Part shown: positions 1 to 56,921 of the stretch, piece by piece | Position numbering within the stretch: the stretch's first letter is position 1 | Layout of the letters: every line of letters starts with the position of its first letter | Source of the DNA: Clostridia bacterium | GTDB lineage: Bacteria > Bacillota > Clostridia > Oscillospirales > CAG-272 | DNA: 56,921 nucleotides | Direction: 5' to 3' | NCBI GenBank assembly: GCA_017547655.1 | Contig: JAFYPF010000015.1 | Span: 1 to 56,921, forward strand | The notes under the pieces: model-generated | Told to the model about the DNA's origin: nothing | Seen by the model: the letters and a program-made list of their open reading frames with translations, nothing else | The model's database searches: none | Program-made: the position numbers and the translations under genes

Positions 1-140
1 ACCTCCGTATATTTTGTGTGTAATGCGGTCGCCAAACCTTTACACTCATTATATCACGAAGGTTTTTTATTACATATACTAAAGTATTTTTTCGCCCCCA
101 GTAGAACTGGGGGTTGTTTTCCACGCCTAAAGGCACCAAC
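1..140 (-). mobile_element. Possible IS200/IS605-type left end, element mostly outside the window
   Basis: On the minus strand this stretch holds a GC hairpin (CCCCCAG at 95-101 pairing with CTGGGGG at 107-113), then an extended -10 TGATATAAT (-10 hexamer at 48-53) and a GGAGGT ribosome-binding site at 1-6, so a leftward gene should start just beyond the left edge. A small subterminal hairpin followed by a short promoter region and a transposase gene is the layout of IS200-type elements. A second tiny stem GCC-TAAA-GGC lies at 126-135. No transposase codons are visible, so the call is inference; an ordinary gene leader is the alternative. Confidence 0.35.
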
Positions 141-143
141 ACA

Positions 144-182
144 AGAGTACACACGGGTTTTGCCCATGTGTACTCTTTTTTT
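144..182 (+). terminator. Rho-independent terminator
   Basis: AGAGTACACA and TGTGTACTCT form a near-perfect stem around a CGGGTTTTGCCC core, followed by seven T on the plus strand. The T-run points to a rightward transcript. On the minus strand it could only weakly terminate the esterase gene that ends at 190. Confidence 0.7.
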
Positions 183-189
183 AAATTTA

Positions 190-1212
190 TTATAAGTTAT
201 TAAACAGAAACTCTATTCCATCATCTGTTTCATCATACTTATGACCTGTATCGGTAGCTTTAAAGACAAGCTTTGAGGGATTGTCTATATAATACTCTTT
301 CAGTCTCTCGTATTCGGACTGCGCCCCGTCAAGATTAAAATACAAATCATTCTTCCCCGCTTCAATATATAACGCTCTGGGAGATATAAGTGCTGTCATT
401 TCCGCATCAAGAAATTTCTTTGCCATATCACGATATACAAAATCAACCCTTGAGTATTTTACCCTATCGTTATATACACAAGAAGAGTAAACACTCTTTA
501 TTCTTTCATCAAGCACCGCCATTACAAGTGAGTAGTATCCGCCGTAAGACAGTCCCGTTATTCCTATTCTCTCGCTGTCAACATAATCGGATTTCGACAA
601 ATAATCCAAAGCTCCCATCATACACTCACATTCAAATGCGGTAAGACTTCCTCCAAGCATTTCAAATCTTGAATTTATCGTAAATCTCTCAAATTTGTCG
701 CCAAAACGTTTTCCGTCCCAAATAAGAAGCTGCGGAGCAAAAACTACAGCCCTTCTGTCAATAATACGTCTTGTTATGTGACTGTAATAGTTTTCTCCAT
801 ACATATCGGATATTAACTCGGGTGTACCATCTCCACCGTGTAATACGGTTATCAGCGATAACTTTTCTTTTGCATCAAACGGCACAAACAAAAGACCGCA
901 GAATTTTATATCTTTTTCAAACTCAAAAACAAGCCTGTAAATATACCCTTGCTCATCTATACCTACAAATATCTTCTGTACGTCGCATTTTTTCGAACGG
1001 TCAAACAGCGGCTTCCCTATAATCTTCTTGAAATCAGACACGTACTTTGCCCTATTTTCTTTTAGCTTTTTGGGCGTTATGTACTCCTTGCGTTCTTCGC
1101 CTACCTTCTTGGATTCAGAATAAGCGAGACGTAAAACAGATTTAAGATAATTCTGTCTGTAAGGTGCTGCCTTTTGTATTTCTTCCGTGTACAAATCTTT
1201 GTATTCTCTCAT
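190..1212 (-). CDS. Alpha/beta hydrolase (acetyl-xylan-esterase/dienelactone-hydrolase-like)
   Basis: A 340-aa serine hydrolase with no signal peptide, so probably cytoplasmic. The nucleophile elbow is G-L-S-Y-G-G with Ser222; the oxyanion-loop motif is LHGGDG at 124-129; the likely catalytic His is His324 (TGHKY) near the C-terminus. The order strand-HGG-GxSxG-His is that of the acetyl-xylan esterase/DLH superfamily. The first about 75 residues are charged and helical and belong to no domain I recognise. A GGAG ribosome-binding site lies five bases before the ATG. It is the last gene after udp and the PAP2 phosphatase, but a hairpin at 1233-1256 separates it from them. The ester substrate cannot be read from sequence; a sugar or xenobiotic ester is a guess. 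Confidence 0.75.
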   Translation of the reverse strand: MREYKDLYTEEIQKAAPYRQNYLKSVLRLAYSESKKVGEERKEYITPKKLKENRAKYVSDFKKIIGKPLFDRSKKCDVQKIFVGIDEQGYIYRLVFEFEKDIKFCGLLFVPFDAKEKLSLITVLHGGDGTPELISDMYGENYYSHITRRIIDRRAVVFAPQLLIWDGKRFGDKFERFTINSRFEMLGGSLTAFECECMMGALDYLSKSDYVDSERIGITGLSYGGYYSLVMAVLDERIKSVYSSCVYNDRVKYSRVDFVYRDMAKKFLDAEMTALISPRALYIEAGKNDLYFNLDGAQSEYERLKEYYIDNPSKLVFKATDTGHKYDETDDGIEFLFNNL

Positions 1213-1232
1213 TTTTTCTCCACTTAAAATTC

Positions 1233-1256
1233 AGCTCCCCATATTCAAGGGGAGCT
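1233..1256 (-). terminator. Intergenic hairpin, possible attenuating terminator
   Basis: AGCTCCCC (1233-1240) pairs with GGGGAGCT (1249-1256), eight base pairs with an eight-base loop, between the PAP2 gene and the esterase gene. The downstream tract on the minus strand is only GAATTTT, so termination is probably partial. Confidence 0.5.
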
Positions 1257-1262
1257 TTCGTG

Positions 1263-2183
1263 TTATTTGTTTTTTGAAGTAAATTTTTTTACAATAAACG
1301 GGAATATGCCCACCACCCAAAGAGTAACAAACATATATCTTATCATTCCGACTATCGCTGTATCTCCAAACACCATCTTGGGTATTTCTTTAAGTAATAA
1401 TGCAACGGCAATGCCTATTGCAACCTTTGCTATTTGCTGCCAAACCTTTTTAGTCTTAACACCAAAGTTTATCCACTTTCTTTCAATAAACCATCCCAAT
1501 GCAAACCCAAGTCCCGCACCGCCGGTCTTACAACAGTCAAGCGCATATTTAGGCTCTGTAATAATTCCTTTACTTTCAAGAACCAATGCATATACCATTA
1601 CTGCAAGAGATATGCCTGCAAGAATAAATGCAACAAGCAAATCGTATTTTTTGTTGTTTTCTATCTTCGAAAACACCTTCCCGAAAATTACTATACAAAG
1701 CAACGACAAAACCATAGAAACTATTACGTCACTCGAATAATGAACTCCAAGATAATTTCTTGAAAATCCAACTAAAAGAAACAGAACAACACAAACTACC
1801 TTTACCCAATTCTTTTTGAAATGGAACGCCAACGAGCCGAAAAGCGTTGTAGCACTCTGTGTATGACCACTCGGAAACGAAAAACCTGTCGCCTTTTCCA
1901 TAGCGTTTCCTACGGGAGTAAATCCGGGCACTCTTACCCATGGTCTCGGCACTCTAAACGTTATTTTCAACCCCTGAATCAACATTCCAGATGCAAAATA
2001 AGCAAAACCCATTTTGTAGCCGAAATTCTTGTTTATACACCAAAAAATAATACATATTGCACCAAGCGCAATAAGCTCAAATCCGAGTTCCGTTATAAGC
2101 TCAAAAAAAGCATCGAAAATCGGATTCCTTAAGCTCTCAAGCAAATGAAGATACTTCATTTCAAGTTCGTAAAAACCTTGCAT
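1263..2183 (-). CDS. PAP2-family membrane phosphatase
   Basis: A 306-aa polytopic membrane protein with the three PAP2 (lipid phosphatase/phosphotransferase) motifs in order: K-x6-RP at 73-81 (KITFRVPRP), PSGH at 104-107 and SR-x5-H-x3-D at 141-152. The conserved His residues in motifs two and three supply the nucleophile and general acid. About six further hydrophobic segments follow, so it is longer than minimal undecaprenyl-pyrophosphate phosphatases. It starts two bases after udp, with an AAGGAG site overlapping the udp stop, so the two are co-transcribed. Likely substrates are undecaprenyl pyrophosphate or phosphatidate-type lipids; the sequence does not decide. Confidence 0.88.
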   Translation of the reverse strand: MQGFYELEMKYLHLLESLRNPIFDAFFELITELGFELIALGAICIIFWCINKNFGYKMGFAYFASGMLIQGLKITFRVPRPWVRVPGFTPVGNAMEKATGFSFPSGHTQSATTLFGSLAFHFKKNWVKVVCVVLFLLVGFSRNYLGVHYSSDVIVSMVLSLLCIVIFGKVFSKIENNKKYDLLVAFILAGISLAVMVYALVLESKGIITEPKYALDCCKTGGAGLGFALGWFIERKWINFGVKTKKVWQQIAKVAIGIAVALLLKEIPKMVFGDTAIVGMIRYMFVTLWVVGIFPFIVKKFTSKNK

Positions 2184-2185
2184 TT

Positions 2186-2935
2186 TTATTCTCCTTTGAT
2201 AATTGATTTTATCGCTTCAACAGCTGTTTTTATTGCATTTTCAGTATCGTGGCAATTCTCTTCAACAAAGCCCTTCGCTGTTCTTTCTTGGTTCCAAACC
2301 ACACTAAAAACAGAGCCGCATTTCACCCCTAAAGAGGCAGCCGTTACAAAAAGTGCCGCCGACTCCATTTCACTCGCAAGGACACCTAACTTTTTCCACG
2401 CTTCCCACTTGTTCAAAAGCTCATACGATACAGGACTTTTTTCCGGAGAATGTTGACCGTAAAAAGAATCCTTGCACTGAACTACACCGATATGATAATT
2501 AAGTCCGAGTTTTTTTGCCCCACTTACCAATGCAGTTGTAATATCAAAATCAGCCGTAGCGGGATATTCAATCGGCGCATATTCGCGACTTGTGCCTTCA
2601 TTTCTAACCGCACCTGACGCAATAACAATATCACCCGATTTTACTTTAAGATTTATTCCTCCGCAAGTACCTACACGTATAAAAGTGTCAACCCCTATTG
2701 CCACCAACTCTTCCATAGCAATAGCCGCAGATGGACCGCCAATACCGGTCGATGTAACAGAAACTTTTTTTCCGCACAATTCCCCCGTATAAGTGACATA
2801 TTCTCTGTTTTGAGCAATCTTTAGCGGATTGTCAAAATACTTTGCAATCTTTTCACATCTGCCCGGATCTCCCGGAAGAATACATATATTTCCAACGTCG
2901 CCTTTTTCGCATGCTATATGGTATTGCTTTGCCAA
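2186..2935 (-). CDS. udp: Uridine phosphorylase-like nucleoside phosphorylase
   Basis: A 249-aa member of the NP-I nucleoside phosphorylase family, cleaving uridine with phosphate to uracil and ribose-1-phosphate in pyrimidine salvage. Family signatures are LPGDPGR near residue 21 (phosphate loop), [10 protein letters not shown] near 61, RVGTCGG near 89 and SEMESAALF near 187, where the EMES segment contacts the ribose. Length is normal. The start is TTG at 2935: GGAGG lies seven bases upstream and no ATG fits. A SigA promoter lies at 2969-2996. First gene of a two- or three-gene unit with the PAP2 phosphatase. Confidence 0.9.
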
Positions 2936-2968
2936 AACCGCACCTCCTTATTACAATAGCATATAATA

Positions 2969-2996
2969 ATTATACTCTGTTTACTTAAATTGTAAA
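2969..2996 (-). promoter_or_regulatory. SigA-type promoter of udp
   Basis: Read leftward: TTTACA (2996-2991), 16-base spacer, TATAAT (2974-2969). It places transcription about 25 bases before the TTG start of udp. Confidence 0.75.
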
Positions 2997-3169
2997 GGGG
3001 CAATTCGGGAATTAACAATATTTACTGATGCGTATTGTTTAATTTCTTAATAATTTTAAGGTAATATGTATTACGTTATTCCCTACATTAACCGCTCTGC
3101 AAATACTGACTATGCAATTTTACATATATGCTTTCACTGAAAATATTGCACTATTTTTTTACTAATCCA

Positions 3170-3198
3170 TTGAAAAATAAATATAAGTATGGTACAAT
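3170..3198 (+). promoter_or_regulatory. SigA-type promoter with extended -10, upstream of the lipoprotein gene
   Basis: TTGAAA (3170-3175), 17-base spacer ending in TGG, TACAAT (3193-3198). It lies about 208 bases before the lipoprotein start, leaving a leader of about 200 bases. That leader is AT-rich and has one small stem (GCCGA 3355-3359 with TCGGC 3369-3373). The rest of the 2997-3406 gap shows nothing recognisable. Confidence 0.55.
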
Positions 3199-3406
3199 AT
3201 TGTAAATCAACTAAAAGTATAATATGTTATTTTTAGAATAAAAAAATTCATTCGATAATACAAAAATATATAGAAATACAATGCGGTATGTTGACCACAA
3301 GTATCCCTATAAAAGGATTTACTAGGTAATTTTTCGCTTCAACAAACGGACATCGCCGATTTTTTTATTCGGCAATGTTATTGGGTATTTCTCACGAGGT
3401 AATCTT

Positions 3407-4588
3407 ATGAAAAAAGTGTGTTTGATATTTACTTTGATAATTTTATGTTTATGTCTTGCTTCTTGCGAAAACCTACCATTTGTAGATTCTTCAAAAAGCA
3501 ACGCAAACAAAACCGGAGATACTGCCTTTGATAACGTAACTCCGGACCCTGAACTCAAATACCCCGATGATCCGAGAAAATTTGTAGTTAAATACATACT
3601 TGATATGGCATTGACACCTTGGACACCCGCAGAAACATTTCAAATGTACGGCAAATACCAAGCTTGGAGCTACAATTTAACATACGAAAAAGGCGTGAGA
3701 TATTTCGGCCCTCCATTTCTTACCAACTCTCGCGGCACACTGCAAGAGTTTCAGTACAATATTGAAGACGGAGTTTATATCGGAGGAACAACAGCATCAA
3801 GCTGTATAGGTTCAGCTTGTTATGATGCCGTATATGTTTCGTTAATTCAAGTTTGTCCGTCTATATCCTTTGAAAGTACTGAAGATATGCTCCCCGGAAA
3901 CGAAACCGGACTCCTCGCCGTAGGCGACTGGGATATAACAATCAGTAAACACGACACAAAAAATATTATTAACGAGTACACAATCGCTGAAATGTCTCAA
4001 TTCTATGCTCAACTAAAACCGGGTGATATAGTTCTTAAACACATTGTTGCGCAAGATGCGGGACATACAAGAATCGTTAGTGGAGGTCCTGTTATTTATT
4101 ATAACAACGACGGTACTCTCAATTACAAAAAAAGTTATATAACCACTATCGAACAAACTAACGCATGGGATAAACAAGTTTCTCATCATACAAATTGGTA
4201 CGTTGATCATTCGTATACGTTCGAAAACCTATACAAGAACAACTTCGTTCCCCTTACGGCTGAAGACTATACTAAAGACGTTAGCCGTGCTGCAATAACA
4301 CCTACAAATATAATAAATGCAAATGAAATTGTAAACGCAAAAAAACTAAAAGGTGAGCTTAAATCAAATCACTATATGACTCAAATCAAGGTTTCCATTA
4401 CCGATGAAGAGGATAACGTTGTTTACGAAAGATCTATTTTCCCAAACACAAAATACTATAATCTTTACGATTTCAGCTATCGTCCCGACCTCGACAATTA
4501 TACAAGCGGAGCCTATAACTTTAAAATCGAAGCCTCGGTTGCGTTTGGAACAAAAGTAATTGCAGACTACAACTTTGTTTTAAAATAA
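3407..4588 (+). CDS. Putative lipoprotein with an NlpC/P60-like cysteine domain
   Basis: A 393-aa protein with a lipoprotein signal peptide: basic MKK, hydrophobic core and lipobox L-A-S-C with lipidated Cys20, so anchored on the outer membrane face. The middle carries a possible papain-like pair: Cys138 (GSACYDAV) preceding His220 (DAGHTRIVSG), with PGDIV at 205-209 before the His, an arrangement typical of NlpC/P60 and CHAP amidases. Residues from about 300 look like a beta-sandwich (Ig-like) domain. The start has GAGGT eight bases upstream. Cell-wall peptide hydrolase activity is inference; overall the protein matches no family I can name. Confidence 0.6.
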   Translation: MKKVCLIFTLIILCLCLASCENLPFVDSSKSNANKTGDTAFDNVTPDPELKYPDDPRKFVVKYILDMALTPWTPAETFQMYGKYQAWSYNLTYEKGVRYFGPPFLTNSRGTLQEFQYNIEDGVYIGGTTASSCIGSACYDAVYVSLIQVCPSISFESTEDMLPGNETGLLAVGDWDITISKHDTKNIINEYTIAEMSQFYAQLKPGDIVLKHIVAQDAGHTRIVSGGPVIYYNNDGTLNYKKSYITTIEQTNAWDKQVSHHTNWYVDHSYTFENLYKNNFVPLTAEDYTKDVSRAAITPTNIINANEIVNAKKLKGELKSNHYMTQIKVSITDEEDNVVYERSIFPNTKYYNLYDFSYRPDLDNYTSGAYNFKIEASVAFGTKVIADYNFVLK

Positions 4589-4595
4589 TAATCTA

Positions 4596-4625
4596 AGCTG
4601 TGTGTTTTATCCACACAGCTTTTTT
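4596..4625 (+). terminator. Rho-independent terminator of the lipoprotein gene
   Basis: AGCTGTGTG (4596-4604) pairs with CACACAGCT (4612-4620), followed by five T. It sits eight bases after the stop codon. Confidence 0.88.
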
Positions 4626-4774
4626 GATATCAAATTTCTAAATAAAACAGGTTAAACTAATACCAAAAGTAATTTAATTACAAATAGTCTATATTTTTTT
4701 GACAATCCAATTAGTATAATCATCAATAAATACGAAAAATAATAATATTACAAAAATGAAAGGATACTATATAT

Positions 4775-4963
4775 ATGCTACAAAAAAAGTCAAAAACACA
4801 AAACAGCACAGCGCATCTTGAATACGCTGTTTATAAAACTCCCCCCGAATCCGCAACCGACTTCACAGGATACAATCCTTACTTTTCGGATTCTGATGAA
4901 AAAGCTGAAAACCTCTCTGATTTGATGAACGTTCCAACTTCACCTCCCTATTCAAAAAAATAA
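4775..4963 (+). CDS. Small hypothetical protein, 62 aa
   Basis: A short ORF with a plausible GAAAGGA site about ten bases before its ATG, set between a terminator and a strong promoter. The product is hydrophilic, with no membrane segment, and ends in a proline- and serine-containing tail (PTSPPYSKK). No family is recognised. The upstream TTGACA (4699) and TATAAT (4715) are only ten bases apart, so they do not form a normal promoter. It could be a real small gene or a chance ORF. Confidence 0.35.
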   Translation: MLQKKSKTQNSTAHLEYAVYKTPPESATDFTGYNPYFSDSDEKAENLSDLMNVPTSPPYSKK

Positions 4964-4986
4964 AAACAATTCGGCATTTCTTTTTA

Positions 4987-5015
4987 TTGACATATAAACT
5001 TAAAAATGGTATCAT
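4987..5015 (+). promoter_or_regulatory. SigA-type promoter of the DUF2079 gene
   Basis: Perfect TTGACA (4987-4992), 17-base spacer, TATCAT (5010-5015). It is 36 bases before the ATG of the downstream gene. Confidence 0.85.
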
Positions 5016-5050
5016 ATTGCATATAATATATAACTTTAAGGAAATAGAAT

Positions 5051-6814
5051 ATGCTTGGATTTTTTAAATCAGGGTTGGGTGCTTTAACCTATAAAAACGT
5101 TATTTCAAAAATAATACTTTCGATTATCACAATATCATTTTTTACTACAGCCGCTTCGTCTTATAAATTCAATACAGCCGAATACTTCAACAGCATATCG
5201 TTTGGCGGATATTTCTTTTCCGCCTTGCTGCTATTTGCTCTACTTATATTCTTGTTGCCCGAAAAGCTTAACGGGTACACAATGATTTTTATTTCTACAG
5301 CGCTTTTTTATATCACAAACAGCCAAGAAAAAAACATTTATTTCGCACTTGTATCTTCGTTGGTTGTTGGCGGTATGGTCTTTTATTTTGCAAACCAACT
5401 AAAGTTTCCTAAACTAAACAAAAAGATTATTATAACCCTTTGTATTGTTTTAGGAGCACTTTTCACTCTCTTCGTCGGGGGCATAACAATAATTAAATTT
5501 TTAAACCACCGTACCCCAAATTTTGATTTCGGCATATTCTCTCAAATGTACCACTATCTCTCCAAAACATTTATTCCGTACACAACCTGTGAAAGAGATA
5601 TGCTTTTGTCCCATTTTGCCGTACATTTTTCGCCAATACTTTATCTCGGGCTTCCGTTCTATTGGGTTTTCCCTCATCCCTCCACAATTCTTGCGCTTCA
5701 AGCCTTTGTAGTTGCTCTTGGTATATTGCCTATATACAAATTAGCAAAACACTTCAATCTATCAAACAATAAAACACTTGCAGTAATTATAATATACGTT
5801 CTGCACCCAACGGTAATAGCTAATAATTTTTACTATTTCCACGAAAATTGCTTTTTGACAGTTCTCCTGTTATTCACATTTTATTTTGCGGAAAAAGGAA
5901 AATCAATTCCTACTTATATATTTGCCCTCCTTACTATGATGGTTAAGGAAGATGCTCCCATATATGTCCTTTTCTTTGGACTTTACTTGCTTTTCTCAAA
6001 CAAAAGCAAACTAAAAGGCACTGTACTCTGCTCTATTTCGGTAATATATTTTGCTGTTGTAACAAAGCTTATGTCTGTATTTGGTCAAGGTATTATGACC
6101 TACAGATATGAGAATTTTATTTTTGAGCAAGATGGTTCAATTTATAGCGTTGTAATAAATATCATAAAAAACCCCGCATACCTTTTTGAACAGCTTTTAA
6201 AAATTGAAAAGCTTGAATTTCTTGTACTTATGCTTGTTCCTATGGCGTTACTCCCGTTCGCCATAAAAAAGCCCTCTCGTCTTATACTGATACTTCCAAT
6301 GGTTTTAATCAATCTTATGACAGAATATAAATATCAGTACGACATAGGCTTTCAATATACCTATGCTACAGTCGCTTTTCTTTTCTACGCAACTATAATT
6401 AACCTAAATGAGCTTGACAAAAGGTTTGCAAAACGCCTTCTGATATGCGCTGTTTGTTCTTCTTTGATATTCTTTGCTTCCGTTAATCTCCAAAAAACTG
6501 ACGCCATAAAAACATACGAAAACGAAAAATACATAGTCGAAACCATAAACAAAGCTCTTGACACTATCCCTATGGATAGAAGTATTAAATCATCGACATT
6601 CTTTATTCCTGCGCTTTGGAACAGAGATCTTGTATACCAATACGATTACTCCGATGAAGAAACAGACTACGTTGTATTTGACTTGCGTTGGGATACAGAA
6701 TACTACGACAATTTCAAAGAACAAAACAGCGACAAATACAAAGAAGTGCTATACCAAAAATATACAATAGCAATTTTTGAAGCAAAACAGACGAAAGATG
6801 GGCTGTCTCATTAG
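5051..6814 (+). CDS. DUF2079 polytopic membrane protein
   Basis: A 587-aa integral membrane protein with about a dozen hydrophobic segments. Diagnostic DUF2079 pieces are present: the loop NFDFGIFSQ near residue 158, HFAVHFSPIL near 189, YYFHENCF near 257 and the KEDAP motif near 298. The fold resembles GT-C glycosyltransferases, which use an acidic extracellular loop and lipid-linked sugars, but no activity is established for the family. AAGGA lies eight bases before the ATG, and the gene has its own consensus promoter. It is convergent with the DUF1287 gene; only 31 bases, without a clear terminator, separate the two stops. Confidence 0.85.
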   Translation: MLGFFKSGLGALTYKNVISKIILSIITISFFTTAASSYKFNTAEYFNSISFGGYFFSALLLFALLIFLLPEKLNGYTMIFISTALFYITNSQEKNIYFALVSSLVVGGMVFYFANQLKFPKLNKKIIITLCIVLGALFTLFVGGITIIKFLNHRTPNFDFGIFSQMYHYLSKTFIPYTTCERDMLLSHFAVHFSPILYLGLPFYWVFPHPSTILALQAFVVALGILPIYKLAKHFNLSNNKTLAVIIIYVLHPTVIANNFYYFHENCFLTVLLLFTFYFAEKGKSIPTYIFALLTMMVKEDAPIYVLFFGLYLLFSNKSKLKGTVLCSISVIYFAVVTKLMSVFGQGIMTYRYENFIFEQDGSIYSVVINIIKNPAYLFEQLLKIEKLEFLVLMLVPMALLPFAIKKPSRLILILPMVLINLMTEYKYQYDIGFQYTYATVAFLFYATIINLNELDKRFAKRLLICAVCSSLIFFASVNLQKTDAIKTYENEKYIVETINKALDTIPMDRSIKSSTFFIPALWNRDLVYQYDYSDEETDYVVFDLRWDTEYYDNFKEQNSDKYKEVLYQKYTIAIFEAKQTKDGLSH

Positions 6815-6845
6815 CAAAAAAATTGATTTTGATACCCCTTTATTA

Positions 6846-7523
6846 TTACTTCCAACAAACTATAACATCCTTACTTATTTTTGATGCATCAAAACGGTAG
6901 TGCCCCGTAACTTCCGATTTTCTCAAAAAATCTTCCTCACGATTGGGTTGTCCTCCGTTATGTATTATGTAAGGTTGTCCCTTTCTGTTTCGCTTATCTG
7001 ACACAATTCCTATATGTTTATCATCTCCGAAAATTACAATATCTCCCGGTTGCCATTCAGCTATATCGTTAATATCAAGTGTTAATGGTATTGCATACTC
7101 TTCAAAAAACACACGCAGATTTTTAACTCTGCGAAAATCAATGTTTTTGTCGGGCTTTTCAATATTCGTATAAGCCTCTAATCTTTTTTCAACGTCTCTG
7201 TCTATCATATCCTTAAGACTGTATCCTGCATTTTTAAACGCTCTCCATACAACATCTGTACATACACCTATATTATCGGGCGGATAACCTCCCGCCTGAT
7301 ATACACCGTCATATTTTGGGTGGTTCTTCGCATCAAGCCTTGCGCCAAGCATAATATCATAATAATCATCTATTCCGTTATTATTGTAATCAACATCGCT
7401 TTTTACCGTTTCTATGTCAAAATACTCGGCAGTATAAGTTTTTTTCGGCAAAAGATTATAATACCACATAACAAAAATAATAAATGCTGTAATAATCACA
7501 ATAAAAAATATTCTCTTTTTCAC
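6846..7523 (-). CDS. DUF1287 family protein with an N-terminal membrane anchor
   Basis: The DUF1287 family belongs to the NlpC/P60-like cysteine peptidase fold. The chosen start is GTG at 7523, eight bases after GAGG. The protein opens with basic residues and one transmembrane segment, so the domain faces outward. Signature motifs are YQAGGYPP, GVCTDVVWRAF (likely nucleophile Cys) and DKHIGIVSD (likely His), then HNGG. Just after the membrane segment comes an Asp/Asn-rich loop (DVDYNNNGIDD) resembling a calcium-binding loop. A role in cell-wall peptide cleavage is inferred from the fold. Confidence 0.82.
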   Translation of the reverse strand: MKKRIFFIVIITAFIIFVMWYYNLLPKKTYTAEYFDIETVKSDVDYNNNGIDDYYDIMLGARLDAKNHPKYDGVYQAGGYPPDNIGVCTDVVWRAFKNAGYSLKDMIDRDVEKRLEAYTNIEKPDKNIDFRRVKNLRVFFEEYAIPLTLDINDIAEWQPGDIVIFGDDKHIGIVSDKRNRKGQPYIIHNGGQPNREEDFLRKSEVTGHYRFDASKISKDVIVCWK

Positions 7524-7615
7524 ACATAACACCTCAAGGCATAAACATTATTCACTTTATAACATTGTACCACTTTTTATCATCAACATCAATACTTTTA
7601 ATTCAATATTATTTA

Positions 7616-7650
7616 CAAAAAAATGATGGCTGTATTGCCATCATTTTTTT
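7616..7650 (-). terminator. Bidirectional terminator after murA
   Basis: AAATGATGGC (7621-7630) pairs with GCCATCATTT (7637-7646), with A-runs and T-runs on both sides. On the minus strand a seven-T tract follows. The 3' arm abuts the murA stop codon. Confidence 0.88.
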
Positions 7651-8941
7651 ATAATGCTTTTTCGTAAGTTGCAGGATCGGGAATCACAATCTTTTTTATA
7701 TTAGCTCCTACTCTGCGAAGCTTATCAACCAAGTTGTCATATCCACGCTCAATGTGGTATATATCCTCAATTTCAGTTCTTCCGTTCGCAATAAGTCCCG
7801 CAAGTACTACTGCTGCGCCTGCTCTCAAGTCAACAGCACGAAGATTTGCCGCAGACAAAGGCTGACCGCCTTCAATAATTGCGGTTCTGTCATCAACCTT
7901 TATACATGCACCCATTCTGCGAAGCTCGTCAACGTATCTGAATCTGTTTGAGAAAATCCCTTCGTTAAGTAAACTTACGCCATGCGCCTGACACATCAAT
8001 ACACACATCTGAGGTCCCATATCGGTAGGAAATCCGGGATAAGGCAACGTCTTAAGATTAATTCTCGAAAGGTTGTCTGTGTTACGGTAAACGGTTACGT
8101 AATCGTCTCCCTCTTCAACCGTAATTCCCATCTCTTCCATCTTTGCGGAAATAGATTCAAGGTGCTTCGGTATTACGTTTCTTACGCAAAGCTTACCGCC
8201 CGTTACTGCTGCTGCTATCATATAAGTTCCCGCTTCAATCATATCGGGAATAATAGCGTAAGTACAACCCTTGAGTTTTTCAACACCTGTAATCTTTATC
8301 GTATCAGTACCTGCACCCGATATTCTCGCTCCGCAAGTATTCAAAAAGTTTGCAAGGTCAACTATATGAGGTTCACGTGCAGCGTTTTCAATTACCGTCA
8401 CGCCTTTTGCTCTCGATGCCGCAATCATAACGTTCATCGTTCCGCCAACAGTTACTGCGTCAAAATATATGTTGCTTCCCTTAAGCGGTTGTGAAGCAAC
8501 CGCCTCTATATGTCCGCTTTCTATAGATACGTCCGCACCAAGCGCTTCAAAACCTTTTATATGCTGGTCAATAGGTCTTACACCAAGGTCACATCCACCC
8601 GGAAGTCCGACTTTACCTCTTCCGAAGCGTCCGAGCTCTGCACCAACTATATAATACGAACCTCTCATCTTTCTGACAAGCTCGTACGGCGCACTACCCT
8701 GAACAACACCTCTCGTGTCTATCTCAACAGTCGTCTTGTTAATCAAGCGTACGCTTCCGCCCATGCTTTGAATAATCTCAAACGCAAGCTTTACGTCACT
8801 AACGTTCGGTATATTTTCAATTACACATTTATCATCAATTACAATACTCGCAAGTATAATAGGAAGGGCTGCATTCTTCATACCGCTTACTTCTATGTCA
8901 CCAAAAAGCGGCTTCCCTCCGTGTATTACTAATTTTTCCAT
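7649..8941 (-). CDS. murA: UDP-N-acetylglucosamine 1-carboxyvinyltransferase
   Basis: First committed step of peptidoglycan synthesis: enolpyruvyl transfer from PEP to UDP-GlcNAc in the cytoplasm. The start is the ATG at 8941, with GGAGAT just upstream; this gives 430 aa and places Lys22 (SGMKNAALP) at the family's expected position. The active-site Cys, target of fosfomycin, is Cys117 in GLPGGCDLGVRP. EPSP-synthase-like repeats run to the C-terminus. Single gene with its own promoter (extended -10 at 9051-9059) and terminator. Confidence 0.97.
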   Translation of the reverse strand: MEKLVIHGGKPLFGDIEVSGMKNAALPIILASIVIDDKCVIENIPNVSDVKLAFEIIQSMGGSVRLINKTTVEIDTRGVVQGSAPYELVRKMRGSYYIVGAELGRFGRGKVGLPGGCDLGVRPIDQHIKGFEALGADVSIESGHIEAVASQPLKGSNIYFDAVTVGGTMNVMIAASRAKGVTVIENAAREPHIVDLANFLNTCGARISGAGTDTIKITGVEKLKGCTYAIIPDMIEAGTYMIAAAVTGGKLCVRNVIPKHLESISAKMEEMGITVEEGDDYVTVYRNTDNLSRINLKTLPYPGFPTDMGPQMCVLMCQAHGVSLLNEGIFSNRFRYVDELRRMGACIKVDDRTAIIEGGQPLSAANLRAVDLRAGAAVVLAGLIANGRTEIEDIYHIERGYDNLVDKLRRVGANIKKIVIPDPATYEKAL

Positions 8942-9050
8942 TTTATCTCCGTTCTGTTGCATAAAACCTACAGCAACACTATGTACCGTCTTTTATTATG
9001 AGCAAACAAGATAATATACTTTCGTGCTCTACGCACACTTTAACTACATT

Positions 9051-9059
9051 ATTATACCA
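9051..9059 (-). promoter_or_regulatory. Extended -10 promoter of murA
   Basis: Read leftward: TGGTATAAT, a TGn extension plus perfect TATAAT (9056-9051), about 110 bases before murA. The -35 region is weak (TTCATT), as expected for extended -10 promoters. Confidence 0.6.
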
Positions 9060-9191
9060 TAAATGGCGAAAAAATGAACACACCATTCATAATGTTTACA
9101 GTTTGTTTACAATACCGTTTTGCTCTTACGATAAATAACTTTATCAAACTACTGCCATTCTATGCAAAAACTGCTATATCCGTTACTCGTC

Positions 9192-10313
9192 TCACTTTTC
9201 TTTGTAATATGCAACAGCTAAATCAACCACAAGTCCATAACTTGCCGTACCTGATGACTGTCCCTGTGTCTTAAGGTAGGTATCATTTACAGCATCACTC
9301 ACTTCTGACGCCACAGACTCTCTGTATTTCTCAAAAAATCTGCTGTATGCCACCATTTCGCCTCTCGCGCGACTGTCAAGTTTCAATATAACCTCGTAAT
9401 ACATTTCAGGGTTTGCCGTATATAATGCATTTGTTACATACTCAAACATATTAAGATAACCACTGTATCTTATATATGAATCATTACTTTCAGTGCAAAT
9501 CAAAAACGCCACGAAATTCGCTTCGTTTTCGGGAGCTATCCCCCTTTGATGAGCAAGCTCATGCGCTGCTGTAAACGGCAAGGTGTAATCGGGAAAGTTT
9601 ATATTCAAGTTGGCTTCTCCCGTATAATATGAATATACTCCCGATATATGAGTATAAGTCATAGGTTCGCTTAATACTATATATTTCAGCCTCGTACGAA
9701 TCTTCTGGATAAACGGATATTTTTGGTTTGACTCAATATATGTGTCGTTAAGTTTTCCGTTCATCTCGTTGAGTTTGTACGGCATATAAGACTGCCCCTC
9801 TTCGAAAAAGGTTATTTCATCGAGAAGAGGTGTCATTTCTTCAAGCAAAATCTCGGCGGTTTCTTTTAACTCTTCAGCGGTTACCGCCTTTTCCTCAAGC
9901 TCTAATTTGCTAGCAAGCGACGTCCCGTGATATCCCATACCATAACCTAAAACAAATATCGAATACATAAAAGTCAAAACAGAGAAAAGACCGACAATAC
10001 ATCTTGTAGCCGCAGTATCGGATTTTTTGAAGCATTTGATGCTTATATATATAAGCATCACCAATAAAATAGGTAAGCCTATTATTATCGTTTCAGCCAA
10101 CGAAAAAGGCAAAAACATAGTAAGATATGCAAGAACTGCTCTGACAAATGCCCCCGCTGTCTGATTATATATATCCGCAAAACCCTTGCTTATCAAGCAT
10201 ATAACGTGTATAATTGCCGCCAAAAAGCACATCAAAAAAAATACAAGTGAAAACTTTGGGCAATATTTTTTTATTTTTTCAAAAAAGCTAATCTTTGTAT
10301 TTGTTGTGTCCAT
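9192..10313 (-). CDS. DUF3810 family membrane-anchored putative zinc metallopeptidase
   Basis: A 373-aa protein with about three N-terminal transmembrane segments (residues 22-42, 55-95 and 106-125) and an extracytoplasmic domain with the zinc motif HELAH (251-255) and a downstream Glu in ENEANF (262-266), a gluzincin-like arrangement typical of DUF3810. Biological substrates of the family are unknown. The ATG at 10313 was chosen over the upstream TTG because GGAG lies nine bases before it. A TTGAAT-17-TATAAT promoter is at 10366-10394. The 250-base gap to murA (8942-9191) holds only the murA promoter region. Confidence 0.83.
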   Translation of the reverse strand: MDTTNTKISFFEKIKKYCPKFSLVFFLMCFLAAIIHVICLISKGFADIYNQTAGAFVRAVLAYLTMFLPFSLAETIIIGLPILLVMLIYISIKCFKKSDTAATRCIVGLFSVLTFMYSIFVLGYGMGYHGTSLASKLELEEKAVTAEELKETAEILLEEMTPLLDEITFFEEGQSYMPYKLNEMNGKLNDTYIESNQKYPFIQKIRTRLKYIVLSEPMTYTHISGVYSYYTGEANLNINFPDYTLPFTAAHELAHQRGIAPENEANFVAFLICTESNDSYIRYSGYLNMFEYVTNALYTANPEMYYEVILKLDSRARGEMVAYSRFFEKYRESVASEVSDAVNDTYLKTQGQSSGTASYGLVVDLAVAYYKEK

Positions 10314-10365
10314 CACACGTCTCTCCAAACTTCATTTGCATATATTCTTTATTATCATCATAATT

Positions 10366-10394
10366 ATTATACAGCATACCGTAATATAATTCAA
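10366..10394 (-). promoter_or_regulatory. SigA-type promoter of the DUF3810 gene
   Basis: Read leftward: TTGAAT (10394-10389), 17 bases, TATAAT (10371-10366). A divergent candidate for the SLH gene, TTGCAT (10336)-17-CATAAT (10359), overlaps it on the plus strand but is weaker. Confidence 0.75.
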
Positions 10395-10437
10395 CGGTAT
10401 TTTATTAACACAACACAGTTTTTGGAGGTATATACAA

Positions 10438-11742
10438 ATGAAAAGATTTAAAAAAACAATAATATTTTTTGCCTTGTCGCTCCTGGTATCTTCTACGCTT
10501 CTTCACGTTTCCGCAAAAACCACAACACAAGCCCCCGTCTCTCCGGCATTAGCTGTCATCACCGAAGAGTTAAACATGAAAAAAAGCGGTTTGGTTAACT
10601 CTACTCTTCATTTCGATTATCAGGACTTTCGCGACTTCCTTTCAGTCAGTAAGCTTGACTCAATAACAGTAAACACACTTCCCTCCGTTTTTGAGGGCAC
10701 TATCTATCTCGGAGAAGTCCCTGTTATAGCAAATCAAACTATCAACAAATCGGATATGAACAAACTCTCTTTCGTTCCTGCATCAAGTGATGTTTCAACC
10801 GCCTCGTTCAGATTCTCTGCAAATAATATAAGCTGTGAATCATCGGTAAAATGCTCTCTATTCCTCTTTGACAAGCTTAATACCGCCCCCGTAATCACGC
10901 AAAATGTAATCACATCCGAAAAGCTGACTACAAAGAAAAATATTATGGTATATTCCACTGTAAACGCTACGGATATGGAAAATGATGAGTTGTTCTTTGA
11001 AGTCGCAACAGAACCAAAACACGGAATCGTGCGTTTTGTGGACGCACGGAAAGGCACCTTCACTTACACCCCTGCGCTCAATTACACGGGCAAAGATTCA
11101 TTTGAATTTTCAGCATCGGATGTCTACGGAAATACATCCGAAAAAGTAAGCATTGAAATAAAAATCGAAAATAATCCCGCCGACACATTCTATTCAGATA
11201 TGATTTCAAGAGAAGAACATCTTGATGCCGTAAAAGCTGATTCTTACGGCATTATGTCAGGTCAGCTTGTTAACGGACAAATGTGTTTCTGCCCTGAAAA
11301 CACGCCAACAAAAGCAGAGTTTCTGCAAATGACACTTAAAGCATTGGGTCTAAATGCAGATATGATTGCAGTTGACACCTCATTCACCGATGACAGCGAT
11401 ATACCGTTATCTCTAAAGGGGTATGTCGCATACGCCGCAGGAAAGGGATATATTGAGGGCACAAAAACAGAAAACGGCGTGTTTTTCTACCCGAATTCAC
11501 CAATTACAAGAGCCGAAGCGGCAGTACTTATAAATAATATTATTAACGTCGAAGGCACGGCGTCGTCGATATCCTTCAGTGATTCAGACACTATTCCGTC
11601 ATGGGCTCAAGAAGATATTGACACATTAGCAGAGCTAAATATTATGGAAGCATTGAGCGACGGCAGTTATTCTCCCAACACAAGCGTAACAAACGCACAA
11701 GCTGCAACAATATTCTGCAAAATTTATGAAATGAATAAATAA
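10438..11742 (+). CDS. Secreted S-layer-homology protein with a cadherin-like domain
   Basis: A 434-aa exported protein: signal peptide of about 27 residues ending VSA, an N-terminal region without assignment, a cadherin-like/tandem-95 beta-sandwich domain at about residues 150-245 (NDELFFEVA, GTFTYTP, GKDSFEFSASD), then SLH-type segments (ITRAEAAVLINNI around 358 and a partial repeat ending NAQAATIFCKIY). SLH domains bind pyruvylated secondary cell-wall polymer, so the protein is probably cell-surface attached. GGAGGT lies eight bases before the ATG. It precedes the spoVA region but has no evident sporulation role. Confidence 0.8.
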   Translation: MKRFKKTIIFFALSLLVSSTLLHVSAKTTTQAPVSPALAVITEELNMKKSGLVNSTLHFDYQDFRDFLSVSKLDSITVNTLPSVFEGTIYLGEVPVIANQTINKSDMNKLSFVPASSDVSTASFRFSANNISCESSVKCSLFLFDKLNTAPVITQNVITSEKLTTKKNIMVYSTVNATDMENDELFFEVATEPKHGIVRFVDARKGTFTYTPALNYTGKDSFEFSASDVYGNTSEKVSIEIKIENNPADTFYSDMISREEHLDAVKADSYGIMSGQLVNGQMCFCPENTPTKAEFLQMTLKALGLNADMIAVDTSFTDDSDIPLSLKGYVAYAAGKGYIEGTKTENGVFFYPNSPITRAEAAVLINNIINVEGTASSISFSDSDTIPSWAQEDIDTLAELNIMEALSDGSYSPNTSVTNAQAATIFCKIYEMNK

Positions 11743-11815
11743 TAATCTATTATAAAAAGCCCTTCTTTTGAGCATACTGTTTTCAAACAGTATAATTTTG
11801 AAAGGCAAAAAAATT

Positions 11816-12259
11816 ATGGCAAAACAAAAAAGCGCATATCAAATATATGCAGATAAAACGGCAAAAAAATCCCCTCTACTGCTCGACTGCATAAAAGCAT
11901 TTATTGTCGGCGGTCTTATCTGTACCTTTGCGGAGCTTCTTTTTAACTTCTATTTAAAAATGGATATAAAAGAAGAAACAGTAAAAATATTAGTTCCCGT
12001 GACTCTTATCTTTCTCGCGGCAATTTTCACGGGATTTGGACTTTTCGATAAACTCGCAAAACATGCGGGCGCAGGGACTCTCGTTCCTATAACCGGTTTT
12101 GCAAACGCAGTTGTCTCCCCCGCCCTCGACACAAAAGCAGAGGGGTGGGTACTCGGCGTCGGCACAAAAATGTTCACTATCGCAGGCCCTGTGATTGTTT
12201 ACGGCACAGTCACAAGTGTAGTCTATGGAGTTGTTTATTGGATAATAAGTTTATTTTAA
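11816..12259 (+). CDS. spoVAC: Stage V sporulation protein AC
   Basis: A 147-aa membrane protein of the SpoVA channel, which moves calcium-dipicolinate into the forespore and out at germination; SpoVAC acts as a mechanosensitive component in Bacillus. The start at 11816 (MAKQKSAYQ) agrees with family starts and follows AAAGG. Four or five hydrophobic segments are visible, with the family motif GAGTLVPITGFANAV near residue 92. A hairpin with AATTTT (11774-11793) lies in its leader. The gene is followed by a terminator and an inverted glycosyltransferase gene before spoVAD, an unusual arrangement. Confidence 0.93.
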   Translation: MAKQKSAYQIYADKTAKKSPLLLDCIKAFIVGGLICTFAELLFNFYLKMDIKEETVKILVPVTLIFLAAIFTGFGLFDKLAKHAGAGTLVPITGFANAVVSPALDTKAEGWVLGVGTKMFTIAGPVIVYGTVTSVVYGVVYWIISLF

Positions 12260-12265
12260 CGTAAA

Positions 12266-12298
12266 AGGCTTGACCAAAATGGTCAAGCCTACTTTTAT
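12266..12298 (+). terminator. Terminator between spoVAC and the inverted glycosyltransferase
   Basis: AGGCTTGACC (12266-12275) and GGTCAAGCCT (12281-12290) make a ten-pair perfect stem with a five-base loop, then ACTTTTATT. On the minus strand a TTTTAC tract follows, so it can serve both convergent genes. Confidence 0.85.
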
Positions 12299-12378
12299 TC
12301 CTTGCGTTACTCAGTAATCATAACTAAACGCAACAACTTTCAATTTCCTTTTCTTTCAAAAAACTTTTTATATCCTCA

Positions 12379-13350
12379 TTATTCTTTATCGGTTCTTTCG
12401 GAAATAATAAACCTCGGTCTTTTTTTAGTTTCAAGATATATCTTTCCAACGTATTCGCCTATAATCCCAAGACTTATAAGCTGTACTCCGCCGAGAAAAC
12501 ACAGTATACTCGTTAATGACGCCCAACCCGCAACCGATTCGCCGATAAGCGCAACAATTACAGACCATATTATGCCTATAAAGCTTAATAGCGCAACTAC
12601 AGTTCCAAAGGCTGTTATAAGACGTATCGGCTTAACGGAAAGGCTTGTTATTCCGCCAAAAGCCAACGCTAACATTTTCTTCAAAGGATAATGGCTCTCT
12701 CCCGCTATCCTCTCTTTTCTTTCATAAAAAACTGACGTACTTCTAAACCCCACAAGCGGAATCATTCCGCGAAGAAATATATTTACCTCTTCAAAATTTG
12801 CAAATTCATTCAAAACCTTTGAAGAAATTAGTCTATAATCAGCGTGGTTATATATTGTTTCAACGCCCATCGACGACATAAGTTTGTAAAATCCTTGGGC
12901 AGTAGTTCTCTTAAAAAATGTATCTTTTTTGCGACTGCTTCTTACACCGTATACAATTTCACAGCCTCCAAGATATTCGTTAACCATTTCTTCCATAGAG
13001 TTTATATCGTCTTGTCCGTCACAGTCAATGCTTATCGTTATATCACACTTGTCCTTTGCCTCCATAAGCCCTGCAAGTAACGCATTTTGATGCCCCATGT
13101 TGCGGCTAATACATATACCGCAGTACCTACTGTCTTGCTCTGCCAAAGATGTGATTATATCCCACGTCTTATCCTTACTTCCGTCATTAACGAAAAGAAC
13201 ACGGCTTTTTTCAGATATCTTTCCCGCTTCGGACAAGCTGTTTATCTTGTTTAAAAACATAGGCGCTGTTATCGGCAGTACCTCTTGCTCATTGTAACAC
13301 GGTATAACAATATAAAGTATAGGTCTCGTAAAAACACACCTTCTTTTCAA
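12379..13350 (-). CDS. GtrB/DPM1-like polyprenyl-phosphate glycosyltransferase (GT2)
   Basis: A 323-aa GT2 enzyme with IPCYNEQE near residue 16, VNDGSKDKT near 53, the metal-binding SIDCDGQDD near 100, and two C-terminal transmembrane segments at about 235-258 and 270-295. This architecture transfers a hexose from a nucleotide sugar to undecaprenyl phosphate for wall-polymer or teichoic-acid decoration. The only in-frame start is TTG at 13350, just 8-10 bases after the predicted transcription start of a perfect promoter and with no usable ribosome-binding site, so the true start is uncertain. It sits in opposite orientation between spoVAC and spoVAD. Confidence 0.88.
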   Translation of the reverse strand: MKRRCVFTRPILYIVIPCYNEQEVLPITAPMFLNKINSLSEAGKISEKSRVLFVNDGSKDKTWDIITSLAEQDSRYCGICISRNMGHQNALLAGLMEAKDKCDITISIDCDGQDDINSMEEMVNEYLGGCEIVYGVRSSRKKDTFFKRTTAQGFYKLMSSMGVETIYNHADYRLISSKVLNEFANFEEVNIFLRGMIPLVGFRSTSVFYERKERIAGESHYPLKKMLALAFGGITSLSVKPIRLITAFGTVVALLSFIGIIWSVIVALIGESVAGWASLTSILCFLGGVQLISLGIIGEYVGKIYLETKKRPRFIISERTDKE

Positions 13351-13365
13351 GCTATGATACTCTTA

Positions 13366-13394
13366 ATTATAGCCAAATTTAAAGATGTTGTCAA
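13366..13394 (-). promoter_or_regulatory. Perfect SigA consensus promoter of the glycosyltransferase
   Basis: Read leftward: TTGACA (13394-13389), 17 bases, TATAAT (13371-13366). Both hexamers are exact. Expected transcription start is about 13359, very close to the TTG codon at 13350. Confidence 0.88.
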
Positions 13395-13511
13395 TAAATA
13401 CAACAATATAAAATATGTCAATAAACATCTCTCTCGGTCATCACTGTTGGCAATCTCGTCCATAAATCAACATTAACATATTTTTCAACTTTACCTGTAA
13501 AAAATCAAAGA

Positions 13512-13541
13512 AGTATAACAAATAGGTTTGTGAGCATACTA
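13512..13541 (+). promoter_or_regulatory. SigG-type forespore promoter of spoVAD
   Basis: AGTATA (13512-13517), 17 bases, CATACTA (13535-13541). The -10 is an exact match to the SigG element CATACTA and the -35 fits GHATR. It lies 35 bases before spoVAD, a gene expected to be expressed in the forespore. Confidence 0.65.
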
Positions 13542-13576
13542 AAAAACACTATAAATAAAAAAAGTAGGGTTAATAT

Positions 13577-14575
13577 ATGAAAAACGAAATAATCAAATTT
13601 GATAATCCTCCAAAGATAATCTCCGCAAGCTCTGTAGTAGGAAAAAAAGAACACGATGGACCTTTGGGCAAATTATTCGATATTGTTGACGAAACCGACG
13701 CTTTCAATCAAGATACATGGGAAAAAAGCGAAAGCGAAATGCAAAGACTTGCCGTAAAACACGTAATGGAAAAGGTTGCGCTTAAAGATGATGATATTGA
13801 CGCATTATTCGCAGGCGACCTTACCAACCAATGCGTTAGCTCAAACTACGGCTTACTAAATTTTGATATTCCCTTTTTCGGTCTGTACGGCGCTTGTTCC
13901 ACTGCGGCAGAGGGGTTATTGTTATCTTCTCTCACGGTGGGATTCGGAATATTTAACAAAACTGTCACCGTTACGTCTTCACACAACTGTTCAGCCGAGA
14001 GACAATTCAGATACCCACTCGAATACGGCGGTCAACACACACCGACTTCTCAATGGACTGTTACAGGCTCGGGCGCATATATCGTATCAAAAGACGGAAA
14101 AGGACCGATTATATCAGAGGTTCTTCCGGGAAAAACTATTGACAGAGGCATTACCGATATAAACAATATGGGCGCAGCTATGGCTCCCGCAGCAATAGAT
14201 ACGCTTACACGTTTTTTTCAACAAAGCAAAACACAACCACAGGATTATGACCTTATAACTACGGGAGATTTGGGTTATGAGGGACACAGAATCGTAAAAG
14301 AGCTTATGCTTGGAAAAGGCTTTGATATGGGTAAACAATACAACGACTGCGGACTTATGATATATGACAGAAAAAAACAAGATATGCATGCGGGCGGTTC
14401 GGGCTGCGGTTGTTCTGCAGTTGTATTCGCATCACATATTTACAACGAGCTGTGTTCGGGTAAATTAAAAAACATTCTGTTTTTAGGCACAGGCGCACTT
14501 ATGAGCCCCTCAAGCGTACAACAAGGACAGTCTATCCCCGGTATAGCCCATTTGTTGCATATAAAAGGAGAATAA
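13577..14575 (+). CDS. spoVAD: Stage V sporulation protein AD
   Basis: A 332-aa soluble SpoVA subunit with a thiolase-like fold that binds dipicolinic acid on the inner spore membrane. Family features include the GLYGACSTAAEGL segment near residue 98, SSHNCSAERQFRYP near 133 and GSGCGCSAVVFASH near 273. AGGG lies eight bases before the ATG. It is separated from spoVAC by about 1.3 kb holding an inverted glycosyltransferase, and is preceded by its own SigG-type promoter. Translationally spaced with spoVAEb (four-base gap). Confidence 0.95.
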   Translation: MKNEIIKFDNPPKIISASSVVGKKEHDGPLGKLFDIVDETDAFNQDTWEKSESEMQRLAVKHVMEKVALKDDDIDALFAGDLTNQCVSSNYGLLNFDIPFFGLYGACSTAAEGLLLSSLTVGFGIFNKTVTVTSSHNCSAERQFRYPLEYGGQHTPTSQWTVTGSGAYIVSKDGKGPIISEVLPGKTIDRGITDINNMGAAMAPAAIDTLTRFFQQSKTQPQDYDLITTGDLGYEGHRIVKELMLGKGFDMGKQYNDCGLMIYDRKKQDMHAGGSGCGCSAVVFASHIYNELCSGKLKNILFLGTGALMSPSSVQQGQSIPGIAHLLHIKGE

Positions 14576-14579
14576 ATGT

Positions 14580-14933
14580 ATGGAATATTTAAAAGCCTTT
14601 ATTATAGGCGGTATTTTGTGCATTATCGCACAAATCTTAATAGACAAAACAAAGCTTAATCCTGCCAGAATATTGGTTGTGTACGTTATTTCCGGTGTAG
14701 TTCTGACGGCTATCGGACTATACGAGCCTTTAGTAAAGTTCGCCGGTTGCGGTGCAACAACGCCGTTAACCGGATTTGGTTATTCTCTTGCAAAAGGAAT
14801 ACAAAAAGCAATCCAAGAGCAAGGCGCTATAGGTATTCTTACCGGGGGGTTAACCGGAACGGCGGGCGGTATATGCGCCGCAATCTTCTTTGCTTATATT
14901 ACGTCTCTCGTATTTAAGGGACACCCTAAATAA
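14580..14933 (+). CDS. spoVAEB: Stage V sporulation protein AEb
   Basis: A 117-aa membrane subunit of the SpoVA channel with four hydrophobic segments and the family sequence GCGATTPLTGFGYSLAKG near residue 59. GGAG lies nine bases before the ATG, inside the end of spoVAD. With spoVAC and spoVAD this makes the minimal C-D-Eb set found in many clostridia; spoVAA, spoVAB and spoVAF are not present here. Confidence 0.93.
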   Translation: MEYLKAFIIGGILCIIAQILIDKTKLNPARILVVYVISGVVLTAIGLYEPLVKFAGCGATTPLTGFGYSLAKGIQKAIQEQGAIGILTGGLTGTAGGICAAIFFAYITSLVFKGHPK

Positions 14934-14936
14934 GGC

Positions 14937-14966
14937 TCGGCTGTATTACGTACAGCCGACCTTTTT
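14937..14966 (+). terminator. Terminator of spoVAD-spoVAEb
   Basis: TCGGCTGTA (14937-14945) pairs with TACAGCCGA (14951-14959), followed by CCTTTTT. Confidence 0.88.
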
Positions 14967-14988
14967 GTCATATAAATACTACCAACAC

Positions 14989-15017
14989 TTGATTTTTCGA
15001 AAAAAATATATTATTAT
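14989..15017 (+). promoter_or_regulatory. SigA-type promoter of mscS
   Basis: TTGATT (14989-14994), 17 bases, TATTAT (15012-15017), 33 bases before the TTG start of mscS. Confidence 0.65.
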
Positions 15018-15049
15018 ATTTGTATCATAACCGAAAAGGAGATGTTTTT

Positions 15050-15859
15050 TTGAATATTGAAAACATTTTAAAAACTATTGCAGATTTTTGTGTTAATGCC
15101 GGAATAAAGCTTATTCTTGCATTGCTTGTTTTAGGAATAGGCCTAAAACTTGCGAAAGTCATTACCAAAAAAATTACAAATTCAAAAGGTATGAAAAAAG
15201 CAGATCCAAGCGTACGTTCATTTTTAAACAACGTTATTATAATTGTTTTAGATGCTATGATTATTGTTTCCGCAGCGCTTATTTTAGGAATCCCCGCCAC
15301 CTCTTTTATAGCACTGCTTGGTACGGCGGGTGTTGCCATCGGTCTTGCTCTTCAAGGCGCATTCAGTAACTTTGCAGGCGGAATCATGATTCTTATTTTC
15401 CGACCGTTCAAAGTAGGAGATTATATTGAATCTGCCGGTCTTTCCGGTACGGTAAAAGATATCAGCATCTTTTATACGGTCCTTCAAACCATTGACAACA
15501 AACATATAACAATTCCCAACGGCACTCTGATGAACTCCTCGGTTACAAACTATTCAGCAGAAAAAACAAGACGACTTGATATCAATTTCTCCGTCGCATA
15601 CAATTCCAATATTGAAAAAGTAAAAAGTATTATCCTCAAAAAAACAAACGAACACGAAACAGTATTACAAACTCCCGCGCCGTTCTGTAGACTTACAAGC
15701 CATGAAGACAGCGCACTTGTGTTTACTCTCCGAGTATGGTGCGACTCACAAAATTATTGGAATTTGAAATTTGATCTTATTGAAGAAATTAAAAACGAAT
15801 TTGATAAAAATAATATTGTTATTCCCTATCAACAAATCGACGTACATCTTGATAAATAA
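15050..15859 (+). CDS. mscS: MscS-family small-conductance mechanosensitive channel
   Basis: A 269-aa membrane channel that opens under membrane tension to release solutes during hypo-osmotic shock. Three transmembrane helices are visible; the third is the Gly/Ala-rich pore helix (LLGTAGVAIGLALQGAF), followed by the beta domain with FKVGDYIE and TIPNGTLMNSSVTNYS, then the cytoplasmic vestibule. The TTG at 15050 was chosen because AAGGAG lies exactly eight bases upstream; the longer reading at 15020 has no ribosome-binding site. Own promoter; unrelated to neighbours in function, though spores also need osmotic control at germination. Confidence 0.93.
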   Translation: MNIENILKTIADFCVNAGIKLILALLVLGIGLKLAKVITKKITNSKGMKKADPSVRSFLNNVIIIVLDAMIIVSAALILGIPATSFIALLGTAGVAIGLALQGAFSNFAGGIMILIFRPFKVGDYIESAGLSGTVKDISIFYTVLQTIDNKHITIPNGTLMNSSVTNYSAEKTRRLDINFSVAYNSNIEKVKSIILKKTNEHETVLQTPAPFCRLTSHEDSALVFTLRVWCDSQNYWNLKFDLIEEIKNEFDKNNIVIPYQQIDVHLDK

Positions 15860-15890
15860 CAAAAAAGCACAGTCATTTTTTTGTTTTATA

Positions 15891-15919
15891 TTGACAATCT
15901 TCAGTGTTTAGTGTAAAAT
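15891..15919 (+). promoter_or_regulatory. SigA-type promoter of guaB
   Basis: TTGACA (15891-15896), 17 bases, TAAAAT (15914-15919). The leader of about 60 bases is AT-rich and shows no riboswitch fold. Confidence 0.85.
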
Positions 15920-15970
15920 AAATAGTTAATAACAGCATTATTTTTTGAATCTAAAAAAAGTTAAAAATAA

Positions 15971-17458
<1,488 letters not shown>

Positions 17459-17471
17459 CAAAAGCAATTAT

Positions 17472-17508
17472 AAAAGCCAAGTGAATTTTCGCTTGGCTTT
17501 TCTTTTTT
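17472..17508 (+). terminator. Terminator of guaB
   Basis: AAAAGCCAAG (17472-17481) pairs with CTTGGCTTTT (17492-17501), followed by CTTTTTT. Confidence 0.9.
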
Positions 17509-17577
17509 ATATTACTAAAAGCTTTAAGAAATTTATTCATTATTTATAAGATTGTTTAAGTTTATTCACACAAACTA

Positions 17578-17607
17578 TTGAACTTATTGGCAGTTATATG
17601 TTATAAT
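17578..17607 (+). promoter_or_regulatory. Extended -10 promoter of the phosphodiester glycosidase operon
   Basis: TTGAAC (17578-17583), 18 bases, then TGT-TATAAT (-10 at 17602-17607). Predicted transcription start is about seven bases before the ATG at 17621. Confidence 0.65.
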
Positions 17608-17620
17608 AATAAGCGACATT

Positions 17621-18694
17621 ATGAAAGGATTGATTGAAACGGAAACTAAATTAAAGATAAGACGTCCAAAAAAGCCCAAGGGTTTGTTGGGAAGAATAAT
17701 AAGACGATTTCTTCTGTGTTTTTTCACACTGATTATTTTAATAGCGGCTACACTTTACGGTGTATGCGCTATAGTATTTAAAGGCCCCAGCCCAGATGCC
17801 AGAGATAAGCTTGTCACTTCAACCCTCGAAATGAGTGCGGCAAAATGGGTTCCGAAATTATTTTTCGAACAAGAAGAAATAGATGCTATAGTTCAAGCTA
17901 ACTCTGTAGTTGACTCAAATGAAATTACAAACCCCGAGCTTGTTGTCCTCCCCTCTACCGACAACGAGTCACAAACAGAAAACGATGAGTGGGCTAATTA
18001 TCCAGACGGAATAAAGATTATTAACGTAAGAGGCGACACGTATAGAGGCTATCTTATGATTGTACGAGATCCCTCTAAAGTTTACGTCGCGACATCAAGT
18101 AATTTCAAAAACGGTCAACCCGGACTCAAAATATTCGACGCTATGAAAAAAGAGGGGGCTATCGCAGCAATAAACGGAGGCGGTTTTCCCGATGCCGGCG
18201 GTTCAGGCACGGGAGAAGTACCGATAGGTCTCACAATTTCAAAGGGCGAATTACTTTGGGGCGAGAGATATACATTTTACAGCGGTGTTATTGGATTTAA
18301 CAAAGATAACATTCTTATCGTTGGTAATATGACAGGTCAACAGGCTGTTGATGCCGGCATACGCGACTGCGTATGCTTCGGACCCATTCTTGTGGTAAAC
18401 GGCGAACCCGCACAAATTAACGGCGCATCAGGCAGTCTTAACCCTCGTACAGCCATAGGTCAAAGGGCTGACGGTGCAGTACTTCTTCTCTGTATTGACG
18501 GAAGAATGCCCAGCAGTCTCGGCGCATCGTACGCAGATTTGCGTGACATTATGGTAGAATACGGCGCAGTAAACGCAGCTAATCTCGACGGCGGCTCATC
18601 TACTCATATGTACTATAAAGGTGAAGCGGTCAACGTTAGCTCTTCCCTTTACGGGCCCCGTAAAATGCCGACGTTCTTTATGGTAAAGGAGTGA
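17621..18694 (+). CDS. Membrane-anchored phosphodiester glycosidase (NAGPA-like)
   Basis: A 357-aa protein of the NAGPA/phosphodiester-glycosidase family, which removes sugars linked through phosphodiesters. A basic N-terminus is followed by one transmembrane helix at about residues 29-51, so the enzyme faces outward. Family blocks are AAINGGGFPD near 185, RTAIGQRADGAVLLL near 275 and NLDGGSSTHMY near 325. The ATG at 17621 has no ribosome-binding site and nearly coincides with the predicted transcript start; no better in-frame start exists. It leads an operon with the next anchored protein (seven-base gap) and relQ. A role in wall-polymer or exopolysaccharide editing is inference. Confidence 0.85.
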   Translation: MKGLIETETKLKIRRPKKPKGLLGRIIRRFLLCFFTLIILIAATLYGVCAIVFKGPSPDARDKLVTSTLEMSAAKWVPKLFFEQEEIDAIVQANSVVDSNEITNPELVVLPSTDNESQTENDEWANYPDGIKIINVRGDTYRGYLMIVRDPSKVYVATSSNFKNGQPGLKIFDAMKKEGAIAAINGGGFPDAGGSGTGEVPIGLTISKGELLWGERYTFYSGVIGFNKDNILIVGNMTGQQAVDAGIRDCVCFGPILVVNGEPAQINGASGSLNPRTAIGQRADGAVLLLCIDGRMPSSLGASYADLRDIMVEYGAVNAANLDGGSSTHMYYKGEAVNVSSSLYGPRKMPTFFMVKE

Positions 18695-18701
18695 GGAGGT
18701 T

Positions 18702-19799
18702 ATGGAAACTAAATTTAAAAAGGCAAAATCCACCAAAGTCGGGACCATAATATTTTACTCTGTTTACGCCGTTTTCGTTTTTGCGGCTATTGTCGGTATT
18801 TTGTATTTACTTAAAGAGCTTACACTTCATCTCGACAACTATGAACGCTCCCTAGAAAAATATGAAGCCAAAGAAGTTTTCGAAAGCTACTTCGCTCCTT
18901 GCAACTACGATAAAATGTACGATATGCAAGATATTGAATTATCGAAATTCGAAAACAAAAGCCATTTTATCTCCTATATGCAAAAACAGTATGACGGCAA
19001 GGATATAATCTACAAGGAAGTATCAGCCGGACTCAGCAACGACAAAAAATATACCGTTGCCGCAGATAAAGTAAAATTTGCAGAATTCACACTCAAAAAA
19101 TCAAACTCGCCGAAAGTCCCCGAGGATACTTGGTACCTTGATTCTCTTTCCACTCTTTATCAAAAAAATGAATCGGTTGCTGTAAGAATTTACAGTGACA
19201 GCAAGGTCTTTGTTAATGATATTGAGCTTTCGGAAAACTACATTACAACCGACGGTATAACCACAGAATCGTGTAAACACGTTCCCGAGGGGGTAAACGG
19301 AATAACTCTGCGCGAATATGCTGTTGACGGACTTCTGCTTAAACCTAACGTCAATGTTATAAACAGACACGGAAACGAAAGCACTCTTGTTTTCGATGAA
19401 GAAAATAATATCTACGTCGAAGAAATCACCTATGATACCCCCACCGAGGAAATAACAAAACTTGCTACGGATGCTGCGCAAACATACGCAAAATATATCA
19501 CGCTCGATGCAACACTTTATAATCTGTCAAAATATTTTGATACTACGTCAAACACATATTATAACATCAGAGTAAGTGAAATAAAGTGGTATACGGCTCA
19601 TATCGGCTACGAATTTGAAGACGTTGAGCTTAAAGAATATTACATATACGATGAAAACACGTTTTCAATCAGATATTCGTGTAATCATCAAGTGTACAGA
19701 ACCAAAAAAGAAAAGCACACGTTCCCACTTGATCTGACACTCTATTTCAAAAACATCAACGGTAGTTATTATATTTACGATATGGTATCAAACTATTAA
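18702..19799 (+). CDS. Hypothetical single-pass membrane protein
   Basis: A 365-aa protein not assigned to a known family. A basic N-terminus (KFKKAKSTK) is followed by one transmembrane segment at about residues 15-38 and a coiled, charged linker, then an extracytoplasmic region. Alternating beta strands in the middle and a C-terminal region ending LTLYFKNINGSYYIYDM look like NTF2-like or wall-associated domains. GAGGAGG lies directly before the ATG. The seven-base gap to the phosphodiester glycosidase suggests that it works with that enzyme at the cell surface, perhaps as a scaffold; this rests on context only. Confidence 0.55.
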   Translation: METKFKKAKSTKVGTIIFYSVYAVFVFAAIVGILYLLKELTLHLDNYERSLEKYEAKEVFESYFAPCNYDKMYDMQDIELSKFENKSHFISYMQKQYDGKDIIYKEVSAGLSNDKKYTVAADKVKFAEFTLKKSNSPKVPEDTWYLDSLSTLYQKNESVAVRIYSDSKVFVNDIELSENYITTDGITTESCKHVPEGVNGITLREYAVDGLLLKPNVNVINRHGNESTLVFDEENNIYVEEITYDTPTEEITKLATDAAQTYAKYITLDATLYNLSKYFDTTSNTYYNIRVSEIKWYTAHIGYEFEDVELKEYYIYDENTFSIRYSCNHQVYRTKKEKHTFPLDLTLYFKNINGSYYIYDMVSNY

Positions 19800-19822
19800 A
19801 ACTTCTAAAAAACGAGGAAACT

Positions 19823-20545
19823 ATGGAAAACGAAAACTCCTTACAAAAAGAAATTGAGCTATATCTCGAAAAGGAGAATATAGACAAGGAAAAAATTCGC
19901 GAGTTTTTTGAGGACAAGCTAAAACAGATATCTCAACCGAGGCTTTATAACTTTTCAAAACTTATGGCGTATTACAAGTGCGCTATGATGGAAATAGAAA
20001 CGAAGCTTAACGTTCTCGACGTCGAATTCAGCCTCCAGCATGACAGAAACCCGATAAACGATATAAAATCCCGTCTTAAAAGTTTCCAAAGCATTAAAGA
20101 AAAGCTCGAAAGACAGAACCTTCCCTTTTCAATAAACTCAATTGAAAATAACTTGAACGATATTGCCGGTGTCAGAGTAGTTTGCTCCTTTCCCGACGAC
20201 GTGTATATGCTTGCAAACGCCTTGCTTCAACAAGATGATATAACACTTGTTTCAAGGAAAGACTACATTCAAAATCCAAAACCAAACGGATACAGAAGTC
20301 TTCATCTTATAGTTACCGTTCCTATATTCCTCGCACACGAAAAGAAGCATATGAAAGTTGAGATTCAGCTCCGTACAATCGCTATGGACGTATGGGCAAG
20401 TCTTGAGCACCAACTGCGATACAAGAAAAATATTGAGTATACAAAAGAAATGGCAGACGAGCTTTTGTATTGCGCCAATCTTTCAGCGGAGCTTGACGAA
20501 AAAATGGATAAACTCCGCGAACTTACTATTTCAAGCAATAAATAA
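19823..20545 (+). CDS. relQ: Small alarmone synthetase (RelQ/YjbM type)
   Basis: A 240-aa single-domain (p)ppGpp synthetase: it transfers pyrophosphate from ATP to GDP or GTP and is made without the hydrolase, TGS and ACT domains of long RelA/SpoT enzymes. Signature pieces are DIAGVRVVCSF near residue 112 (metal site), PNGYRSLHLIV near 155 and VEIQLRTIAMDVWASLEHQL near 180, with the C-terminal helix typical of RelQ tetramers. It is the third gene after the phosphodiester glycosidase and the anchored protein, linking an alarmone source to envelope genes, and ends before a strong palindrome and a terminator. Confidence 0.92.
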   Translation: MENENSLQKEIELYLEKENIDKEKIREFFEDKLKQISQPRLYNFSKLMAYYKCAMMEIETKLNVLDVEFSLQHDRNPINDIKSRLKSFQSIKEKLERQNLPFSINSIENNLNDIAGVRVVCSFPDDVYMLANALLQQDDITLVSRKDYIQNPKPNGYRSLHLIVTVPIFLAHEKKHMKVEIQLRTIAMDVWASLEHQLRYKKNIEYTKEMADELLYCANLSAELDEKMDKLRELTISSNK

Positions 20546-20549
20546 ACAT

Positions 20550-20580
20550 GAGGGGATATGGGCTTTGCCCATATCCCCTC
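20550..20580. repeat. Perfect 14-bp inverted repeat with a three-base loop
   Basis: GAGGGGATATGGGC (20550-20563), TTT, GCCCATATCCCCTC (20567-20580). All 14 pairs match, but no T-run follows. It lies five bases after relQ and ahead of a separate canonical terminator. It may stabilise the 3' end or bind a protein. Confidence 0.8.
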
Positions 20581-20591
20581 AATCGTACACA

Positions 20592-20636
20592 AAAAATGAT
20601 ACTTGCTTTTTAAGCGAGTATCATTTTTATTTTTTG
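20592..20636 (+). terminator. Bidirectional terminator between relQ and the SecB-like gene
   Basis: AAAAATGATACT(T)GC pairs with GCGAGTATCATTTTT, with A- and T-runs on both flanks. It overlaps the last codons of the leftward gene ending at 20627. Confidence 0.85.
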
Positions 20637-21040
20637 TTATTACCAAAATCAAATCTGTATATATTTTGAGAATCAATATCAACCGTAGGTAAAATTATCG
20701 GAGGTATCCCGCCGTTGGCCGATATGGTAGTGATAATAGATTTAGCATAAGGAAAAATTTCTTTAAAAGCCTCTCGGTGAATTGTATCTTTGTCCATTCC
20801 GTCAGAAAACGTATAAAATGCCGCAACCTTTGTTTTAGCGTAAAACTTGTCTGCGTTGTCTTTATCATATACCTCAACCGAAAAAACTCCCACGCATTTA
20901 TTTTCCTTATCGTACTTTACATTGAAGCTGTATTTATTTTCAAGCTTAATCTGTATACCTGTGTCAAGTATATTTTTAAAGTGCATTTCTTCTACTCTGT
21001 ACGCATTTAACGTTACTGATGCCAATATTCCTTCACCCAC
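20627..21040 (-). CDS. SecB-like protein-export chaperone
   Basis: A 137-aa protein with the SecB fold signature: N-terminal strands (SVTLNAYRVEEMHF), KYSFNVKYD, and the diagnostic C-terminal stretch FPYAKSIITTISANGGIPP followed by ILPTVD, matching the SecB pattern YAR..I..L...GGFPPL.L.P. Classical SecB feeds proteobacterial SecA; homologues in Firmicutes are less studied and some pair with toxin-antitoxin modules, but no such module is adjacent. The GTG at 21040 abuts a GAGAAGG site; a TTG at codon 6 is an alternative, so the N-terminus is uncertain. The 236-base gap upstream holds only the gatB terminator and AT-rich sequence. Confidence 0.72.
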   Translation of the reverse strand: MGEGILASVTLNAYRVEEMHFKNILDTGIQIKLENKYSFNVKYDKENKCVGVFSVEVYDKDNADKFYAKTKVAAFYTFSDGMDKDTIHREAFKEIFPYAKSIITTISANGGIPPIILPTVDIDSQNIYRFDFGNNKK

Positions 21041-21193
21041 CTTCTCATATTTACCATTCTGTTTTATTCTAACACATTATTGCATTTTACGCAAGTTTTA
21101 TTGACAAAGAATTTTAAAAAGCTATAAATTTTATTATATTTACTATGCGTATATCTGCAATAATATTTATACTATTAAGCGTCAACAAACACA

Positions 21194-21229
21194 AAAATAC
21201 GGCATACCCGTTTTAAGGTATACCGTATT
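21194..21229 (-). terminator. Terminator of the aspS-gatCAB operon
   Basis: Read leftward: AATACGGTATACC pairs with GGTATGCCGTATT (one mismatch), followed by TTTTG. It lies about 50 bases after the gatB stop. Confidence 0.78.
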
Positions 21230-21276
21230 CTAAAAAAGTCCGTTAGGATAACACCACTAATTGTCTTTTTTGTATA

Positions 21277-22713
21277 TTACTGAATTGTTTTAAGCAACAT
21301 TTCGCGGAGTATCTGCGGATCACAGTTACCCTTAAGTTCTTTCATACACTTACCAAAGAGCGCCATAAGAGCTTTTTCTTTACCACTCTTAAAGTCTGCA
21401 ACAGACTTTTGATCTGCCGCAACCACAGCGTTAATAACGTCTTGAATCTTGCTTGTATCATTCGAAACGATAAATCCGTTTTCTTCTGCATACTTTTCGG
21501 GCTCAATATCATTTTCAAACATTTCGTCAAGAATCTTTCTTGCATTCGCATTTCCAACTTTACCGTCAGCAACAAGTTTGATAAGCTGTCCCAATGCCTT
21601 GCCGTTTATATCAAGCATATCTGCAGTAAGCTGTTTACGGTTCAAAACTTTCATACAGTTTGAAATAATCCAGTTAGCCGCTTCCTTTGCCATTCCGCAT
21701 TCAGCGTAAGCCTCTTCAAACACGTCGCAAAGTGCGCGGCTTTCGGTAAGAAGATCGGCATCATATTCGCCAAGTCCAAGCTCTGTAATATATTTATCTT
21801 TTTTAACTTCGGGAAATTCGGGAAGTGACGCTTTGATTCCGTCAAACCACTCATCATCAATGCACACGGGCATAACGTTAGGATCGGGGAAATAGCGATA
21901 ATCACCCGCAGTCTCCTTATTTCTCATAGCAAAGCTCTTGCCCTTAATATCATCCCAACGGCGAGTTTCCTGAACAAGCTCTTCAGTACCATTTTCAATA
22001 GCATCAATATGTCTTGCCGTTTCATACTCAATTGCACGTTCAATAGCCGAAATAGAGTTCATATTCTTCATTTCGGTTCTTACACCGAGAACGTTGCTTC
22101 CTTCAGGTCTTACGGAAAGGTTAACGTCGCAACGCATAGAGCCCTGCTCCATACGACACTCGGAAACCTTTGCAAAACGAAGCAAAGAACGGAGTCTTTC
22201 AAGGTATGCAACAACTTCTTCTGCGCTTGACAAATCGGGTTGGCTTACGATTTCGATAAGCGGAACAGACGTACGGTTGAAGTCAACAAACGTCGTGTTC
22301 GTCCAATCATCGTGAACGAGTTTACCTGCGTCCTCTTCCATGTGTATCTGCTTAATTCTGATATCCTTTTCGCCCTTTGAGGTGTTAATTCTTACCGTAC
22401 CGTTTACGGCAACGGGAGAAAACCACTGTGTTGTCTGATATGAACCGGGAAGATCGGGATAGTAGTAACTCTTCTTGTCAAAGGTTGTAACGCGGTTAAT
22501 ATCGCAGTTAAGCATCATACCCGCAGTCATACCGAGGTCAACAACATGCTTGTTAACAACGGGAAGCATACCGGGCATACCGCAGCATGCGGGACATACG
22601 TGGTCATTCTGTTCTCCACCAAACTTTGCAGAACAAGAACAGAAAATTTTGGATTCGGTAGCAAGTTCAATGTGAACTTCCAAACCGATGACCGTCTCGT
22701 ATTTAGTTGCCAT
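21277..22713 (-). CDS. gatB: Asp-tRNA(Asn)/Glu-tRNA(Gln) amidotransferase subunit B
   Basis: A 478-aa subunit that phosphorylates the mischarged aminoacyl-tRNA and transfers ammonia to it. The ATPase/transamidase residues appear intact: GLEVHIEL at the N-terminus, YYYPDLPGSYQ, HMEEDAGK and MEQGSMRCDVN. The zinc-type Cys cluster CSC...CPACC (about residues 24-45) is present, as are the C-terminal helical and YqeY tail domains. Start and gatA stop overlap by one base (TAATG), so the two are translationally coupled. Its intactness contrasts with the degenerate GatA upstream. Confidence 0.97.
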   Translation of the reverse strand: MATKYETVIGLEVHIELATESKIFCSCSAKFGGEQNDHVCPACCGMPGMLPVVNKHVVDLGMTAGMMLNCDINRVTTFDKKSYYYPDLPGSYQTTQWFSPVAVNGTVRINTSKGEKDIRIKQIHMEEDAGKLVHDDWTNTTFVDFNRTSVPLIEIVSQPDLSSAEEVVAYLERLRSLLRFAKVSECRMEQGSMRCDVNLSVRPEGSNVLGVRTEMKNMNSISAIERAIEYETARHIDAIENGTEELVQETRRWDDIKGKSFAMRNKETAGDYRYFPDPNVMPVCIDDEWFDGIKASLPEFPEVKKDKYITELGLGEYDADLLTESRALCDVFEEAYAECGMAKEAANWIISNCMKVLNRKQLTADMLDINGKALGQLIKLVADGKVGNANARKILDEMFENDIEPEKYAEENGFIVSNDTSKIQDVINAVVAADQKSVADFKSGKEKALMALFGKCMKELKGNCDPQILREMLLKTIQ

Positions 22714-23918
22714 TACTTGCCAACTCCTTCCAATTTACTTGCAATATCAAGTAACGTATTTTCCGAAAATGCCTTTCCGATAAACTGTACGCCACCTGCA
22801 ACAACTGCCGGAAGACCGGTTATCGATGCGGGAGCAGTATAGAGGTTTTCATCATAAGCAATATATTTATTTGCATCGGTATCAGCCTTTGTGTATGCAT
22901 TCTTTGCACTTGCAGGAAGAAGAACAGCATCAAAGGATTCAAATATTTCAGCAAACTTTTCTACTATAATACGTCGGATACGGAGACCTTTATCATACAT
23001 CTTCATATAATTATCGGTCGAAAGTGTTTCCGAACCGAACAAAATAGCAGTTTTGAGAAGCTCACCAAAAGCTTCTGTACGGCTATTCGTGTAAAGTTCA
23101 TCGATAGTTGTATAGTTAGGTGTTCTGTAACCGTATTTAACGCCGTCGTAACGAGATACGTTGTTGCAAAGTTCAGCCGACATAAGAATATTCCAAGCTG
23201 ATTTTGCAACTGAAAGAACGCTGTCGTCAATTTCGCAAACCTCAATACCGTTCGCTTCGAGAACCGACTTAACCTCTTCTATCTTTGATTTTACGGAGTC
23301 CTCTGCGCTGTCTGTAATAGATTTTGCAATAGCAATCTTTTTAGCAGGAGAAAATTCTGCATTTGATTTAAGCAATGCGCACTTCTCTTCCGAAAGGCTC
23401 GTACCGTCTTTGTCATCATGACCTACAATCACGTCAAGCACTTCCTTTACTGCATCAACAGTATTAGCCGTTACACTTACAGCCTCGCCCGAACAAGCGA
23501 TAGAAATTGTACCGAAACGGCTTACAGTTCCGTAAGTAGGCTTAACGCATATCTGACCGTTCAACGCGGCAGCTCTTCTCGAAGTACCGTTTGCATCAAG
23601 TCCGATAGCAGCCAACGCTTCGCCAATCTTTACAATTTCGGAAGATGCAGTAATCAATGTCCCGTCATTTCTTTCGATTGCGCCAAAATAAGATGTTTCA
23701 CCGAGAAGGTCGATACAAAGTTCACCAACCTTTGCCTTTCCGCCTATAGAGTAGCCCCCATTGGTAAGTCTGTCTACCACTTCTGCATTAAATAGGCTCA
23801 TATACCCGTCAAGCATCTTTGAACCTGCAGCGGTAGGATAATCCTTTGTCAAAATCATATCGTCAAGAGCAATGATTTTTCCTGTCGCTTTTTCATTTTT
23901 AGTGATATAAAGTTCCAT
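22713..23918 (-). CDS. gatA: GatA-like subunit with a degenerate amidase active site
   Basis: A 401-aa homologue in the gatA position of aspS-gatC-gatA-gatB. Similarity to GatA is clear in VKPTYGTVSRFG (125-136), DKDGTS, SRYDGVKYGYR and VQFIGKAFSENTLL. However, about 70 N-terminal residues are missing (usual length about 485) and the amidase signature is lost. Aligning by KPTYG and the IKDN region, catalytic Lys becomes Asp19 (ALDDMI), the cis-Ser of GGSSGGS becomes Ile89 within GTLITAS, and the nucleophile of DTGGS becomes Thr112 (DANGT). The frame is uninterrupted with AAGGAG upstream, so it is expressed rather than decayed. It probably keeps a structural role without glutaminase activity; this is inference. 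Confidence 0.85.
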   Translation of the reverse strand: MELYITKNEKATGKIIALDDMILTKDYPTAAGSKMLDGYMSLFNAEVVDRLTNGGYSIGGKAKVGELCIDLLGETSYFGAIERNDGTLITASSEIVKIGEALAAIGLDANGTSRRAAALNGQICVKPTYGTVSRFGTISIACSGEAVSVTANTVDAVKEVLDVIVGHDDKDGTSLSEEKCALLKSNAEFSPAKKIAIAKSITDSAEDSVKSKIEEVKSVLEANGIEVCEIDDSVLSVAKSAWNILMSAELCNNVSRYDGVKYGYRTPNYTTIDELYTNSRTEAFGELLKTAILFGSETLSTDNYMKMYDKGLRIRRIIVEKFAEIFESFDAVLLPASAKNAYTKADTDANKYIAYDENLYTAPASITGLPAVVAGGVQFIGKAFSENTLLDIASKLEGVGK

Positions 23919-23941
23919 AAAATTTTACTCTCCTTCCGATA

Positions 23942-24223
23942 TTATTCAACAAGGCGAGGTACCTGCCAGTACCCTTCCGTTGTCTCGGGAGCGCCTTTTT
24001 GAAGGTCTTCTCTTGAATATTTCTTTATCACCTTATCCTCACGAACAACCGTAAGAATAGGCATAACGTGAACCATACGTTCTGTTTCGTCTGTATTTAT
24101 GGAATTAAGAACGTCCATTTCATTTTCCTGCTTCGCATAGAAAGCAAGAAATGCTTCTTTTTCCTGTTCGGTAAGCTGAAGCTGATTAAGTTTTTCGAGT
24201 CTGCGTAAAATCTCTCTGTCCAT
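23942..24223 (-). CDS. gatC: Asp-tRNA(Asn)/Glu-tRNA(Gln) amidotransferase subunit C
   Basis: A 93-aa clamp subunit that wraps between GatA and GatB and stabilises the complex. The N-terminal helix (RLEKLNQLQLTEQEKEAF) and the C-terminal GYWQVPRLVE, matching the family's conserved V-P-R-V-[VI]-E end, identify it. GGAGG lies nine bases before the ATG, and the gene starts 14 bases after the aspS stop. GatC binds GatA through its middle loop; whether those contacts persist with this short GatA would need modelling. Confidence 0.93.
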   Translation of the reverse strand: MDREILRRLEKLNQLQLTEQEKEAFLAFYAKQENEMDVLNSINTDETERMVHVMPILTVVREDKVIKKYSREDLQKGAPETTEGYWQVPRLVE

Positions 24224-24237
24224 ACGCCAAGACCTCC

Positions 24238-25968
24238 TTAGTCTCTAACTTTAATATGAACCTCACGGAGCTGTTGCTCTGTTACTTCTCCGGGAGCACC
24301 CATCATAACGTCTTGAGCATTACCGTTCAAGGGGAATGCAATTACGTCACGGATAGTATCTTCTTCGGCAATAAGCATAACGATTCTGTCAATACCGGGC
24401 GCCATACCTGCATGAGGAGGAGCACCAAATGAGAATGCGGTATACAATGCGCCAAACTTGGATTTAACATCTTCTTCGCCATAGCCTGCAATTTCAAACG
24501 CCTTCTTCATAATATCTGGGTTGTGGTTACGTACAGCGCCCGAAGAAAGCTCAACACCGTTACATACGATATCATACTGATACGCAAATATATCAAGCGG
24601 ATCTTTGGTGTTAAGAGCTTCAAGACCACCCTGAGGCATTGAGAAGGGGTTGTGTGTGAAGTCAATCTTCTTCGCTTCTTCGTTGTATTCGTACATGGGG
24701 AAATCAACAATATAGCAGAATTCAAAGCTGTCTTTCTTGATTATATCAAGTTCGTTACCGAGCCAAGTTCTGATTTCACCTGCAAGCTTGTTTACAACTG
24801 CGGGAGCATCACAAATAAAGAATACCGTTTCGCCTTCTTTGATTCCGGTAATTTCTTTAAGCTGAACTTTCTGTTCGTCCAAAAGGAACTTTGCTATAGG
24901 ACCTTTGTATTCTTCTCCTACAAGAGTAAGATATCCAAGACCTTTCATGCCAATGCTTGTAGCAAACTTAAGCGAATCTTCAAAAAATTTCTTTGACTTG
25001 CCCTGACAGTCTGCAACAATACCACGAACGGGTTTACCCTTGAATATCGGGAAATCAACACCTTCAAAAAATTCTGTCAAATCACAAATAACAAGGGGGT
25101 TACGAAGGTCAGGCTTATCCGAACCGTATTTCAACATAGCTTCGTTGAAAGGAATTCTTCTGAAAGGAGGCTTTGAAACTTCCTTGTCGGAGAACTTACT
25201 GAAAGTATTGTAAAGAACTGTTTCGCCTACCTCAAGTACATCTTCCTGAGTAGCAAATGACATTTCATAGTCGAGCTGATAGAATTCACCGGGCGAACGG
25301 TCCTGACGTGCATCTTCATCACGGAAGCAAGGAGCAATCTGGAAGTATCTGTCAAAGCCCGATGTCATAAGAAGCTGTTTAAACTGTTGAGGCGCCTGAG
25401 GAAGCGCATAGAATTTACCCTTATGCTTACGGCTGGGTACAAGATAGTCTCTTGCGCCTTCGGGCGAAGATGCGGTAAGAATAGGAGTCTGTATTTCAAG
25501 GAATCCCAAGCCTTCCATCTGGCTGCGGATAAAGTTAATAATCTTGCTGCGAAGAACGATATTGTTGTGAATAGCGGGATTTCTGAGGTCGAGAAAACGA
25601 TACTTAAGTCTAACGTCTTCTCTTGTCTGCGTAGATGCAGAAATTTCAAAAGGAAGTGCGTTACGGCAAGGACCGAGTATTTCAAGGCTCTCTACCTTAA
25701 CTTCAACATATCCCGTCGCAAGTTTTTCATTTACTGTTTCTTCATCTCTTTTAGCTACAATACCCTTTACTGCAACAACTGTCTCCTTTGTTACATCGTT
25801 AAGAAGGCTGTCATCGGACAAAACCGTCTGTGTTACGCCATAGTGGTCGCGGAGGTCAACGAAAATAACACCGCCGTGGTCTCTTATTGTGTCTACCCAA
25901 CCTGCCAAAACAACGCTCTGGCCGATATGCTCAACACCGATTTCATTACAAGTATGAGTTCTGATCAT
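24238..25968 (-). CDS. aspS: Aspartyl-tRNA synthetase, apparently non-discriminating
   Basis: A 576-aa bacterial-type AspRS: N-terminal OB-fold anticodon domain, class II motifs (FLEIQTPIL; FRDEDARQDRSPGEFYQLD; GMAPGIDRIVML) and an inserted GAD domain at about residues 290-410. The OB-fold loop reads IRDHGG with His31; His here marks non-discriminating enzymes, whereas Leu is typical of tRNA(Asp)-specific ones. Such an enzyme makes Asp-tRNA(Asn), which GatCAB must amidate. The operon aspS-gatC-gatA-gatB and its AAC-type T-box agree. GGGAG lies nine bases before the ATG. Confidence 0.96.
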   Translation of the reverse strand: MIRTHTCNEIGVEHIGQSVVLAGWVDTIRDHGGVIFVDLRDHYGVTQTVLSDDSLLNDVTKETVVAVKGIVAKRDEETVNEKLATGYVEVKVESLEILGPCRNALPFEISASTQTREDVRLKYRFLDLRNPAIHNNIVLRSKIINFIRSQMEGLGFLEIQTPILTASSPEGARDYLVPSRKHKGKFYALPQAPQQFKQLLMTSGFDRYFQIAPCFRDEDARQDRSPGEFYQLDYEMSFATQEDVLEVGETVLYNTFSKFSDKEVSKPPFRRIPFNEAMLKYGSDKPDLRNPLVICDLTEFFEGVDFPIFKGKPVRGIVADCQGKSKKFFEDSLKFATSIGMKGLGYLTLVGEEYKGPIAKFLLDEQKVQLKEITGIKEGETVFFICDAPAVVNKLAGEIRTWLGNELDIIKKDSFEFCYIVDFPMYEYNEEAKKIDFTHNPFSMPQGGLEALNTKDPLDIFAYQYDIVCNGVELSSGAVRNHNPDIMKKAFEIAGYGEEDVKSKFGALYTAFSFGAPPHAGMAPGIDRIVMLIAEEDTIRDVIAFPLNGNAQDVMMGAPGEVTEQQLREVHIKVRD

Positions 25969-26035
25969 AATTCTAATCTCCCATATATAAATACATTTTT
26001 ATTTTTTACAATTTTCAAATGGAATAAACAAGCAA

Positions 26036-26315
26036 AACAAAAAGAAGACGCCCTTTTATCCCACAAAACTATGGGACGAAAGTCATCTTCCGCGATACCA
26101 CCCATATTGACATTTCGTAACAACAAAATGCCCTCTCATTTCAACGCACTGTCGTGGCGTCAGCCGTGCAATTCTAATCACCGCAAAACAAAAGCGGTTT
26201 TCTTTTGCATACTCCGAAGTGTTTTTCACTAAAGCTCTTCATACCGTACTTTCACCTTACAACGGCTCTCTGAATGAAGTATTCTGAAGCTACTCTCTTC
26301 ATCATCGCACTAATT
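26036..26315 (-). ncRNA. T-box riboswitch controlling aspS-gatCAB, apparent Asn specifier
   Basis: Read leftward the leader contains every T-box landmark: GAAGAGAGTA and CAGAGAGCC of stem I, the apical GGTGAAAG, the specifier side AAAAACACTTCGGAGT, and the antiterminator T-box GGGTGGTATCGCGG (26103-26090). A terminator follows, GAAGATGAC... with ...GCGTCTTC and TTTTT (26092-26036). The triplet before A-CTTCGGAG is AAC (26223-26221), an Asn codon; no Asp codon occurs there. A GAA (26227-26225) lies just upstream in the same loop. The T-box reads TGGTATCGCG where TGGNACCGCG is usual. Uncharged tRNA(Asn) should therefore induce the operon. Confidence 0.88.
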
Positions 26316-26322
26316 CCATTTT

Positions 26323-26351
26323 ATTGTACAACACCAAGCTAAAAATGTCAA
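26323..26351 (-). promoter_or_regulatory. SigA-type promoter of the T-box-aspS-gatCAB operon
   Basis: Read leftward: TTGACA (26351-26346), 17 bases, TACAAT (26328-26323). Transcription should begin near 26316, just before stem I of the T-box. Confidence 0.88.
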
Positions 26352-26406
26352 TATTTTTTCGTAATTTTCTTGTTTTTTCCTACTATATTATATGTCGTTT
26401 TTTCAT

Positions 26407-27495
26407 CTACTCTCCGTAAACGAATTCAAAGTTAATATTTTCACCTAAAAAATCAATCAGTTTTTCATTTTCTAATCCCAAAGATACACCGACAACACAC
26501 TTGACGTAAGCCGCCTCAAGCGTTGTCCCAAACAAGCCGAACGCACCGTTTCGCAACGCATCTCCTGTACTTGTGTAAGTATATGCATCTTTGTTGCAAG
26601 GCGATATTACCACAGGAATATTCAACATTTTAGCCTTTTTGAGCAAATACAGTATTGAGCTGTCAGTATAATTATCGTTTATTTCATTAGGCTTTTTTCG
26701 CTCAACACAGACTGTATCCGAGTGATAACTGCCGTGAACAACAGCCTTAACGTCACCTAAATCAATCCTTGAATATTTTAGTCCAACGTATGCTTGAATC
26801 AGCATAACCCCATCAGAAACAGTTGTAATTTTATCAAGCAAAAAACTATCTGTTTCAAACGCTCTGCCCTGCAATTTTGCATTATTTATATCGATAATCG
26901 CTTCAGCATCTTCGCTGTAAAAATTGTGGTTATAGTTAGCGCATTGCAAAATATGCGAACCATAATGAACAAGCAATTTACCGTTTGAATTAAAAGGATC
27001 ATGCGAGTCAAGCATATTGCGGTAAACAACGTATACATTGGGCGCAATTCCGTTCATTATAAGTTCAACGGAAGCTCTGAAATTAACGTGCCCGTTGGAT
27101 TCTATATACGATAAATCAAGCTGTGCCGAAACCATACAAACAGGGGTAGGCGCACCTGCAAGAATAAACGACAAAAGTGAAGACGTATATGCAAGTGTAT
27201 CTGTTCCGTGAAGAATAATTATTCCTTTGTAAGCAGTCCATATCGACCTATCACGGAATATGTCAATAAGCTCATTCCAAACGGATACAGTCATATTCTC
27301 ACTCAATATATCTTCCGAGAGAGACTTCGTATCAAAATCAACCGCATCGGCAAAAGGAGAATTTGAAGCTTTAAAGAATGATATAATTTTTTTACTTGCA
27401 TTTTTTGCGTTGGACTGATTTTCGTTATTGTCATCAGCCTCGGAGCATATTGTACCGCCCGTCAAAATCACAAGTATCTTTTCTCTATCGCTCAT
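26407..27495 (-). CDS. ansA: L-asparaginase (type I-like)
   Basis: A 362-aa cytoplasmic asparaginase hydrolysing asparagine to aspartate and ammonia. The first catalytic Thr lies in LVILTGGTICS near residue 12 and the second in LHGTDTLAYTSS near 98; TTVSD and the C-terminal region complete the fold. Slightly longer than typical, with a polar insert (residues 21-37) after the first motif. AGGGG precedes the ATG and a TTGACT-17-TATAAT promoter is at 27540-27568. It lies directly upstream of the Asn-tRNA operon on the same strand; 55 bases separate its stop from the operon promoter. Confidence 0.88.
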   Translation of the reverse strand: MSDREKILVILTGGTICSEADDNNENQSNAKNASKKIISFFKASNSPFADAVDFDTKSLSEDILSENMTVSVWNELIDIFRDRSIWTAYKGIIILHGTDTLAYTSSLLSFILAGAPTPVCMVSAQLDLSYIESNGHVNFRASVELIMNGIAPNVYVVYRNMLDSHDPFNSNGKLLVHYGSHILQCANYNHNFYSEDAEAIIDINNAKLQGRAFETDSFLLDKITTVSDGVMLIQAYVGLKYSRIDLGDVKAVVHGSYHSDTVCVERKKPNEINDNYTDSSILYLLKKAKMLNIPVVISPCNKDAYTYTSTGDALRNGAFGLFGTTLEAAYVKCVVGVSLGLENEKLIDFLGENINFEFVYGE

Positions 27496-27539
27496 CTTAA
27501 ATTAAATCCCCTTTTCTATAATAAATATCCGTCCACCAC

Positions 27540-27568
27540 ATTATATAATATATCCAAAAATTAGTCAA
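27540..27568 (-). promoter_or_regulatory. SigA-type promoter of the asparaginase gene
   Basis: Read leftward: TTGACT (27568-27563), 17 bases, TATAAT (27545-27540). Confidence 0.8.
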
Positions 27569-27591
27569 CAATTCATTTTTCTTAATCAAAC

Positions 27592-27629
27592 AACAATGCC
27601 CCCGAACGCACTCGCTCAAGGGCATTGTT
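27592..27629 (-). terminator. Terminator of galE
   Basis: AACAATGCCC (27592-27601) pairs with GGGCATTGTT (27620-27629); on the minus strand the stem is followed by GTTTGATT, just after the galE stop. A longer T-run exists on the plus strand. Confidence 0.75.
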
Positions 27630-27636
27630 TTTTGTC

Positions 27637-28629
27637 TTATCTAAAATTCTTAACACAGAAATTCCAAGCGCTCTTAACCATATCAACAACGTCACGTTCA
27701 GCCTTCCAGCCAAGTTCGTTGTATGCTTTTGCGGGATCTGCGTAACATTCTGCAATATCACCGGGACGGCGAGGAGCAATAACGTAAGGTACATTTATAC
27801 CATTCTGCTCTTCAAATGCTTTAACAAGCTGAAGAACCGAATATCCGTTGCCTGTTCCAAGATTGTAAATGTTAACGCCATTAAGCTTATCAAGTGCTTT
27901 AAGATGTCCGTTTGCAAGGTCAACAACGTGGATATAGTCTCTAACACCTGTTCCGTCAACCGTATTATAGTCATCACCAAACACGTTAAGGTGAGGAAGT
28001 TCCTTGTTTGCAACCTTTACTATATAAGGCATAAGGTTGTTCGGAATACCGTTGGGGCTTTCACCAAACGTACCTGTTTCATCAGCGCCGATAGGATTGA
28101 AGTATCTGAGTATAGTTACGTTCCACTCATTGTCAGCCACATAGAGATCTTGCAAAATCTGCTCAATCATAAGTTTTGTACTGCCATATGGGTTAGTCGT
28201 GCTAAGCGGGAAATCTTCCCTAATCGGAACAGTTTCAGGTTTGCCGTACACAGTCGCAGAAGAGCTAAATACGATAGACTTACATCCATGCGCAGCCATA
28301 ACCTCGCAAAGCGCCAAAGTTCCTTCAATATTATTGTGATAGTAGAACAAGGGTTTTGCAACCGATTCACCAACAGCCTTAAGACCTGCAAAGTGAATTA
28401 CTGCATCAATCTTATGTTCTTCAAAAATCTTGTTAAGACCTTCTCTGTCAAGAATGTCTGTCTTATAGAATGCAACCTCTTTACCTGTTACTTTCTTAAT
28501 CTTGTCAACAACTTCTATCTGCGAATTATAGAGGTTATCGCAAATAACTACTTCATAACCTGCCTTAAGAAGCAATACAACTGTATTTGAACCAATATAT
28601 CCGGTTCCGCCGGTTACAAGAATCTTCAT
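27637..28629 (-). CDS. galE: UDP-glucose 4-epimerase
   Basis: A 330-aa short-chain dehydrogenase-type epimerase interconverting UDP-glucose and UDP-galactose. The NAD-binding GGTGYIGS is near residue 8, FSSSATVYG near 122 and the catalytic Tyr-x3-Lys in NPYGSTKLMIEQ near 148. Typical length. It follows the L21-Prp-L27 operon and its terminator; AAGGAG is 12 bases from the ATG. Supplies UDP-galactose for wall or capsule polymers, or serves the Leloir pathway. Confidence 0.95.
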   Translation of the reverse strand: MKILVTGGTGYIGSNTVVLLLKAGYEVVICDNLYNSQIEVVDKIKKVTGKEVAFYKTDILDREGLNKIFEEHKIDAVIHFAGLKAVGESVAKPLFYYHNNIEGTLALCEVMAAHGCKSIVFSSSATVYGKPETVPIREDFPLSTTNPYGSTKLMIEQILQDLYVADNEWNVTILRYFNPIGADETGTFGESPNGIPNNLMPYIVKVANKELPHLNVFGDDYNTVDGTGVRDYIHVVDLANGHLKALDKLNGVNIYNLGTGNGYSVLQLVKAFEEQNGINVPYVIAPRRPGDIAECYADPAKAYNELGWKAERDVVDMVKSAWNFCVKNFR

Positions 28630-28659
28630 AATAGTCTTATTCTCCTTTTAAGTCTAAAA

Positions 28660-28700
28660 ATATACAAAACAACGGTATTTCCGACATGCAGAAATACCGT
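28660..28700 (-). terminator. Terminator of the rplU-prp-rpmA operon
   Basis: ACGGTATTTC (28672-28681) pairs with GAAATACCGT (28691-28700); read leftward it is followed by TGTTTTGTATATTTTT. Read-through into galE is possible. Confidence 0.82.
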
Positions 28701-28717
28701 ACTGTTTCTAAGCAATA

Positions 28718-28996
28718 TTAGTCAGCATAAACACTTGCGTATTTTCTGCCCTGTGCTTTCTTTTCGAATTTAACTTTTCCGCTAACCAATGCAAACAAAG
28801 TGTCGTCTGTTCCGATACCTACGTTTGTTCCGGGATGAATGTGTGTGCCTCTCTGACGAACAATAATGCTACCAGCAGTTACTGTCTGACCGTCAGCTGC
28901 CTTTACACCAAGTCTTTTGGACTCACTGTCTCTACCGTTCTTTGTAGAACCAACACCCTTTTTGTGAGCGAAAAACTGCAAACTGATTCTCAACAT
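28718..28996 (-). CDS. rpmA: Ribosomal protein L27 with a cleavable N-terminal extension
   Basis: A 92-aa 50S protein at the peptidyl transferase centre. It starts with the Firmicute extension [17 protein letters not shown]; the LQFFA-H junction is the site cut by the protease Prp, encoded next door. Downstream [11 protein letters not shown] and [11 protein letters not shown] are family hallmarks. GAGGTG lies upstream of the ATG. Part of rplU-prp-rpmA. Confidence 0.97.
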
Positions 28997-29020
28997 TGTT
29001 TTTTACACCTCTTTTTGATG

Positions 29021-29371
29021 TTAATCTTCTTGTTCGGACACATCAAGATAATCATAGTACTCTTCAAGCATATCGTTCAACTGTAAGTAATAAGCTTCAA
29101 TAAGACCCGAGATAGCAAAACGCTTTCTCTCGTCAGCTTCAAATTCAGTCAACGCGCCACGTGCAACCACCTTTATATCGGTAGTGTCTTCGTCTATGGT
29201 ATATTCGACGTCCGATGCGTATGCGACTTCGATGGCATTTATTATAAGCATAGTCATTGCCGATACCGCCGAGCAAACTATATCTTCACCCGATTCTGCA
29301 TATCCCGCATGACCTTTTTCTTCAAAGCCGTAATAAACTCCATCACGTTTGAAAAAAGTAAACTTAATCAT
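29021..29371 (-). CDS. prp: Ribosomal-processing cysteine protease Prp
   Basis: A 116-aa cysteine protease that removes the N-terminal extension of L27. Catalytic His is in EKGHAGYAESGEDIVC and catalytic Cys follows 12 residues later (IVCSAVSAMT). It sits between rplU and rpmA, the conserved position, and its substrate L27 has the expected LQFFA site. Slightly longer C-terminus with an acidic tail. Confidence 0.94.
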   Translation of the reverse strand: MIKFTFFKRDGVYYGFEEKGHAGYAESGEDIVCSAVSAMTMLIINAIEVAYASDVEYTIDEDTTDIKVVARGALTEFEADERKRFAISGLIEAYYLQLNDMLEEYYDYLDVSEQED

Positions 29372-29374
29372 GCC

Positions 29375-29686
29375 TTAGCCGTTGATTTTTTCAATCTGAA
29401 CTTTTGTGTAAGGCTGTCTGTGACCTTTTTTCTTCTTTTCGTTCTTCTTGGGCTTGTAAGTCATAACGTAGATCTTCTTGCCCTTGCCGGATTTGATAAC
29501 ATTAGCAGTAACTGTAGCACCTTCAACGTAAGGAGTACCAACAGTTGTCTTTTCACCTTCGGATACTGCCATTACTTTGTCAAAAGTAACCTTTTCTCCG
29601 TCTTCAACACCGAGTTTCTCGATGAAAAGGATGTCACCCTCTGTGACCTTGTACTGCTTTCCGCCTGTTTCGATAACTGCAAACAC
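29375..29686 (-). CDS. rplU: Ribosomal protein L21
   Basis: A 103-aa 50S protein binding 23S rRNA. The start is GTG at 29686 ([14 protein letters not shown]), eight bases after AGAGG and matching family N-termini; the upstream GTG is part of the ribosome-binding site. Basic C-terminal [17 protein letters not shown] is typical. First gene of rplU-prp-rpmA, with a structured leader and a strong promoter. Confidence 0.97.
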
Positions 29687-29699
29687 GAAAAGCACCTCT

Positions 29700-29765
29700 T
29701 TTCTTTAATAATCTCGCTAATATAGGTAAAGTCTTAAACGCTTTTTCAAACCTATACATTATGCG
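29700..29765 (-). ncRNA. Probable L21 autoregulatory leader
   Basis: Read leftward, TATAGGT and ACCTATA close a stem around an AT-rich loop in the 5' UTR between the promoter (29773-29802) and rplU. Position and size fit the L21 leader of Firmicutes, where ribosomal protein binding represses translation. The identity is inferred from position; the consensus was not aligned. Confidence 0.45.
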
Positions 29766-29772
29766 GCAGTAT

Positions 29773-29802
29773 ATTATATCACCATCAACCAACATTTGTC
29801 AA
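29773..29802 (-). promoter_or_regulatory. SigA-type promoter of rplU-prp-rpmA
   Basis: Read leftward: TTGACA (29802-29797), 18 bases, TATAAT (29778-29773), both hexamers exact. It sits just downstream of folD. Confidence 0.87.
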
Positions 29803-29847
29803 GTGTTTTTTGTTTTATTTTTCAAAATATTTCCTACAAAATCTTAT

Positions 29848-30696
29848 TTAACTCTTTTTCTTTGCTGCAGTCAATGTATTCTGCAAAAGCATTACTCTTG
29901 TCATAGGGCCTACACCACCCGGAACGGGGGTTATATAGGACGCTTTTTTTTCGGCAGACTCATAGTCAACGTCACCGCAAAGCCTACCGTTTTCATCTCT
30001 GCACATACCGACGTCAATAACAACAGCGCCCTCTTTTATCATATCACCCGTTATAAACTTTGCTCTTCCTATAGCAACAACAAGTATATCGGCCGAACGG
30101 CAAATTTCAGCCAAGTTCTTCGTCTTACTGTGGCACACGGTAACAGTACCGTTCTTATGGAGAAGCATCATCGCTTGAGGCTTTCCAACGATATTACTTC
30201 TACCAACCACAACGCAATTTTTTCCCGCAACTTCAATATTACTTCTTTCAAGAAGCGCCATAACCCCCGCAGGAGTACAAGGCAACAGCTCATAGTCGCC
30301 AATCATAATCTTACCTACGTTATAGGGGTGGAAAGCATCAACGTCTTTCTTTACGTCTATATTGTTTATAATAAGGTCTGAATTGAGATGTTTAGGCAAA
30401 GGAAGTTGAACAATTATCCCGTGTATGCTATCATCATTATTCAATTTATGCACAAGCGCCAACAACTCCTCTTCCGTTGTGTTTTCAGGAAGAGCATGTA
30501 CAATAGATTTAATCCCTGTCTCTTCGCAGTCTTTTGCCTTGTTTCTTACATAAACCTGCGATGCGGGATCTTCTCCAACAATTATAACAGCAAGTCCGGG
30601 AACCGTCCCCTCCTCTGCTTTCATCTTCTTTACTTCTTCGGCTATTTCAGCTCTTATAGCCGCCGAAATAGCCTTACCATCAATTATCTTTGCCAT
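29848..30696 (-). CDS. folD: Bifunctional methylene-THF dehydrogenase/methenyl-THF cyclohydrolase
   Basis: A 282-aa folate enzyme producing 10-formyl-THF for purines and formyl-methionine. It shows VGEDPASQVYVRNKAKDCEE (YVxxK catalytic), the HGIIVQLPLP and DVDAFHP blocks, the NADP loop VVGRSNIVGKP and PVPGGVGPMT near the C-terminus. The gene overlaps lgt by 17 bases, indicating co-transcription. Confidence 0.97.
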   Translation of the reverse strand: MAKIIDGKAISAAIRAEIAEEVKKMKAEEGTVPGLAVIIVGEDPASQVYVRNKAKDCEETGIKSIVHALPENTTEEELLALVHKLNNDDSIHGIIVQLPLPKHLNSDLIINNIDVKKDVDAFHPYNVGKIMIGDYELLPCTPAGVMALLERSNIEVAGKNCVVVGRSNIVGKPQAMMLLHKNGTVTVCHSKTKNLAEICRSADILVVAIGRAKFITGDMIKEGAVVIDVGMCRDENGRLCGDVDYESAEKKASYITPVPGGVGPMTRVMLLQNTLTAAKKKS

Positions 30697-31558
30697 TTTT
30701 CTTTACCTTCCTTTTATATTCTTCTTTTGTAATAGCTGTTTTTTCTTTTTCTAGTATAGGCTGTCTTTCTTTTTTCAAGTAGAACAAAAGCAAAAACGCC
30801 AATCCCACAACAAACGAAACAAGACCTATAACCTGTGATATTCTAAAAGGTCCAACATACAAGCTGTCAGTACGCAATCCCTCAATCAAGAATCTGCCAA
30901 ATCCGTACCACGTCATATACATAAAAAATATCTGCCCATGATACCGTTTCTTTCTATAAAACGCATTTATCAGCAAAAAACCGATCAAATTCCACATCGA
31001 TTCGTACAAAAACGTAGGGTGAACGTAAATCGCTTCAGCCATAGTTTTGCTGCGAATCCCCATTCTTATAAATATATCGGTTACACCGCCGTGAGCTTCT
31101 GCATTCACAAAGTTGCCCCATCTGCCCACAATCTGACCAATCATAACAGCAGGAACCAACATATCATACATCTTCAAAACCTTAATTTTTTTGATAACAC
31201 AGAACACCAAAGCAGTAATAGCGCCGCCGATAACAGCACCGTAAATAGCAAGTCCGCCTTCCCAGATAGCTATCGCTTCTTTCAGCGAATCATACTGGTC
31301 AAGACTCGTCAGCACGTAATAAAGCCTTGCGCCAATAATTGACAAAGGAATTATGTAGAGGGCAAGGTCAAGAACGTCATCCTCTTTTATACCCTCATAA
31401 TATTTCGCTCTGTTCAAAACATACGCACAAGCAAGTATTATACCAACCGTAATAATAACGCCATACCAAGCAACGTCTCTGCCAAATATAGAAAACGCTA
31501 CCTCTTTGACTGAAAATTCATCTATCCCAAGTCCGGGAAAAGAAATATAATTCGTCAT
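30680..31558 (-). CDS. lgt: Prolipoprotein diacylglyceryl transferase
   Basis: A 292-aa membrane enzyme that transfers diacylglycerol from phosphatidylglycerol to the lipobox Cys of prolipoproteins, such as the lipoprotein at 3407. Seven hydrophobic segments and the family signature VGRWGNFVNAEAHGG near residue 148 are visible; WNLIGFL and the GFGRFLIEGLRTDSL motif follow. AAGGATG precedes the ATG. Overlaps folD at its 3' end and follows ymfH by 17 bases. Confidence 0.96.
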   Translation of the reverse strand: MTNYISFPGLGIDEFSVKEVAFSIFGRDVAWYGVIITVGIILACAYVLNRAKYYEGIKEDDVLDLALYIIPLSIIGARLYYVLTSLDQYDSLKEAIAIWEGGLAIYGAVIGGAITALVFCVIKKIKVLKMYDMLVPAVMIGQIVGRWGNFVNAEAHGGVTDIFIRMGIRSKTMAEAIYVHPTFLYESMWNLIGFLLINAFYRKKRYHGQIFFMYMTWYGFGRFLIEGLRTDSLYVGPFRISQVIGLVSFVVGLAFLLLFYLKKERQPILEKEKTAITKEEYKRKVKKNGKDN

Positions 31559-31574
31559 TATTTACACATCCTTT

Positions 31575-32861
31575 TTAAACGGGAAATAAAGTCGACATAG
31601 CAAAGAATTCTTCATCAAACATACATCCAAGTAGCTCATTTACATATTCAAAAGATAATCCCATAACTGCATCAGCATAATCAAACAAGTCGCAGCCCTC
31701 AAATATATAGCTCATAAGCTCGTATGCAATTTCCTCTGTGTTGTCAAACGTCTTTATAAAGTCGGCGTAAATAACCTTCTTGCATCTTTCGTACTCTTCT
31801 TTATCAAGACCTATCCTCTGTTTTTCTCTGATATAATCAAAAATTCTTTTATAAACAATTTCGGGATCGTTCGCCTCTCCTGACAGCTCGTTAAACGCAA
31901 ACGACTCGCTTATACTGTAGCAATATTCAAGCGTATTCGAAATAAGCCCCTCGTTATAAAGCTCGTTAAATATCTTACTGCTCTTACTGAAAAGCATTTC
32001 ATTCAAAACTGCCATTCCCGCCGCCTTACGCAATCTTTCTGACGGCTCGTCGGAAATTTTATTATCCTTAATGCCTATATCAAACAACGGCTTTGCAACC
32101 TGCATTTTTGCAGTTATTCTCGGCTTTAAAACGTTATCGGACTCTTCGTCGAATATTCGTTCGATTTCACTCGCAGGTGCTTTTTTCAGTATTTTGTCGC
32201 AAACCTTCAAAACCGACTCAACCTCAACATCACCACAAACGCAAAGAACCATATTGTTAAGATTATAGAACGTATTATAACACTTATACAAAAGCTCTGC
32301 ATCTATCTTCGCTATTGAATCAACAGTTCCGGCAATACTTATTTTTACAGGATGCTTTTCATACATCGCCTCAAGCATATTGAAAAAAAGAACGCGCGCG
32401 GGATTATCTTCCCCCATCTTTATTTCTTGCCCGATAATACCCTGTTCTTTTTGCACCGATTTTTCAGTAAAATACGGTTTGGTTACAAAATCGAGCAAAA
32501 TTTCAAGCGATTCTTCAAAATTTTCGGTACATGAAAACAAATATGCAGTCTTTTCAAAAGAAGTAAAAGCATTTGCATTTGCTCCCGTTTCGGCATATCT
32601 TGAAAAAGTATCGGAACCATCTTCGTTATCAAAAAGCTTATGCTCAAGAAAATGCGCAATACCATTCGGAACTTCCGTTATTTCATTTTCACCTTTTATT
32701 CTGAACTTGTTATCTATAGAGCCGTATTTAGTGCCAAAAAGCGCAAAGGCAGTAGTAAGCTTCTTCGGAAAAACATAAACGGTAAGTCCGCTTTTGTGAC
32801 TTATCTTCGTATAACTCTCACCCAAAAATTCATTTCTCTTTACAATGCTGTCACTCATCAT
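31575..32861 (-). CDS. ymfH: M16 peptidase, YmfH-like (EF-P modification-associated)
   Basis: A 428-aa M16 metallopeptidase-fold protein. The inverted zinc motif HFLEH (HxxEH) lies near residue 68, with a downstream Glu in QEQGIIGQEIK-type context. YmfF/YmfH pairs of Bacillus are needed for a late step of elongation factor P modification (removal of a moiety from the aminopentanol side chain); the M16 fold suggests proteolysis. This is the catalytically complete member and overlaps ymfF by 11 bases. Start 32861 or the adjacent ATG at 32858. Confidence 0.88.
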   Translation of the reverse strand: MMSDSIVKRNEFLGESYTKISHKSGLTVYVFPKKLTTAFALFGTKYGSIDNKFRIKGENEITEVPNGIAHFLEHKLFDNEDGSDTFSRYAETGANANAFTSFEKTAYLFSCTENFEESLEILLDFVTKPYFTEKSVQKEQGIIGQEIKMGEDNPARVLFFNMLEAMYEKHPVKISIAGTVDSIAKIDAELLYKCYNTFYNLNNMVLCVCGDVEVESVLKVCDKILKKAPASEIERIFDEESDNVLKPRITAKMQVAKPLFDIGIKDNKISDEPSERLRKAAGMAVLNEMLFSKSSKIFNELYNEGLISNTLEYCYSISESFAFNELSGEANDPEIVYKRIFDYIREKQRIGLDKEEYERCKKVIYADFIKTFDNTEEIAYELMSYIFEGCDLFDYADAVMGLSFEYVNELLGCMFDEEFFAMSTLFPV

Positions 32862-34146
32862 CGGACTCCCCCTCTCCTTTTAACGTTCCCTCAAGAAAAT
32901 ATACGGTATCAAGCTGTAATTTTCGAGCAACATTTATCACATCATTCTTTGTGACGTTCATAAATCTTTCGCATACTTCCTCATGCGTATCGTCAAGGCC
33001 CGAAAGACACCTTGTAAGATACCACCCCTCAAGCGCGGGAGGACTGTCATTCAGCTCATTATATGCATTTTTCAAAGATTTTTTCGCCAGTATAAGCTCT
33101 TCATCTGTTATTTTTCCTTGTTTTACATTTTCAAGCTGCGCCAATATCTCGTTTTGCGCCGTCTCCTTATTGGAAACCTCAATACCGCTTGCTACAACCA
33201 TAATCCCCTTTACTCCGTCAGGAATTGCACGGCAATAATAACAAAGACTAAGCTTTTCGCGAACATTCATAAACAGTTTACTTACGGGAGAATTCCCATA
33301 CATTTCAACAAATACAGGAAAAGCGCTGTAATCTTCATCACCCACAACACAGCCCGTTCTAAAACCAAGAGAAAGCTTTCCTTGAGCAGCCGAAATTTTT
33401 TCGGTTACGTTCCTAACCTCGCTTACCCCGTACTTCACAACTGTCTTTTGGGGTTGCTTATATTCGCGTTTTTTTCCGACAAACATTTTTTCAATACGAT
33501 TGCAAAGCTCGTCTACGTCACCGCTTCCAACATAGAATATCTCAATACGCGAGGTTTCCAAGAATCTCTTATATGCATTAAAAAGCTCTTCTGCGGTTAT
33601 TTTTTTTACAGATTCCTCGTCACCGTATTCGCTTATACCAAAAGCCTCTCCTCGACACATCTCTTCTTTGCAACGAGTAACAGCATAGGAGTTTTTGTTG
33701 TTAATAAGAGCCCTTATATCGTCTATAAGATCATTTTTTTCGCTTTGAACATAGTCTTTAGAGAATATGCCGTCTTCTGTATACGGTTCAAACAAAAGCT
33801 CTTCAAGCATTGATATGGTTCCATCTGTTATTTTTGTTCCGTCTATAGAATATCTGTCGGCAAGCCAGCTTGCAGTTATACCGCAAACCTGGTACTCGCC
33901 TCTTTTAAAGACCTTGCTTTCAATTGACGCTGCATACAGCTCGTCAAGCGCAGTTTTAATAGATGCTATATCCTTATGTTTTTCGGTTCCGCGAAGCAAC
34001 ACCTGAAGAATAAGAGCATTCTGCGATGCACTTTTTCGGTCAAGATACTGCACAAAATTAAAAGACAAATAATTAGTCTTAAATTTATCGGTAGGTATAA
34101 CGTTAAGCGTAACCCCATCGGTTATATTAAATTTTTTCAGCATCAT
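32851..34146 (-). CDS. ymfF: M16 peptidase-like partner, YmfF
   Basis: About 431 aa, M16 fold but without the HxxEH zinc motif, as usual for the non-catalytic partner in M16 pairs. Recognisable blocks are LLRGTEKHKDIASIKTALDE near residue 49 and RKRGEYQV-type strands; the C-terminal half carries FRTGCVVGDEDYSAFPVF and NVREKLSLCYYCRA, the typical M16 substrate-cradle region. The ATG at 34146 follows GGGGTG; a GTG six bases upstream is possible. Precedes and overlaps ymfH; promoter at 34187-34214. Confidence 0.86.
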   Translation of the reverse strand: MMLKKFNITDGVTLNVIPTDKFKTNYLSFNFVQYLDRKSASQNALILQVLLRGTEKHKDIASIKTALDELYAASIESKVFKRGEYQVCGITASWLADRYSIDGTKITDGTISMLEELLFEPYTEDGIFSKDYVQSEKNDLIDDIRALINNKNSYAVTRCKEEMCRGEAFGISEYGDEESVKKITAEELFNAYKRFLETSRIEIFYVGSGDVDELCNRIEKMFVGKKREYKQPQKTVVKYGVSEVRNVTEKISAAQGKLSLGFRTGCVVGDEDYSAFPVFVEMYGNSPVSKLFMNVREKLSLCYYCRAIPDGVKGIMVVASGIEVSNKETAQNEILAQLENVKQGKITDEELILAKKSLKNAYNELNDSPPALEGWYLTRCLSGLDDTHEEVCERFMNVTKNDVINVARKLQLDTVYFLEGTLKGEGESDDE

Positions 34147-34186
34147 TTTCACCCCATAATATACTCATAAACTAGCTATCCTCTTT

Positions 34187-34214
34187 ATTATACACATATT
34201 TTCCAACTTTTCAA
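34187..34214 (-). promoter_or_regulatory. SigA-type promoter of ymfF-ymfH
   Basis: Read leftward: TTGAAA (34214-34209), 16 bases, TATAAT (34192-34187), about 40 bases before ymfF. Confidence 0.75.
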
Positions 34215-34239
34215 CACATTATATAATAATATATACTCA

Positions 34240-35217
34240 TTATTCGGAAAATAATATCAATTTCGTCCCCGAGTAGTAGTGCAAAAGTATATCTCTATAT
34301 CCAACACCGTCCTGCGCCATACAATTCGCCCCCGCCATACTTAACCCAACGCCGTGTCCGGAACCAATCGTTTTAAATCTAAATTTTCCGTCTATGTAAT
34401 TAACATCAAAACTTGCAGAGGATAGTCCAAAAATTTCTCTTGCTCTCCGCCCTGTTATTTTAACACCTGATATCTTAATTTCTTCTACTCTGTTGTTATT
34501 ATTTTTTTTTATACATTCAATCCACTCCTGCGGCTCTCCCCCCAACGCACATAAAACACCATTCTTCTCAAACAATATCCTCATTTCTTCCGGAGAATAT
34601 TCAACAATCTTCTCGATATTCGGCTCGGGCGAATGAACGGACACAAGATATGGAATCTCAAAGCCCCATACGTTTTCGGCACACTCCGTAACACCGCACG
34701 ATGAAGCATGAAAAACTGTATCCGCTATTCCCCCGTTATAGCTAATAACTTCCCCTCTCGTTTCATCAACTGCCTGTTCAATTGTACTGTAGTAATAGTT
34801 AATGTTGCTTTCACCCCATAACTCCAAAGCATCTTCAACAGAAATATACCCCAAACAATGCGAATAATCATCACACATATCGGCAGAAATATGCTCTATC
34901 TTTTTTTCTTCGTTTTGAATTCTACGCATACAGTAGCTTCTTGCAGCCACCGCCATAGCTTTAAGTGTCTCTTTTTCATAAAACGACGGAACCTCCGCAA
35001 GTAACACTCCGCAAACGTATTCTTCAAGCGACATTTGCTTTATTTCACCTGTAGAAGTTATGTACAATTCAACTGTAATATCCGGGATATTACTCTTATC
35101 CAAATTGTTGTCACCGCCATTTTCCAACGCCTGTCCATCTGCAACCAAACCAACCATCGTGGGCGAAACCACCATTAAAGCAACAATTAAAAACACAACC
35201 AACAACTTATAATTCAA
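34240..35217 (-). CDS. spoIID: Stage II sporulation protein D
   Basis: A 325-aa membrane-anchored lytic transglycosylase that, with SpoIIP and SpoIIM, thins septal peptidoglycan during engulfment. An N-terminal transmembrane segment precedes the SpoIID domain: MSLEEYVCGVLLAEVPSFYE (catalytic Glu region), AMAVAARSYC, HASSCGVTECAENVWG and the C-terminal GSGHGVGLSMAGA block. The TTG at 35217 was preferred because GAGGTGG lies just before it. It follows the AraC gene by about 60 bases; a clear SigE promoter could not be defined there. Confidence 0.95.
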   Translation of the reverse strand: MNYKLLVVFLIVALMVVSPTMVGLVADGQALENGGDNNLDKSNIPDITVELYITSTGEIKQMSLEEYVCGVLLAEVPSFYEKETLKAMAVAARSYCMRRIQNEEKKIEHISADMCDDYSHCLGYISVEDALELWGESNINYYYSTIEQAVDETRGEVISYNGGIADTVFHASSCGVTECAENVWGFEIPYLVSVHSPEPNIEKIVEYSPEEMRILFEKNGVLCALGGEPQEWIECIKKNNNNRVEEIKISGVKITGRRAREIFGLSSASFDVNYIDGKFRFKTIGSGHGVGLSMAGANCMAQDGVGYRDILLHYYSGTKLILFSE

Positions 35218-35279
35218 AAAAACCACCTCACGAAAATATATTCCGAAAAGGCGGTTTATATGCTTATAGTGCTTATATT

Positions 35280-36101
35280 TTATTCAATCAAGGTCTTATC
35301 GTCGCTCGGAACGTGTCCTAGTAATTTGGTATAAGCTCTGTAAAAAGATGAATAATCCCCAAAACCTGATTCAATTGCGGCGCGACTGGCAGAATACCCT
35401 TTGTTAATTAACTGTTGGGCCTGCGTAACCCGCTTATAATTTATGTACTTTCCAACGGTAGTACCCGTTGCTTTTCTAAAAACTTTATTTAAATGGTGCT
35501 TACTTATATAGAATTTTTTAGAAAGAAAGTCGAGCGAAACGGGCGTACAAATATTTTCATTCAAATATGTTATCATATCCGACACCGCAGTATTTAAATC
35601 CCCCTTCGGAGCAGTATTATCTACAGTTTTACTCATATAAAGCAATTTTGCAAGAAGGCTCTGTACAGCAATAGAAATTGACATTTCTTTGATATCGTCG
35701 GGCATTAAGCGACACTCAAACACACCTTCATACCCCTCGCGCAGCCTAAAGCTACTTATATTCTCATAATAAAATTTACCGTTGTTTGCCCCATAAAAGG
35801 ATAATAGCAGCTTTCTTATTTCCTCGGGAACTATATCCTCGGAAAAATGCAATACATAACGCTTGTAAGGGGTTGCACTCATTATTTTAACGCCGTGAAA
35901 GACGTTAGGTCCAATAAGCAAAACACTGTAAGGCTTTGGTCTGTATTCTTTACCCTCTATAAGATAAACAACGTCACCGTCTTCAAAATAAACAACCTCA
36001 TATAAGCTATGACAATGAAGGTCAAAATCCTGCGTAGACGTATCCCCGACAGTATGGTGCATAAATATATGTTTTGTCTTAATTTCGTCTCTCTGCAACA
36101 T
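35280..36101 (-). CDS. AraC-family transcriptional regulator
   Basis: A 273-aa regulator with an N-terminal cupin sugar-sensing domain (HCHSLYEVVYFEDGD, YSVLLIGPNVFHGV) and two C-terminal helix-turn-helix motifs (LDFLSKKFYISKHHLNKVFRK and SASRAAIESGFGDYSSFYRAY). The ATG at 36101 follows AGGGGTG; the longer start at 36125 would overlap the -10 element. It is divergent from uxaC and the dehydrogenase gene, so it is the obvious candidate regulator of hexuronate use; the effector is inferred. Confidence 0.88.
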   Translation of the reverse strand: MLQRDEIKTKHIFMHHTVGDTSTQDFDLHCHSLYEVVYFEDGDVVYLIEGKEYRPKPYSVLLIGPNVFHGVKIMSATPYKRYVLHFSEDIVPEEIRKLLLSFYGANNGKFYYENISSFRLREGYEGVFECRLMPDDIKEMSISIAVQSLLAKLLYMSKTVDNTAPKGDLNTAVSDMITYLNENICTPVSLDFLSKKFYISKHHLNKVFRKATGTTVGKYINYKRVTQAQQLINKGYSASRAAIESGFGDYSSFYRAYTKLLGHVPSDDKTLIE

Positions 36102-36123
36102 TTTTCTCACCCCTTCCGACTGC

Positions 36124-36152
36124 ATTATACACCCGATTCGCTATTTTTGCAA
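36124..36152 (-). promoter_or_regulatory. SigA-type promoter of the AraC regulator
   Basis: Read leftward: TTGCAA (36152-36147), 17 bases, TATAAT (36129-36124), about 23 bases before the ATG. It is divergent from the uxaC promoter 22 bases away. Confidence 0.8.
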
Positions 36153-36173
36153 TACTCACGTCAAAAAATGCAA

Positions 36174-36202
36174 TTGAAAAGATAAACAGACAATGTTATA
36201 AT
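36174..36202 (+). promoter_or_regulatory. SigA-type promoter of uxaC with overlapping inverted repeat
   Basis: TTGAAA (36174-36179), 17 bases ending TGT, TATAAT (36197-36202). ACAAT and ATTGT (36190-36206) flank the -10 as a short inverted repeat. The predicted leader to uxaC is about 205 bases. Confidence 0.78.
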
Positions 36203-36225
36203 ATTGTAAACAATAAATGTGTATA

Positions 36226-36245
36226 TTAGTATAGTAAAATACTAA
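36226..36245. repeat. Seven-bp inverted repeat, candidate operator of the hexuronate genes
   Basis: TTAGTAT (36226-36232), six bases, ATACTAA (36239-36245), just downstream of the predicted transcript start. The rest of the leader (36246-36415) repeats the words CCGTT, AAACGG and CGGTTTC, with GTTTCA/TGAAAC around 36350; it has no recognised fold. Confidence 0.5.
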
Positions 36246-36415
36246 CCATTACAAAAAATAAGGCTCGGTATATGTTTCCAAAACCGTTATAACAGTCTTT
36301 AAAACGGAAATGACTTCCCCGTTACACTCGAAAGTACGGTTTCATATTTTGAAACGGTGGTGGCTGTTTACGGCTTCCCAAAAAACAAATACACTATAAT
36401 TCTTGGAGAAAATAT

Positions 36416-37807
36416 ATGAATAATTTTTTTGACAAAAACGTCTTTTTAGGAAATAAAACTTCAAAAAAACTCTATAAGGAAGTTAAAGCTCTCCCTATAT
36501 TCGACTATCATTGTCACCTTTCTCCCAAAGAAATTGCAGAGGACAGAAAGTTTTATAACCTCGGAGAGTTATGGCTCGAGGGAGACCATTATAAATGGCG
36601 ACTTATGAGAGCGAACGGAGCTGACGAAGAATACGTTACCGGAAAAGCCGACTACAAATCGAAATTTTTCGAATTTGCAAAAGCGGCTGAAAATGCTGCA
36701 GGTAATGCAGTATACCACTGGATACATTTAGAGCTAAAAAAGTATTTTTGTATTGACAAGCCTCTAAACAGCGATACTGCCGAAGAAATTTGGAATAAGA
36801 CGAAAGAAATGATGAAAGATGGCTCTTTCTCTGCACAAAAGCTTATTTTAAAATCAAACGTTGAAGCAGTATTCACTACCGACGATCCCGCCGATACGCT
36901 CGAATATCACAAAGCTATAAAAGACTCTTCATTCCCCGTAAGAGTTTCTCCGTCTTGCAGACCCGATATGGCGATTTGCGGTATAACCAAACCCGAATTC
37001 AAAGCATATATCGAAAAGGCTGAAAAAGTAAGCTCTGTAAAAATCGACTCAATAGACGGTATGGAAGAGTTTCTTACAAAGAGAATTAAGTTCTTTGCAG
37101 AAAACGGCTGTAAAGTATCCGACATCAGCTTGACCACTCTCCCCACAACCGTGGGGACAAAGGAAGATGCCGATAAAGCTCTTAAAGCTACCCTTTCAGG
37201 CGAAGAAATAACCGAAAAAATGACAAGCGACTATGTTTCATATCTCCTTGTATTCGTCGCAAAAGAATATAAGACCAATGATATAGCTCAACAGCTCCAT
37301 ATGTCAGCCTTGCGTAACAATAACAGCAACCTCTTTGCAAAAGCGGGCGCTGATTCGGGTAACGACTCCGTTGCAAAGATTGCGGATATCGATGCGCTTC
37401 GCAATTTACTTGATGCTATGGCAAAGAATAACGGTCTTCCCAAGACTATCGTTTATACACTCAACAACGCAAACTATTACGAACTTGCAACTATGATAGG
37501 CAACTTCTGGGGCGAAAACGGCGGAAATCTTCAGCTCGGTGCGGCTTGGTGGTTCTGCGATCACCTCGAAGGAATAAAAGAACAGCTTAAAATGTGTTCA
37601 GCAACAGGTCTGCTCGGCAAATTTAACGGTATGCTTACCGACAGCAGAAGTTTTACTTCCTATGCAAGACACGATTATTTCAGAAGAATTCTCTGCACCT
37701 ATGTCGGAGGACTTGTTGAAAACGGTGAATTTGAAGAAAATGCGGCAAAGAAGCTCGTAAAGAACCTTTCTATTGAAAATGCACGTAACTTCTTCTCTAT
37801 AAAATAA
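36416..37807 (+). CDS. uxaC: Glucuronate isomerase
   Basis: A 463-aa amidohydrolase-fold isomerase converting D-glucuronate to fructuronate and galacturonate to tagaturonate. It opens with FLGNKTSKKLYKEVKALPIFDYHCHLSP, where the HxH metal-ligand motif lies near residue 33, and continues with TDDPADTL near 148, VRVSPSCRPD, and the C-terminal LTDSRSFTSYARHDYFRRIL. GGAG precedes the ATG. With the following dehydrogenase it starts breakdown of pectin- or mucin-derived uronic acids. Confidence 0.96.
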   Translation: MNNFFDKNVFLGNKTSKKLYKEVKALPIFDYHCHLSPKEIAEDRKFYNLGELWLEGDHYKWRLMRANGADEEYVTGKADYKSKFFEFAKAAENAAGNAVYHWIHLELKKYFCIDKPLNSDTAEEIWNKTKEMMKDGSFSAQKLILKSNVEAVFTTDDPADTLEYHKAIKDSSFPVRVSPSCRPDMAICGITKPEFKAYIEKAEKVSSVKIDSIDGMEEFLTKRIKFFAENGCKVSDISLTTLPTTVGTKEDADKALKATLSGEEITEKMTSDYVSYLLVFVAKEYKTNDIAQQLHMSALRNNNSNLFAKAGADSGNDSVAKIADIDALRNLLDAMAKNNGLPKTIVYTLNNANYYELATMIGNFWGENGGNLQLGAAWWFCDHLEGIKEQLKMCSATGLLGKFNGMLTDSRSFTSYARHDYFRRILCTYVGGLVENGEFEENAAKKLVKNLSIENARNFFSIK

Positions 37808-37834
37808 ACTTAACTAATAAGGAGAAAAACCACT

Positions 37835-38674
37835 ATGAAATATACTCATGATCTTACAGGAAAAACAGCAGTTGTAACGGGAGCAGGCGGTATTCTCTGC
37901 TCCGACTTTGCGGTACTCCTTGCAGAAAACGGCGCAGAGGTTGCGCTTCTCGACCTTAACCTTGAAGCGGTACAAAAGTTTGCTGACAAAATCAACTCAA
38001 ATGGCGGAAAAGCTATTGCGGTAAAAGCAAACGTTCTCGAAAAAGAATCCCTTGAGGAAGCCAAAAAACAAGTACTCGAAGCGTTTGGGAAAGTAGATAT
38101 TCTTATTAACGGCGCCGGCGGCAACAACCCCAAGGGCACTTCTGATGATGAGTTCTATACCGACGAAAGCGCAAAGGAGTCGGTTAAATCATTCTTCGAG
38201 CTCGATCAGGCAGGTATTCAGTTTGTTCTCAACCTCAACTTTATGGGAACACTTCTTCCCACACAAGCGTTTGCTCCTCTTATGCTCAACAAGAACGGCG
38301 TAATTATTAACATTTCTTCTATGAATGCGTATAGACCTCTTACAAAGATTCCCGCATACAGCGGTGCAAAAGCGGCTATTTCGAACTTTACACAGTACCT
38401 TGCAGTATATTTTGCAAAAGCAGGTATCAGAGTAAATGCTATTGCCCCCGGATTCTTTGTAACACACCAGAACCGCGGACTTCTCTTCAACGAAGACGGT
38501 ACACCTACAGCTCGTACCGGTAAAATTCTCAATGCAACCCCAATGGGACGTTTTGGCGAAGCAAGTGAGCTTGGCGGAACACTTATGTGGCTTGTTGATA
38601 ATGAAGCTTCAAGCTTCGTTACGGGTATAGTAGTTCCCGTTGACGGCGGTTTCTCTGCATACAGCGGGGTGTAA
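37835..38674 (+). CDS. SDR-family mannonate/fructuronate oxidoreductase
   Basis: A 279-aa short-chain dehydrogenase of the YjmF/UxuB-like group, reducing D-fructuronate to D-mannonate with NAD(P)H. Motifs: TGAGGILCSDFA (TGxxxGxG type) near residue 16, GAGGNN near 93, catalytic Ser in NISSMNAYRPL near 165 and YSGAKAA (Tyr-x3-Lys) near 178; APGFFVTHQNRGLL is characteristic of the group. It lies 27 bases after uxaC. No uxuA, kdgK or kdgA is present in the window; a coding remnant follows. Confidence 0.88.
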   Translation: MKYTHDLTGKTAVVTGAGGILCSDFAVLLAENGAEVALLDLNLEAVQKFADKINSNGGKAIAVKANVLEKESLEEAKKQVLEAFGKVDILINGAGGNNPKGTSDDEFYTDESAKESVKSFFELDQAGIQFVLNLNFMGTLLPTQAFAPLMLNKNGVIINISSMNAYRPLTKIPAYSGAKAAISNFTQYLAVYFAKAGIRVNAIAPGFFVTHQNRGLLFNEDGTPTARTGKILNATPMGRFGEASELGGTLMWLVDNEASSFVTGIVVPVDGGFSAYSGV

Positions 38675-38684
38675 AAAAAGTTAA

Positions 38685-38774
38685 AGTGTAATTTTTCAGT
38701 TTTTTCAGATAAAATAGCGCTTGAACTCGATGCACGAATAAGCAAAGGTGTTAAGCCCAACTACAACTTCTAAT
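38685..38774 (+). pseudogene. C-terminal remnant of an unidentified gene
   Basis: An open frame without a start encodes about 29 codons ending in TAA at 38772-38774, containing SDKIALELDARISKG and ending VKPNYNF. The amphipathic composition looks like a true protein C-terminus, while the upstream part is gone: only ten bases after the SDR stop a stop codon closes the frame. The source gene is not identified; a third gene of the uronate operon lost by deletion is a reasonable guess. Confidence 0.35.
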
Positions 38775-38800
38775 AATTCGATCACAAAAGATTATACAAC

Positions 38801-38850
38801 AAAAAGGTTGAGATGCTTGCTTACAAAAAGCACGTGCCTCAACCTTTTTT
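38801..38850 (+). terminator. Bidirectional terminator after the hexuronate genes
   Basis: AAAAAGGTTGAG (38801-38812) pairs with CTCAACCTTTTT (38838-38849); the inner bases give GCTTGC/GCACGTGC. It serves the rightward operon and the leftward XRE gene. Confidence 0.86.
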
Positions 38851-38861
38851 ATATATGCTAA

Positions 38862-39101
38862 TCAGAGCCCAAAAAGATAGTCCGGTGACACTTTCAATAT
38901 TTTACACAAAACCAACAATTCATAATCAGCAACAAAACGTATTCCGATCTCTATGCGACTTATACTGTCCCTCTCAACAATTACACCCTCAACTTGCAAT
39001 TTTGCCGCAAAATTTTCTTGTGTAAGTCCTTGTTTTTTACGCGCTTCAGCTATTCTTTCTCCACAAATATTCTTTTCACCTTTGTAATCATAAATCTTCA
39101 T
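38862..39101 (-). CDS. XRE-family helix-turn-helix regulator
   Basis: A 79-aa protein consisting of one Cro/CI-type HTH: ERIAEARKKQGLTQENFAAKLQ, then RDSISRIEIGIRFVADYELLVLCKIL, ending VSPDYLFGL. It is compact, with no effector domain. The ATG at 39101 is chosen over an upstream TTG. Divergent from a broken AbrB-type gene; inverted repeats between them suggest autoregulation. Confidence 0.83.
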   Translation of the reverse strand: MKIYDYKGEKNICGERIAEARKKQGLTQENFAAKLQVEGVIVERDSISRIEIGIRFVADYELLVLCKILKVSPDYLFGL

Positions 39102-39120
39102 AATCAATTACCGCCATTGT

Positions 39121-39178
39121 GTTAATATTAAGAATTAACTTGACTTTAACATTTTTTTAAATTATAACCGTGTTAAAG
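39121..39178 (+). promoter_or_regulatory. Promoter and inverted repeats between the XRE gene and the AbrB-type gene
   Basis: Rightward promoter TTGACT (39140-39145), 17 bases, TATAAC (39163-39168). CTTTAACA (39144-39151) and TGTTAAAG (39171-39178) form an eight-base inverted repeat straddling the -10. A second repeat, GTTAAT...ATTAAC, spans 39121-39139. These are good operator candidates for the adjoining small regulators. Confidence 0.68.
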
Positions 39179-39220
39179 ATAAGAATATTAAATTTGTTAT
39201 AAGAAATTAGGAGAAAATTT

Positions 39221-39385
39221 ATGAAACAAATAGGTATAATAAAAGAAATTGACAAGCTCGGAAGAATAGTTGATCCAAAAGTGTTAAGAGAAAGATATTC
39301 ACTGGATAATAAGGTTTAAATAATACTAACCCCAAATGGCATTCTATTAAAAAATCCCGACTATATTATTACAAGAATAAAATGA
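39221..39385 (+). pseudogene. AbrB/SpoVT-type DNA-binding protein with an in-frame stop
   Basis: ATG at 39221, with TTAGGAG ten bases upstream, encodes MKQIGIIKEIDKLGRIVDPK and continues VLRERYSLDNKV, a swapped-hairpin AbrB domain. Codon 33 is TAA (39317-39319). The same frame then continues IILTPNGILLKNPDYIITRIK to TGA at 39383-39385, exactly the expected second half (family pattern NKVEI..T..GILLKNP). One substitution, for example GAA to TAA, explains it. It may be a recent pseudogene, a sequencing error, or a truncated 32-aa product. Confidence 0.8.
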
Positions 39386-39466
39386 ACAAATATCAACAAA
39401 AATCTTCTTTCTTTTTAATATAATGTACAAACTTTTTATTTTCTCAAAAAACTTTTCATTTTTCTA

Positions 39467-39495
39467 TTGACTTATCCATAAAAATCCTGTATATA
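39467..39495 (+). promoter_or_regulatory. SigA-type promoter of the Na/Pi cotransporter gene
   Basis: TTGACT (39467-39472), 17 bases, TATATA (39490-39495), about 50 bases before the ATG at 39544. Confidence 0.65.
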
Positions 39496-39543
39496 TTATA
39501 ATGGAAATTTATGATAAGAAGAAAAGAAAGGAAGGAGAGAAAT

Positions 39544-41292
39544 ATGGAATACATTTTTAACGTATTGACAATGATAGGCGGTCTTTGCCTATTCCTGTTC
39601 GGCATGAACGTCATGGGACAGGCTCTCGAAGTAAGCGCAGGTAATAATCTGCGAAACATTTTAGCAAAATTAACAGACAAAAAATCAGTAGGCTTTTTTA
39701 CAGGTGTAGTTATAACTGCCATAATACAAAGTTCATCTGCCACAACCGTTATGGTAGTCGGATTTGTAAATTCAGGTCTGCTTACCCTTAAACAATCGGT
39801 TAGCGTAATTATAGGCGCTAACGTAGGTACAACGGTCACCGCTTGGATCCTCAGCCTTGCGGGCATCGGTGACGGTAACTTTGTTGTTCAGCTTTTTAAA
39901 CCCGAATCATTTACCCCCATTCTTGCTCTCGTCGGAATAATACTTTATATGTTCTGCAAGAGCCAAAAGAAACACAACATCGGACTCATTTTCCTCGGCT
40001 TTGCAACACTTATGTTCGGTATGGAAACGATGTCATCGGCAGTCGGATTTCTCAAGGAACAGCAGTGGTTCCGCGAACTCTTTATAATGTTCGAAAATCC
40101 TATTTTGGGTGTTCTTGCAGGTACTTTCCTCACAGCGCTTATTCAAAGCTCATCTGCATCAGTCGGTATTTTGCAGGCACTTGCCAATGAAACAGGCGCT
40201 GTCTCCTACGGCGCGGCATTACCTATCATAATGGGTATGAACATCGGTACTTGTATTACCGCTATGATTTCATCTGTAGGCGCAAATAAGAACGGTAAGA
40301 GAGCAGCTCTTATACACCTCTCTTTCAACGTTATAGGCACCGCATTCCTGCTCATAGCATTCTGGATTATAAAGCTGATTTTCAACTTTGCATTACTAAA
40401 CGAATCGGCAACCTATCTCGGTATAGCTGTTTCTCACACAACAATGAAGATTGTCTGCACAGTGTTGCTTCTTCCCTTGGCAGGACTTCTCGAAAAGATA
40501 TCCTATTGGATTATCCCGAAAGACAGCACTCCCGAAAAAACCGAGATACTCGACGAACGTCTTTTTGCAACTCCGGCTGTTGCTTTGGAACGTGCGCACA
40601 AGGTTACTATTGATATGGCAAAATGCGCTATCTCTACCCTTACAAATTCACTCAAAGTATTTGAAAATTATTCCACCGAACTTGCAGATACTATCCGCAA
40701 AGGAGAAGAACAGACAGATAAATACGAGGATGCTTTGGGTTCATACCTTGTTAAGCTTTCAACACTAAAAATCAGCGAAGCTGACAATGCAGAAGCCGCT
40801 ATGCTTCTTAAGCTTATCGGGGATTTCGAAAGAATTTCCGACCACGGCGTAAATATACTTGAAGCAGCGGAAGAATTAAGAGAAAAGAAACTTGCGTTCT
40901 CCGACGTTGCTCAAAAAGAAATTAAAACTATGATAAACGCAACACATGAAGTTTTGGAATTGTCGTTAAAAGCTTTTTCTGACGGCGACAATGAAGCTCT
41001 TATGGAAATATCCCCTCTTGAACAAGTTATTGACGAGTTAAAAGAAAAACTCCGTTCAAATCATATTATGAGACTTCAATCAGGCAACTGTTCGATCGAG
41101 GTTGGTTTCGTGTGGTCTGACCTTATAACCGACTTTGAAAGAACTTCTGACCACTGCTCCAATATTGCAGGTTGCCTTATTGACCTTGCAAAGCACGATA
41201 TGAACATTCACGAACATTTACGCGCAATTAAAGCAGACGAGGGAATGTACAAAGAAAAGGTTAATTTCTACAAAGAAAAATACGCAATATAA
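39544..41292 (+). CDS. Na/Pi cotransporter family protein with PhoU-like C-terminal domain
   Basis: A 582-aa fusion. Residues 1 to about 320 form the NptA/PNaS transporter with two inverted repeats, each marked by QSS: AIIQSSSATTVMVV near residue 60 and ALIQSSSASVGIL near 203. Residues about 345-582 are two PhoU-type three-helix bundles (LLKLIGDFERISDHGVNI and SDLITDFERTSDHCSNIAG are the paired metal-binding motifs). It imports phosphate with sodium, with PhoU sensing regulation. The ATG at 39544 follows AAGGAG. Own promoter and terminator. Confidence 0.92.
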   Translation: MEYIFNVLTMIGGLCLFLFGMNVMGQALEVSAGNNLRNILAKLTDKKSVGFFTGVVITAIIQSSSATTVMVVGFVNSGLLTLKQSVSVIIGANVGTTVTAWILSLAGIGDGNFVVQLFKPESFTPILALVGIILYMFCKSQKKHNIGLIFLGFATLMFGMETMSSAVGFLKEQQWFRELFIMFENPILGVLAGTFLTALIQSSSASVGILQALANETGAVSYGAALPIIMGMNIGTCITAMISSVGANKNGKRAALIHLSFNVIGTAFLLIAFWIIKLIFNFALLNESATYLGIAVSHTTMKIVCTVLLLPLAGLLEKISYWIIPKDSTPEKTEILDERLFATPAVALERAHKVTIDMAKCAISTLTNSLKVFENYSTELADTIRKGEEQTDKYEDALGSYLVKLSTLKISEADNAEAAMLLKLIGDFERISDHGVNILEAAEELREKKLAFSDVAQKEIKTMINATHEVLELSLKAFSDGDNEALMEISPLEQVIDELKEKLRSNHIMRLQSGNCSIEVGFVWSDLITDFERTSDHCSNIAGCLIDLAKHDMNIHEHLRAIKADEGMYKEKVNFYKEKYAI

Positions 41293-41311
41293 TTTATATC
41301 CAATAACAAGA

Positions 41312-41352
41312 AAAACAGTCCGTACATCAATTGTACGGACTGTTTTGATTTA
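41312..41352 (+). terminator. Strong bidirectional terminator
   Basis: AAAACAGTCCGTACA (41312-41326) pairs perfectly over 15 bp with TGTACGGACTGTTTT (41332-41346). It serves the rightward cotransporter gene and the leftward tgt end. Confidence 0.92.
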
Positions 41353-42483
41353 TAATCTGTATTCAAGCACTTCTCTGTATTCATTATAGAACGTTTCAAA
41401 CGTACCGTTGTCAAGGTGTTCTCTTATTTTTTCCATAAGCTCATTATAGAAATAGAGATTATGCAAAACACAGAGACGCATTCCAAGCATTTCTCTCGCC
41501 TTAAACAAATGTCTGATATACGCTCTGCTGTATGCACGGCACACGGGACAGTTACAATCCTCGTCAATCGGTCTCGGATCGTTGAAAAACTTTTCGTTAT
41601 TCAAATTCAGCTTGCCCTTCCACGTAAATAAGTTTGCGTGGCGTGCATTTCTGCTCGGCATTACACAGTCAAAGAAGTCAACGCCTCTATGCACAGCTTC
41701 AAGTATATTAACGGGCGTTCCTACACCCATAAGATATCTCGGCTTATCTTTAGGCATAAACGGCTCAACGTGGTCTATAACATCGTACATTATCTCTGCA
41801 GGCTCACCAACCGCAAGTCCGCCTATAGCATACCCCGGCAAATCAAGCTCGGCTATCTGCTTCATATGCTCAATTCTAAGGTCATTATAGGTACAACCTT
41901 GGTTTATTCCCCAAAGCATCTGTTGAGGGTTAACGGTATCAGGCAATGAATTAAGTCTTTCAAGCTCTGCTTTGCATCTGTATAGCCAACGTGTTGTTCT
42001 CTCGCAAGAACGCTTTGAATAAAGGTATTCTGCAGGGTTTTCAACACATTCATCAAACGCCATTGCAATATCTGAACCTAAATTTGACTGTATCTGCATT
42101 GACTCTTCGGGCCCCATAAATATTTTCTTTCCGTCCATGTGAGACTGGAACGCAACACCCTCTTCTGTGATTTTGCGAAGTTGAGCAAGCGAAAACACCT
42201 GAAAACCGCCCGAGTCTGTCAAGATAGGTCCGTCCCAATTAAAAAACTTATGAAGACCACCAAGCTCTTTGATCAGCTTATCTCCGGGTCTTATATGAAG
42301 GTGGTAAGTATTCGACAGTTCAACCTGACATTTTATTTCTCTGAGGTCCATAGTTGACACTCCGCCCTTTATTGCTGCGCTCGTGCCAACGTTCATAAAC
42401 ACGGGAGTCTGTATATCTCCGTGCGGAGTTGAAAATACACCTCTTCGCGCATTCCCCTCTGTTTTCAATAATTTAAAAGCCAT
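41350..42483 (-). CDS. tgt: tRNA-guanine transglycosylase
   Basis: A 377-aa enzyme that exchanges guanine-34 for preQ1 in Asn, Asp, His and Tyr tRNAs, leading to queuosine. It shows the TIM barrel with LTDSGGFQVFSLA near residue 88 (catalytic Asp), GGLAVGEP near 220 (substrate pocket), DFFDCVMPSRNARHANLFT (second Asp) and the zinc site C-x-C-x2-C...H in CNCPVCRAYSRAYIRH. Last gene of miaB-mutS-mutL-tgt, 17 bases after mutL. It modifies the same tRNA(Asn)/tRNA(Asp) anticodons that the aspS operon serves. Confidence 0.97.
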   Translation of the reverse strand: MAFKLLKTEGNARRGVFSTPHGDIQTPVFMNVGTSAAIKGGVSTMDLREIKCQVELSNTYHLHIRPGDKLIKELGGLHKFFNWDGPILTDSGGFQVFSLAQLRKITEEGVAFQSHMDGKKIFMGPEESMQIQSNLGSDIAMAFDECVENPAEYLYSKRSCERTTRWLYRCKAELERLNSLPDTVNPQQMLWGINQGCTYNDLRIEHMKQIAELDLPGYAIGGLAVGEPAEIMYDVIDHVEPFMPKDKPRYLMGVGTPVNILEAVHRGVDFFDCVMPSRNARHANLFTWKGKLNLNNEKFFNDPRPIDEDCNCPVCRAYSRAYIRHLFKAREMLGMRLCVLHNLYFYNELMEKIREHLDNGTFETFYNEYREVLEYRL

Positions 42484-42499
42484 AATATCTCCTTAAATC

Positions 42500-44482
42500 T
42501 CACTTGCGTTTGAATTGTTTTTCTATACTGTCCTTTGTTACTTCAAAAGCAACAGGTCTGCCGTGCGGACAGTATTTTATATCAGGAAGTCCCATAAGCT
42601 TTTTAACAAACGCCTCTGTATCTTCTTTAGCATCCGGACGTCCCGCCTTTATTGCAGCCTTACAGCTTGCTTGATATAACGCCTTTTCAAATACTATATC
42701 TTTAGTTAATTCTGCACTTCCCGTACCTTGAGAAAGCCTTGTACATACTGTCATATACAAATCAACAGCAGCATCAATTTCAAGCCCTATGGGAATGGCA
42801 TAAAGCATCAAATCGCCGTTCTCTTCTCTTCTGGTCTCAAAACCTATCGCCGCAATATCGTCACAATACTCTTCTACAGCCGCCATTTCAACCGAGTCAA
42901 GCTCTAATTTTATAGGAACAAGCAAAAATTGAAGAACGTTCTTTTTCTTTTTCATATTATTTTTCAGTTCCTCAAATATAATACGCTCGTGTGCCGCATG
43001 CTTGTCTATCAAAAGTATCTTGTCAGCCATCTCAACGAATATATACGAATAGAATGCCTCGCCTATTATTTTATAAAAAGGCAATTCTTTTTCAGCAGTT
43101 TCCTGAACCGCATCGGTCGACTTATAAATGTACTTGCCGTTTGGGCTCTCAATCCTGCCTATATAATTATCTCCGAATACATTATTAAACGCTGACTTTG
43201 ATTCTACAGGAATATTATCAATCATCGGTACACTTACAATCGGTTCATCATCTGTAAAGACTTTACTCTCTATTATAGGTTTAGATGTTGTTTCAATTTC
43301 TCCCAAGGATGAAAACTCGGTACTAATATTCATTTCGTTAGTAAACGATATTTTTTCAGGCTTAACCTTTTCATCGCGTTCTTCTACCGGTACAAACGAA
43401 TTGATAATATTCAATCCCTCTTGTTTTTTACTGCTTTCCAAAAATTCGGGAACAAATACGTCATATTTATCATTCATTACGGTAGGTCTTGCAACGCTGT
43501 TTTCAAGTGCGCCTCTAACAGTTGCATATATTGCGTCAAATATCTGTCTTTCGTCACTGAATTTAACCTCTGCTTTGGTAGGATGAACGTTCGCATCAAC
43601 AAATGCAGGATGTACGTCTATCTTTAAAACGCAACAAGGGAACTTTCCCTCGGGTATGTATGAATCGTATGCTTGTTCAAGCGCCGCCGAAATAGTCTTA
43701 TTTCTTATAAATCTGTCGTTAACAAAGAGTATTTGGTGATTTCTGTTGCTCTTAATGTTATCGGGATTACCAATATATCCGTAAACCTTAACTCCCTCGG
43801 TAAGCCAATTTACAGCAGTCATTTTCTTTATAAAATCTCTACCGTATAAAGCATATATAACGTTCGACAGCTTACCGTCTCCCGCCGTTGAAAACTTTAC
43901 TGCATCGTCCGTTATAAACTTAAAAGCAATATCCGGCTTTGACAAAGCCAATTTCTCAACAATGTTTGAAACAGCCATACCCTCGGTCATATCTTTTTTC
44001 AGGAACTTACGTCTTGCAGGTACGTTTGCAAAAAGCTCCTCTACAACAACCGTAGTACCATTAGGACAGCCCGTATCTGCCATCACCACCTCTTCGCCTG
44101 GGTTACACATCATAAGGGTGCCAATCTTATCCTCTTGGCGTTTTGTCATTATACGAACCTTGGACACAGAAGAAATTGCCGCCAACGCCTCTCCTCTAAA
44201 ACCGAGTGTCATTATCTTTCCAAGGTCCCATTGGTTGCTTATCTTACTTGTTGCGTGACGCTTTATACAAACTGGTACGTCCTCGCGGCTCATACCCTTG
44301 CCGTTATCACACACACGTATAAAGCTCACTCCGCCCTTCTTTATTTCAACCGTAATTTTATCGGCTCCTGCGTCTATTGAATTTTCTATAAGCTCCTTTA
44401 CTGCCGAGGCAGGTCTCTCAACCACTTCGCCCGCCGCAATAAGATTCGCTACATGGATATCAAGTACGTTAATTATTCCCAC
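42500..44482 (-). CDS. mutL: DNA mismatch repair protein MutL
   Basis: A 660-aa mismatch-repair matchmaker and nicking endonuclease. N-terminal GHKL ATPase motifs: ELIENSIDAGA near residue 31, DNGKGM near 59 and GFRGEAL near 93. C-terminal endonuclease motif DKHAAHERIIFEE (DQHAxxERxxxE type) and the accessory ACKAAIKAG and CPHGRP motifs are present, so it nicks without MutH. A low-complexity linker spans about 340-450. Lies 16 bases after mutS. Confidence 0.97.
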   Translation of the reverse strand: MGIINVLDIHVANLIAAGEVVERPASAVKELIENSIDAGADKITVEIKKGGVSFIRVCDNGKGMSREDVPVCIKRHATSKISNQWDLGKIMTLGFRGEALAAISSVSKVRIMTKRQEDKIGTLMMCNPGEEVVMADTGCPNGTTVVVEELFANVPARRKFLKKDMTEGMAVSNIVEKLALSKPDIAFKFITDDAVKFSTAGDGKLSNVIYALYGRDFIKKMTAVNWLTEGVKVYGYIGNPDNIKSNRNHQILFVNDRFIRNKTISAALEQAYDSYIPEGKFPCCVLKIDVHPAFVDANVHPTKAEVKFSDERQIFDAIYATVRGALENSVARPTVMNDKYDVFVPEFLESSKKQEGLNIINSFVPVEERDEKVKPEKISFTNEMNISTEFSSLGEIETTSKPIIESKVFTDDEPIVSVPMIDNIPVESKSAFNNVFGDNYIGRIESPNGKYIYKSTDAVQETAEKELPFYKIIGEAFYSYIFVEMADKILLIDKHAAHERIIFEELKNNMKKKKNVLQFLLVPIKLELDSVEMAAVEEYCDDIAAIGFETRREENGDLMLYAIPIGLEIDAAVDLYMTVCTRLSQGTGSAELTKDIVFEKALYQASCKAAIKAGRPDAKEDTEAFVKKLMGLPDIKYCPHGRPVAFEVTKDSIEKQFKRK

Positions 44483-44498
44483 GTATTTTTTCTCCTTA

Positions 44499-47090
44499 TT
44501 ACTGTATCATTTTCTTTAAATCAAATAATACTCCAAGTGCTTCAATCGGTGTTGTTGTATTTAAATCAACAATCTTTAGTTTTTCTATAACTTCATTGTT
44601 TGCAAGACTTTCGAATGACAATAACCCGTCGTCTTCCTCGTTGTTCACTACTTTTACAACAGGTCTTTCATCGCTCTCTATTTCTTTCAAAATCTCTTTC
44701 GCTCTCTTTATGACGGAAGACGGAACACCTGCCAAAAGCGCAACCTCTATACCATAGCTATCGTCTGTCGCGCCCTTAACTATCTTACGCAAGAAAATAA
44801 GCTCGTCACCTTTTTTCTTCGCCGCAATATTATAGTTAACAACACCCTCAATCTGTCCTTCGAGTGTCGTCATCTCATGGTAGTGAGTAGCAAACAAGGT
44901 CTTTGCTCCAAGCTTCTTACCTGCACTATATTCTGCTACAGCCTTTGCTATACTCATACCGTCAAACGTGCTTGTTCCTCTTCCTATCTCATCGTAAATT
45001 ATAAGACTCTTTTTGGTCGCATTTTTTAAAATATAAGCAACCTCATTCATCTCAAGCATAAAGGTAGACTGTCCGCTTGCCAAATCGTCAGATGCGCCGA
45101 TTCGTGTGAATATCTTGTCAACAACGCCTATCCTTGCATCACGCGCAGGTACATAACTGCCTATCTGCGCCATTAACGCTATCAATGCCACTTGACGCAT
45201 ATACGTTGATTTACCCGCCATATTGGGACCGGTTATAAGCATAAGTCTGTTTCTGCCCGTGTCAAGCTGTGTATCGTTGGGCACAAAATAACTATCCTTT
45301 ACAAACATCTCAACAACGGGGTGTCTGCCATCTTTTATATCAATAACGTCATTATAATCAACCTCGGGACATACGTAGTTATTCTTTACCGCAACGTCGG
45401 CTAAACTTACATATACGTCAATCAATGCAAGTTTATATGCAGTTTCTTGTATTCTCTCCGCTTGTTCTGCAATCTTTTCTCTTATTCTTTGGAAAATCTC
45501 ATATTCAATTCCCGCAATTCTGTCAGATGCACCGAGAATTGTTGATTCGAGGTCCTTTAACTCTTGAGAAATATATCTTTCGCAGTTTGCAAGCGTCTGT
45601 TTTCTTACGTAGTTTTCGGGAATAGGCTCGGTATTAGAACGCAAGATTTCTATATAATAACCGAACACTCTGTTGTAACCTACTTTAAGCTTCTTAATAC
45701 CCGTCTTTTCTTTTTCGCGTTCCTCTAGGTCTCTTACGTACTGTTTACCGTTATTTATAATATCGTTCAGTCTGTCAACCTCTTCGCTGTATCCGCGCTT
45801 AATTATACCGCCCTCCCTTATTGAAAAAGGCGGCTCTTCAACAATTGCATTTTCAATAAGGTTATATATATCACGAAGCTCGTCGATAGAATCACATACG
45901 CCCTTTAATTCATCACTCGTGAATTCGCTCAAAAGTTCTTTTACAGCAGGAACAACCGAAAGAGTCTGGGATATGGATTTCAAATCCTTTCCTCCCGCAC
46001 TTCCGTACATAACTTTCGTCATAAGTCTTTCAAGGTCAAGAACTCCTTTCATACAGTCGGCTAATTCTTCACGCTTGAAATAATCGTTGTATAACTCTGT
46101 TACCGCCTGCTGTCTGCGTGCTATGTAATATGTATTAACGAGAGGCGTCTCAACCCATTTTCTTATTAGACGGGCTCCCATAGACGATTTCGTCTTGTCA
46201 AGCACCCAAAGGAGACTTCCCTTCTTCTCCTTTGAACGCATAGTCTCCGTCAATTCAAGGTTACGTCTTGTATTCATATCTATTTCAAGATACTGTCCCG
46301 AGTGATAGATATTTAGTTCTTTTATATACGAGTTATCGGTCTTTTGCGTCTCGTTTATATAATCTATAAGCGCTCCGGCTGAACTAATTAAAGCATCGCT
46401 TACTTTCTCGCCGTTTTCAAAAGGAAGCTTACCAAACTGCTTGATAAGAACACTATTTGCATAAGAAAGCTCATATCTTTCCGCTTGATTATCATTCACA
46501 AAAGCATTCAATCTCTGCACTGCATAATCGTAAAGTCCGCGACACATCTCTTTTTTTATGTTTATCATTATTTCACGGGGAGCATAAGCAGCAATCTCGT
46601 TAAGCAATCTTTGTCCGTACTGTTCACCCGTTATCTCGGTAGCAGAAATATCGCCCGTCGAAACGTCGGCAAACGTTACTCCCGCCCCCTTGCCGTCAAG
46701 GTATACCGAGCAGAGATAGTTGTTCTTGTTCTCCGTCAACAATTCACTCTCGATAACAGTTCCCGGAGTTACTATTCTTACAACCTCTCTTCTGACTATA
46801 TCCTTTGTTTGAGACGGCTCCTCGGTCTGTTCGCATATAGCAACCTTATATCCCTTTGCAACAAGTCTACCGAGATAGTTGTCAACTGCGTGATACGGTA
46901 CTCCGCACATAGGCGCTCTCTGTCCCTCTCCGCAATCCCTTCCGGTTAAAGTCAACTCAAGTTCGCGAGAAACAAGAACAGCATCATCAAAAAACATCTC
47001 GTAAAAGTCGCCTAATCTAAAGAAAATTATGCAGTCCTTATTCTTCTCTTTTATATCAAGGTATTGCTGCATCATAGGTGTTACAGCCAT
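44499..47090 (-). CDS. mutS: DNA mismatch repair protein MutS
   Basis: An 863-aa mismatch sensor. The mismatch-recognition Phe-x-Glu motif is in FFRLGDFYEMFFDD near residue 31; Walker A is GPNMAGKST near 617, Walker B and signature LIIYDEIGRGTSTFDG near 695, and LFATHYHEMT follows. The C-terminus is a typical helix-turn-helix dimerisation region. Transcribed with miaB (16-base gap) and mutL. Confidence 0.98.
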   Translation of the reverse strand: MAVTPMMQQYLDIKEKNKDCIIFFRLGDFYEMFFDDAVLVSRELELTLTGRDCGEGQRAPMCGVPYHAVDNYLGRLVAKGYKVAICEQTEEPSQTKDIVRREVVRIVTPGTVIESELLTENKNNYLCSVYLDGKGAGVTFADVSTGDISATEITGEQYGQRLLNEIAAYAPREIMINIKKEMCRGLYDYAVQRLNAFVNDNQAERYELSYANSVLIKQFGKLPFENGEKVSDALISSAGALIDYINETQKTDNSYIKELNIYHSGQYLEIDMNTRRNLELTETMRSKEKKGSLLWVLDKTKSSMGARLIRKWVETPLVNTYYIARRQQAVTELYNDYFKREELADCMKGVLDLERLMTKVMYGSAGGKDLKSISQTLSVVPAVKELLSEFTSDELKGVCDSIDELRDIYNLIENAIVEEPPFSIREGGIIKRGYSEEVDRLNDIINNGKQYVRDLEEREKEKTGIKKLKVGYNRVFGYYIEILRSNTEPIPENYVRKQTLANCERYISQELKDLESTILGASDRIAGIEYEIFQRIREKIAEQAERIQETAYKLALIDVYVSLADVAVKNNYVCPEVDYNDVIDIKDGRHPVVEMFVKDSYFVPNDTQLDTGRNRLMLITGPNMAGKSTYMRQVALIALMAQIGSYVPARDARIGVVDKIFTRIGASDDLASGQSTFMLEMNEVAYILKNATKKSLIIYDEIGRGTSTFDGMSIAKAVAEYSAGKKLGAKTLFATHYHEMTTLEGQIEGVVNYNIAAKKKGDELIFLRKIVKGATDDSYGIEVALLAGVPSSVIKRAKEILKEIESDERPVVKVVNNEEDDGLLSFESLANNEVIEKLKIVDLNTTTPIEALGVLFDLKKMIQ

Positions 47091-47106
47091 ATTATCGTCC
47101 TCTCAT

Positions 47107-48534
47107 TCACTCAATTACAGTGCCGTACATAGCGAAAGTATCGGCTCTGTCTATTTTTACGTTGCAGAATTTACCAACCAACGACTCATCTCCGTCTATA
47201 TGAACGAGTCTGTTCTTGTCGTTTCTGCCCGTATATTTATTATCGTCGGTCTTGCTCTTGCCTTCAATAAGAATCTTTATCGTCTTACCGACGTATTCGC
47301 TGTTTAAATCCTTTGTTATACCGTTCTGTACCTCAAGAAGCTTTGCAAATCTTCTTTTCTTAGCTTCGTCGGGAACTTGTCCCTCCATAGATGCAGCCGG
47401 CGTATCCTTTCTCGGCGAATAAATAAACGAATATACCGAGTCAAACTCTACTTTTCTTAACATTTCAAGAGTGTCTTCAAATTCTTCATCGGTTTCGGTA
47501 GGAAATCCTACTATAACGTCGCTCGTAAGCCCTACGTTCGGCATCTTCTCCTTGGCGTAAGAAACAAGTTCAAAGTAACCCTTGGAATCATATTTTCTGT
47601 TCATCAATTTCAGTACTCGGTCATTACCCGCTTGGAATGGTAAATGCAAGTGCTTTACTATCTTTTCCTCTCTTGCCATAGTATCTATTAGTTTTTCCGA
47701 TGCGTCTTTCGGGTGGCTCGTCATAAATCTTACCCAAAAATCGCCCTCTATCTTGCATATATCGGTGAGCAGGTCGGAAAAGTCATAATCAATACTCAAA
47801 TCCTTGCCGTAGCTGTTTACGTTTTGACCAAGCAGAGTAAATTCTTTATATCCCTGCTTTGAAAGCTCTCTTATTTGCTCAATTATCGCCTCGGGCTGTC
47901 TGCTTCGCTCTCTGCCTCTTACGTAAGGTACAACGCAGTATGAACAGAAGTTGTTGCAGCCGTACATAACGCTTATCCACGCCTTAAAGCCGCTTTCTCT
48001 TGCAACGGGAAGCCCCTCCCATATATTTGCGCTTTCATGGTCGAAATAAAACAATCGCTTTTTTCTGCTGAATGATTCAAGTAATATTTCAGGAAAACGC
48101 CAAAGCATATTCGTACCGAAAAGAAAGTCCACGTAAGGATATTTATTCTTTACGTCGTCTTTTCTGTGCTCCTGCGTAACCATACAACCGCAAATACCTA
48201 TCTTTAAATCGGGTTTCTTCTTTTTCAAATGCTTGAACTGCCCCGTTATCGATAAAGCCTTAAGTTCGGCGTGTTCTCTTACCGCACACGTATTTACAAC
48301 GATAAGCTCCGCCTCTTCGGGGTTGTCCGCCAGCTCATATCCCATTTTAAAAGCCATACCCGCAATATATTCGCTGTCAGCCTCGTTTTGCTGACACCCA
48401 AACGTCAAAACGTGAGCCTTCGGTCTTCTCCCATTTTCTTCCGAAAACGAGTCCGTCTTTGCTCTTACTGACATCATAAACGTATATTGCTGCCCTATTT
48501 GTTCGGGGGTTATATTAACCGTTCTGTTTTCCAT
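47107..48534 (-). CDS. miaB: tRNA methylthiotransferase MiaB
   Basis: A 475-aa radical-SAM enzyme adding a methylthio group to i6A37 of tRNA. The N-terminal UPF0004 domain carries the auxiliary 4Fe-4S cysteines (TFGCQQNEADSE, VNTCAVREHAE, GICGCM); the radical-SAM cluster is YGCNNFCSYCVVPYVRGRERSR-type (C-x3-C-x2-C); a C-terminal TRAM domain follows. First gene of the operon with mutS, mutL and tgt, behind a perfect consensus promoter. Confidence 0.96.
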   Translation of the reverse strand: MENRTVNITPEQIGQQYTFMMSVRAKTDSFSEENGRRPKAHVLTFGCQQNEADSEYIAGMAFKMGYELADNPEEAELIVVNTCAVREHAELKALSITGQFKHLKKKKPDLKIGICGCMVTQEHRKDDVKNKYPYVDFLFGTNMLWRFPEILLESFSRKKRLFYFDHESANIWEGLPVARESGFKAWISVMYGCNNFCSYCVVPYVRGRERSRQPEAIIEQIRELSKQGYKEFTLLGQNVNSYGKDLSIDYDFSDLLTDICKIEGDFWVRFMTSHPKDASEKLIDTMAREEKIVKHLHLPFQAGNDRVLKLMNRKYDSKGYFELVSYAKEKMPNVGLTSDVIVGFPTETDEEFEDTLEMLRKVEFDSVYSFIYSPRKDTPAASMEGQVPDEAKKRRFAKLLEVQNGITKDLNSEYVGKTIKILIEGKSKTDDNKYTGRNDKNRLVHIDGDESLVGKFCNVKIDRADTFAMYGTVIE

Positions 48535-48591
48535 AGCTTCACTCTTCTTTATATATTAACAATACTTACCCATTATATTATTTATTATTAT

Positions 48592-48620
48592 ATTATAACA
48601 ATATTCTACACCATTGTCAA
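48592..48620 (-). promoter_or_regulatory. Perfect SigA promoter of miaB-mutS-mutL-tgt
   Basis: Read leftward: TTGACA (48620-48615), 17 bases ending TGT, TATAAT (48597-48592). Both hexamers and the extended -10 are exact. The remainder of the divergent gap 48621-48738 holds the dpaA leader, in which no confident SigK element was found. Confidence 0.92.
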
Positions 48621-48738
48621 TATTAAAAAAGCTTCATAAAATGTATTAGGGCAACTATCTTCTGCCCTCAAAAACACTTTACATCAAGTCTAAAAAAACT
48701 ACGGTGAATTTATATAAACAAAAAAGGAGATGTACATT

Positions 48739-49605
48739 ATGAATGATATAAAAATATGCGTTCTCGGCGGAGATTCACGTATGGTTTCCGCCGCACGCTT
48801 TATGTGTAAACAAAACTATTCCGTTTCCGTCTTTGGAATTAACGGAATAGTTACTGAGGCTACAATTTGTAACGATTTGGAAAGCGCAGTTACAGGCGCT
48901 TCTCTCATTGTTTTGCCACTCCCCTTTTCTACAGACGGAATAAAGCTTTTTGCTCCGCTTTGCAATTTCGAAATAAAAATATCCGATATTATTTCTTTGC
49001 TAAAAAACGGTCAGCTTGTTACTGGAGGAAAGCTATCGGAGGATTTTTGCAAAAAAGTTGTGCAAAACGGCTGCGCCTCATTCGACTATTATCTATCCGA
49101 AAGGCTCTCTGTGCTTAACGCCATTCCTACAGCAGAGGGAGCTGTGTCAATCGCAATAAATGAAACAACAAAGACGATTTTCGGTTCAAAATGCGTTATT
49201 GCAGGATACGGAAGAATAGGCAAAATATTAGCTAAATTACTGAAGAATATGGGAGCTGACGTTACTGTGTTTGCAAGGAGCGAACAGGCTCTGACTTGGG
49301 CAGAGGCTGACGGATGTCATGCGTGTACATTTTGTTGCGCTAATCGTCATCTCAACGACAAAGATATAATATTCAACACTATTCCGGCGCTATGGATGAA
49401 TAAAAACATTATTGACTCTACGAAAAGCGATGCCGTAATAATAGACCTCGCATCAACCCCAGGCGGAGTTGACTTTGAATATGCGAAATCAGTTTCAAAA
49501 AAAGTTATTTTCGCACTTTCTCTTCCCGGCAAAGTAGCCCCCGAAAGCGCAGGTAATATTATCGCTGATTGCGTTCTGTCTAAACTGAAAGGAGGTTTAC
49601 TATGA
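48739..49605 (+). CDS. dpaA: Dipicolinate synthase subunit A
   Basis: A 288-aa NAD(P)-dependent subunit (SpoVFA) that oxidises dihydrodipicolinate to dipicolinic acid in the mother cell. Features: N-terminal CVLGGDSRMVSAARFM, a second Rossmann glycine loop CVIAGYGRIGKILAKLL near residue 158, and PGKVAPESAGNII near the C-terminus, all family-typical. AAGGAG sits eight bases before the ATG at 48739. Overlaps dpaB by four bases (ATGA). Confidence 0.95.
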   Translation: MNDIKICVLGGDSRMVSAARFMCKQNYSVSVFGINGIVTEATICNDLESAVTGASLIVLPLPFSTDGIKLFAPLCNFEIKISDIISLLKNGQLVTGGKLSEDFCKKVVQNGCASFDYYLSERLSVLNAIPTAEGAVSIAINETTKTIFGSKCVIAGYGRIGKILAKLLKNMGADVTVFARSEQALTWAEADGCHACTFCCANRHLNDKDIIFNTIPALWMNKNIIDSTKSDAVIIDLASTPGGVDFEYAKSVSKKVIFALSLPGKVAPESAGNIIADCVLSKLKGGLL

Positions 49606-50174
49606 TTTGCTACGCTATGTGCGGTTCATTCTGTACGCTTATGCAAAGCTTTGAAATTCTTGAAAAAATGAGCAAATCCGGATTAGATTTTTTACCCGTT
49701 ATGAGTGAAAAAACATATTCAACGGACACACGCTTCGGCAAAGCTGTCGAATACGTGTCAAAACTTGAAAATATATGCGGCAAAACGGTTATTCATACCG
49801 TTCAGGACGCCGAGCCTATAGGTCCGAAATTGCACCCCGACGCTATGATAATTGCCCCTTGCACAGGTAACACACTCGCAAAGCTCGCAAACGGAATAAC
49901 CGATTCGTCGGTTACTATGGCAGCCAAAGCGCACCTCAGAAACAACAATCCGCTCGTTATAGCCCTCGCAACAAACGACGCCCTTTCAGCTAATTTCGTT
50001 AACATCGGAAAGCTTCTTGCAAGAAAAAATATATACTTTGTTCCATTGATCCAAGATGATCCCGAAAACAAACCCTCCTCTCTCATTGCAAACTTTTCTC
50101 TAATTCCGCAAACGCTCGAAATGGCTATGAACGGAAAACAAATAACCCCGCTGTTCTACGGTAATTATACCTAA
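49602..50174 (+). CDS. dpaB: Dipicolinate synthase subunit B
   Basis: A 190-aa flavoprotein-fold subunit (SpoVFB). Family stretches are GSFCTLMQSFEILEKM near residue 4, IIAPCTGNTLAKLANGITD near 84 and PLVIALATNDALSAN near 116. AAAGGAGG lies just upstream of its ATG. With DpaA it makes the dipicolinate that SpoVA proteins (11.8-14.9 kb) load into the spore. The window thus has a complete DPA synthesis and transport set. Confidence 0.95.
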   Translation: MICYAMCGSFCTLMQSFEILEKMSKSGLDFLPVMSEKTYSTDTRFGKAVEYVSKLENICGKTVIHTVQDAEPIGPKLHPDAMIIAPCTGNTLAKLANGITDSSVTMAAKAHLRNNNPLVIALATNDALSANFVNIGKLLARKNIYFVPLIQDDPENKPSSLIANFSLIPQTLEMAMNGKQITPLFYGNYT

Positions 50175-50284
50175 CTCTGATTTTTTGTATATTTTTTTAA
50201 GCATTGTTACAATAATATTTTTATAAAACAAGCAATAAAAACAAAAAACATACAGATATAGAACAAAAAAAATGCAAAAATCCC

Positions 50285-50313
50285 TTGATTTTTTCAAATA
50301 TATATATTAAAAT
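50285..50313 (+). promoter_or_regulatory. SigA-type promoter of pfkA
   Basis: TTGATT (50285-50290), 17 bases, TAAAAT (50308-50313), 51 bases before the ATG. Confidence 0.7.
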
Positions 50314-50364
50314 ATAGAATTGAGAAAAAATAACAAACGTATAAAAAATAAGGGGAATTATATC

Positions 50365-51447
50365 ATGGCAAAAGAATTTAGAAGAATCGGAGTACTCACT
50401 TCAGGCGGCGACGCTCCCGGCATGAACGCAGCCCTCCGCGCAGTTACCAGAGCCGCTCTTGACAAAGGCGTTGAAGTTATGGGCATCTTCGCAGGTTATG
50501 AAGGACTTGTTCATCCCAACCTCAAACAATTTACAGCAAGAGACGTTTCCAACATTATATCAAAAGGCGGAACAGCTCTTTACTCTGCCCGTTGCCTTGA
50601 GTTCAAAGAAGAGGAAGGTATGCAGAAAGCTATTCAAACCTGTAAAGAAAATCAGATTGATGGCATTATTGCTATCGGAGGAGACGGCACATTCAGAGGT
50701 GCTACCGATCTTTCTGTAAGAGGTATTCCCACAATCGGTATTCCCGCTACAATCGACAATGATATTACTTCAACCGAATATTCAATCGGTTTTGATACTG
50801 CCGTTAATACAGTAGTTGAGCTCATCGACAAGCTCAGAGATACTTGCGAATCACACGCTCGTTGCAACGTTGTTGAAATAATGGGTAGAAACGCAGGTTG
50901 GGTTGCTCTCGAAACAGGTATTGCTACCGGTGCATCTGCTATAGTTATCAACGAAGTTGAATTTGACGAAGATAAAGCAATCGAACAAATTTTAGAAGCA
51001 AAGAAGAATAACAAGAGAAACTTTATCATTTGCATTGCAGAGGGCGTTCCCGCTGTTTTGGGCGATAAGCTCTATTCAGAAAAGTTTGCAAAGAGATTTG
51101 AAGAAAAGACAGGTATTGAAACGAAGTTCGTAAGACCTGCTCACATTCTCCGCGGCGGCACCCCAACAATGCGCGACAGACTTCTTGCAACACAACTCGG
51201 CAGTGAAGCTGTTAAGCTCCTCCTCGAAGGAAAGAGCGACCTCGTTGTAGGTATTCGCGACAATAAGATAGTTTCTACCGAAATCAGCTATGCTTTGAAA
51301 CTCGACCGTATGTATAAAGGTACACTTAAGGACGGCGACCTTGATAAATTCACAAATGCTCAAGTAGCTGAAATGAAAGCATACTGCGAAAAGAGAAACG
51401 CAGATCTTCGTAAGCTCTACAACATAGCATACGAAATGGCTCACTAA
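50365..51447 (+). CDS. pfkA: ATP-dependent 6-phosphofructokinase
   Basis: A 360-aa glycolytic enzyme phosphorylating fructose-6-phosphate. TSGGDAPGMNAALRA is at residue 11; IGGDGTFRGA (Gly after GGDG) indicates ATP rather than pyrophosphate as donor; PATIDNDI replaces the more common PGTIDND; EIMGRNAGW and the C-terminal allosteric region follow. The ATG at 50365 (MAKEFRR) follows AGGGG, so the longer frame from 50320 is rejected. Length is about 40 aa more than the Bacillus enzyme, mainly at the C-terminus. Confidence 0.95.
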   Translation: MAKEFRRIGVLTSGGDAPGMNAALRAVTRAALDKGVEVMGIFAGYEGLVHPNLKQFTARDVSNIISKGGTALYSARCLEFKEEEGMQKAIQTCKENQIDGIIAIGGDGTFRGATDLSVRGIPTIGIPATIDNDITSTEYSIGFDTAVNTVVELIDKLRDTCESHARCNVVEIMGRNAGWVALETGIATGASAIVINEVEFDEDKAIEQILEAKKNNKRNFIICIAEGVPAVLGDKLYSEKFAKRFEEKTGIETKFVRPAHILRGGTPTMRDRLLATQLGSEAVKLLLEGKSDLVVGIRDNKIVSTEISYALKLDRMYKGTLKDGDLDKFTNAQVAEMKAYCEKRNADLRKLYNIAYEMAH

Positions 51448-51462
51448 TATTTTTGCAAACAT

Positions 51463-51492
51463 AAAGGGTGTGGTTATTCCACACCCTTTTAT
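51463..51492 (+). terminator. Terminator of pfkA
   Basis: AAAGGGTGTGG (51463-51473) pairs with CCACACCCTTT (51479-51489), followed by TATTATTTT. Confidence 0.88.
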
Positions 51493-51578
51493 TATTTTAT
51501 AGAACCTCTGTTTTGTTAGCTGCCGCCTATTTTTTGTATTACATTTACTAACTACATCTGTTAGTTTTTAGTATGTAT

Positions 51579-52274
51579 TTAAAAGAAAAATTTTCTTTCC
51601 ATTATTTCTCTTGCAGGTCTGTATATAGCAACAAAAATCAAGAAAAGACCTAACATAGCAAGTGATACAAGCGGATACAAGGACCACCCGTGAAATTTGC
51701 CTACTTCAAACGTAATATTAGCCATATATTCAATAAGCAACATAAACCCGCCAAGCGCTATAAAGAAGCCGCCGACTACATAAAGCTTACCTTTTTTCAG
51801 ATATTTCAAAAGCGCTACGAACGCAGTTATCAAAACGCCTAACCCGCCAACAAGCGGAAATACAAAAGACAAAAACCAACCGCCGTTAGTGTGTAAGCTT
51901 ATATACAGCAAATATACACCTACCGCGCAAAAGTCTATCGGTACGAAAATGACGGAATTTGCCCTTTTAAACCAGCTCGGTAATATTACCGAAACATAAC
52001 CAAGCACCAATGCGCCTATAACGTATCCCGACCAAGTTACTGTTCCGAATATTCGCCAATCACACAATAAAACTATAATTATCGCAAGTGCAATCGCAAA
52101 GGACAAAAACATTTGCACTAAATACGTATTATCCTTTGCTGTCGGGTACTTTTTAGACGGAAAAACGGACTCTCCCTCACCTTGAATAAGGTCGGGGTGA
52201 AAAACCGTAGTGTTACAAAGAGGACACGTCTTTTCGCTATCCGCTAACTTAACTCCGCATTTTATACAATACAT
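51579..52274 (-). CDS. DUF6320-type zinc-ribbon membrane protein
   Basis: A 231-aa protein opening with a zinc ribbon, CIKC near residue 3 and CPLC near 17, then about six transmembrane segments. This matches the DUF6320 layout. Its start overlaps the preceding stop by one base (TAATG), so it is translationally coupled to the esterase-acyltransferase fusion. Families of this type occur beside alcohol acetyltransferases and esterases; a partner role, perhaps membrane recruitment, is inference. Confidence 0.72.
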   Translation of the reverse strand: MYCIKCGVKLADSEKTCPLCNTTVFHPDLIQGEGESVFPSKKYPTAKDNTYLVQMFLSFAIALAIIIVLLCDWRIFGTVTWSGYVIGALVLGYVSVILPSWFKRANSVIFVPIDFCAVGVYLLYISLHTNGGWFLSFVFPLVGGLGVLITAFVALLKYLKKGKLYVVGGFFIALGGFMLLIEYMANITFEVGKFHGWSLYPLVSLAMLGLFLIFVAIYRPAREIMERKFFF

Positions 52275-54439
52275 TATACTCCACCTCTGTTCGATCTTAC
52301 AAATGTTTCTATTCCCATCTCCTGCATAACTTTGTGAAAGTGATATTCAAGCTCGGGTTCTTTTATATTTCTTATAAAGTTAACGTAGAGTGTTTCTCCG
52401 TACGATAACACTCCGCAGTTATACGGTGCTGACGCCTGTACACCAAGTATAAAGTCAAAACGCTCAACGTAAGGCTTCATTTCCGTCGGCAACTGTACGT
52501 TACCCAAATTAGAGAGTGAAAGACATGATTTACATTCGCCAACCGCGTTGAAAATGGCTTTCATAACCATATTCTTTACAAAGAGCGGCATAACCCTTAC
52601 CGCCATAAGCTTTTCGCTGTTAACGTTTGCGGCAATCTTCATTTTCATTTGTTTTTTAGTTATTTCGGTTCCCATACAGTGAACGATAATCTTGCATATC
52701 TCTTCAAAAGTATATTCTCCGAGAACAGGCAGAATTTCAGGTGTCGTATACAGCGCAAAATTTCGCAACGTCTTACTTTGGAACAGGTTACGCAAATTGA
52801 CGGGCAAAAGCACCTTTATAGGCTTTCTCTTCCTTGGCGAAGGAACTTTTTCAGCTTGTAAATTCTGCAACGCCATCATCATAACAGCACACAAGAACGT
52901 CGTAACGCTTACTCCATATTCGTGAGCTTTATCAAGCACCGCTTTTGACGACAGTTCAAAGCAAGTTACGTTTAAAAAGCCTTGTCTTTCAGGCGTTCCC
53001 CACAAATGCCAAGCGGTATTCTCCGCCCTGCTTGCGGAAACTCTTCCAGAATATTTGCGGAAGCTATCTTCAAGCTCTTCTTCCGACGGCTCCTCAAGTC
53101 TGCCCAGAACACCGTGTTCAGCGGGTATCTTCACACCGTATTTTTGTTGCAGATATTCTGCAACAAGGCTTTTTAAGAATATTAACGCACCGGTACCGTC
53201 GGTTAACGAGTGAAATATTTCCACAGCTATCCTCTTCTTATATACTATAACACGAAAGGCGCACTTCGCCGTTTCCTTTTTTGACATAGAAGTTAAAGGA
53301 TAACTGCTTTCATCCATTATTTTAGGCGCCTCGGAAAGCTGTTCAAGGTAATACCAAAACATACCCTTTTGCAACCTAACGGCAATAGACGGAAATCTTC
53401 TTACGGTTACGTCAAGTGCGACAGCCAAAACATCTCTGTCAACGTCTTCGGTCAAGGTTGCAGAAAGACGGAATACATTACTCCAATTCTGCCTTCTTGC
53501 TGCGGGATATATCTTTGCCGCATTGTCAAGACGAAGCCAACGAAGCTTGTTTTCACTTGACATCTGCTTATTTAAAAAGTTATTTATCAAAGAAAAATCT
53601 TTTTCGTCTTCCTCAAGGTCATACAACAAATAACCGTGCCATCTGTCTTTTGTAACAATGATCTTCGATACATTTCCGTTTTCTAAAAGCTTTTCGTGCA
53701 TTCTTTTTGCATCGTCAAGCATTATCTCCTCACCGCCAACAAAAACAAGTGACGGCGGCATATTTACCAAATCTGAAAATAACGGAGAAACATAGGGGTT
53801 AGTTCTGTCATTCGTATAGCTGTTTGCAAAGAAATCAAGCAATTCAAATGACATTGTAGGGTCTTTTTCTTTATTAGCTTCATAAGACTCGCCCGATAAC
53901 GTTAAATCTGTCCAAGGAGATAAAGCTATTATCGAACAAGGAAGACTTAACCCCTCTTTCCTGATTCTCAAACAAAGCGAATAACAAAGTCCCCCACCCG
54001 CACTCTCGCCACAGAGAGTAATTCTATCAGGAGAATATCCCTTTTCCAGCAAATACTTATAACTTACAAAGGCATCATCAAGCGCCGACGGGTAGGTGTT
54101 TTCGGGCGCCAATCTATAGGCGGCACAAAACACCCTTGCCCCCGTTTTTGCGGCAAGAGTAGTTGCAAAGCCTTTTGCATACTCTATTCCTCCGCACGTG
54201 TATCCGCCGCCGTGTAGATAGAGTATAACACCTTGTCTGCGCTCGTCTTTCGGTATTATCCAAGCGCCCTCAAAGCCGTCAAAAGAATGTTCTTTTTCGA
54301 TGATTTGATTTTTGTATCGTGATACCATCATCTCACCGATCTTATCCTGACCTTTTCGTATGGTCTTCAAAGAACAGCTTTGAAGAAGAGGCTTTAATAT
54401 CAACAGTTGGTTTCTTATCGTCTTTGCTGAAATTGCCAT
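52274..54439 (-). CDS. Fusion of an HSL-type esterase and a condensation/acyltransferase domain
   Basis: A 721-aa two-domain protein. Residues about 1-290 are an alpha/beta hydrolase of the hormone-sensitive-lipase family: HGGGY (76-80) forms the oxyanion hole, GESAG (144-148) holds Ser146, the acid region is GGEEIMLDD near 235 and the His is H268 (DRWHGY). Residues about 298-721 resemble the alcohol-acetyltransferase/condensation superfamily, with HSLTDG (410-415) matching HxxxDG. The N-domain deacylates and the C-domain could reacylate. Product and substrate are unknown; lipid or wax-ester-like chemistry is a guess. It starts 25 bases after the polC stop. Confidence 0.8.
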   Translation of the reverse strand: MAISAKTIRNQLLILKPLLQSCSLKTIRKGQDKIGEMMVSRYKNQIIEKEHSFDGFEGAWIIPKDERRQGVILYLHGGGYTCGGIEYAKGFATTLAAKTGARVFCAAYRLAPENTYPSALDDAFVSYKYLLEKGYSPDRITLCGESAGGGLCYSLCLRIRKEGLSLPCSIIALSPWTDLTLSGESYEANKEKDPTMSFELLDFFANSYTNDRTNPYVSPLFSDLVNMPPSLVFVGGEEIMLDDAKRMHEKLLENGNVSKIIVTKDRWHGYLLYDLEEDEKDFSLINNFLNKQMSSENKLRWLRLDNAAKIYPAARRQNWSNVFRLSATLTEDVDRDVLAVALDVTVRRFPSIAVRLQKGMFWYYLEQLSEAPKIMDESSYPLTSMSKKETAKCAFRVIVYKKRIAVEIFHSLTDGTGALIFLKSLVAEYLQQKYGVKIPAEHGVLGRLEEPSEEELEDSFRKYSGRVSASRAENTAWHLWGTPERQGFLNVTCFELSSKAVLDKAHEYGVSVTTFLCAVMMMALQNLQAEKVPSPRKRKPIKVLLPVNLRNLFQSKTLRNFALYTTPEILPVLGEYTFEEICKIIVHCMGTEITKKQMKMKIAANVNSEKLMAVRVMPLFVKNMVMKAIFNAVGECKSCLSLSNLGNVQLPTEMKPYVERFDFILGVQASAPYNCGVLSYGETLYVNFIRNIKEPELEYHFHKVMQEMGIETFVRSNRGGV

Positions 54440-54464
54440 AATTCTTCCTTATTTTAGATTATTA

Positions 54465-56921
54465 TTAAAAGAATGAAATCTGATTTGTTTCGGGAAGTCC
54501 CTCAAGCACTCCGTTATCACGCAACAAATCTACTATTTTTTTCGACAGCTTTGCACGTTCTGCAAGTTCTTCAATTGATAAAGGATTTTCATCTCTTGCT
54601 TTTACAATATTCTGCGCAACGCTTTCGCCAAGTCCCGCAAGACAAGCAAACGGAATTCTAATCTTACCGTCTTCCGGCAAAAATGCCTTTGCATCGGATT
54701 TGTAAAGGTTTACGGGCAAGAACTGTATTCCTCTTGCAAAACATTCGTTTACTATCTGCATTGCGGTATAGGTGTCTTTTTCCGTAGCCGAGGCATCTCT
54801 GCCCTTTTCGTCTATCATAGCCATAAGCTGTTTAACCTTATTTTTACCGCCCATTACCGTTTCACCGTCAAAGCCGTCGGGAGCCGCAGTAAAATATGCC
54901 GCATAGAATGCTATCGGGTGATATACCTTATACCACCCCAAACGGAAGGCTGACATAACGTATGCCGCCGCGTGCGCTTTTGGGAACATATATTTAATCT
55001 TCTTACAAGATTCAATATACCACTCAGGAACGTTATGCTCACGCATCTTCGCTTCCATTTCGGGTGTCAAGTTTTTATTCTTCTTACGTACGTTTTCCAT
55101 TATATTGAAGGCATCGCTGTTATCGAGCCCCTTGTGTTGGAGATAAACCATTATACTATCTCTCGTTCCAACACATTCGGAAATCGTACAAGTTCCTTCT
55201 TTTATCAAATCTTTTGCATTCCCGAGCCACACGTCAGTACCATGCGAAAGTCCTGAAATCTGCAAAAGGTCAGAAAAATACTTAGGCTGTGTATCAACTA
55301 GCATCTGTCTTGTAAACGCCGTTCCAAACTCGGGAAGCCCAAACGTACCCGTCGGACTGCCTATTTCCTCCTCTGTTACGCCCAAAGCCTTTGTCGACGT
55401 AAACAACGACATAACCTTTTGGTCGTTCATAGGTACGTCAAGTACGCTTATACCCGAGTAGTTTTCAAGCATCTTATATTTCGTCGGAACATCGTGACCG
55501 AGAATATCAAGCTTCAATATCGTATCATGCAAATGGCTGAACTCAAAGTGAGTCGTTACGATATTACTCGTTCTATCATCGGCAGGGTGCTGTACGGGCG
55601 AAAAGTCGTATATATCATATTCGTGAGGAATAACGATAATTCCGCCGGGGTGCTGTCCTGTCGTCAGCTTAATACCAAGGCACTTGTTTATAAGTCTTTG
55701 CATCTCGGCTCTGTTTACCGATACGCCCTTGCTTTCAAGATATTTACTAACGAGCATAAACGCTTTTTTATCTGCAAGTGTACCCAATGTACCCGCTCTG
55801 AATACGTTTTCTTCACCGAACAAAACTTCGGTATATTTGTGCGCGTCAGCCTGAACGTCTCCCGAAAAGTTAAGGTCTATATCAGGCGTTTTCTCTCCCT
55901 CAAATCCCAGGAACGTCTCAAAAGGAATATCATGCCCGTCGTGAATCATATTCGTTCCGCACTCGGGACAATCCTTGTCGGGCATATCAAAGCCCGATGC
56001 AACCGAACCATCTGTAATAAAATGACTATATTTACACTTCGGGCATCTGTAATGCGGAGGCAAGGGGTTAACTTCTGTTACACCGCACATCGTAGCCGCA
56101 AATGACGAGCCAACTGAACCTCTTGAACCTACAAGATATCCTGCCGCCTCACTGTTCGCGATAAGCTTTTGCGCAATAATGTACATAATCGCAAAACCGT
56201 TACCTATAATAGGCGTCAACTCTCTTTCGAGTCGGTTCTTTACAAGATCGGGCAACGGATCTCCGTACCACTCCTTTGCCCTCTTCCAACACATTTCTTC
56301 CAGTTCTTGTTCACACCCCGGAATACTCGGCGGATAGAAGCCCGTAGGAATAGGTCTAATCTGCTCGACCATATCGTTTATCATATTGGGATTGGTTATA
56401 ACAACTTCGCGTGCCGTTTCTTCGCCAAGATAAGCAAACTCTTCGAGCATTTCATCAGTAGTTCTGAAATAAAGCTCGGAATCGCCCTCGTCATCAAAGC
56501 CTCGGTCAAACTGAAGCATCTTTCTGTGTATCTCATCTCGTTTTTCAACAAAGTGAGCATCACAGGTTGCTACAACAGGTCTGCCTGCTGCCTTACCAAT
56601 TTCAATTATCTTTCTGTTAAAATTGCGTAAAGCCTCTTCATCTGGAGCAAGTCCCTTTGCTATCATAAAGCGGTTATTTGACAGCGGTTGAATTTCCAAA
56701 TAGTCATAATACTTCGCAATCTTTATAAGTTCATTCATCGGCTTACCCGCAAGCAAAGCGGAAAACAACTCTCCCGCCTCACACGCAGAACCGACAATAA
56801 GCCCCTCACGCAGTTCATTCAAAACTGTCTTTGGTAATCTCGGATTTCTGTAATAATAGTCAAGATAACCCTTTGATACTATCTTATAAAGATTTTTAAG
56901 ACCAACCTTGTTTTTCACAAG
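54465..56921 (-). CDS. polC: DNA polymerase III alpha subunit, PolC type (partial)
   Basis: The C-terminal 818 residues of the Gram-positive replicative polymerase; the frame runs open through the right edge, so the N-terminal half (OB, exonuclease and part of the PHP domain) lies outside. Visible parts are the end of PHP (VATCDAHFV), palm and finger motifs (GSRGSVGSSFAAT, CPKC...CPEC zinc site, PDIDLNFSGD with catalytic Asp residues), LKLDILGHD and the C-terminal helix-hairpin-helix (GLGESVAQNIV). Codons match neighbours. It leads into the esterase fusion. Confidence 0.97.
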   Translation of the reverse strand, partial: LVKNKVGLKNLYKIVSKGYLDYYYRNPRLPKTVLNELREGLIVGSACEAGELFSALLAGKPMNELIKIAKYYDYLEIQPLSNNRFMIAKGLAPDEEALRNFNRKIIEIGKAAGRPVVATCDAHFVEKRDEIHRKMLQFDRGFDDEGDSELYFRTTDEMLEEFAYLGEETAREVVITNPNMINDMVEQIRPIPTGFYPPSIPGCEQELEEMCWKRAKEWYGDPLPDLVKNRLERELTPIIGNGFAIMYIIAQKLIANSEAAGYLVGSRGSVGSSFAATMCGVTEVNPLPPHYRCPKCKYSHFITDGSVASGFDMPDKDCPECGTNMIHDGHDIPFETFLGFEGEKTPDIDLNFSGDVQADAHKYTEVLFGEENVFRAGTLGTLADKKAFMLVSKYLESKGVSVNRAEMQRLINKCLGIKLTTGQHPGGIIVIPHEYDIYDFSPVQHPADDRTSNIVTTHFEFSHLHDTILKLDILGHDVPTKYKMLENYSGISVLDVPMNDQKVMSLFTSTKALGVTEEEIGSPTGTFGLPEFGTAFTRQMLVDTQPKYFSDLLQISGLSHGTDVWLGNAKDLIKEGTCTISECVGTRDSIMVYLQHKGLDNSDAFNIMENVRKKNKNLTPEMEAKMREHNVPEWYIESCKKIKYMFPKAHAAAYVMSAFRLGWYKVYHPIAFYAAYFTAAPDGFDGETVMGGKNKVKQLMAMIDEKGRDASATEKDTYTAMQIVNECFARGIQFLPVNLYKSDAKAFLPEDGKIRIPFACLAGLGESVAQNIVKARDENPLSIEELAERAKLSKKIVDLLRDNGVLEGLPETNQISFF

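Follow-up and report, generated by a model that had tools for sequence, protein, structure and literature searches.

A T-box-led aspS-gatCAB operon with an altered GatA

The window, i.e., the whole stretch of DNA analysed here, comprises 56,921 nucleotides of a Clostridia bacterium (assembly GCA_017547655.1, contig JAFYPF010000015.1, positions 1 to 56,921). On its minus strand lie, in order of transcription, an asparaginase-like gene, a T-box leader, aspS, gatC, a variant gatA denoted gatA*, and gatB:

26407..27495, minus strand: divergent asparaginase/GatD-like gene upstream of the T-box (362 aa; Gln184 at the catalytic Lys position)
26069..26314, minus strand: T-box leader before aspS2 (RF00230, 104.2 bits, gathering threshold 93; specifier AAC (Asn) by cmscan alignment)
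24238..25968, minus strand: aspS2, the operon AspRS with an RDHGG motif (576 aa)
23942..24223, minus strand: gatC (93 aa; TIGR00135 59.7 bits, cut-off 47.1)
22713..23918, minus strand: gatA*, a GatA without Lys-cisSer-Ser and without the Gln-binding Tyr/Arg/Asp (401 aa; the sole PF01425 match in the genome)
21277..22713, minus strand: gatB, the transamidase/kinase subunit (478 aa; above the NCBIfam cut-off)

The T-box, a second AspRS elsewhere in the genome and the asparaginase/GatD-like neighbour go beyond the original prediction, which dealt with the gat genes.

By the usual description, GatCAB depends on glutamine, which its GatA subunit hydrolyses. In S. aureus GatA, Lys79, the cis-Ser154 and the nucleophile Ser178 serve catalysis, and Tyr309, Arg358 and Asp425 bind the glutamine. 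Re-reading of the sequence bears out the earlier account of gatA* as a clean frame of 401 aa with a good ribosome-binding site (AAGGAGAG, 9 nt 5' of the ATG) and coupling to gatB, which it overlaps by one base (TAATG). Alignment to S. aureus GatA (2df4) likewise recovers the predicted replacements of Lys79 by Asp19 and of Ser178 by Thr112, and the GGSSGGS loop with the cis-Ser154 is indeed missing. The loss of this Ser stands, but its assignment to Ile89 depends on the alignment, the equivalent residue being Ile in some and Leu in others, and Ser in none. The N-terminal truncation, given as about 70 residues, was overstated: it amounts to about 60 by sequence (query residue 13 corresponds to 2df4 chain residue 73) and about 40 by structure (model residue 1 corresponds to chain residue 40). 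Counting along the 2df4 alignment, Tyr309 is replaced by Trp242, Arg358 by Ala291 and Asp425 by Asn358. In comparison to bacterial GatCAB and the asparagine transamidosome (4wj3, 3kfu, 2df4), the window protein hence lacks the catalytic triad, the glutamine site and about 60 N-terminal residues; the GatA fold is retained, with 259.6 bits against the NCBIfam GatA equivalog (cut-off 481.1). In the yeast GatFAB, for which the equivalents of the Lys, both Ser, the Arg and the Asp are given, those of Arg358 and Asp425 hold the glutamine, and ammonium chloride supports transamidation once the glutaminase is bypassed (PMC4027206, in the available part of the paper).

Triad-less GatA proteins form a conserved family

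When GTDB species genomes were scanned using an alignment of eight GatA* rows, 535 confirmed relatives emerged, a number that does not imply the triad-less state for every one; the best 80 were kept. By their titles, these are mostly Clostridia of animal guts, with six from Eggerthellaceae or Coriobacteriaceae. Together with 8 genome rows, the best 80 loci (one in two pieces) give 89 non-canonical rows, in which some organisms appear twice. Lys never occurs at position 79 of these rows; Asp takes its place in 82 and Glu in 4, and the other 3 have Asn, Gly or a gap. Position 154 is Ser in none. Position 178 holds Ala in 35 rows, Ser in 26, Thr in 18 and Tyr in 6, and another residue or a gap in 4. 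At the glutamine site, position 309 is W in 87 of the 89 and Tyr in one, Arg is found at position 358 in none, and position 425 is N in 59 and S in 22, and never Asp. All six residues are as expected in 15 canonical GatA rows, a comparison that is partly circular for S154 because these rows were chosen by a GGSSGG-type motif. Outside this motif-chosen set, the full Lys/Ser/Ser triad is found in L016, L018, L019 and L020 and also in L029, another amidase; L017 and L030, which are fragments, keep it as far as they extend.

GatA* is under purifying selection: dN/dS (NG86) ranges from 0.05 to 0.12 in eight pairs and is 0.10 between the window and its nearest relative, with 0.025 for gatB of the same pair. 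The same degenerate gatA thus recurs in related genomes, the best 80 of the 535 loci having the same losses, and this recurrence, together with the fixed replacements and the dN/dS values, upholds the earlier contention that it is not a case of simple decay. An assembly error or a pseudogene is rejected on the basis of these 80 loci (best of 535) and the dN/dS values.

The GatA*-specific replacements, including Asp19, Asn110, Arg115, Glu145, Trp242 and Glu357, are fixed in more than 90% of 87 rows. Such constancy is what might be expected if the rebuilt pocket had acquired a new chemistry accepting another nitrogen donor, and Asp19, Arg115, Glu145 and Trp242 are fixed more strictly than a mere scaffold needs, so that the pocket may have some other use. 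However, there is no conserved nucleophile, as position 178 can be A, S, T, Y, M or E, and a filled pocket would account for the fixed residues equally well, making a new chemistry very unlikely.

Several individual loci depart from the common pattern. One stop inside the GatA match is tabulated for each of G158, G184, G017, G358 and G560, with the coordinates in G017 suggesting the gene's own end. At L126:4577-10970, two gatCAB sets stand in tandem, the first with GatA* and the second with a canonical GatA. L038:9335-10441 (G036, contig C13) encodes a 368-aa triad-less GatA-like protein, whose N-terminus resembles, by eye, the end of GatC; no gatB adjoins it, and G036 additionally encodes a canonical GatCAB. 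The titles and abstract beginnings of the open-licence PMC papers listed mention no triad-less family of GatA, which is a weak negative.

GatB has changed in step with GatA*

The statement that GatB and GatC stay intact holds insofar as both pass their cut-offs and the GatB catalytic domain is kept (PF02934, 379 bits, alongside the YqeY-type PF02637, 124.7 bits), but GatB is not unchanged. The window GatB retains 92 of 107 canonical-invariant positions; among the GatBs of GatA* operons, Lys is absent from position 90 in 79 of 79, Q235H is found in 79 and D279N in 78. The canonical-invariant residues 67, 80, 90, 149, 235 and 279 are uniformly altered in GatA* operons and, judging from this pattern, may mark the site of the old ammonia tunnel. 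An alteration of GatB in step with GatA* is as expected if ammonia no longer comes by the old way.

In a quick tree of 39 rows, the GatBs of GatA* operons form one clade (SH-aLRT 99), to which G040 is sister. The latter genome encodes a 293-aa GatA in an aspS-gatC-gatA-gatB operon (L037:6857-7738, contig C31), and has AsnRS and no PF00710 gene. The coriobacterial GatBs (L121, L128, L130, L131, L134 and L136) are nested within those of Clostridia in this tree, and hence the GatA* operons of Coriobacteria were likely acquired by transfer between phyla. Additionally, in ten loci of one GatA* subclade (L138-L146 and L148), AspRS and GatC are encoded in a single open frame.

The operon as the only visible route to Asn-tRNA

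The RDHGG motif marks non-discriminating AspRS, and RDLG the discriminating form. RDHGG is present in the operon AspRS of all eight operons read (seven with GatA*, and that of G040). In the eight GatA* genomes whose second AspRS was read, that of the window among them, the motif there is RDLG or RNLG throughout. U1-A72 is the identity pair of GatCAB; it is found in the tRNA-Asn and likewise in the tRNA-Gln of the same genome. This pair has been tallied together with GatCAB (PMC4206432, in the available part of the paper).

The T-box core motif lies 5' of aspS in 53 of the 60 loci with enough sequence among the best 80 of 535, and cmscan reports a T-box in five of seven loci searched, with none in L142 and L145. 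Since a lax specifier pattern proved unusable on the 53 core-motif leaders (19 gave AAC, 13 GAA, 5 one of four other triplets, and 16 no hit), the specifier is claimed for the window T-box alone. Saad, in 2012, is said to have described a T-box controlled amidation operon of Clostridium acetobutylicum. As far as the accessible portion of PMC4206432 goes, this operon likewise joins a T-box to tRNA-dependent Asn formation in a clostridium; the Clostridiaceae treated there have AsnRS beside GatCAB, unlike the GatA* genomes, in which no AsnRS was found.

A second gatA, AsnS and GlnS were sought in the window genome (1.39 Mb, 84.57% complete). It has one Amidase gene in total and none that is canonical, no AsnRS (best match 5.7e-28), and two PF00749 genes, by score and length GluRS and GlnRS; with both of these present, the GatCA*B complex need serve Asn alone. 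Three class II synthetases of the AspRS/LysRS kind are encoded, two of which have the length of an AspRS and one that of a LysRS. A search for full-length AsnB located it in G000, G004 and G018, but not in G001, G017, G045, G046 or G058.

The same holds across a sample of 295 genomes of the order, of which 15 have GatA*, defined by an A2 score above 370 bits (E <1e-100; listed canonical rows <280), a threshold chosen after seeing the data. The best AsnRS match in all 15 lies between 1e-27 and 1e-34, and 216 of the 295 genomes score above the AsnRS cut-off. With AsnRS-less genomes defined as those with a best TIGR00457 match weaker than 1e-40 (51 genomes; likewise chosen after seeing the data, with 28 genomes of middling sub-cut-off scores counted among the 244 others), GatA* is associated with AsnRS loss at a Fisher p of 5e-13. 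The absence of AsnRS from 15 of 15 GatA* genomes leaves the T-box/AspRS/GatC/GatA*/GatB operon as the only visible route to Asn-tRNA.

A single GatA match is present in 13 of these 15 genomes, in G046 one gene is split into two pieces on separate contigs, and G045 is the only one to combine GatA* with canonical GatA pieces. A hidden canonical gatA was accordingly not found in the window genome, though at 84.6% completeness a second gatA or an AsnRS could sit in the missing part. This incompleteness and an in-frame TAG within an otherwise full gatA* at L127:9772-9774 (an error or fresh decay) are the points in favour of explaining gatA* by decay, by faulty assembly or by a canonical GatA encoded in the unassembled remainder of the genome. 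However, the 80 loci (best of 535) with the same losses and dN/dS of 0.05-0.12 speak against decay, and the single matches in 13 of the 15 genomes, with canonical pieces in G045 only, against a missing GatA, rendering this explanation highly improbable.

A divergent asparaginase-like protein accompanies GatA*

The protein encoded upstream of the T-box keeps the Thr, Thr and Asp of the GatD Thr-Thr-Asp-Lys set, but its catalytic Lys (Lys162 of E. coli type II) is replaced by Gln in 20 of 20 linked rows; the position of the catalytic Tyr differs between type 1 and type 2 asparaginases. It thus departs from class 1 L-asparaginases (1wls, 5ot0), and its type I score is 91.1 against a cut-off of 260.5.

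In archaea, GatD hydrolyses Gln or Asn and hands the ammonia to GatE. As in archaeal GatDE (1zq1, 2d6f), an asparaginase-fold protein occurs here together with a GatB/GatE-type transamidase. However, the window GatB scores only 120.7 bits against TIGR00134 (GatE, cut-off 319.55), the operon still encodes GatA and GatC, and the asparaginase-like protein, in addition to its Gln, has no GatD N-terminal domain, the matches starting at GatD residue 87-96. Archaeal asparaginases match it slightly better than GatD does.

Among the best 80 of the 535 loci, 16 contain this gene (14 of the 54 with both flanks). In eight of the 16, its start lies close to the end of gatB, from 9 nt before to 56 nt after it. 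Of the other eight, two have it some 330 nt and two some 2-3 kb beyond gatB, three, like the window, before aspS, and L088 has it distant and reversed. In the family sample, again 295 genomes, 19 of 22 GatA* genomes carry it as against 10 of 273 others (Fisher 7e-20), with presence taken as an A4 match better than 1e-39. In the order sample, a low-scoring PF00710 class, set at 76-125 bits (G080 by a partial match in a 271-aa frame), is found in 12 of 15 GatA* genomes as against 9 of 280 others (Fisher 2e-13). Both thresholds were chosen after seeing the data, and the p values overstate the number of independent events because the genomes are related.

The exceptions are G045 (97% complete) and G286 (72% complete), GatA* genomes with no PF00710 match, and G215, whose match is of the canonical type only. 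Further, two genomes of the same genus as the window, G001 and G004, encode only a distant form of about 27% identity. Its G001 copy lies away from the operon; in G004 the contig ends inside aspS. Three observations weaken the idea that an asparaginase simply replaced GatA: 3 of 15 GatA* genomes in the order sample and 3 of 22 in the family sample lack the gene, its product has the Lys to Gln change, and 8 of 36 AsnRS-less genomes have the gene although they have no GatA*. Another neighbour as the donor was also considered and rejected: beyond the operon and the asparaginase-like gene (16 loci), no ORF cluster of the 80 loci (best of 535) spans more than 10, the next ones, named by eye, being AraC-like (10 loci) and AlaX-like (6). 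The AlaX-like gene (alanyl-tRNA editing, by eye) follows the operon or the asparaginase-like gene in these six of the best 80 of 535, and also at L034:1675-2886 and L036:2157-3317.

One account of these distributions is asparagine salvage, whereby the asparaginase-like enzyme would yield Asp and ammonia for AspRS and GatB without binding either. A cell that has no AsnRS must first hydrolyse free Asn to Asp and ammonia before it can be used in protein. The asparaginase-like class is indeed found in 20 of 51 AsnRS-less genomes against 1 of 244 others, the 20 including 8 of the 36 that have no GatA*. However, GatA* still adds to the association within AsnRS-less genomes (12 of 15 with it against 8 of 36 without, p 2e-4). 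Linkage also speaks against salvage alone: the gene is on the GatA* contig in 8 of 15 genomes (in G046, on the contig with the other gatA* piece and gatB), whereas in the nine order genomes that have it without GatA*, eight place it off the contig of the listed gatA (the ninth being G150), among the matches listed. The Lys to Gln change further argues against a plain asparaginase, and salvage is hence possible though somewhat doubtful.

Alternatively, the protein could be a real subunit or obligate partner that hydrolyses Gln or Asn and passes the ammonia to GatB, as archaeal GatD does for GatE. The co-occurrence described above makes it a candidate, but the Gln in place of the catalytic Lys, the GatA* genomes lacking the gene in both samples, the distant form in G001 and G004, the missing GatD N-terminal domain with the slight preference for archaeal asparaginases, and the position of the window gene upstream of the T-box all tell against it, and it appears unlikely. 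Equally unlikely is its fuller version, that a GatDE counterpart arose independently in bacteria as a four-protein complex of GatCA*B and a GatD-like subunit making Asn-tRNA(Asn), in which the Lys to Gln change would tie ammonia release to the complex.

A probable glutaminase-dead asparagine transamidosome

Taken together, the sole Amidase gene, the purifying selection, the relatives with the same losses, the lack of AsnRS and the retained GatB catalytic domain make a glutaminase-dead transamidosome with GatA as a structural subunit the best reading, as the original prediction had proposed; free ammonia, which it named as the donor, is one possible source of the nitrogen. With the triad and the glutamine site gone from the only visible route to Asn-tRNA, the nitrogen must come from outside GatA. 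We accordingly favour, with a probability of roughly two in three, an asparagine transamidosome, dedicated to this amino acid, in which GatA* can no longer hydrolyse glutamine, the loss being permanent, and whose ammonia is provided from outside GatA. That GatA* is structural and that GatB is fed with ammonia from elsewhere can be proposed with fair confidence on these genomic grounds.

In such a complex, the operon AspRS would charge tRNA(Asn) with Asp, and GatB would activate the Asp side chain with ATP and then amidate it with ammonia. GatA* and GatC would hold the complex together, the old glutamine pocket being probably filled in. Cellular ammonium could be the source of the ammonia, with the divergent asparaginase-like protein probably contributing in most lineages, where the two co-occur.

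If a catalytically dead GatA serves the one route to Asn-tRNA(Asn) that is visible in these genomes, many gut bacteria would rely on another nitrogen source for a step that translation cannot do without. The GatA* clade offers a natural experiment on the roles of GatA beyond glutamine hydrolysis and on the path of ammonia to GatB. With the asparaginase-like neighbour, the idea of a convergent arrangement of the GatDE type can be put to a direct test.
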